DNA of 32,247 nt from contig VBEK01000129.1 of assembly GCA_005889135.1 (NCBI GenBank), positions 1 through 32,247 of the forward strand. Reading direction: 5' to 3'. Positions 1-32,247 of the stretch are shown piece after piece (position 1 is the stretch's first letter; each line of letters starts with the position of its first letter). The translations under genes and the position numbers were made by a program. This DNA is from Chloroflexota bacterium. GTDB lineage: Bacteria; Chloroflexota; Dormibacteria; Dormibacterales; Dormibacteraceae. Below the pieces are notes generated by a model. That model worked only from the letters and a program-made list of their open reading frames with translations. It was not told the DNA's origin and searched no databases.

Positions 1-1
1 C

Positions 2-391
2 GCGTTCGAGTCCTACCAGGCCCGGTACGGGGGCGGCGTCACCGAAGACAGCGTGATCGAGTGCCTGATGCTCGACGGCGCGCTGCCGCGCTCGGCCAGG
101 TTTGCCGCCTCGAGCGCGCTCGAGGCGGTAGCGCGTATTGAGGGCAAGTCGCGGCGGTCGAAACCTTTACGGCTGCTGATTCGCCTCAGCGGCATGTACC
201 AGCAGGCGAACACGCAGTCGATCGCCGAGACGCCGCTCGACTTCGAGGGCGAGGTCCGGAGCATCCTGCGCACGCTCGAGGTCGCGCTGCGCGAGACGTA
301 CTTCCACCCGAGCAAGGTGCCGGCCACAGTGGCGGGCGAGGAAGGGCGAGGGATGCCGCAGCAGCAACAGCAGCGGCAGGTGCGGTCGTGA
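2..391 (+). CDS. Alpha-E domain protein (DUF403), C-terminal part
   Basis: This is the 3' end of a gene that starts before the window; the frame is open from base 2. The visible residues begin FESYQARYGGGVTEDSVIEC and continue into LMLDGALPRSARF, a pattern typical of the helical alpha-E (DUF403) family (a Tyr-rich start, then a 'LLLD..PRS' helix). The tail is Gln-rich (a run of Gln near the stop). Alpha-E proteins are usually encoded with a circularly permuted ATP-grasp protein and a transglutaminase-like protein, and the next gene is exactly such a transglutaminase, overlapping by 4 bases (GTGA). The trio is thought to act in peptide ligation or modification, but its substrate is unknown. 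The ATP-grasp partner should lie just upstream of the window. The family call is firm; the function is open. Confidence 0.85.
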   Translation, partial: AFESYQARYGGGVTEDSVIECLMLDGALPRSARFAASSALEAVARIEGKSRRSKPLRLLIRLSGMYQQANTQSIAETPLDFEGEVRSILRTLEVALRETYFHPSKVPATVAGEEGRGMPQQQQQRQVRS

Positions 392-1200
392 GACTCGAGA
401 TCGTGCACAGCACGCGCTACCGCTACACCGCCCCCATCGCCGAGACGGTGATGGAGGTGCGCCTGCGGCCGATGGACGGCAACGGCCAGCGCTGCGCCGA
501 CTTCAGCCTCGAGCTCAGCCACGGGGTGAAGGCGCGCTCGTACGTGGACGGCTTCGGCAACAACGTCCACTACTTCAACCTCGTGCGTCCGCACTCCGGG
601 CTGAGCGTGATCAGTCGCTCCACCGTCGAGACCGGGCTAAACCCGGACGAGGACCCAGGCGAGGAGCTGGTGCAAGACTTCCTGCGCTTCCGCCCGCCGG
701 TCAAGGACGTCGAAGGCGTGCGCGAGCTCGCGCGACGCCACGCCATCCCGGAGGGTGCGCCGGCGGCTCAGGCCGAGGCCGCGCTCGACGAGCTGACGAG
801 GACCATCAGCCGCGAGTTCACGTACGACACGACCGTGACGAACGTTTACAGCGCGGTCGACGACGTGCTCGCCCTGAAGGCGGGAGTCTGCCAGGACTTC
901 GCCCACCTCTTTATCGCCGTCGCGCGCGCGATGGGTGTGCCGGCGCGGTACGTCAGCGGATACATCCACCTGCCCAATTGGGGCAAAAGGGCGACGACCG
1001 CGTCCCACGCGTGGGCGGAGGCGTGGGTCGCCGGCCGGGGATGGATCGGCTTCGACGCCACGCACCCGGTCAGGACGACGCCGCACTACGTGCGCCTGGC
1101 GGTCGGTCGCGACTACACGGACGCGGCGCCGACGCGCGGGATCTACGTCGGCTCGGCGGGGAGCACGATGACGATCAGCGTGAAGACCCGCGAGCTCTAG
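388..1200 (+). CDS. Transglutaminase-like family protein (cysteine protease/ligase fold)
   Basis: A 270-residue protein with the N-terminal beta domain of bacterial transglutaminase-like proteins (MRLEIVHSTRYRY..., about residues 1-80) and a transglutaminase-core domain. The Cys-His-Asp triad is visible as Cys168 (AGVCQDFAH), His207 (SHAWAEAW) and Asp223 (GFDATHP). The GTG start overlaps the stop of the alpha-E gene in a GTGA junction, so the two are translationally coupled. There is no signal peptide, so it is likely cytoplasmic. Family knowledge links this domain to alpha-E and ATP-grasp partners; the reaction (peptide hydrolysis, deamidation or isopeptide formation) cannot be told from sequence. 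The gene ends 148 bases before a convergent gene, and that gap holds a palindromic repeat array. Confidence 0.9.
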   Translation: MRLEIVHSTRYRYTAPIAETVMEVRLRPMDGNGQRCADFSLELSHGVKARSYVDGFGNNVHYFNLVRPHSGLSVISRSTVETGLNPDEDPGEELVQDFLRFRPPVKDVEGVRELARRHAIPEGAPAAQAEAALDELTRTISREFTYDTTVTNVYSAVDDVLALKAGVCQDFAHLFIAVARAMGVPARYVSGYIHLPNWGKRATTASHAWAEAWVAGRGWIGFDATHPVRTTPHYVRLAVGRDYTDAAPTRGIYVGSAGSTMTISVKTREL

Positions 1201-1232
1201 CTAGAACCGTTCGCCCGGGCGCGGATACTCGC

Positions 1233-1330
1233 GATAGTCGCGACTATCCGTGAGTTTCAGCTCCCGATGTGCGTGTTAGTCGCGACTATCGATGAGTTTC
1301 AGCCCTCCATGCGCGCGTTAGTCGCGACTA
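1233..1330. repeat. Three-copy 42-bp tandem repeat with a palindromic core
   Basis: The 12-bp perfect palindrome TAGTCGCGACTA occurs at 1235-1246, 1277-1288 and 1319-1330, exactly 42 bases apart. The first copy extends to a 16-bp palindrome (GATAGTCGCGACTATC, 1233-1248). The two complete units also share TGAGTTTCAGC after the palindrome (1250-1260, 1292-1302) and end in TGYGYGYGT; the third unit is truncated. A degenerate inverted half (GGATACTCGCGA, 1223-1234) precedes the first copy. The array fills the gap between two convergent genes. A spacing of 42 bp is four helical turns, so all palindromes face the same side of DNA. It may be a protein-binding array or an RNA-hairpin array; no known family was recognised. 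Confidence 0.85.
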
Positions 1331-1347
1331 TCGAGAGATCGCGCTCC

Positions 1348-2010
1348 CTAGAAGCGCTTGCCGCGGACGTGCTCGATCGAGAACTTCGCCGTGTCGGCGA
1401 TGAGCATCACCGCCATCACGCCGGCCTCCACCGGGTCGCTGACCACGACGTCCGCGGCGTCCGGCACCGAGCCGGCCATGTTCGTGCAGAGGACCAGGAT
1501 CCCCGCCTCCCGGATCTCCCGCACGGCCTGCGAGATCTCGCCGCCCATCAGCGCCCCGGCTAGCACAAGGACGCGTGCACGATGCAGCCGCGCCACCGCG
1601 CGCACAGCGTCGGCGAGCTGCTCCTCTCCCACCAGGGGGATGGTGTCGACCGAGATCCGCTCGCCGCGGATGTTGTGGCGGTCGGCCTCGCTGATCGCGC
1701 CCTGGGCGACCATGCCCACCTGCGCCCCGCCCCCGATCACGATCACGCGCTTGCCGTAGATCGTCTGAAACGTCGGCACGACGTCGACATGCATCACGCC
1801 TGCCACGGCCTCCACGTCGGCGATGAGCGCACGCTCGTCTTCCGCGCCGGAGACCTCGAGCTGGAGGTCGGCCACCGTCTCCCGCCGGGCGCCGCCGGCG
1901 ACGTACGAGATGTTGGCGCCGTGGCGAAGGATGACCTCGGTGATCCGGTGCAGGACACCGGGCTCGTCGCGGCACTCGACGAGAAGGCCGGTCGTTGGTG
2001 TCTGCGCCAT
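1348..2010 (-). CDS. ACT domain protein with DUF5612-like C-terminal domain
   Basis: A 220-residue protein. Residues 7-75 form an ACT domain (LLVECRDEPGVLHRITEVIL, then a strand with GANISYV), which normally binds an amino acid or other small ligand. Residues about 85-215 contain KRVIVIGGGAQVGMVAQGAI, which looks like a nucleotide-type loop, then GALMGGEISQAVREIREAGI and CTNMAGSVPDAADVVVSDPV. This arrangement matches proteins annotated as ACT plus DUF5612, best known from methanogens. It starts at ATG 2010, 21 bases after the stop of the iclR gene on the same strand, so the two are probably co-transcribed. The role is unknown; a ligand-sensing function tied to the neighbouring glycerol/dihydroxyacetone regulon is only an inference. 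Confidence 0.75.
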   Translation of the reverse strand: MAQTPTTGLLVECRDEPGVLHRITEVILRHGANISYVAGGARRETVADLQLEVSGAEDERALIADVEAVAGVMHVDVVPTFQTIYGKRVIVIGGGAQVGMVAQGAISEADRHNIRGERISVDTIPLVGEEQLADAVRAVARLHRARVLVLAGALMGGEISQAVREIREAGILVLCTNMAGSVPDAADVVVSDPVEAGVMAVMLIADTAKFSIEHVRGKRF

Positions 2011-2031
2011 CGCGCAGAAGATAACCCGGGA

Positions 2032-2850
2032 CTATGCTTCGGCCGCGTACGGCCAGCGCGGCGCGCCCAACTCGCGCGAGATCCCGCGCGCGGCCTCCCC
2101 CACCGCGGCGGCGATTCCCCGGGCCAGGCCTCGGGGGAAGATGCGGTCGGTCGCGTCGACGATGCCGATCGCTCCGACGGCATGGCCTCCGTGATCGAAG
2201 ATCGGCGCCGCGGCGCTCGATTCGCCGAGCACGGCTTCGTCGCGCTCGGTCGCGATGCCGGAGTCGCGAATGACCTGGAGCTCCTGGCGGAGGTTGGCCT
2301 CGCCCAGGGTTTGCTTGGTGAGCCGGGGCAGCGGCTCGGCGAGCAGGTCCTCGACGATCTGGGCCGGCGAGAAGGCAAGCACCGCCTTGCCCAGCGCGCT
2401 GGCGTGCAGAGGCAGCTGGAGCCCGACCTCGAGGATTCCGAACGCCGCGTCCGGGCGGAACACGTGATGCACCACGACGACGCTCGACCCGTGCATGACT
2501 CCCACGCGCACGGCGGCATCGGTCCTTGTCGCCAGGTGGTCCGCGTGCCCGATCGCCCGCGCGCGCAGCTCGTTGAGGTCGAGGTATGAGTAGCCGAGCT
2601 GCAGCAGGCCAGGCCCGAGCTGGTACTTCTCGGAGTACGAGTCCTGCTCGACGAAACCGTGCGCCTGCAGCGTCTGCAGCAGCCCATGGACCGTGGGACG
2701 GGCCAGGCCGAGCCGCTCCGCCAGCTCGCTCACCCCCAGCCGGCGCGGGCCGCTCGCCAGGGCCTTCAGGATCGCCGTCGCCCGGTCGATCGACTGGATC
2801 GAGCTCCGCCGCCTCGCGCTCTCTTTCGGGCCTTCTCTAGTATTCGGCAT
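2032..2850 (-). CDS. IclR-family transcriptional regulator (probable glycerol/dihydroxyacetone regulator)
   Basis: A 272-residue protein from ATG 2850. The N-terminal winged helix-turn-helix (about residues 18-75: SIQSIDRATAILKAL, SELAERLGLARPTVHGLLQTL) is followed by an IclR effector-binding domain (about 90-260) with the typical PLHASALGKAVLAF segment and the AAPIFDHGGHAVGAIGI strand. An upstream in-frame start at 2904 is possible, but 2850 gives the usual N-terminus. The gene diverges from dhaM, and its start codon lies inside a 15-bp inverted repeat that recurs before the aquaporin-dhaKL operon (7662-7676). That suggests autoregulation and control of the whole dihydroxyacetone regulon. 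IclR-type GylR regulators of glycerol genes in Streptomyces are a precedent. The effector (glycerol, glycerol-3-phosphate or dihydroxyacetone) is inferred. Confidence 0.9.
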   Translation of the reverse strand: MPNTREGPKESARRRSSIQSIDRATAILKALASGPRRLGVSELAERLGLARPTVHGLLQTLQAHGFVEQDSYSEKYQLGPGLLQLGYSYLDLNELRARAIGHADHLATRTDAAVRVGVMHGSSVVVVHHVFRPDAAFGILEVGLQLPLHASALGKAVLAFSPAQIVEDLLAEPLPRLTKQTLGEANLRQELQVIRDSGIATERDEAVLGESSAAAPIFDHGGHAVGAIGIVDATDRIFPRGLARGIAAAVGEAARGISRELGAPRWPYAAEA

Positions 2851-2857
2851 TGCTGAA
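2843..2857. promoter_or_regulatory. Candidate IclR operator (iclR/dhaM)
   Basis: TTCGGCATTGCTGAA is a 15-bp inverted repeat with one mismatched pair. It matches 12 of 15 bases of the perfect repeat TTCGACATTGTCGAA at 7662-7676. It covers the iclR start codon and overlaps a possible -35 box of the dhaM promoter, so binding could repress both directions. No other site is shared in this way by the two promoters of the regulon. Confidence 0.6.
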
Positions 2858-2878
2858 TTGTTGTCGATAGTGTAGACT
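2850..2878 (+). promoter_or_regulatory. Possible promoter of dhaM-ptsH
   Basis: TTGCTG at 2850-2855 and TAGACT at 2873-2878 are separated by 17 bases and would start transcription about 40 bases before the TTG start of dhaM. The -35 box lies within the candidate IclR operator. The match to consensus is moderate. Confidence 0.4.
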
Positions 2879-2925
2879 ACGGCCGTCGTCCGGAATTTGC
2901 GCAAGCATCACGGGAGTGGCTTGAT

Positions 2926-3312
2926 TTGGTCGGGATTGTACTGGTCTCCCACAGCTTTGAGCTGGCCCACGGGCTGGCCGCGCTGACCTCCCAGCTGGCG
3001 GGAGACGAGGTCAGGGTGGAGCCCGCCGGCGGCGGTCCAAACGGCACTCTGGGCACGACCGACGACACCGTTCGGGCGGCCATCGCCCGCGCCGACCGCG
3101 GCCAGGGCGTCGTGGTCCTCGCCGACCTCGGCAGCTCCGTCCTCACGGTCCGCCACCTGCTCGAGGAGGGGCACGGCAACGGTCACGTGAGACTGGTCGA
3201 CGCCCCGTTCGTCGAGGGCGCGATCGCGGCGGCCGTGACGTCCTCGGCGGGTCAGGACCTCGAGGATGTCGTCCACGCGGCGGAGGAGGCGCGCGGTGCC
3301 CGCAAGTTCTGA
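2926..3312 (+). CDS. dhaM: DhaM-type EIIA phosphotransfer subunit of PTS-dependent dihydroxyacetone kinase
   Basis: A 128-residue protein with the EIIA-mannose-type fold of DhaM. The phosphorylated His is His9 in GIVLVSHSFELAHGL, followed by GGGPNGTLGTTDDTVRAAI and VVVLADLGSSVLTV, all typical of DhaM. It receives phosphate from HPr and passes it to the ADP bound in DhaL, which phosphorylates dihydroxyacetone held by DhaK. In E. coli DhaM is fused to HPr and EI-like domains; here it is a stand-alone EIIA domain, and HPr is the next, overlapping gene. The TTG start is chosen because GGGAG lies 9 bases upstream and no ATG or GTG in frame fits. It diverges from iclR and converges on ptsI. Confidence 0.9.
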   Translation: MVGIVLVSHSFELAHGLAALTSQLAGDEVRVEPAGGGPNGTLGTTDDTVRAAIARADRGQGVVVLADLGSSVLTVRHLLEEGHGNGHVRLVDAPFVEGAIAAAVTSSAGQDLEDVVHAAEEARGARKF

Positions 3313-3565
3313 GGTGGCGGTGACGCTGCCGGCGGCGGTGGCGCTGCACGCGCGCCCGGCGGCGATGTTCGTCAAGACGGCGATGCGCTTTCGCTGCCGC
3401 GTGACGGTCGGCGTCAACGGCAGGGTGGCCGACGCCAAGAGCATCCTCGCGGTCCTGGCGCTAGGCGCCACGGGCGGCACCCGCCTGGTGCTCGGCGCCG
3501 AGGGCGAGGACGCGCCCGCCGCCCTAGACGCGCTCGCCGCGTGCGTGAGCGGCCTCGTCGAGTAG
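3296..3565 (+). CDS. ptsH: HPr family phosphocarrier protein
   Basis: An 89-residue HPr. The active-site His18 lies in LHARPAAMFVKTA, and the regulatory-Ser region is AKSILAVLALGA (Ser49). It carries phosphate from enzyme I to DhaM. The GTG start at 3296 has GGAGG about 9 bases upstream and gives a normal HPr N-terminus; a longer frame from 3266 would add an odd Arg-rich leader. It overlaps the dhaM 3' end by 17 bases, so the two are coupled. Its own 3' end overlaps the convergent ptsI gene by 42 bases. With no sugar permease in sight, this HPr probably serves the dihydroxyacetone kinase, though other roles elsewhere in the genome are possible. Confidence 0.9.
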   Translation: MPASSEVAVTLPAAVALHARPAAMFVKTAMRFRCRVTVGVNGRVADAKSILAVLALGATGGTRLVLGAEGEDAPAALDALAACVSGLVE

Positions 3566-5146
3566 CTGCCTCGCGGCGTTGCGGCACGTCGCGTAGTCGA
3601 GCTCCCGCACCCACTGGCGGACCTCGCCGACCCGCGCCGCGGCAACGCTGAGCTCGTCGACGCCAAGCCCAACGAGGACAGGCAGCACGGTCGGGTCGGA
3701 TCCGGCTTCACCGCAGACGTCGACTGTGAGTCCCGCGGCATGCGCCGCCCGCACGGTGACGTCGATAAGCCGCAGCACCCGAGGGTCGGTTGCCGGCGCC
3801 GTTCGGGAACGCTCGCGGTCGAGCCCGAGGGCCGCCTGGGTGAGGTCGTTGGTCCCGATCGAGAAGAAGTCTGAGACGTCCGCGATGGCAGCTGCGGACA
3901 TCGCCGCCTCGCGCGTCTCGATCATCGCGCCCAGCTGCGGTCGCCGCTGCCCGACGCCGGGGACCTCGTCGAGCACCTTTCTGATCGCCCGCAGCTGATC
4001 GGAATGCACCACCATCGGGACCAGGATGCGCAGCTCGGCGTCGCCGGCCGCTTCGACGATGGCGGCGAGCTGGGCGCGCAGCACGTCTGGTGATTCGAGG
4101 AGCAAATCGATGCCGCGCTTGGCCGTCCCCCGCAAGAACGGTGGCGTCTTGTCCGCGCCGAAGTCGAAAAGGCGCACTGTCGCCGGACGGTTGGCCAGGC
4201 GCGCCAGGATGGGTCGGAGGAACTCAACCTGGGTCTCGACCGACGGCCACGCCTGCGCGTCGAGGAACGGCAGCTCGGTGCGCAGCAGGCCGATGCCTTC
4301 GGCGCCCAGCTCGAAACCTTCGACCGCCTCCGCCATGGTCGCAGCGTTGACGAGCACCGTGACGCGATGGCCGTCGGTGGTCAGCGCGGGCTCATTCCGC
4401 CTCGCGCGCGCCGTCTCTCGCGCCTGTTGCCTGCGCTCTCGGTCCTGGTTGGCGGCCTCGATGCGCGAACGTGTGGGCCGGCGGACGACCACCCCTTCGT
4501 CGGCGTCGAGGACCACGACCTCACCGGACTTCAATTCCAGAACTTCGGGGCCGAGTCCGACCACCATCGGGATGCCTAGCGATCGGGCCACGATCGCGGC
4601 ATGCGCCGTGACTCCGCCGTCGGCGAGCGCCGCGCCGGTCGCGGCGAGACCGAGGTCGGCGACGTCGGCGGGTCCGAGGTCGGTCGCGATGAGCACGCCG
4701 CCGCTTCCCAGGCTGGCGCCCACGGCGCGAGCTGCCGCACGCCGGCCGAGGCTCCGGATGTCCGCTGCACGCTCGGCCAGGGTGGCGTCTTCGAGACCGT
4801 CCAGCACATGGGCGATAGCGTCGGCGGCCCTGGAGATCGCCGTCGGCGCGGACTGACCGGACATGATGTGCTGCTCGATCCGGTCGAGCAGCACCGGGTC
4901 CTTCGCCATCAGGATCCCGGTCTCGACGATCTCGGCGTCGCCGGCCCGTCCCATCGCTCGCAGCCGTTCGACGATATCCTCGAGCGCCGAGATCTCGGCG
5001 TCGAGCGCTTCGCGTGCGCGTTCCATCTCGGCGGGTCGACGCTCCAGCGCGACGGTTTCGCCGCTCACGTATGTGCCGAGAACGACGGCCCTTCCGGCCA
5101 CCACGCCAGGGGCCGCGCCGACCCCTCGCAGGGTGAGCTCGCCCAC
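3524..5146 (-). CDS. ptsI: Phosphoenolpyruvate-protein phosphotransferase (PTS enzyme I)
   Basis: A 540-residue enzyme I, slightly shorter than the usual 570-580. The N-terminal HPr-binding helical domain is followed by the phospho-His domain with His182 in GGVTAHAAIVARSLGIPMVVG, then the PEP-binding TIM barrel with LLRTELPFLD (289-295), FFSIGTNDLTQAALGLDR and the catalytic Cys478 in DVCGEAGSDP. It autophosphorylates from PEP and hands phosphate to HPr. The GTG start directly follows the dhaL stop codon (TAG-GTG), with GGGAGC inside the dhaL end as ribosome-binding site. It is the last gene of the aquaporin-dhaK-dhaL-ptsI unit, which implies an enzyme I dedicated to dihydroxyacetone phosphorylation. 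Confidence 0.95.
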   Translation of the reverse strand: MGELTLRGVGAAPGVVAGRAVVLGTYVSGETVALERRPAEMERAREALDAEISALEDIVERLRAMGRAGDAEIVETGILMAKDPVLLDRIEQHIMSGQSAPTAISRAADAIAHVLDGLEDATLAERAADIRSLGRRAAARAVGASLGSGGVLIATDLGPADVADLGLAATGAALADGGVTAHAAIVARSLGIPMVVGLGPEVLELKSGEVVVLDADEGVVVRRPTRSRIEAANQDRERRQQARETARARRNEPALTTDGHRVTVLVNAATMAEAVEGFELGAEGIGLLRTELPFLDAQAWPSVETQVEFLRPILARLANRPATVRLFDFGADKTPPFLRGTAKRGIDLLLESPDVLRAQLAAIVEAAGDAELRILVPMVVHSDQLRAIRKVLDEVPGVGQRRPQLGAMIETREAAMSAAAIADVSDFFSIGTNDLTQAALGLDRERSRTAPATDPRVLRLIDVTVRAAHAAGLTVDVCGEAGSDPTVLPVLVGLGVDELSVAAARVGEVRQWVRELDYATCRNAARQLLDEAAHARGERV

Positions 5147-5779
5147 CTACGTGCTCCCGGTGACTGCCCTTTGCAGCGCCCGGATCATGAGCGCGGTCGA
5201 GGTCGCGCCAGGGTCCTGGTGTCCCACGGACCGCTCGCCGAGATAAGACGCGCGACCTTTGCGCGCCTGCATCGGGACGGTCGCCCGCATCCCCGTCTCG
5301 GCCGCGACGGCCGCGGCTTCGAGCGCATCGTCGATCGAGGCCCCCGCGGTCAAGCGGGTTCGCAGGGCATCCACGGCTGGTTCCAGCGCGTCGACCATCG
5401 TCTTGTCACCGACCGCGGCGGTGCCCAGGTCCTTGACCGAGGCCAGCGCGGCGGCGAGCACCTGGACGAGCTCCTGGCCCTCGAACGTCGGTTGCTCGCC
5501 CAGCACCCGGCCGCCGCTGCGCAGCGCCGAGCCCCACAGCGGGCCGCTGGCGCCGCCGACGGTCGACACCAGCGTGCGACCGGCGAGGATCAGGAGCTTG
5601 CCGGGCGGAGATCCCGGATCGCCGTCAAGAGCCTGGACGACGGCTTCGAATCCCCTCGTCATGTTGGTGCCGTGGTCGCCGTCGCCGATCGCCGCGTCGA
5701 GCTGGACCAGGTGGTCCCTCTCTCGGCGGACCGCGGCGTCGATCTCGCGCATCCAGGAGGTGATGGTGGCCGCGTCCAT
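5147..5779 (-). CDS. dhaL: Dihydroxyacetone kinase ADP-binding subunit DhaL
   Basis: A 210-residue DhaL, the normal length. The Mg-ADP site is visible as LDAAIGDGDHGTNM (Asp28, Asp33, Asp35), followed by GGASGPLWG and, near the C-terminus, a GDKTMVDAL segment and KGRASYLGERSVGHQDPGA. It holds ADP as a cofactor that is rephosphorylated by DhaM, and transfers phosphate to dihydroxyacetone on DhaK. The start is taken at ATG 5779, although the Shine-Dalgarno there is poor; a TTG a few codons upstream is also possible. It lies 26 bases after dhaK and abuts ptsI. Confidence 0.95.
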   Translation of the reverse strand: MDAATITSWMREIDAAVRRERDHLVQLDAAIGDGDHGTNMTRGFEAVVQALDGDPGSPPGKLLILAGRTLVSTVGGASGPLWGSALRSGGRVLGEQPTFEGQELVQVLAAALASVKDLGTAAVGDKTMVDALEPAVDALRTRLTAGASIDDALEAAAVAAETGMRATVPMQARKGRASYLGERSVGHQDPGATSTALMIRALQRAVTGST

Positions 5780-5805
5780 GGCCCTTGCGGTGATCAAGGT
5801 AATCG

Positions 5806-6828
5806 CTAGGCTCCCCAGCGCAGCGCCGGGGTGTGAACGGGGGCGTCCCAGAGCTTGGTGAGCTCCTCGTCGAGCTCGAGCACGGTCAGCGAAGCGCCGG
5901 CCATCTCGAGCGAGGTGATGTAGCTGCCGACGAGGTTGCGCACGGGCTCGACTCCGGCCGCGCGCAGCTTTCTGTCGACCTCGCCGTAGAGAAGGTAGAG
6001 CTCGAGCAGGGGCGTGCCGCCCATGCCGTTGACGAATGCCAGGACCTTCGCGCCGCGCTTCGGCTTGAGGTCGGAGACCACGGCCTCCACGATCACGTCG
6101 ACGACCTCGCTCGCCGAGCTTAGGGTCGCACGCTTGCGCCCGGGCTCGCCGTGGATCCCGATGCCGAGCTCGATCTGGCCTTCGGGCAGCTCGAAGATCG
6201 GTTTGCCTGACGCCGGCGGCACGCACGACGACAGCGCTACGCCGAACGACCGCGACCGGTCGTTGACGCGCTTGACGGCGTCGGTCACCTTCGTCAGGTC
6301 GGCCCCTGCCTCTGCCGCCGCGCCCGCGATCTTCTCCGCGAGCACGGTCGCGCCGACGCCGCGACGGCCGGCGGTGTAGAGCGAGTCCTGGACGGCCACG
6401 TCGTCGTCGATCACCACCGAGGTGACCTTGATCCCCTCGTCCGCCGCGTCCTCGGCGGCGAGCTTGAAGTTGAGCACGTCGCCCGTGTAGTTCTTGACGA
6501 TGTGGACCACGCCCGCCCCGCCGTCGACCGCCTTGGTCGCGGCGAGCATCTGCGCGGGGACAGGCGACGTGAAGACCTCGCCGGGGCACGCCGCGTCGAG
6601 CATCCCGAGCCCGACGAACCCTCCGTGCAGCGGCTCGTGACCTGAGCCTCCGCCCGAGATGAGCGCGACCTTGCCTTTCTTCGGCGCGTCCTTGCGGACG
6701 ATGATCTGCGCCGCCGCGTCGTAGCGGAGCAGGTCGTGGTGCGCCGCGGCGAGCCCCGCCAGCGACTCCTTGACGACCTGGGCCGGCTCGTTGAGAAACT
6801 TCCGCATCTGGTTGGTTTCAATCGCCAT
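5806..6828 (-). CDS. dhaK: Dihydroxyacetone kinase substrate-binding subunit DhaK
   Basis: A 340-residue DhaK. The glycine-rich substrate loop SGGGSGHEPLHGGFVG (about 58-73) and the covalent substrate-binding His226 in IGIHGEPG are both present, as is NYTGDVLNF (113-121). It binds dihydroxyacetone as a hemiaminal for phosphorylation through DhaL-ATP. The ATG at 6828 has AAGGAG six bases upstream, overlapping the stop codon of the aquaporin gene (TAAGGAG), so the two are closely coupled. The order aquaporin, dhaK, dhaL, ptsI suggests uptake of glycerol or dihydroxyacetone followed by PEP-dependent phosphorylation to DHAP. Confidence 0.96.
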   Translation of the reverse strand: MAIETNQMRKFLNEPAQVVKESLAGLAAAHHDLLRYDAAAQIIVRKDAPKKGKVALISGGGSGHEPLHGGFVGLGMLDAACPGEVFTSPVPAQMLAATKAVDGGAGVVHIVKNYTGDVLNFKLAAEDAADEGIKVTSVVIDDDVAVQDSLYTAGRRGVGATVLAEKIAGAAAEAGADLTKVTDAVKRVNDRSRSFGVALSSCVPPASGKPIFELPEGQIELGIGIHGEPGRKRATLSSASEVVDVIVEAVVSDLKPKRGAKVLAFVNGMGGTPLLELYLLYGEVDRKLRAAGVEPVRNLVGSYITSLEMAGASLTVLELDEELTKLWDAPVHTPALRWGA

Positions 6829-6838
6829 CTTCGACTCC

Positions 6839-7627
6839 TTAGTGCGCCGCGGCGACCTGCGCCGGGGACTCTTCGTGGGTAACGGCTTCTTCGATCGGCT
6901 GCTCGACGTGGCGAGGGTTGGCCAGATAGTCGTAGGCGAAGGAGGCCAGGGCCGCTCCAACCAGGCCGGGGATGAGGTAGACCGGGATGTACTGCGCCCA
7001 GAACGTGCTGCCGCCGGCGATCGCTGCGACAAGCTCAGGTCCGAACGCGCGCGCCGGGTTGAGGGACGCGCCGGTGACCGGGCCAAAGATCAGGATGATC
7101 CCGACGACCGCGCCGCCGATCACAAGACCGGCCAGCTGCTGCGGCGAGCGCCCGTCCACGATCCCGAGGATGGCGAACAGCAGCAGCCCTGTCCCGACCG
7201 CCTCGGCGAGTGCGGCCTGCAGGTAGTAGGTCGTGGAGGCGTCGGCCGCGAAGTGCGTCTGGCCCATGCCGAACGTCACCGCGTTCTGGCCGAACACTCC
7301 CCAGATGGCGAAGGCGCCGATGATCGCGCCGACGTACTGGGCCGCCCAGTACGTGGGGACCTCGCGCCATGGGAACCGCTTGGTCGCCGCGAGGGCGAAA
7401 GTCACGGCCGGGTTGATGTGGCAGCCCGAGACCTTGCCGATCGCGTACACGAGCGCGGTGATGATGAAGCCGAACGCGAAGCTGATCCCCAGCAGGTCGG
7501 CTTCGGTCACGGCCGGCACGGCCTTGCCCGCGAGCGTGAGCGTGGCGATGACCGAACCCGGCCCGACCAGGACCAGGGCGGCCGTACCCAGAACCTCGGC
7601 CAGAAAACGCTGTCGAATCGAATACAT
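6839..7627 (-). CDS. MIP-family channel (aquaporin / glycerol facilitator)
   Basis: A 262-residue protein with six membrane helices and the two pore motifs of the major intrinsic protein family: NPAV in the first half (SGCHINPAVTF) and NPAR in the second (GASLNPARAFGP). The residue after NPAR is Ala, not the Asp of E. coli GlpF, so glycerol selectivity cannot be assumed from sequence. Its position at the head of a dihydroxyacetone kinase operon argues for uptake of glycerol or dihydroxyacetone. ATG 7627 is chosen because GAGGGGG lies about 9 bases upstream; an in-frame start at 7717 would overlap the promoter. A strong -35/-10 pair and a 15-bp operator-like repeat lie upstream. Confidence 0.92.
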   Translation of the reverse strand: MYSIRQRFLAEVLGTAALVLVGPGSVIATLTLAGKAVPAVTEADLLGISFAFGFIITALVYAIGKVSGCHINPAVTFALAATKRFPWREVPTYWAAQYVGAIIGAFAIWGVFGQNAVTFGMGQTHFAADASTTYYLQAALAEAVGTGLLLFAILGIVDGRSPQQLAGLVIGGAVVGIILIFGPVTGASLNPARAFGPELVAAIAGGSTFWAQYIPVYLIPGLVGAALASFAYDYLANPRHVEQPIEEAVTHEESPAQVAAAH

Positions 7628-7661
7628 GGCGGTTGAACCCCCTCGGTAATTCTGACTGTCG

Positions 7662-7676
7662 TTCGACATTGTCGAA
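7662..7676. promoter_or_regulatory. Candidate IclR operator of the aquaporin-dhaKL-ptsI operon
   Basis: TTCGACATTGTCGAA is a perfect 15-bp inverted repeat. It lies just downstream of the predicted transcription start and about 35 bases before the aquaporin start codon. It matches the imperfect copy at 2843-2857 in 12 of 15 bases. Binding here would block initiation or early elongation. Confidence 0.65.
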
Positions 7677-7688
7677 TCGATTTCGCAA

Positions 7689-7717
7689 AACGTACGCTCG
7701 GCCGGGGCTTTTGTCAA
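7689..7717 (-). promoter_or_regulatory. Promoter of the aquaporin-dhaK-dhaL-ptsI operon
   Basis: On the minus strand a perfect -35 box TTGACA (7717-7712) is followed after 17 bases by TACGTT (7694-7689). Transcription would start near 7682, just before the operator-like repeat at 7676-7662. This is one of the best sigma-70-type promoters in the window. Confidence 0.7.
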
Positions 7718-7833
7718 GAAGAATTTTCCTCCCGTCGCGGCCGCGGCGCCGGAGTCGCGTTCTGTCGCCGCCGCACCAAACGTCGAAAGCGGGATTGGGG
7801 CCCGAAACCATGCGCCTGGCCGGATCGATGGAT

Positions 7834-7839
7834 TAGGCT
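7834..7839 (+). promoter_or_regulatory. Possible -10 box for the cimA leader transcript
   Basis: TAGGCT fits the TAnnnT pattern and ends 9 bases before the ATG of the leader peptide, so the transcript would be leaderless or nearly so. No convincing -35 box is seen. Confidence 0.4.
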
Positions 7840-7848
7840 TGCCGCCAC

Positions 7849-7905
7849 ATGCGCATGGTCCGCGCGATCGCCATCGAGATTACCCGGGGAGGTCCCCCGA
7901 CTTAG
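7849..7905 (+). CDS. Isoleucine attenuator leader peptide upstream of cimA
   Basis: An 18-codon reading frame encodes MRMVRAIAIEITRGGPPT. Three of five consecutive codons are Ile (ATC 7867, ATC 7873, ATT 7879). Its 3' third forms the 5' arm of an RNA hairpin (7887-7903) and its stop codon TAG is at 7903-7905. A ribosome stalled at the Ile codons would leave that arm free; a ribosome reaching the stop would cover it. This is the classical layout of a regulatory leader peptide of a branched-chain amino-acid operon. There is no clear Shine-Dalgarno, and translation may begin on a leaderless transcript. Ile is the end product of the pathway started by the downstream enzyme, citramalate synthase. 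Confidence 0.8.
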   Translation: MRMVRAIAIEITRGGPPT

Positions 7906-7935
7906 CGCGCGGCGCCGAAGTCGGTTGGACCTCCC
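7887..7935 (+). promoter_or_regulatory. Antiterminator hairpin of the cimA attenuator
   Basis: The outer stem GGGAGGTCC (7887-7895) pairs with GGACCTCCC (7927-7935). The inner stem CCGACTT (7897-7903) pairs with AAGTCGG (7918-7924). The 3' arm contains most of the 5' arm of the following terminator (7929-7936), so the two hairpins exclude each other. Formation requires a ribosome stalled early on the leader peptide. Confidence 0.8.
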
Positions 7936-7962
7936 GGCCAGAAAGGGTCGGGAGGTTTTTTT
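7929..7962 (+). terminator. Intrinsic terminator of the cimA attenuator, also masking the cimA ribosome-binding site
   Basis: ACCTCCCG (7929-7936) pairs perfectly with CGGGAGGT (7949-7956), and the stem can extend by three more pairs. Seven T residues (7956-7962) follow directly and end at the cimA ATG. The 3' arm GGGAGG is also the cimA Shine-Dalgarno, so the hairpin would both end transcription and block translation. Confidence 0.85.
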
Positions 7963-9529
<1,567 letters not shown>

Positions 9530-9552
<23 letters not shown>

Positions 9553-12082
9553 ACAGACCGCCCGCCAGGAGATTCCTTCCGAGCTGAGGCGCGACGTACG
9601 CCTGCTCGGCGACACGCTCGGCAGGGTCATCGCGGACTACGGCGGCCCGAATCTCCTGCGCGACGTCGAGCGCTTGCGCTCGCTGGTCATCCGCGGCCGC
9701 GAGGACGGACGCTTCGAGCGCCAGGCCGAAAGGCTCGTCGCTTCCTGGAAGCTCGAGCGTGCGGAGCTCGTCGCGCGCGCCTTCTCCGTCTACTTCCACC
9801 TCGCCAACCTCGCCGAGGAGCACCAGCGCGCGCGCGTCATCCGTGAGCGCGACCGCGGTCCTGAGCCGCTTCCCGAGTCCATCGCCGCGACGGTCGATGA
9901 GCTGCGCCCGCGCCTGGGGCGAAAGCGTCTGCGCGATCTCGTCGCCGGCCTCGAGGTCCATCCTGTCTTCACCGCCCACCCCACCGAGTCGCGCAGGCGC
10001 GCGGTCGTGACCGCGATCCGCCGCGTCGGCGACCAGCTCGAGCGGCTGGATGACCCCATGACCTCGGGCTCCGAGCGGGCCGACGCGACCCGGAGGCTGG
10101 CCGAGGAGATCGACACCCTGTGGCGGACCTCGCAGGTTCGGGTCGCGCACGTGCAGCCGCTGGACGAGGTGCGGTCGTTCATGGCCGTCTTCGACGAGAC
10201 GCTGTTCCGCCTGGCGCCCGAGGTCGTGCGCGCCCTGGACGACGGCCTCGGCGGGAACGCGCCGGCCTTTCTGCGTTTCGGGAGCTGGATCGGCGGCGAC
10301 CGCGACGGCAACCCGTCGATCACCGCCCAGGTCACCGACGAAACGATGTCGATCCACGCCGAGCACGCGCTGCTCGCCCTCGAGGCGGTCGCGACGCGGG
10401 TCGGCCGGTCCCTGACCGTTGACGCGCAGACCACTCCTCCTTCGCGCGCCCTCCTGCGCCGGCTGAAGCAGCCTGCGGCCGAGCCGCATCGCCAGTTTCT
10501 TCTCGACGTCGCCGCCCGACTCCGACACACGCGGATGTCGACGCCGACGCAGGGTTATCGCACGGCTCGGGAGCTCATCGACGACCTGCTCACGCTGCAG
10601 TCATCGCTCGCGGCGGCCGGCGCCTCGCGCCTCGCCGGCGGCGAGGTCCAGCACCTCATCTGGCAGGCCGAGACGTTTGGTTTTCACCTCGCCGAGCTGG
10701 AGATCCGGCAGCACAGCCAGGTGTTGCGGCGCGCGCTGGACGAGGTCCGCGCCGGGCGAGCCCGCTCCGAGCTCACACGCGACACCCTCGACCTCCTTGG
10801 TGTGATGGACGCGCTGCAGCGGCGATTCGGCGTCGAGAGCTGCCGCCGGTTCGTGGTCAGCTTCACGCGAAGCGCGGCCGACGTGGCGGCGGTGTATGAG
10901 CTGGCGCATGAGGCAACCGGCGGCAAAGGCCCGACCATCGACGCGGTCCCGCTGTTCGAGACACTGGAGGACCTGGGTCGAGCGACCGTGGTCATGGACG
11001 AGGTGATTCAGCTGCCTGCGGTGCGCGGACGCCTGGCGGCCAACGGTCGGGCGATCGAGGTGATGCTCGGCTACTCGGACTCCGCCAAGGAGATCGGCCC
11101 GCTCTCGGCGACCCTGGCCCTGCACGACGCGCAGGCGGCGCTGACCGCCTGGGCGAGGAAGCGGCGGCTTCGTCTCACCCTCTTCCATGGCCGGGGCGGC
11201 GCCCTGGGAAGGGGCGGCGGTCCGGCCAACAGGGCCGTGCGGGCGCAGGCGCCGGGCTCGGTCGCCGGTCGATTCAAGGTCACCGAGCAGGGCGAGGTGA
11301 TCTTCGCCCGCTACGGCAACCGCGCCATCGCGCGGCGCCACATCGAGCAGGTCACTTCGGCGGTCCTGGAGGCTTCCGCGCCGCTCGCGTCGCGGCGCGA
11401 CCCCGCGCACTCGTTTGGCGAGCTGGCCGCCGCTATCGACGCCCCTTCGCGCTCCGCGTACCGGAGGCTGGTCGAGGCGCCCGGTTTCGAGCGCTGGTTT
11501 GGGCAGGTCAGCCCGGTCGAAGAGCTCGGGCGGCTGCGCATCGCGTCGCGGCCGCAGCGCAGGACGCGCGGCCGGCGGCTGGAGGACCTGCGCGCGATCC
11601 CATGGGTGTTCGCCTGGTCGCAGATGCGCCTCAACCTGGCCGGCTGGTACGGCATCGGCAGCGGGCTGGCGGCGGCGCCGCTGCCGGAGCTGCGCCGCGC
11701 CTACGCGGAGTGGCCGCTGTTCAACGTGATGCTCGACAACGCGGAGATGAGCCTGGCCAAGACCGACCGCCGCATCGCCCAGCGCTACCTTGCGCTCGGC
11801 GACCGGCCCGACCTGGTGCGGATGGTGCTCGAGGAGTACGACCTGACGCTGGACCGGGTGCTGGCCGTGACCGGGCACCGGCGGCTGCTCGAAGACCGCC
11901 GCGTGCTGTCATGGGCGATCGAGCTGCGCAACCCTTACGTCGACGCGCTGTCGCACCTGCAGCTGCGCGCGCTGCGGGCCATGCGCGACCCGAGGACATC
12001 GCGGAGCGACCGGGCGCGGGCCGAGCGCGTGTTTCAGCTCAGCGTCAACGGGGTCGCGGCGGGACTTCAAAACACCGGATAA
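9530..12082 (+). CDS. ppc: Phosphoenolpyruvate carboxylase
   Basis: An 850-residue enzyme, close to the usual 870-950. The catalytic His150 lies in VFTAHPTESRRR, the Arg-rich motif in GSWIGGDRDGNPSI, the PEP/bicarbonate loop in LFHGRGGALGRGGGP (about 558-572), and the conserved C-terminus QNTG is intact. It makes oxaloacetate from PEP and bicarbonate. The start is a TTG inside the cimA end (23-base overlap) with a weak ribosome-binding site, so translation is probably coupled to cimA and the gene should share the isoleucine attenuator. The link makes sense as anaplerosis balanced with amino-acid synthesis, but this is inference. Confidence 0.93.
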
Positions 12083-12104
12083 GCAAAGCGGACGAAGTGG
12101 AGCC

Positions 12105-12126
12105 GTAGGCCGGATTCATTCCGGCC
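12105..12126. repeat. REP-like GTAG hairpin
   Basis: GTAG (12105-12108) is followed by GCCGGA, a five-base loop and TCCGGC (12109-12125). A tetranucleotide GTAG before a short GC hairpin is the hallmark of REP elements mobilised by RAYT transposases. Only one copy is visible here, and it sits between convergent genes. Confidence 0.35.
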
Positions 12127-12183
12127 GTCCCCAGCGTCGCGGACCAAGCGCCTCCAGGCGTCAGCAGTGGAAGGAGGGGGTTC

Positions 12184-12209
12184 CGCGGGGGAGGCCTGCC
12201 TCCCCCGCG
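12184..12209. terminator. Probable bidirectional terminator hairpin between ppc and the response regulator gene
   Basis: CGCGGGGGAGG (12184-12194) pairs perfectly with CCTCCCCCGCG (12199-12209) around a 4-base loop. The 11-bp GC stem has no T-run on either side, so it would act with other factors or as an RNA 3'-end stabiliser. Confidence 0.55.
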
Positions 12210-12211
12210 CC

Positions 12212-13174
12212 TTACGCCGCGCCCAGGTGGTGCAGGGCCGGCAGCTCCGTCGCCAGTAGGTCCACGGTCTCCGGGTCCCACTGCGTGCCCGCGCCGGCGC
12301 GGAGCACGGCCAGCGCCTCCTGCGTCGATCGGCGTACGCGGTATGGCCGGTCGTTGACCAGGGCGTCGAAGGCGTCGCAGACGGAGACGATGCGTGCCAC
12401 CCGCGGGATCTCCCGCGCCCGCAGCCCGTCGGGATAGCCGGAGCCGTCGAAGCGCTCGTGGTGGTGGCGGATGATCGGCAGCAGGCCCGAGGTGGACTGC
12501 AGCGGCCGCACGATGTTCTCCCCGATCGCCACGTGGGCCTGCATCTGCGGCACCTCCCTGGCGTCGAGCGGTCCTGGCTTGTGCAGGATCGAGTCCGCGA
12601 CTCCGATCTTGCCGATGTCGTGGATGATCCCGCCGCGATAAAGGGTGTCGAGCGTCGGCTCGGAAAGCCCCATCTTCTCGCCGAGCAGCCGCGCCGATTC
12701 GCCGACCCTTTGCGTGTGCTGCTCGGTGAACGAGTCCTTGGCCTCGACCGCCGTGGCGAGCGAGAAGATCACATGCTCGGCGCTGTCGAGCGTGTTGTAG
12801 AGCTCCTTCAGGCGCAGCGCGGAGCGGACCCGCGCTATGAGCTCCGCGCCCTCCACCGGCTTGGCCATGAAGTCGTCGGCGCCGGCCTCGAGAGCCATGA
12901 CCCGGTGAGTCGTCTGGCTCAGGCCGGTGATCATCACCACCGGGAGCAGGCGCCCGCGCGGCATGGCCTTGATGCGCCGGCACACCTCGTAGCCGTCCAT
13001 GCGCGGCATGCGCACGTCAAGCAGCACGAGGTCCGGCTGCCGGGACTCGATCATCTCGAGCGCCCTGACGCCGTCGGCTGCCTGCGCGACGTCGACGTCG
13101 ATCGTCGAGAGAAACAGACGAATGATCTCGCGGTTCGCCGCGCTGTCGTCGACGACCAGCACGACAGGCTTCAA
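12212..13174 (-). CDS. Response regulator with HD-GYP output domain (c-di-GMP phosphodiesterase, RpfG type)
   Basis: A 320-residue protein with an N-terminal receiver domain (residues 1-120; acidic pair VVDDS, phospho-acceptor Asp in LVLLDVRMPRMDG, Lys in AKP) and a C-terminal HD-GYP domain (about 135-315; HDIGKIGVAD, HHHERFDGSGYPDGL). It is expected to break down c-di-GMP when phosphorylated. The start is a TTG with GGGGGTG about 5 bases upstream. It converges on ppc, and no kinase is adjacent in the same direction; the membrane histidine kinase at 15277 is one possible partner. A second, receiver-less HD-GYP protein is encoded at 19533-20141. Confidence 0.92.
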   Translation of the reverse strand: MKPVVLVVDDSAANREIIRLFLSTIDVDVAQAADGVRALEMIESRQPDLVLLDVRMPRMDGYEVCRRIKAMPRGRLLPVVMITGLSQTTHRVMALEAGADDFMAKPVEGAELIARVRSALRLKELYNTLDSAEHVIFSLATAVEAKDSFTEQHTQRVGESARLLGEKMGLSEPTLDTLYRGGIIHDIGKIGVADSILHKPGPLDAREVPQMQAHVAIGENIVRPLQSTSGLLPIIRHHHERFDGSGYPDGLRAREIPRVARIVSVCDAFDALVNDRPYRVRRSTQEALAVLRAGAGTQWDPETVDLLATELPALHHLGAA

Positions 13175-13274
13175 AGCATCACCCCCAGAGCCACCAGGTC
13201 CGGCTCCTATTCTTAACCGACCGCAGCGGGAACCCGCAACTAGGAACGCAGGGCGTCAGGCTCCCAACCGAAGG

Positions 13275-14672
13275 CTACGCCATGGCGATGCGTACGTCCT
13301 GGACCGGCGCCTCCCGCACTCCGGCGGCGGCGATGGCCAGGCGCAGGTGCCGGTTGGCGGTCCTGAGGTCGCCGCGCGCCTCCAGCAGCTCGGCGTAGGA
13401 CGCGTGCGCGCGGGTCTGCCACTCAGTGGCCTGCCCCACCTCGAACCTCTCGAAGGCGGCCGCGAACTCGGCATCGACCGCCGCCTCATCGCCCTGGGCC
13501 GCGGCGATCCGGCCGAGCCAGACGTGGGCCTCGCCCATGTTTGTGGTCTCGCCCGTGCGCTCCGCGATCTCCAGCGCGGCCGTCGCGTACGCGGTCGCGG
13601 CCGCGTGGTCGCTGCGCGCCAGCTCGAGCTCGGCCATCGTCATCAGCACGTGGGCCCTGCCGGCCTCGACTCCGAGCTCCTCGATCGTGCCCAGCGCGCT
13701 CTGCGCGTGCCGGAGAGCGCCGGCGAGGTCGCCTTGCTTGAACACAAGCAAGGCCAGGTTGTTCTCCGCCCACGCGATGTTGAGGCGGTCGCGAAGCGTC
13801 TCGTAGAGCGCCATCGCGCGCCGTGAGTAATGGGCCGCCTGCGCGTAGCGCCCGCTCTCCTGGTAAGCGAGGCTGAGGGCACCGTAGACGTACGACAGGC
13901 GTCGCAAGTCCGCGAACGCAGCGCCGACGCTGATCGCCTGCTCGTAGGCCTGGATCGCCTTGGCGTACTCGTGGCGCGACACGCGGACGTGACCGAGGAT
14001 GGCGAGGAGCCTCGCCTCGGTGACGACCGGCACAGGGTTGATCGAGCGGCATCGCGCGAGCGCGTCTTCGATCAGGCCGAGCGCCGCCGGATCCTGCATC
14101 AGCTGCGCCGCGCCGGCCTCCCAGCCAAGACACTCCGCCACCATCAGGCCGTCGCCCGCCTGCTCGAAGAACGCCCTTGCGGCGGAGGCGGCACCCCGGC
14201 CGCGGCCAGGCTGCCCCATGCGGACCAGGGCGTTGGCCATGAAGAACCTGGCCTGGGCCGCCGTCTTTGCCTCTTTGTTGCGTGCCAGCAGCGCTTCTGC
14301 GGCGGTCACCGCCCTTGCGTTGTCGCCCACGGCGACGAGTCGCTCGATCTCGGCGAGAGCGGCCACGCCATTGATGCCCTCGTCTTCGCCGAGGAAGAAC
14401 TCCATGGGCTTGCTGGTGCGGGTCGCGATCAGCTGCAGCGTCTCCATCGAGGGCTTGGACTTGCCCGTCTCGACGAAGTAGATCGCGGTGCGGCTGATGT
14501 CGCCCTGCGCCACCTGGCCGAGGCTCAGGCCGGCCTCCAGGCGGGCCTGCTTGACAGAGCCTGGGCGGATCTCCACGCCGCGCCGCCGGCCACGACGGCG
14601 ACTCGAGGGGGCACTCCCTTGCCCTCTCGAGCCGTCAGTCTCGCTTGCCGCGTAGGCGCGAACGCGTGGCAC
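13275..14672 (-). CDS. XRE-type helix-turn-helix regulator with TPR repeats (RRNPP-like architecture)
   Basis: A 465-residue protein. After a basic N-terminal tail, residues about 35-93 form an XRE-type helix-turn-helix (KQARLEAGLSLGQVAQGDIS, RTAIYFVETGKSKPS). The rest (about 105-450) is alpha-helical with many TPR-like repeats (for example YAKAIQAYEQAISVG and YAQAAHYSRRAMALYETL). HTH plus C-terminal TPRs is the layout of the RRNPP peptide-receptor regulators of Firmicutes, though many HTH-TPR proteins have no known peptide. GTG 14672 is preferred because a TAnnnT -10 box ends 6 bases upstream, giving a leaderless transcript; GTG 14576 is an alternative. A 32-residue secreted-peptide gene lies 47 bases upstream on the same strand. 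Confidence 0.85.
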   Translation of the reverse strand: MPRVRAYAASETDGSRGQGSAPSSRRRGRRRGVEIRPGSVKQARLEAGLSLGQVAQGDISRTAIYFVETGKSKPSMETLQLIATRTSKPMEFFLGEDEGINGVAALAEIERLVAVGDNARAVTAAEALLARNKEAKTAAQARFFMANALVRMGQPGRGRGAASAARAFFEQAGDGLMVAECLGWEAGAAQLMQDPAALGLIEDALARCRSINPVPVVTEARLLAILGHVRVSRHEYAKAIQAYEQAISVGAAFADLRRLSYVYGALSLAYQESGRYAQAAHYSRRAMALYETLRDRLNIAWAENNLALLVFKQGDLAGALRHAQSALGTIEELGVEAGRAHVLMTMAELELARSDHAAATAYATAALEIAERTGETTNMGEAHVWLGRIAAAQGDEAAVDAEFAAAFERFEVGQATEWQTRAHASYAELLEARGDLRTANRHLRLAIAAAGVREAPVQDVRIAMA

Positions 14673-14678
14673 GGGGCC

Positions 14679-14684
14679 AGCTTA
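14679..14684 (-). promoter_or_regulatory. -10 box of the HTH-TPR regulator gene (leaderless start)
   Basis: TAAGCT on the minus strand ends 6 bases before the GTG start codon at 14672, placing the predicted transcription start at or next to the first codon. No good -35 box is seen. Confidence 0.45.
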
Positions 14685-14719
14685 ACGCAGCCGGATTTGA
14701 CTTGACGCGAATTACGAGC

Positions 14720-14818
14720 TCAGCAGCAGCCTCCGCCGTGACCGTCCGCCAAGACGGTCATGGCCAAGCTCATCATCGCCGAGACCGCCAGGATGGCGGC
14801 AAACAGCAGCTTGCGCAT
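14720..14818 (-). CDS. 32-residue secreted peptide precursor
   Basis: A 33-codon frame with a near-perfect Shine-Dalgarno: AAAGGAGGTGA ends five bases before its ATG. The product starts MRKLLFAAILAVSAMMSLAM, a basic n-region plus hydrophobic core, and ends TVLADGHGGGCC. A signal-peptidase I site is plausible after VLA, which would release DGHGGGCC, eight residues with a His and a Cys pair. The strong ribosome-binding site argues that it is really translated. It lies on the same strand as, and just upstream of, the HTH-TPR regulator, and downstream of a two-helix membrane protein gene. It could be a signalling propeptide or a small metal- or thiol-binding peptide. No known family was recognised. 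Confidence 0.7.
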   Translation of the reverse strand: MRKLLFAAILAVSAMMSLAMTVLADGHGGGCC

Positions 14819-14879
14819 AAATCTCACCTCCTTTGCCTGCTGGCGCGGACTGGAAGGACGGAAACCCGGGTTGACTTGA

Positions 14880-15119
14880 CTAGGCGCGAGAGGCCGCGGC
14901 GACGACGGCGGCCGCCAACTTGCCGCCGCCCAGGCCCACTGCCAGTACCGCCGTGCAGGCGGCGAGCGAGGTCGCGCCCTCGGGCAGGAAGCCGGCAGCG
15001 GCGGCAACGGGAAGCGCAGGCAGAACCAGGGCAAGGCACAAGACGGCGAGCGCCGCCGCGCCGCGACCGCTGCCGACCGGGGCCACACCCTCCTCTTCGT
15101 CGGTGACCCTGTCCCGCAC
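14880..15119 (-). CDS. Small two-helix membrane protein, unknown function
   Basis: A 79-residue protein with an acidic N-terminus (RDRVTDEEEG) and two hydrophobic segments (about residues 23-44 and 48-73, the second rich in Gly and Ala, ending GGGKLAAAVVAAASRA). The GTG start has AGGGG about 10 bases upstream. It lies 61 bases upstream of the secreted-peptide gene on the same strand and diverges from the histidine kinase gene. It may belong with the peptide and HTH-TPR genes, for instance as a membrane partner, but this rests on position only. No family was recognised. Confidence 0.5.
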   Translation of the reverse strand: MRDRVTDEEEGVAPVGSGRGAAALAVLCLALVLPALPVAAAAGFLPEGATSLAACTAVLAVGLGGGKLAAAVVAAASRA

Positions 15120-15229
15120 GGAGTACTTCCCCTCTACTTCTCCGAATTCGCAGCTCGTGCGCTTAAGACGGCCTTGCGCGCACCTGGCTGTGCTACAAGT
15201 AACTGCCCCGCCATGTTAAATCAAATCGG

Positions 15230-15248
15230 ACGTCACTTAACGTGACGT
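15230..15248. promoter_or_regulatory. Inverted repeat upstream of the histidine kinase gene
   Basis: ACGTCAC (15230-15236) and GTGACGT (15242-15248) form a perfect 7-bp inverted repeat around TTAAC. It lies about 30 bases before the preferred kinase start, in the divergent region shared with the small membrane protein gene. It looks like an operator; the binding protein is unknown. Confidence 0.5.
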
Positions 15249-15276
15249 GGCGATTTTTCGCATCGAAGGCGCGAGT

Positions 15277-17487
15277 GTGAGCGCACCGGCATACGCTCGT
15301 TTCGTGCAGCCCAGCGCCGCCCTCGCGATGCGCCAGCGACGCCCCGTGGTGGTCACAGGCCTCGGCATCGAAGGGTGGGGGCCGTTTGCCGCCTCCGCCG
15401 CTTTCGCCGCGATCGTGTCCATCGTCTTCATCGGCTGGACGGTGAACCGCTGGGTCAGCGAGGACTTCACCGTCGGCGTCGACGACATCGGCGAGGGGCT
15501 GGCGGCGTTGATCGCGGCGGCGAGCTGCGTCTACGCCGGGGTGCGGAACTCAGGCCGGGTCCGGATCGCCTGGTTGCTCTTCGGCCTGTCCGCCCTGAGC
15601 TGGAGCGTCGGCGAGTTCATCTGGTCGTGGTACGAGGTCGTCCAGGGCCAGGCCGTCCCCTTCCCCTCGATCGCCGACGTGGGCTACCTGCTCGCCATCC
15701 CGCTGGCGATCATGGGTGTGTTCGCGTTCACGTCGGCGCCGACGCGACTCACCACCCGAGGCGAAACGGTGCTCGCCGGATCCATCGTCGCCCTCTCGCT
15801 GCTGTTCATCGCCTGGGCTTTGGGGATCGCCAAGGTCTACGAGCAGTCCAACGCCAGCCCTTTCGCCCAGGCCATAGGGCTTGCCTATCCGATCGGAGAC
15901 CTCGTCATCCTCACCGTGCTGGTCGTGGCGCTGCGGCGCGCGCGCGCGCCGGAGGTCGGGTACATGCTGCTGCTGATCGGAGGACTGGCCTGCAACGCGC
16001 TCGCGGACAGCGCCTTCGCCTACCTCACCGTCAACGGCACGTACGGCGAGGGCGGCAGCGTGCTCGACGCCGGCTGGGTGGTGGGCTACCTGCTGATCGC
16101 GCTCGCCCCGCTCTGGCCGGCCCGCTCCACCGGCCGAGTGCGTGAGGAGGGCCCGATCGAGCTCTGGCAGCTCGCCCTGCCCTGGCTCGCCGTGTTCACC
16201 TCCGCCCTGACCGCCGCCTGGCTCGCCATCAACGGCCGCAGCCTGGACCAGTTCGAGACGGTGCTGGCGGCCGGCATCGGGGTTCTTCTGGTCGCCAACC
16301 AGGTGCTCACCCACCGCGACTCGCTGGACCTGCTCGACAAGAGGCAGCGCGCGGAGTCACAGCTGGAGCGCCGCAACACCCTGCTGGACCAGATCGTGAG
16401 CCACGCGCCGCTCGGGATCGCACGCGTCGGCGTCGACATGAACATCATCGACGTCAATCCGCGGATGGCCGCCATCTTGAGGATGGGCACGCAGGAGATG
16501 GTCGGCACGCCGGTGCCCAAGTACCTCCACCCCGACGAGTTCGCGCGCGTCTTCGAAGTGTTCCAGCCGTTGTGGAAGGGCGCGGTGGACACGATCGAGT
16601 CGGAGAGCCGCGCCGTCCGGTCCGACGGAACGGAGGTCTGGCTGCACTGGAGCGCCACCACGGTGCGCAACGCAGCCGGACGAATCGACTACTTCCTTGT
16701 CATGTACGAGGACGTCGACGCCGAGCACGCCGCCAACGAGGCCGCGGCCGCGCACCTCGCCGGACTGGAGCGCCTGAACAGGCTGAAGAGCGAGTTCGTT
16801 TCGCTCGTGAGCCACGAGTTCCGCACCGCCCTGGTCGGCATCTCCGGCTTCAGCGAGATGATCCGCGACGAGGAGGTCACGCTCGACGAGGCCAAGAGCT
16901 ACGCCGGCGACATCAACAAGGACGCTGACCGCCTCAACCGCATGATCAACGACATGCTCGACCTCGACCGCATCGAAGCCGGGCGACTGACCCTGCATGT
17001 ACAGGAGGTCGACCTGGCGTCGCTGCTGGAGGACGCGGCGGACAGGGCGCGCGCGTCGAGCGCCTCTCACTTCATCGTCTGCAAATTCGACGAACGGCCG
17101 GTGGTGCAGTGCGACCCCGACCGCATAGCCCAGGTGATCGCCAACCTCCTCAGCAACGCCATCAAGTACTCGCCCGACGGCGGCGAGATCGCCATCACGA
17201 GCGCTGTACGCGATGGCCTGGTCGAGGTCGGCGTCCGCGACCACGGCGTCGGCATCGCCCCGGAGTTCATCCAGCGCCTCTTCAGCCGCTACGAGCGCTA
17301 CGAGAAGACGGCGGGCAAGATCCTCGGCACCGGCCTCGGCCTGGCCATCACCCGCCAGATCGTCGAGATGCATGGCGGCAAGGTCTGGGTCGACAGTCAG
17401 GTAGGCAACGGCTCCGACTTCCACTTCACCCTGCCCCTCACCGCGGTGCCGCACCAGGCCGCACCGGCCGAGGCCAGGACCGCCTAG
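15277..17487 (+). CDS. Membrane-bound PAS-domain sensor histidine kinase
   Basis: A 736-residue protein from GTG 15277, chosen because GAAGG lies seven bases upstream; a GTG at 15247 falls inside an inverted repeat. The first ~350 residues contain about ten hydrophobic segments, an integral membrane sensor of unrecognised type. Then come a PAS domain (about 370-480: LDQIVSHAPLGIARVGVDMN, DGTEVWLHWSATTV), a HisKA domain with phospho-acceptor His513 in LVSHEFRTAL, and a HATPase domain with N-box NLLSNAIKYSPDGG, DHGVGI and GTGLGLAI. No response regulator follows; the nearest is the REC-HD-GYP gene 2.1 kb away. It converges on the Rieske oxygenase gene with 4 bases between stop codons. Confidence 0.92.
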   Translation: MSAPAYARFVQPSAALAMRQRRPVVVTGLGIEGWGPFAASAAFAAIVSIVFIGWTVNRWVSEDFTVGVDDIGEGLAALIAAASCVYAGVRNSGRVRIAWLLFGLSALSWSVGEFIWSWYEVVQGQAVPFPSIADVGYLLAIPLAIMGVFAFTSAPTRLTTRGETVLAGSIVALSLLFIAWALGIAKVYEQSNASPFAQAIGLAYPIGDLVILTVLVVALRRARAPEVGYMLLLIGGLACNALADSAFAYLTVNGTYGEGGSVLDAGWVVGYLLIALAPLWPARSTGRVREEGPIELWQLALPWLAVFTSALTAAWLAINGRSLDQFETVLAAGIGVLLVANQVLTHRDSLDLLDKRQRAESQLERRNTLLDQIVSHAPLGIARVGVDMNIIDVNPRMAAILRMGTQEMVGTPVPKYLHPDEFARVFEVFQPLWKGAVDTIESESRAVRSDGTEVWLHWSATTVRNAAGRIDYFLVMYEDVDAEHAANEAAAAHLAGLERLNRLKSEFVSLVSHEFRTALVGISGFSEMIRDEEVTLDEAKSYAGDINKDADRLNRMINDMLDLDRIEAGRLTLHVQEVDLASLLEDAADRARASSASHFIVCKFDERPVVQCDPDRIAQVIANLLSNAIKYSPDGGEIAITSAVRDGLVEVGVRDHGVGIAPEFIQRLFSRYERYEKTAGKILGTGLGLAITRQIVEMHGGKVWVDSQVGNGSDFHFTLPLTAVPHQAAPAEARTA

Positions 17488-17491
17488 ACCG

Positions 17492-18586
17492 TCAGCTCTT
17501 CTCCAGGAACTCCGTCACCAACGACTGGAAGTGGTGCACGCCGTTCTCGCGCAGCGCGGAGAACCGGCCGCGGGTGTAGGAGCGCGACCGCAATCCTCGC
17601 TGCACCTGCTGACAGACCGCGATGTCCTCCTGCTGGATCTCGTCGGAGAATGCGATCGTCTGCTGCATCGACTCCCAGCCCGCGCCGGTGCCCGGTTCGG
17701 CGAAGTACCACTCGAAGATTGTCAGCGTCCGTTCGGGGCCGTTGGGGAGGATGACGTTGGTGCTCAGGTTGTCCTGGTAGATATTCAGCATCGTGTTCGG
17801 AAAGATCCAGTAGTAGAGGGCGTCCTCCTCCGCGCCCGGCATGCGGAAGTAGCGGCGGTCGCGGCCGGGCACCTCGCCGGGCTTCAACTCCCGGATCGGC
17901 GCGTGCTGCTTGCAGTAGTAGCGAAACGTCTCCACCCGGTAGTTGTCGTACTCGAGCTCCTTGAAGAGACCGGGGTGCGCGATCGGAAGGTGGTAGCCCT
18001 CGAGGTAGTTGTCGACGTACACCTTCCAGTTGCACGCGATGTCGTAGTCGCGGCGCTCGATCAAACGCATCGAGTCGAGGTCGTAGCCGGCCCTGGTGAT
18101 CTCCGAGGGGATGGCGCCAATCCAGTCGGCGAGCGGCGCGGCGTCGGGGTCGAGGTTGGCGAAGACGAAGGGGCCGAGAGTGTCCACGCGGATCGGCACG
18201 AGGCCGAAGTCGGCCTTGTCGAAGTCCTCTGTTCCCTCCATCTCGCGCGCGGTCTGCAACGTGCCGTCGAGGCCGTACACCCAGCCGTGGTAGCCGCACT
18301 GGAGCGACTTGCGGTTGCCGCGCATGGTCACGACCTGGGCCGCGCGGTGCCGGCACACGTTGTAGAAGCCGCGCAGGTTTCCATCAGCCGCGTGCGTGAG
18401 CAGGATCGGCTCGTCGAGGATGGTCGCGGGCTTGAAGTCGCCGGGCCGCGCGAGCTCGCCGCGGTGGGCGACGAGCTGCCACGTGCGAGAGAAGATGCGG
18501 TCCTTCTCGCGCTCGAGGACGGCCGGGTCGACGTACATCTGCGAAGGCAGCGTCGAGGCCCGCGCGACATCCGTCTCGAGCGTCAT
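17492..18586 (-). CDS. Rieske non-heme iron oxygenase, alpha subunit (quaternary-amine monooxygenase type)
   Basis: A 364-residue protein. The Rieske [2Fe-2S] ligands are Cys78/His80 (CRH) and Cys97/His100 (CGYHGW). The mononuclear iron site is NYLEGYHLPIAH with His199 and His204. The residue bridging the two centres is Glu196, where naphthalene-dioxygenase-type enzymes have Asp; Glu occurs in carnitine and glycine-betaine oxygenases (CntA, GbcA). The overall sequence also resembles the choline/betaine/carnitine group. It needs a reductase, but none with a plant-type [2Fe-2S] domain is adjacent. The substrate is inferred to be a quaternary amine and is not proven. The F420-type oxidoreductase gene lies 49 bases upstream on the same strand. 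Confidence 0.88.
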   Translation of the reverse strand: MTLETDVARASTLPSQMYVDPAVLEREKDRIFSRTWQLVAHRGELARPGDFKPATILDEPILLTHAADGNLRGFYNVCRHRAAQVVTMRGNRKSLQCGYHGWVYGLDGTLQTAREMEGTEDFDKADFGLVPIRVDTLGPFVFANLDPDAAPLADWIGAIPSEITRAGYDLDSMRLIERRDYDIACNWKVYVDNYLEGYHLPIAHPGLFKELEYDNYRVETFRYYCKQHAPIRELKPGEVPGRDRRYFRMPGAEEDALYYWIFPNTMLNIYQDNLSTNVILPNGPERTLTIFEWYFAEPGTGAGWESMQQTIAFSDEIQQEDIAVCQQVQRGLRSRSYTRGRFSALRENGVHHFQSLVTEFLEKS

Positions 18587-18635
18587 CGGCGAACATTGTC
18601 GCGCGGTGCGTGTATCGCGCTGCTCGAGGGGAGGG

Positions 18636-19469
18636 TCAGTCCTTCACGTAGGGACGGATCAGAGTCCCGAGCTCGTCGAGCTTCTTCAGCGCCGCGTCGC
18701 GGCCGTCCGCGGGCACGTACCAGATGAGCCGTTCGATGCCGGCTCTGGCGCAGCGTTCGATCTCCTCCGCGTTCGCCTTCGGGTAATACGTCACCGGGAT
18801 GGGCTGTCGCCCTGCCGCGTCTGCCATCCGCTGCAGCTCGGGGATGCGCTCTATGACGGCGCCACGGTTGGGCATCCAGCCGTCGGCGTAGCGGACCACG
18901 CGCTCGAGGATCCGCGGCCCGCTGCCACCGAGGATGACCGGCGGGTGAGGCTTCTGCACCGGCTTGGGGTAGGACCACATCGGGCCGAAGTCGACCATCT
19001 CCCCGTGGTACTCCGCGGGGTCGCTGGTCCAGATCGCCTTGATCGCCTCGGTGCGCTCGCGCAGGAGCTGCCAGCGCTTGGTGAAGTCAGTCCCGTGGTC
19101 GGCCATCTCCTCGCGGTTCCAGCCGCCGCCGATGCCGAAGATGAAACGGCCGCCGGAGATGACGTCGAGGCTCGCCGCCTCCTTGGCGGTGTGGATGGGG
19201 TCGCGCTCGATGAGAAGGCAGATACCGGTGGCGACGCGGATGGTCTTGCTCGCGAGGGCCGCTGCGGTCAGGGCGAGGAACGGGTCCATGGTGTGCCAGT
19301 AGTGCTTCGGCAGCTCGGCGCCGCCCGGCCAGGGCGACTGCCGGCTGGTCGGGATGTGGGTGTGCTCGGCGACCCACAACGACTCGAAGCCCAGCTGCTC
19401 GACGGCGGGCGCGAGCTCGGTCATCGAGATCGCGTACTCGGTCGGGAATATCGCTATCCCGAACTTCAC
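18636..19469 (-). CDS. LLM-class, F420-dependent oxidoreductase
   Basis: A 277-residue luciferase-like monooxygenase-fold protein: MKFGIAIFPTEYAIS, the GFESLWVAEHTHIP strand-loop, GGRFIFGIGGGWNREEMADHG and VILGGSGPRILERVVRYADG. This pattern is typical of actinobacterial-type F420-dependent LLM oxidoreductases; the cofactor is inferred from family resemblance. The GTG start lies 7 bases after a TACGAT -10 box, so the transcript appears leaderless. The gene runs into the Rieske oxygenase gene 49 bases downstream and may be co-transcribed with it. The substrate is unknown. Confidence 0.88.
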   Translation of the reverse strand: MKFGIAIFPTEYAISMTELAPAVEQLGFESLWVAEHTHIPTSRQSPWPGGAELPKHYWHTMDPFLALTAAALASKTIRVATGICLLIERDPIHTAKEAASLDVISGGRFIFGIGGGWNREEMADHGTDFTKRWQLLRERTEAIKAIWTSDPAEYHGEMVDFGPMWSYPKPVQKPHPPVILGGSGPRILERVVRYADGWMPNRGAVIERIPELQRMADAAGRQPIPVTYYPKANAEEIERCARAGIERLIWYVPADGRDAALKKLDELGTLIRPYVKD

Positions 19470-19476
19470 ATCTCGA

Positions 19477-19482
19477 ATCGTA
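19477..19482 (-). promoter_or_regulatory. -10 box of the LLM oxidoreductase gene (leaderless start)
   Basis: TACGAT on the minus strand ends 7 bases before the GTG start codon. The hexamer is identical to the -10 box of the DUF222 gene at 31901-31906. Confidence 0.5.
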
Positions 19483-19532
19483 GAGGCACCACCCTCTCGC
19501 CTCTGAGGAGGGGGGATGGACGGTGAGGGGCG

Positions 19533-20141
19533 TCAGGCTATTGCGAGGCGGATCCTTGGTGACAGGTCGAACGCGCCGAACAGCGCGCTCACCGCTCTGG
19601 GGTCGAGCCGCGACCCCGCCTCGGCGATCAGGACGCGGCGCGCCTCGGCCTCGCTGCAGGCCTTGCGGTAGGGCCGGTCGGATGTGAGCGCGTCGTACGT
19701 GTCCGCGACCGCGACGATCCGCGCCTCTATGGGAATCGCCTCACCGCTCAGCCCGTACGGATAGCCGCTGCCGTCGAGCCGCTCGTGGTGGTACAGCACG
19801 GCCAGGACCTCTCGCGATGATTGGCCAGTGCGGTCGAGCAGCGTGAGCCCCAGCTCGGGATGCGTCCGCATCAGGTTCCACTCGGCGTCATCGAGCGCCG
19901 AGTGCTTGCCCAGCACCGTATCGGGGATGCCCAGCTTGCCGATGTCGTGCATGAGCCCGGCGCGCGCGAGCACTCGCAGCTCGTGCCGGCTCATCGACAG
20001 CTGGCGGCCGATGTGAACGCACAGCCTCGCGACGCGCAAATTGTGCGCGTGCGCCTCGCGGTCCTTGACCCTCAGGCCCAGGGCCACCACGGCGTCGAAC
20101 CAGCCCCGCAGCTGGTGCTGCACCGACGGATGTACAGACAA
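19533..20141 (-). CDS. HD-GYP domain phosphodiesterase
   Basis: A 202-residue stand-alone HD-GYP protein. The HD motif is [10 protein letters not shown] and the GYP region is [17 protein letters not shown], followed by [20 protein letters not shown]. It probably hydrolyses c-di-GMP, but no sensor domain is attached. TTG 20141 is preferred because GGGGGAAGG lies just upstream; an in-frame TTG at 20225 would add 28 residues of poor quality. It diverges from a small membrane protein gene. Together with the REC-HD-GYP protein at 12212-13174 it gives two predicted c-di-GMP-degrading enzymes and no GGDEF protein in this window. Confidence 0.88.
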
Positions 20142-20239
20142 GAGACCTTCCCCCTCTCGGGAATGCTTTCTTACAAACGTCCAACCTCTCAACGGTCGGA
20201 AGGCCGTCGCCGGTCCCTCAAGCAACCTTTCGTAGCCGC

Positions 20240-20842
20240 ATGCCGGAGCGATACTCTAGCGCCCCGTTGAGCGAGCAGCAAACTGCGGCCGTCGGCCAGG
20301 TCTCGGCGGACGGCCAGTTCCGTTGGGACGGCGCCCAGTGGGTGCCCATCCCCAAAGGCCAGCGCGAGCCGACCGCCTGGACGAGGCCGATGCAGCTGGG
20401 CGCGGCGGTTTTGTTCGTGGTGGCGGCCGTCTACTCCGTGGTCACGACCCTGGTGTTCGTGAACCACGACACCATGCTCAAGGCCATGCAGGCGCAGGGC
20501 ACGCAGCTCCCAAGCGGCAGCGATGTGGACACCATCGTCAACGTGACGATCGGGGTCACGATCGGGTTCGCGGCCTTCTTTGCGATCCTGCAGCTGGTGG
20601 CCGCGGCCGGCAGCTACCTCGGCTGGCGCTGGATGTTCTGGTGCGCGCTGGTGCTGTTCGGTCTCGGCGGGCTGGGAGTTCTCGGCGACCTCGGCACGAT
20701 CGCCAGGCCCGCGACCTCTCCCGTCCCGATCGGCGTCATCTGGGTGAGCACGCTGCTCGCGCTGGCAAGCCTCGGCATGTTCGTCTGGATGCTGATCGGC
20801 GTGATCAGGTTCGGCCCGTGGGCCATGAAGAAGCCCGGCTAG
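20240..20842 (+). CDS. Four-helix membrane protein with N-terminal WDGAQW motif
   Basis: A 200-residue protein. Residues about 25-38 ([13 protein letters not shown]) resemble the short beta motif with paired Trp found at the N-terminus of many actinobacterial membrane proteins (DUF2510-like). Four hydrophobic segments follow (about 50-72, 100-125, 128-148, 165-190). Function is unknown. ATG 20240 is the first start, but a TACTCT box (20252-20257) ending 9 bases before an in-frame TTG at 20267 suggests a shorter, leaderless product. The stop codon overlaps that of the convergent DUF6510 gene in a shared CTAG. Confidence 0.75.
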
Positions 20843-21108
20843 ACCTCAGGCTCCGCAAGCTCCAGGCAACGCACGCCCGTCAGGTCCACCCAGTAGCGGC
20901 CCTTGCCGCGCACCACGCGCATCAACACCTGCTCGCAGTCCGGGCAGCGGACGACCGTGCCAGGGGCGTGAATGTAGACCGCGACCCTCCCCACCTCGTT
21001 CACGGCACCGCAGTGAGCGCACGTCCCCACCGCGGTCGTCATCTCCATGGCGAAGATCTCCCGCAGCAGACCGCCGATGGCGTTGCCGTCGAGCTTCATG
21101 TCTTGCAT
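20839..21108 (-). CDS. DUF6510 family protein (predicted zinc ribbon)
   Basis: An 89-residue protein: MKLDGNAIGGLLREIFAMEM with MTTAVGTCAHCGAVNEVG, then VRCPDCEQVL. The two Cys pairs (CAHC, CPDC) form a likely zinc ribbon. It matches DUF6510 proteins, which are often encoded beside a sulfite-oxidase-like enzyme and a flavin reductase, as here. ATG 21108 has AGGAGG 8 bases upstream and follows the reductase stop by 4 bases, so the genes are coupled. Its role is unknown; an accessory or electron-transfer helper function for the molybdoenzyme is inference. Confidence 0.85.
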   Translation of the reverse strand: MQDMKLDGNAIGGLLREIFAMEMTTAVGTCAHCGAVNEVGRVAVYIHAPGTVVRCPDCEQVLMRVVRGKGRYWVDLTGVRCLELAEPEV

Positions 21109-21112
21109 CGAT

Positions 21113-21841
21113 TCATCCTCCTGTCGCCCCGAACCTCTCCGTCTTGATCGAGCGCGCGTCGTGGCCCATGCCCACCAGGAGCGTAGCCACGGCTTCGACG
21201 AAAGGCGTCGGGCCGCATACGAAGACGTCCGGCGCATCCTGCCTGGGCCACGCGACCTCCTGCAGCATCGCCTCGTCGACGCGCCGGGTGTAGCCCGTCC
21301 AGCCGGCCGGCTTCTCCCTGGTCAGAGTGTGCAGCACCTGGAGGCCGTGCGCACTCGCGGCCAGTCGCTCCAGCTCCTCGCGGTAGATGACGTCGGCCAG
21401 CGTGCGCGAGGAGAAAAGGAGGCGAGCCGGCGCGCGGTTCCCGACGTGCGCGCGGTGGCGAAGCATCGACATCAACGGCACGACTCCCGAACCGCCGCCG
21501 ATCAGAAGCAGCGGCCTTTGCTCGTCGCCGCGCCAGACGAAGTAGCCGCCGATGGGACCGCGCAGCTCGAGCCTGTCCCCGGTGCGCAGCTCCCCGACCA
21601 GATACGGCGAGACCTCGCCGTCTTCGAGGCGTTCGACCGTCAGCGCGAGGCGGCGGTCCTCCGGCGCCGAGGCGATGGAGTAGCTGCGCTCGGCCTGGTA
21701 GCCATCGTCGGCGGTCAGCCGGACGTCGACGTGCTGACCCGCGAGGTGCCCCTGCCAGTCAGGGACGTCGAGGTAGAGGCTGGACACCCTGGGCGTCTCC
21801 GGGACGACCTCGGCCAGGGTGGCGAACTGCCACCTGATCAA
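21113..21841 (-). CDS. FAD-dependent ferredoxin/flavodoxin-type reductase
   Basis: A 242-residue protein of the ferredoxin-NADP reductase superfamily. The FAD-binding motif is ERSYSIAS (about 51-58), the pyridine-nucleotide site is LLLIGGGSGVVPLMSMLRHR, and the C-terminal motif is DVFVCGPTPFVEAV. There is no [2Fe-2S] domain. It starts at TTG 21841, 48 bases after the stop of the sulfite-oxidase-like gene on the same strand, and overlaps no neighbour. It probably links NAD(P)H to the molybdoenzyme encoded just upstream, or to another acceptor. The partner is inferred from gene order. Confidence 0.88.
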   Translation of the reverse strand: MIRWQFATLAEVVPETPRVSSLYLDVPDWQGHLAGQHVDVRLTADDGYQAERSYSIASAPEDRRLALTVERLEDGEVSPYLVGELRTGDRLELRGPIGGYFVWRGDEQRPLLLIGGGSGVVPLMSMLRHRAHVGNRAPARLLFSSRTLADVIYREELERLAASAHGLQVLHTLTREKPAGWTGYTRRVDEAMLQEVAWPRQDAPDVFVCGPTPFVEAVATLLVGMGHDARSIKTERFGATGG

Positions 21842-21889
21842 ATCGGGGCCCCACGGATTCTCGGCGAAGCCTCCGATTTCGTGGCGATC

Positions 21890-22495
21890 TTAGTCGCCCC
21901 AGTAGCGCTGCTCTCGCCAAGGGTCCCCGCGGACGTGGTAGCCGTTCGACTCCCAGAATCCCGGATGCTCGTCCTTCTGGAGCCGGATGCCGCGGACCCA
22001 CTTCGCGCTCTTCCAGAAGTAGAGGTGCGGGACGAGAAAGCGCACCGGGCCGCCGTGCTCGGGATGAAGCGGCTGGCCGTCGAACTCATAGACGACCCAC
22101 GCCTTGCCGCCGGTGATGTCATCGAGGGCGAGGTTGGTCGTGTAGCCGCCGTCGGAAAAGACCGTCGTGAAGTCGGCCGCCGTCTCCACGCCCTCCATCA
22201 GCGCGTCCACCGAGACGCCCTTCCACGTGGTGTCGAGCTTCGACCACTTGGTGACGCAGTGGATGTCCTTGGTCACCGTCTCGGCCGGCAGGGCCTGGAA
22301 CTCTTTCCACGTCCATCGCCTGGGCTCGTCGATCTCGCCCTCGATGGTGAAGGTCCACTGGTCGAGATTGACCCGCGGTGTGGGGCCGGCCGACAGGACC
22401 GGGAAATCCGTGACCACGTACTGGCCGGGCGGGACACGCGAGCTCGACGCTGTGTCGCGGCGACGGCCCTTGAACCCTCTGGAGACGAACCCCAT
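21890..22495 (-). CDS. Sulfite-oxidase-like molybdopterin oxidoreductase
   Basis: A 201-residue molybdopterin-binding domain of the sulfite oxidase/MsrP fold: PRVNLDQWTFTIEGEIDEP, the Mo-ligand Cys80 in TKDIHCVTKWSKLD, WKGVSVDAL, and a C-terminal HGGPVRFLVPHLYFWKSAKW. It lacks the C-terminal dimerisation domain and the heme domain of true sulfite oxidases, and has no Tat signal, so it is probably cytoplasmic. ATG 22495 lies 8 bases after a TAGCAT -10 box (leaderless). It heads the operon with the flavin reductase and the DUF6510 gene. The substrate is unknown; reduction of an oxidised sulfur compound is possible. Confidence 0.88.
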   Translation of the reverse strand: MGFVSRGFKGRRRDTASSSRVPPGQYVVTDFPVLSAGPTPRVNLDQWTFTIEGEIDEPRRWTWKEFQALPAETVTKDIHCVTKWSKLDTTWKGVSVDALMEGVETAADFTTVFSDGGYTTNLALDDITGGKAWVVYEFDGQPLHPEHGGPVRFLVPHLYFWKSAKWVRGIRLQKDEHPGFWESNGYHVRGDPWREQRYWGD

Positions 22496-22503
22496 CCGGG
22501 GAA

Positions 22504-22509
22504 ATGCTA
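22504..22509 (-). promoter_or_regulatory. -10 box of the molybdoenzyme-reductase-DUF6510 operon
   Basis: TAGCAT on the minus strand ends 8 bases before the ATG at 22495; no Shine-Dalgarno is present, consistent with a leaderless transcript. Confidence 0.45.
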
Positions 22510-22578
22510 TCTGGCTCGCATCCTGCTGTTTTTGGGGTTGTGCTCGACCTCGGCAAGGCCCAAAGCCTCGAGCAGCGG

Positions 22579-23772
22579 CTAGATCGTCACCCTCGTGAGC
22601 CGCCAGAACCGTCCAGGCGGATAGAGCGGGCTCGCGGTCGCGATCGCGACGTCGACCTTGTAGTCCCCGAGCATCAGCTGCACCGACCCCGCTCTCGTGT
22701 TTGGCGGCAGGGGATGGTCGATCACGATCGACCTGGCGATGACGCGCTGGCGGAGCACCATCCCCGGCCACTCGACCAGGTCGACGTCGAAGAGGGAGAC
22801 CAGGTCCGACTGCTCGCCCCACGCCGTGGTGTAGGTGGCGACGGTCTCGTTGCGCTCGATGACCCGCTGCACGTGCAGCGCCGCCGACATGGCCTTGATC
22901 AGGGTCTGGGCGGCCGCGAAGGCGGCGTCGAGGGTCGGCTGGCCCATCACGCAGCCGTAGACGACGATGGTGCGGCTGTCGATGCTCGCGTTGGCGGCGA
23001 ACAGAAAGTTCGCGCCCGCGTCCAGGCCCGAGCCGGTCTTGATGCCCAGGATGCCGCCCTTCGCCAGGGCGGCGTTGACGTTGTAGACCGTGCCCACGAC
23101 CGGGAGCTCGACCTGGCCCATGGCCACGACGTCCGCGAAAACCTGGTCCTGCATCGCGACCATGCCCAGGCTCATGAGGTCGCTCGGGGTGCTGACGCTG
23201 GCGGGCGAGGCGCCGCTTGGCTCGGCGAACTTCGTGTGCGTCAGGCGAAGGGCGGCCACGCGGTCGTTCATCCTGGCCACGAAGGCGGTGATCGAGCCCG
23301 CGTCCCAGCGGGCGGCGGTCTCGGCGAAGTTGTTCGCCGACGGGATCAGCATCCCCTGCAGGAGCTGCAGCTCCGTCAGCTGTTCCCCGGCCTCGACTTT
23401 GACCACCGACTGCTTGGCCTGGAAGTCCGTCTCGTAGGCCTGGACGTCCGTGTCCGTCAACGTGATGGTCGGGCCGTCCTCGCCACGCTTGAGCGGCTTG
23501 TCCGTGAGCAGGACGAGCGCGGTCATGACCTTGGTCACGCTCGCGGCCGGGATCGCCTGCTCGTTGCCCGAGCTGGCGATCAGGCCGAGCCCGGATACGC
23601 CTACGGCCGCCGCGCCGCGCTCCGGCCAGGGCATCGAAGGAGGCGTTCCCTTCACCACCTGTGTCGCCGGCAGGGCCGAGCTCGCCGTGACCGCAGGGAT
23701 CGGGCGTAGGTAGTTGACCGCGGCCGCGGCGGCAAGCAGCAGCACCAGCGCGATCCCCACGCGCACCCGCAT
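22579..23772 (-). CDS. D-alanyl-D-alanine carboxypeptidase (S11 family, DacA-like)
   Basis: A 397-residue secreted or membrane-anchored penicillin-binding protein. The N-terminus (MRVRVGIALVLLLAAAAAVN) is a signal peptide or anchor. The three active-site motifs are present: SVTK (Ser78-Lys81), SAN (145-147) and KTG (245-247). It trims the terminal D-Ala of peptidoglycan stem peptides. The C-terminal ~130 residues may correspond to the PBP5-type beta domain. It follows the antiporter gene by 11 bases on the same strand, so the two are probably co-transcribed. The open frame extends far upstream but ATG 23772 is where the signal peptide begins. Confidence 0.92.
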   Translation of the reverse strand: MRVRVGIALVLLLAAAAAVNYLRPIPAVTASSALPATQVVKGTPPSMPWPERGAAAVGVSGLGLIASSGNEQAIPAASVTKVMTALVLLTDKPLKRGEDGPTITLTDTDVQAYETDFQAKQSVVKVEAGEQLTELQLLQGMLIPSANNFAETAARWDAGSITAFVARMNDRVAALRLTHTKFAEPSGASPASVSTPSDLMSLGMVAMQDQVFADVVAMGQVELPVVGTVYNVNAALAKGGILGIKTGSGLDAGANFLFAANASIDSRTIVVYGCVMGQPTLDAAFAAAQTLIKAMSAALHVQRVIERNETVATYTTAWGEQSDLVSLFDVDLVEWPGMVLRQRVIARSIVIDHPLPPNTRAGSVQLMLGDYKVDVAIATASPLYPPGRFWRLTRVTI

Positions 23773-23783
23773 CGCGGAAAACC

Positions 23784-24977
23784 TTAGTCGGGGCGGTTGC
23801 GCAGGTGCAGCAGGTCGGCGGCCGGCAGCAGCAATCCGCCCTGCACGACCAGCGACAGCAGGACCATCCCGTAGGCGAGCACCGAGACGTTGGGATCTAC
23901 GCCGGGGTACGCCACGACCGAGAGCGCAAGCGCAACCGACAGCGCGCCGCGCAGGCCGCCCCACATGGTCATGTGCCGCCAGCGCCACGGGATGGACCGC
24001 GCGCCCGGATCGGCGATCGCCAGCAAGCCGTAGACCGGCAAGAGCCGGGCGGCAAGCATGATCACGTACGCGCCGAGGACCAGCCCCGCCACGGCCGCGA
24101 GACGCTGCGCCGGCAGGGCGATCCCGACGACCAGGAACAGGACTGCGTTGAGGATGAACGCGAGCAGGTTCCAGAAGCCGTGCAGCTGCGTCCCCTGCAG
24201 GCGCCCTGCGCGGCTGCCGTATCGCGCGACGACGAGCCCGGCGGTGACGACCGCGACCACGCCCGACGCATGGACCAGGTCGGCGGCCAGGTATGAGCCG
24301 TAGGCGAGGACGAGCGTGACCAGGATCTCGAGCTCGGCCTCCCCCACCGTGCGCACCAGGAGCACGGCGGCGGCGCCCGCGATGACACCGACCGCCAGGC
24401 CGCCGGCGCTGACGTAGACGAAGCGCACGCCCGCGTCCAGCACCGAAGGGTGGCCGGTCACGATCGTGCCGAGCACGGCCGAGAAGAGCGCCACGCCCGT
24501 GCCGTCGTTGAACAGGCTCTCTCCGTCCAGGATCGCCTCGAGCCCGCGTGGGGCTCGGAGCTGGCGCAGCAAGGTGACGACCGCGATCGGGTCGGTCGCC
24601 GCCACGATCGCGCCCAGGAGAAAGCCGCTCGGCCAGTCGAGGCCCAGGCCGAAGTGGGCCAGCCCGCCGATGAGAACGACGGTGAGAAATACGCCCACCG
24701 TTGCAAGCAGGCTCACCGGCACGACGCGCCGCCGGAGCTCGGGGAGGTCGAGCGACAGCGCGGCCTCGAACACGAGACCTGGCACGAAGGCGAGGAGGAT
24801 CAGGTCCGGCCCGATCGGCGGCAGGCGGAGACCGGGCACCAGCCCGATCAGGATTCCGCCGACTGCCAGCAGCACCGGGTAGGGCACGGTCGGGGTCGTG
24901 CGCGAGAGCAGGCGCAGCGCGGTCGCGGCCGCGCCGAGCAGGATCAGGAAGAAGAGAAAGCTCTGGGCGGTGCTCAC
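23784..24977 (-). CDS. CPA1-type cation/proton antiporter
   Basis: A 397-residue protein with about 12 membrane helices. Conserved elements of Na+/H+ (CPA1, NhaP-like) exchangers are visible: [35 protein letters not shown], and [14 protein letters not shown] with the ion-binding Asp, plus [18 protein letters not shown] near the C-terminus. It should exchange Na+ or K+ for H+ at the cytoplasmic membrane. The GTG start at 24977 has AGGAGG 13 bases upstream. It diverges from tdh with 96 bases between starts. No C-terminal regulatory domain is attached, and the ion cannot be told from sequence. Confidence 0.9.
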
Positions 24978-25073
24978 TGGACGGCCGGCGACCTCCTGCC
25001 GACCAGACTTCCCGGCACACCACTGGCTCACGGCGCATGCCGTGGCGGCGGGAATCTTATTCTCAATCCCACA

Positions 25074-26101
25074 TTGAAGGCGCTCGTCAAAGCGAAAGCC
25101 GAGCCGGGGCTGTGGCTGCAGGACGTCCCCGAGCCGAAGCCTGGGCCCGGCGAGGTCCTGATCCGCGTCCTCCGCACCGGGATCTGCGGCACCGACCTCC
25201 ACATCGACGCCTGGAACGAGTGGGCGCAGCACACGATCAAGCCCGGCCTGGTCGTCGGCCACGAGTTCGTAGGCGAGGTGGTGGAGCTGGGCGAGGACGT
25301 CGTCAACGTCTATCCCGGCGAGCTTGTCGGCGCCGAAGGGCACATCACGTGCGGCAAGTGTCGAAACTGCCTCGCAGGCCGGCGCGCGCTGTGCGCCAAC
25401 ACGGTCGGTATCGGGGTTCAGCGCGACGGCGCGTTCGCCGAGTACATCGTCATGCCCGCCGGCAACCTGTGGCCGCACCTGACCCAGATCGACCTCGATG
25501 TCGCGTCAATCTTCGATCCCTTCGGCAACGCCGTCCACACCGCCACCCAGTACCGCCTCGTCGCCGAGGACGTGCTCATCACCGGCGCCGGGCCGATCGG
25601 GCTGATGGCCGCGATCGTCGCCCGCCACAACGGCGCCCGCTTCGTGGTCATGACCGACGTCAGCGACTACCGCCTGGACCTGGCGCGCAGGATCGGCGTC
25701 ACCTGCGCGGTGGACGTGCGCAAGCAGAGGCTCCACGACGCGCAGATCGAGCTCGGCATGAAGGAGGGCTTCGACGTCGGCTTCGAGATGTCAGGCGTGC
25801 CCAGCGCGATGCGCGAGATGATCGACAACATGGCGCACGGCGGACGGATCGCCGTCCTCGGCCTGCCCGAGCACGAGTTTCCCATCGACTGGTCGCAGGT
25901 CGTGTTCAAGATGCTGACCGTGCGGGGCGTCTACGGCCGCCAGATCTTCGAGACCTGGTACCAGATGTCGGTCTTCGTCCAGAGCGGGCTTGACATCTCC
26001 CCCGTGATCACGCACCGCTTTCCCTACCAGGAATTCATAGAGGCCTTCGCCGTCGGCCACTCGGGCCAGTGCGGAAAGATCGTCCTCGACTGGAGCGTGT
26101 G

Positions 26102-26102
<1 letters not shown>
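25074..26102 (+). CDS. tdh: L-threonine 3-dehydrogenase
   Basis: A 342-residue medium-chain zinc dehydrogenase, the normal length for Tdh. The catalytic zinc site is Cys38 ([11 protein letters not shown]) with His63-Glu64 (VGHEFVG); the structural zinc Cys are 93, 96, 99 and 107 ([15 protein letters not shown]). The NAD site is [22 protein letters not shown] and FGNAVHTAT are typical of Tdh. It oxidises L-threonine to 2-amino-3-ketobutyrate with NAD+, which Kbl then cleaves. The TTG start gives MKALVKA, the usual N-terminus; there is no Shine-Dalgarno, and a TATTCT box at 25058-25063 may make the transcript nearly leaderless. kbl begins within its stop codon. Confidence 0.94.
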
Positions 26103-27283
<1,181 letters not shown>

Positions 27284-27313
27284 CGTCCGGTCGAGAAGCG
27301 TTTTTTCGGATAC

Positions 27314-27547
27314 ATGAGCGAGCGCGACCGCCTCTTGATCCAGTTGGGGGAGATGCTTTCCAGGATCGCGCGGCCTTACCCGGCGGACGCTGAGCTGCCC
27401 ATGGACGTCCGCTCGGGGCTCTGCCAGCTCGGCTTCCCGTGCAACGAGATGACGACTCGCGAGGAGCTGATCGCCAGGTTGTGGGCGCGCAAGCGCAGCC
27501 TGCTCGAGTGGGGCGGTCCCGGGGTGACGCCACCCTCCGCAGCCTGA
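27314..27547 (+). CDS. Small hypothetical protein
   Basis: A 77-residue, mostly charged and helical protein (SERDRLLIQLGEMLSRIARP, later REELIARLWARKRSLLEW) with no recognised domain, signal peptide or membrane segment. It starts at ATG 27314 in the 30-base gap region after kbl, where a T-run (GCGTTTTTTCGG) precedes it; a good Shine-Dalgarno is not evident. Its end overlaps the start of the topoisomerase IB gene by about 40 bases, which suggests coupling if it is real. Confidence 0.5.
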   Translation: MSERDRLLIQLGEMLSRIARPYPADAELPMDVRSGLCQLGFPCNEMTTREELIARLWARKRSLLEWGGPGVTPPSAA

Positions 27548-28548
27548 ACCGGCGGCCCCATGACCCGGCCGTCGAGGCCGGGCTCGTCTATGCGTCGGCC
27601 GAGGAACCTGGGATCCGGCGCGTCCGGAGGGGCAGGGGGTTCGCCTACCTGGATCCCGAAGGCGAGCCCGTTCGCGATCGCTCGACGCTGGAGAGGATCC
27701 GCGCTCTTGTGATCCCGCCGGCCTGGGAGCACGTATGGATCACCACCCGCCAGCGCGGTCACCTGCAGGCGACAGGCCGGGACTCTCGGGGGCGCAAGCA
27801 GCACCTCTACCACCCGCGCTGGCGCCGGCACCGTGACGCCGACAAGTTCGACCGCATGGTCGAGTTCGCGAAGGCGCTGCCGGCGATCCGCCGCCGCGTG
27901 GCCTACGACCTCCGCCGCGAGGGGCTCCCGAGAGAGAAGGTCGTGGCCACCATCGTCCGCCTTCTCGAGACCACCTACGCGCGCGTCGGCAACGAGGAGT
28001 ACGCCCGCCAGAACCGCTCCTTCGGCCTGACCACGCTGCGCAACCGCCATGTCGACGTCACAGGATCGACGGTGCGCTTCTTCTTCCAGGGCAAGAGCGG
28101 GGTCGAGGTCTCGGTGGACGTCACCGACAACAGGGTCGCGCGCGTGATCCGGCGCTGCGAGGACCTGCCAGGCCAGCACCTCTTCCAGTACGTCGACGCG
28201 GACGGTGAGCGCCGCCAGGTCACCTCGGACGACGTCAACGACTACCTCCGCGAGGTCACAGGCCAGGCCTTCACGGCTAAGGACTTCCGCACCTGGGCGG
28301 GGACGGTGCTCGCGGCCTGCGCGCTGCGCGAGGTCGCCGGCTTCGAGTCCGAGACGGACGCGAAGCGCAAGGTCGCGGCCGCCATCGACCAGGTCGCGCG
28401 CAAGCTCGGGCACACGCGCGCCGTGTGCCGGCGCGCTTACGTCCATCCGGCGGTCGTCGCCGCGTACATGGCGGGTCGTCCCGTGGAGGGCAGCGACCGC
28501 GCGGTCGTGGCGCTGATCAAGCGCCGGCGTCTGGCGCGGGCCGCGTGA
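27508..28548 (+). CDS. DNA topoisomerase IB (poxvirus type)
   Basis: A protein of about 346 residues. The N-terminal domain has PGIRRVRRGRGFAYLDPEGE, IPPAWEHVWITTRQRGHLQATGRD and GRKQHLYHPRW; the catalytic domain has TYARVGNEEYARQNRSFGLTTLRNRH, FFFQGKSGVEV, AKDFRTWAGTV and the nucleophile Tyr311 in AYVHPAV. It relaxes supercoils of both signs through a 3'-phosphotyrosine intermediate. The start is uncertain: GTG 27508 gives a 23-residue lead before the conserved core; GTG 27439 is the longest option. Two small membrane protein genes follow with GTGA overlaps, though no functional link is known. Confidence 0.9.
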   Translation: MGRSRGDATLRSLNRRPHDPAVEAGLVYASAEEPGIRRVRRGRGFAYLDPEGEPVRDRSTLERIRALVIPPAWEHVWITTRQRGHLQATGRDSRGRKQHLYHPRWRRHRDADKFDRMVEFAKALPAIRRRVAYDLRREGLPREKVVATIVRLLETTYARVGNEEYARQNRSFGLTTLRNRHVDVTGSTVRFFFQGKSGVEVSVDVTDNRVARVIRRCEDLPGQHLFQYVDADGERRQVTSDDVNDYLREVTGQAFTAKDFRTWAGTVLAACALREVAGFESETDAKRKVAAAIDQVARKLGHTRAVCRRAYVHPAVVAAYMAGRPVEGSDRAVVALIKRRRLARAA

Positions 28549-28892
28549 GCGGGGCGCTCCTGCTCCTGGGGCTGCGGGTCGTCGCGGGCGGGGCGCTCGT
28601 GGTTGCGTTCGCGATGCTCGCGGACAGGCTGAAGCCGAAGATGTTCGCGGGCCTTTTCGGCGCGGCACCCTCGGTCGCGACCGCCGGCCTGATCGTCAAC
28701 GGGCTCGCCATGGGCGCGGCCAGGGACTCGAAATACGCCACCGGCATGATCGCGGGGACGGTGGGGCTGTTGTTCTTCAGCATCGCGGCCGCGCTGCTCG
28801 TCAAGCACCTGGGCGCGGTCGCGGGCAGCGGCGTGGCGTGGCTGGCCTGGGCGGTGCCTGCCTTCGCCGTCTACTGGTTGGGGATGCGGTGA
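28545..28892 (+). CDS. DUF3147-like small membrane protein (first of a pair)
   Basis: A 115-residue protein with four hydrophobic segments (about 3-22, 32-52, 62-85, 92-112). The segment LKPKMFAGLFGAAPSVATAGL matches the DUF3147 family. The GTG start overlaps the topoisomerase stop codon in a GTGA junction. The next gene encodes a second protein of the same type, again with a GTGA overlap, so the two probably form a heteromeric membrane protein. Function is unknown. Confidence 0.75.
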   Translation: MSGALLLLGLRVVAGGALVVAFAMLADRLKPKMFAGLFGAAPSVATAGLIVNGLAMGAARDSKYATGMIAGTVGLLFFSIAAALLVKHLGAVAGSGVAWLAWAVPAFAVYWLGMR

Positions 28893-29248
28893 GCAAGTAC
28901 GCCGTCAGGTTTGCGTTCGGGGCGGGGATCTCGCTCGTCGCAGCGCTCATCGGCATGAAGTTCGGTCCCGTGGTCGGCGGCATCTTCCTGGGCTTTCCTG
29001 CCGTGCTGCCTGCGTCGCTGACGCTGATCGAGAAGAGGGAGGGCAAGGAGGAGGCTTCGATCGACTCGCTCGGCGCTGTCCTCGGCTCGGTGGCGATGGT
29101 CGCGTTCGCCGCCATCGTCGTGCTCACGGTCGCGAGGTGGGGCGTCGTGCTCAGCCTGTCCGCCGCCCTGCTCGCGTGGCTGGCGATCGCAGCCGGCCTG
29201 TACTTCGCTGTGGCGCGAGTCTATCGGCGGGAGCCTTCGCCGCCCTAG
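28889..29248 (+). CDS. DUF3147-like small membrane protein (second of a pair)
   Basis: A 119-residue protein with four hydrophobic segments. KYAVRFAFGAGISLVAALIG and GPVVGGIFLGFPAVLPASLTLIEKREGKEEA correspond to the core of DUF3147, and the FGAAPSVATA motif of the preceding protein aligns with its GFPAVLPASL. It starts with GTG in a GTGA overlap with that gene. The pair looks like a split or duplicated transporter-like unit; substrate and role are unknown. It ends 1 base before the convergent gnd stop codon. Confidence 0.75.
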   Translation: MSKYAVRFAFGAGISLVAALIGMKFGPVVGGIFLGFPAVLPASLTLIEKREGKEEASIDSLGAVLGSVAMVAFAAIVVLTVARWGVVLSLSAALLAWLAIAAGLYFAVARVYRREPSPP

Positions 29249-29249
29249 C

Positions 29250-30677
29250 TCAATCCGTTCGCACTTCCTCGCCGTCCTGCGCCCAGCGCGTGTGGTAGGC
29301 GCCCTCGCGGTCGACGCGGTGGTAGGTGTGGGCGCCGAAGTAATCCCGCAGCCCCTGGATCAGGTTCGCCGGCCCGCGCGCGCGCCGGTAGCCGTCGTAG
29401 TAGGCGAGCGAGGACGCGAACGCGGGGATCGGGATGCCCTGGTCGACCGCGGCTTTCACGACCCGCCGCCATGCGGGCTGCGCCGCCGCCAGCGCGTCCT
29501 GGAAGAAGGGCGCGAGCATGAGGCTCGGCAGGTCGGGCGATTCCTCGTAGGCCTCCTTGATGCGGTCGAGGAACTTGGCCCGGATGATGCAGCCGCCGCG
29601 CCAGATCGTGGCCAGAGCGCCGAGGTCGAGGTCCCAGCGGTGCTCCTTCGAGCCCGCGGAGAGGTGCTCGAACCCCTGCGCGTAGGCGACGATCTTCGAC
29701 GCGTAGAGCGCCTCCTGGATGTCGTCGACCAGCCCCTCGTGCGCCTTCGCCGCGGCGGGGCCGGCGAGGATCGCGGCGGCCTTGACGCGCTGCGCCTTCT
29801 GACTCGACAGCATGCGCGCGAAAACGGCCTCGGTGATCCCGGTCAGCGGCACCCCCAGCTCGAGCGCCGACTGGCTCGTCCAGCGCCCGGTACCCTTCTG
29901 CTCCGCCTCGTCCTCGATCGCGTCCACGAGCGACGCGGAGGCGCCGTCGTCGTGCTTGGCGAGCACGCGCGAGGTGATCTCGATGAGGTAGGACTGCAGC
30001 CGGCCCTCGTTCCACTGGCGAAAGACAGACGCCAGCTCGTCGGGCGAGAGGTCGAGCGCGTGGCGCAGCAGGTCGTAGGTCTCTGCGATGAGCTGGATGT
30101 CGGCGTACTCGATGCCGTTGTGCACCATCTTCACGAAGTGCCCAGCCCCGTCGGGGCCGATGTAGGTGCAGCAGGGCACGCCGTCGACCTTGGCGGCGAT
30201 CGCGGTGAGCATGTCCTCGACGCGCTCGTAGGACTGACGCGTGCCGCCGGGCATGAGGCTCGGCCCGTGGAGCGCACCTTCCTCCCCGCCCGACACACCC
30301 GAGCCGATGAAGCCGAGGCCGAGCTTCTCGACCGCGGCGGCGCGCCGCTGCGTGTCCTGGAAGAAGGAGTTGCCGCCGTCGATGATGGTGTCGCCCTTGC
30401 CCAGCACCTCCAGCAGTGAATCGATCGACTCGTCGACGGGCGCGCCGGCCTTGACCATCACCAGCACGGCGCGTGGGGGTTTCAGAGTGTTTGCCAGGTC
30501 CGCGAAGGAGTAGGCCGGGTGGAAATCGCCCTCCTTCGCGTATCGCTCCATGAACTCGTCGGTGCGCTGGCGGGTGCGGTTGTAGACGGCCACACGGACG
30601 CCGTGCGAGGCGAGGTTGCGGGCGAGGTTCATGCCCATCGTCGCCAGGCCGACGACCCCCATCTCGTTCGCGGGCAT
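29250..30677 (-). CDS. gnd: 6-phosphogluconate dehydrogenase (NADP+, decarboxylating)
   Basis: A 475-residue enzyme of the long, homodimeric Gnd type. The coenzyme loop is VVGLATMGMNLARNLASHG with NRT after the second strand, the substrate motifs are FIGSGVSGGEEGALHGPSLMPGG and GHFVKMVHNGIEYADIQLIAE, and the C-terminal DYFGAHTYHRVD segment is intact. It oxidises 6-phosphogluconate to ribulose-5-phosphate and CO2 in the pentose phosphate pathway. ATG 30677 lies 7 bases after a TAACGT -10 box with no Shine-Dalgarno (leaderless). It is a single gene, divergent from the DUF2231-Rieske gene. Confidence 0.96.
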   Translation of the reverse strand: MPANEMGVVGLATMGMNLARNLASHGVRVAVYNRTRQRTDEFMERYAKEGDFHPAYSFADLANTLKPPRAVLVMVKAGAPVDESIDSLLEVLGKGDTIIDGGNSFFQDTQRRAAAVEKLGLGFIGSGVSGGEEGALHGPSLMPGGTRQSYERVEDMLTAIAAKVDGVPCCTYIGPDGAGHFVKMVHNGIEYADIQLIAETYDLLRHALDLSPDELASVFRQWNEGRLQSYLIEITSRVLAKHDDGASASLVDAIEDEAEQKGTGRWTSQSALELGVPLTGITEAVFARMLSSQKAQRVKAAAILAGPAAAKAHEGLVDDIQEALYASKIVAYAQGFEHLSAGSKEHRWDLDLGALATIWRGGCIIRAKFLDRIKEAYEESPDLPSLMLAPFFQDALAAAQPAWRRVVKAAVDQGIPIPAFASSLAYYDGYRRARGPANLIQGLRDYFGAHTYHRVDREGAYHTRWAQDGEEVRTD

Positions 30678-30684
30678 GGTGCAA

Positions 30685-30690
30685 ACGTTA
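30685..30690 (-). promoter_or_regulatory. -10 box of gnd (leaderless start)
   Basis: TAACGT on the minus strand ends 7 bases before the gnd ATG; no Shine-Dalgarno lies between them. Confidence 0.5.
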
Positions 30691-30722
30691 CTCGTGGGCG
30701 TTTTCGGTGTGGAGCGTCACAG

Positions 30723-31661
30723 ATGGAGATCGACAGCAGGCAGATCCGTCGCCTGATCCGGCAAGGTCGCAGCCGGGAGCGCACCTTCGACCGCGTCCTG
30801 CGCCGCCAGGGATGGCTCGACCCGGTCGGCGAGACCATCCAGAAGGCGGTGGGAGCCTTTTACGACAGCCTGGGCGCGCCGGGGAAGTCGCTCAAGGACC
30901 TGATGCACGGCACCACCGTCCTGGGTCATCCACTCCACCCCGCCATCACCGACTTGCCCATCGGCGCCTGGAGCGTCGGCGTCCTGGCGGACTGGCTGTT
31001 CGTGACCACAGGGCGAGTTCCGGCCGTGGCCGGCGACCTCGGCCTTGCGATTGGCGTCGCGGCCGCGATCGTCGCGGCGATGACGGGGTACACGGACCAC
31101 CACGAGACGGTCGGCCATGGGCGGCGGGCGGCAACCGTGCACGGCCTGACGATGACCGTGGTGGTGGTGATCGAGCTGGTCTCCATGGGCATGCGGCTGT
31201 GGGCGCCGGACATGCGGACGGCGGCGATCGTGCTGGCGACCGGGGCGTGGTTGCTCGCGGTGGTGGGCGGTTACGTCGGTGGCCACCTGACGTTTGCGAT
31301 GGGGACGGTCGTCAACCACAACGCGTTCTTCGAGGGGCCGATGGAGTTCGTGCGCGTCGGCTCGCGTGAGGATTTTCCCGAGGGGGAGATGAAGCGGGTG
31401 GAGGCGGAGGGACTGCCGGTGGTCATCATGCGTCGCGAGGGGCTGCTGCACGCGATCGGCGCGGTGTGCTCTCACGCGGGTGGGCCGCTGCAGGAGGGGA
31501 AGCTCGAGGGCGAGGTCGTGACCTGTCCGTGGCACTACTCGCGGTTTCGGTTTGGGGATGGGAAGGTGGTGGGTGGGCCGGCGACGTTCGATCAACCGCC
31601 GCTCTTGGTGCGGGAGCGCGGGGGGGCGGTGGAGGTCAAGCTCGCTCATCCGCTGAGGTAG
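30723..31661 (+). CDS. DUF2231 membrane protein fused to a Rieske [2Fe-2S] domain
   Basis: A 312-residue protein. A soluble N-terminus (1-65) is followed by a DUF2231 membrane domain (about 67-205; GHPLHPAITDLPIGAW and four hydrophobic segments) and a C-terminal Rieske ferredoxin domain (about 215-310) with all four ligands: CSHAGG and CPWHYSRF. A His-rich loop (YTDHHETVGHGRR) lies at the membrane. This suggests a membrane-bound electron carrier, perhaps heme-linked through the DUF2231 part, but no reaction is known. ATG 30723 has GGAG 9 bases upstream. The 3' third of the gene is unusually G-rich on this strand, running into the repeats downstream. Confidence 0.9.
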   Translation: MEIDSRQIRRLIRQGRSRERTFDRVLRRQGWLDPVGETIQKAVGAFYDSLGAPGKSLKDLMHGTTVLGHPLHPAITDLPIGAWSVGVLADWLFVTTGRVPAVAGDLGLAIGVAAAIVAAMTGYTDHHETVGHGRRAATVHGLTMTVVVVIELVSMGMRLWAPDMRTAAIVLATGAWLLAVVGGYVGGHLTFAMGTVVNHNAFFEGPMEFVRVGSREDFPEGEMKRVEAEGLPVVIMRREGLLHAIGAVCSHAGGPLQEGKLEGEVVTCPWHYSRFRFGDGKVVGGPATFDQPPLLVRERGGAVEVKLAHPLR

Positions 31662-31685
31662 TTCCGGGCGCGGGGACGACGGACG

Positions 31686-31842
31686 GTGAAGGGGGAGACA
31701 GGGTGGGCTTGGGTGGCCATTCACACGCCTGGGAGGAGAGCTGTGAAGGGGGGGCGACATGGGTGGGCCTGGGTGGCCTTGGAGATGTCTGGGAGTGGGA
31801 CGGTGAAGGGGTGATAGGGGTGGGCTGGGGTGGCTCCTGGGT
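31686..31842 (+). repeat. Three degenerate tandem repeats, each with a G-quadruplex motif
   Basis: GTGAAGGGG begins units at 31686, 31743 and 31803 (spacings 57 and 60 bases). Each unit carries four G-tracts with short loops: 31691-31713 (loops 5, 1, 3), 31748-31773 (6, 1, 3) and 31808-31830 (5, 1, 2). The region lies between the DUF2231-Rieske gene and the DUF222 gene and holds no convincing gene. Short open frames on both strands here follow from the biased composition. Confidence 0.75.
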
Positions 31843-31877
31843 TTGCTGGTTTGAATATAAATTTACACGGTTGGAGC

Positions 31878-31906
31878 TGGACAGTCGAACGTTTTTTTGA
31901 TACGAT
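31878..31906 (+). promoter_or_regulatory. Promoter of the DUF222 gene (leaderless)
   Basis: TGGACA (31878-31883) and TACGAT (31901-31906) are separated by exactly 17 bases. The -10 box ends 6 bases before the ATG at 31913, so transcription should begin at the start codon. There is no Shine-Dalgarno. Confidence 0.7.
31885..31900. promoter_or_regulatory. Possible degenerate LexA (SOS) box in the promoter spacer
   Basis: TCGAAC-4-TTTTGA resembles the actinobacterial SOS box TCGAAC-4-GTTCGA: the left half is perfect, the right half matches 4 of 6. It fills the -35/-10 spacer, the right place for repression. Some mycobacterial 13E12 genes have LexA boxes. The match is too weak to be sure. Confidence 0.3.
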
Positions 31907-31912
31907 TCTGGC

Positions 31913-32247
31913 ATGCTCCAGGCGCTCCCTGAGGACACCGACCTCGGCCTCTACCTGAGCTGCCTGCGCGCCGCCATCGACAAGATGGAGCTCCAGTTCG
32001 CCGCCGTGGCGGCCGACTTCGCCGGCGCTGAGCAGTGGGACGACGAGGGCGCCAACAGCGCCGCCGACTGGCTGCGCTTCCACTGCCACATGACCTCAGG
32101 GGCGGCCTGGAACGCGCTCCAGGTGGGCAGGCAGCTGAGCAAGCTGCCGCAGAGCCTGGAGGCGCTGCGCCAGGGGGAGATCGGCTACGCCCACCTGGCG
32201 ACATTGGCCAACACCGCCGACAAGCTCAAAGGCTTTGAGGAGTCGGA
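31913..32247 (+). CDS. DUF222 (13E12-type) protein, N-terminal part; probable HNH endonuclease
   Basis: The frame is open from ATG 31913 to the end of the window (111 codons seen). The product begins MLQALPEDTDLGLYLSCLRA and has SAADWLRFHCHMTSGAAWNAL, then VGRQLSKLPQSLEALRQGEI with GYAHLATLA. That is the DUF222 pattern: a helical domain with 'WLR....S...A...V..A..L..LP.....L..G.I...H...' spacing. Full-length members usually carry a C-terminal HNH nuclease domain, which would lie outside the window. They are often multicopy in a genome and have been linked to mobile elements and to the SOS response in mycobacteria. Confidence 0.85.
   Translation, partial: MLQALPEDTDLGLYLSCLRAAIDKMELQFAAVAADFAGAEQWDDEGANSAADWLRFHCHMTSGAAWNALQVGRQLSKLPQSLEALRQGEIGYAHLATLANTADKLKGFEES

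Follow-up and report, generated by a model that had tools for sequence, protein, structure and literature searches.

A predicted isoleucine-responsive attenuator upstream of citramalate synthase in Candidatus Dormiibacterota, with a terminator arm that is also the Shine-Dalgarno sequence of the gene

The window, i.e. the whole stretch of DNA that was analysed, comprises 32,247 nucleotides (contig VBEK01000129.1; 69% G+C) from an uncultured Chloroflexota soil bacterium of the family Dormibacteraceae. The following features were identified around the leader of its citramalate synthase gene, cimA.

Upstream of the leader, - strand: divergent MIP-type channel gene (161 bits, below the cut-off of 171.25)
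7834-7839, + strand: putative -10 box TAGGCT, separated by 9 nt from the leader ATG; the start site that it implies would lie at about 7845-7849
7849-7905, + strand: leader peptide open reading frame MRMVRAIAIEITRGGPPT, 18 codons and a TAG stop (sequence inspection, alignment of relatives)
7867-7881, + strand: putative control codons ATC-GCC-ATC-GAG-ATT, with isoleucine at -12, -10 and -8 (positional conservation in family leaders)
7887-7895, + strand: predicted antiterminator 5' arm GGGAGGTCC, inside the leader frame, pairing with 7927-7935
7897-7924, + strand: predicted upper stem of the antiterminator, 7897-7903 with 7918-7924 (folding, covariation)
7927-7935, + strand: shared arm GGACCTCCC, used by either the antiterminator or the terminator (sequence, folding)
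7928-7962, + strand: predicted intrinsic terminator, stem 7928-7939/7946-7957 with U7 at 7956-7962 (folding, T7 conservation)
7950-7955, + strand: GGGAGG, both terminator 3' arm and cimA Shine-Dalgarno (SD) sequence, 7 nt before the ATG at 7963
7963-9552, + strand: cimA, citramalate synthase (TIGR00977, 630.9 bits, cut-off 450; PF00682, PF08502)
9530-12082, + strand: ppc, phosphoenolpyruvate carboxylase (PF00311, 753 bits); start codon uncertain, frame overlapping the end of cimA

The TIGR00977 score confirmed that the gene downstream of the leader encodes a citramalate synthase, as the original prediction had claimed. The ppc product scored 727.3 bits against NF000584, under the cut-off of 815. 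All elements proposed for the leader were present at their places: the 18-codon peptide, isoleucine at three of five consecutive codons (starting, by sequence inspection, at 7867, 7873 and 7879), a first hairpin (7887-7935) whose 5' arm overlaps the end of the peptide, and a terminator hairpin with seven T residues that shares an arm with the first hairpin. Folded alone, the antiterminator reached -37.8 kcal/mol (z = -3.75) and the terminator -24.1 kcal/mol (z = -4.76), with 0 of 200 shuffled sequences as good in both cases; the whole window leader folded less strikingly (z = -1.57; 16 of 200 shuffles as good). The core of the leader occurred once in the window's own genome, when up to three mismatches were allowed. 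Since three or more isoleucines would turn up by chance among 17 codons of one sequence with a probability of about 0.03, a single leader would be weak evidence, and conservation decides.

A covariance model built from 25 leaders was searched in 110 genomes of the class. The leader was found in 29 of the 42 genomes of the window's family, and a second family contributed 15 further genomes with this RNA; these leader-bearing genomes are related, and the counts are not independent. Of 37 family genomes submitted to a protein search, 25 had a cimA orthologue (in three only in pieces); across these 37, tested for both, the leader was present in all 25 with cimA and in none of the 12 without it. 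A loose DNA pattern matched 40 of the 110 class genomes, and the reversed pattern 0 of 110. When 400 genomes drawn from the phylum were searched with model R2, 20 strong matches were obtained, all within the two families, and five weak ones outside them (E = 3.6e-4 to 0.009); among the latter, L185 was the only one in which a leader peptide was recognised by eye, and its arms differ. Elsewhere in the class, seven cimA genes from other families were examined and had no such leader. Moreover, the motif was present in 32 stretches, 20 of which belong to MAGs titled Candidatus Dormiibacterota (Dormibacteraeota) or Chloroflexi bacterium, all before cimA, and the remaining 12 to other bacteria; no such leader was seen in three of these 12 (L048, L049, L056).

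In all 29 leaders of the window's family, the reading frame ran uninterrupted from an ATG or GTG codon as far as the stop. Their lengths ranged from 17 to 29 codons and varied by whole codons, in frame with a fixed stop, even with about 30 nt inserted (L069). Conserved isoleucine codons upstream of cimA homologues had been named as a check of the original prediction and were indeed found: isoleucine occupied codon -8 in all 29 family leaders, codon -10 in 27 (it is missing there in L117, for example) and codon -12 in 25. Codon -8 was ATT in 28 of the 29 leaders, and ATT accounts for 5 of the 185 isoleucine codons in eight window genes. The use of this rare codon as the last control codon (7879-7881 in the window, and in relatives) might be related to slow decoding or to a lack of structure.

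The original prediction had also taken ppc to be apparently in one transcript with cimA. This arrangement held in 21 of the 25 genomes with enough flanking sequence, where ppc followed cimA, and failed in 4 of the 25, which retain the leader and lack ppc after cimA; the leader therefore tracks cimA, and ppc is not essential.

In all 44 leaders (29 of the family and 15 of the second family) a TANNNT box preceded the leader start by 7-12 nt, the box having served to pick the start in 18 of them (second family and L115-L117) and not in the other 26. The leader peptide is therefore probably leaderless. In the 20 nt that precede the leader start, SD-like purines were observed in 1 of 29 family leaders and 2 of 15 leaders of the second family (3 of 44). 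Translation from a leaderless or nearly leaderless end, at a start site placed by the box, is probably the simplest reading of these sequences; it goes beyond the original prediction, which had missed it.

The terminator, the U tract and the start of cimA were joined as GAGG-T7-ATG in all 29 family leaders, T7 being kept in 26 of 26 and in three further family leaders. The terminator 3' arm GGGAGG is also the SD sequence of cimA and U7 is the spacer between this sequence and the AUG, so that a single hairpin should block both transcription and translation. This fusion, likewise missed in the original prediction, makes for a compact design, with one hairpin able to act at both levels. It was kept in the second family in a less exact form, with T6C, T7C or T8 before ATG, T7 before GTG, and TCTTTTC in L109.

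Compensatory changes had been expected in both stems; they were found in the antiterminator between the two families, and little in the terminator. Within the family, two-sided compensation was observed in 0 of 18 antiterminator pairs, which is no better than in shuffles, because the stem hardly varies there; the terminator showed two-sided change in 1 of 10 pairs. Between families (33 of the 44 sequences, from both families), the antiterminator exhibited 36 two-sided cells, as compared with 10.3 (sd 3.6) in shuffles, these cells counting sequences, not events, and deriving in large part from the split between families. Slid controls gave at most 15 such cells. Moreover, 94.6% of the antiterminator cells were paired, versus 89.5 in shuffles, and 0 of 500 shuffles reached either value. 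Two of the five measures were not above shuffles, namely pairs changed on both sides (4 versus 2.9; reached by 101 of 500) and pair types (14 versus 14.2). The terminator signal between families was weak (1 of 9 pairs, 2 cells).

Both hairpins folded in all 44 loci examined (26 family leaders and 18 further sequences), the weakest terminator of the first family being that of L006 (-17.8). At equilibrium, with the full U7 and no ribosome, the terminator was favoured in the window genome (0.87 versus 0.13) and the outcome among relatives was mixed, which is why the model proposed below relies on folding during transcription. Equilibrium folding with a ribosome placed at each codon through U7 was indecisive, and the order of transcription was modelled instead. 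In this cotranscriptional scan the transcript ended before the terminator 3' arm, the ribosome covered 6, 8 or 10 nt beyond the A site, and values were averaged over the 29 family and the 15 second-family leaders. With the 8-nt footprint, the antiterminator formed when the A site was at codon -8 or earlier (means of 0.65 to 1.0) and not from -7 on. One codon past -8, the means of the first family dropped from 0.65 to 0 and from 0.19 to 0 with the 8- and 10-nt footprints, respectively; with 6 nt the drop came one codon later, the choice between 6 and 10 nt thus shifting the edge by about one codon. The last isoleucine codon sits at the edge of the ribosome positions that permit the antiterminator in the scan. 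Two leaders were exceptions at codon -8, L012 (0.12) and L019 (0.17), the latter reaching only 0.35-0.40 at most earlier codons. Apart from these two weak cases, the modelled placement of the control codons is such that a ribosome stalled on them would free the antiterminator arm and a ribosome at the stop codon would cover it.

Overall, an isoleucine-rich leader frame, two mutually exclusive hairpins with a common arm, the codon placement described above and a predicted intrinsic terminator with a U tract were found together in front of a gene of the pathway that the control codons specify. This is very probably a ribosome-mediated, isoleucine-responsive attenuator of cimA, usually together with ppc. 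RNA polymerase would begin a short distance ahead of the leader ATG and produce a transcript whose leaderless 5' end is loaded by a ribosome. If charged tRNA-Ile runs short, this ribosome would stall with an isoleucine codon (-12, -10 or -8) in the A site, leaving the arm 7887-7895 free to pair with 7927-7935; the terminator would be blocked, the polymerase would read on and the cimA SD sequence GGGAGG would be exposed. When isoleucine is plentiful, the ribosome would reach the stop at 7903 and cover the 5' arm, the terminator would form and the polymerase would stop in U7, immediately ahead of the cimA AUG; should some transcripts escape, the same hairpin would also hide their SD sequence. 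The switch between stalling and reaching the stop is the logic put forward in the original prediction, and it is supported by the conserved isoleucine codons, the two hairpins in 44 loci and the covariation between families. Isoleucine supply by the citramalate route would thereby come under the control of charged tRNA-Ile.

The terminator hairpin might instead work only at the level of translation, hiding the SD sequence until the ribosome on the leader frees it, while transcription would terminate rarely or never. GGGAGG was, by inspection, the only SD-like sequence at a normal distance from the cimA AUG in all 29 leaders, and attenuators that have an SD-hiding structure in place of the terminator are in print, in the parts concerned of PMC9413887, as are SD-hiding ileS T-boxes, in those of PMC1262725. 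However, an SD spacer needs no T tract, and T7 was kept in 26 of 26 leaders although the window is so rich in G+C; the preservation of this tract argues that termination, and not hiding alone, is selected, and a hairpin followed by a U tract is the textbook form of an intrinsic terminator. We consider purely translational control unlikely. At the opposite end, a fixed terminator or an insulation of the start site, without regulation, would agree with the equilibrium fold of the window leader, which favours the terminator. Yet the upstream gene is divergent, so there is no incoming transcript to stop, and a terminator between the promoter and the AUG of one and the same gene, with a covarying alternative hairpin, would make no sense if unregulated, which renders this explanation very improbable.

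The strongly conserved, palindromic arms could also belong to a riboswitch, a T-box or a protein operator that binds a ligand, a tRNA or a regulator, the reading frame being incidental. However, no Rfam family reached its threshold in the window, and a permissive scan returned only weak matches, with nothing convincing and no T-box or riboswitch at the gathering threshold. The isoleucine codons, moreover, hold their position while leader lengths change by whole codons, and the control codons follow the downstream gene; an incidental frame is thus scarcely to be expected. The leader frame might finally encode a small protein with a function of its own, and the ending GGPPT is common among relatives. 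This ending nevertheless varies (FPT, SPT, RET, PAT, PLT) while the DNA mostly remains compatible with pairing, and the N-terminal half is poorly conserved, so that we give this last possibility hardly any credence.

Returning to the attenuator reading, we compared the leaders of the second family, which the original prediction had missed and in which control codons -8 and -10 hold their position as in the first. Fourteen of these leaders precede a threonine-synthase paralogue and have Met-(Met/Ile)-Met as control codons; in the remaining one, which precedes ilvB, they are Ile-Val. The Met-type leaders read ..M(M/I)M, two variable codons and GGF.., with methionine at -8 and -10 in 14 of 14. 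In the single ilvB case (G039), with the leader MCSTRIRGIVGPGGSRT, the RNA precedes an open reading frame of 85 amino acids, which matched no family, and then ilvB (TIGR00118, 627.9 bits).

The gene downstream of the Met leaders was above the TIGR00260 cut-off (167.1) in seven of the nine genomes tested (258 to 285 bits; 264.9 for L101), the other five of the 14 being judged by the look of the sequence. In the two exceptions, the gene was cut by the contig end (G057) or split in two frames (G062). At least two genes over the cut-off were present in 18 of 20 genomes of four families, G057 and G062 having one. The gene next to the best-scoring copy resembled, by eye, a homoserine kinase in five of the six loci inspected. 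Next to the other copy, ThiS-like and NIL-like genes were found in L173 of the first family (PF02597, PF09383) and, by eye, in L175 (G059); a NIL-like gene was also next to it in L172, from the window's own genome. At the Met-leader loci themselves, the gene following the threonine-synthase paralogue is a different one. A homocysteine-forming homologue of threonine synthase has reportedly been described.

On balance, we lean somewhat towards the view that a single attenuator chassis is common to these two families of Candidatus Dormiibacterota, with a leaderless leader peptide, a GGAGG antiterminator, a terminator 3' arm that is the SD sequence and a U tract that is the spacer between this sequence and the AUG. 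Such a chassis would control transcription and translation simultaneously and would be re-specified by its control codons, i.e. isoleucine for cimA, methionine for the threonine-synthase paralogue and isoleucine-valine for ilvB. The Met version would then be a methionine-codon attenuator, marking the paralogue as an enzyme of the methionine route (homocysteine-forming), as the ThiS and NIL neighbours in relatives suggest; this methionine role is what we infer, and the match of codon and pathway is in this version partly deduced. The Met version points to a methionine role for a gene annotated as threonine synthase. A conserved RNA whose control codons differ according to the gene that follows provides a natural test of attenuator specificity, and such leaders can suggest gene functions in a phylum with few cultured members.

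The logic proposed here is classical, and leaderless leaders and SD-hiding attenuators are already in print. In the thr, ilv, leu and his leaders of Escherichia coli, the position of the ribosome picks the antiterminator or the terminator, as in our model; unlike here, these leaders have SD sequences, and their terminator lies well before that of the structural gene. Leaderless polycysteine attenuators with a short reading frame and runs of the codon of the sensed amino acid have reportedly been described in mycobacteria (Canestrari, in 2020); the present leaders resemble them in the repeated codons of the sensed amino acid and probably in the leaderless frame, the amino acid there being cysteine. 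For Corynebacterium glutamicum ilvBNC, Morbach et al. are said, by the title of their 2000 paper, to have reported leader peptide formation without a ribosome binding site. Leaderless mRNA initiation at the same leader is discussed in parts of PMC11857589, where the attenuator is described, like ours, with branched-chain control codons and an overlapping antiterminator and terminator. It differs, according to the same parts, in that it serves acetolactate synthase with leucine and valine codons and has an anti-antiterminator, whereas the present leader serves cimA with isoleucine codons only and no conserved third hairpin was established in it.

The actinobacterial ilv leaders, including ilvB1NC of Mycobacterium tuberculosis, likewise have short frames with runs of isoleucine, valine and leucine codons that overlap terminator hairpins; they concern another gene and lineage, and the relevant sections of PMC1262725 and PMC13236596 do not mention a terminator arm with an SD sequence in it. 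Sections of PMC9413887 and PMC4833913 (the latter citing Lopatovskaya 2010) outline attenuators that make the ribosome binding site inaccessible, the regulatory hairpin covering the SD sequence, as here; in those sections, however, the hiding structure replaces the terminator, whereas a single hairpin looks like both in our leaders. According to the part concerned of PMC2965389, a survey of 2010, its authors knew of leader-peptide systems demonstrated in Proteobacteria and Actinobacteria only, until they found one in Firmicutes. Among the matches listed in the open-licence literature, no description of a leader-peptide attenuator was found for this lineage or for cimA; the original prediction had suggested that such a leader might be undescribed in the lineage. 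The open-licence literature searched likewise yielded no report of the chassis as a whole, of cimA as its target or of the Met version, and no paper on isoleucine leader peptides in Chloroflexi, methionine-codon attenuation or threonine attenuation in Patescibacteria. One paper that joins citramalate synthase and a leader peptide is, in its matching part, about a methanogen and was set aside as unrelated.

Other leaders were also seen. In the first family, ilvB had a leader rich in leucine, valine or isoleucine codons in all six genomes in which the gene was found, out of seven searched (L195 (G000:C49), L190, L191, L194, L196 and L197). Its GGGGGC/GCCCCC/GGGGGC arms folded in the five leaders tested, which makes it a second attenuator-like leader of different sequence in the same genome. 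Upstream of ilvB in L193 (G059:C67) and L198 (G039:C13), we observed the letters GGTGGTACCGCG, which we take to be similar to the T-box motif and which reached no Rfam threshold.

Leader peptides, most of them rich in leucine or isoleucine, were present in several of the other bacteria carrying the motif: L038, L040, L041, L057 and L062 (Ca. Daviesbacteria), L066 (Patescibacteria group), and L042 and L044 (bacterium). They had the same arms and GGGAGG-T7, and their downstream genes were small or of no assigned function; the two tested, in L062 and L066, had no Pfam match. In L185 (G245:C19), at 1501-1599, a leader MPRFFWGYYYFTFSRHPGGLGMA that is by eye rich in phenylalanine, tryptophan and tyrosine, with CCTCCC/GGGAGG arms, precedes a DAHP synthase gene (PF00793); it resembles an aromatic attenuator and comes from a further family of the phylum. 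Finally, L059 (JACPKY010000002.1, Ca. Gottesmanbacteria) has on its - strand, just upstream of the open reading frame 2467-3369, a leader MVLRRLRNLIVTTTTTSTKEVS with five consecutive threonine codons. Its arms are GGAGGTC/GACCTCC/GGGAGG-T7, and it precedes an amino-acid kinase (PF00696) and a homoserine dehydrogenase (PF00742); it looks like a thrL-type threonine attenuator in a bacterium of the candidate phyla radiation.
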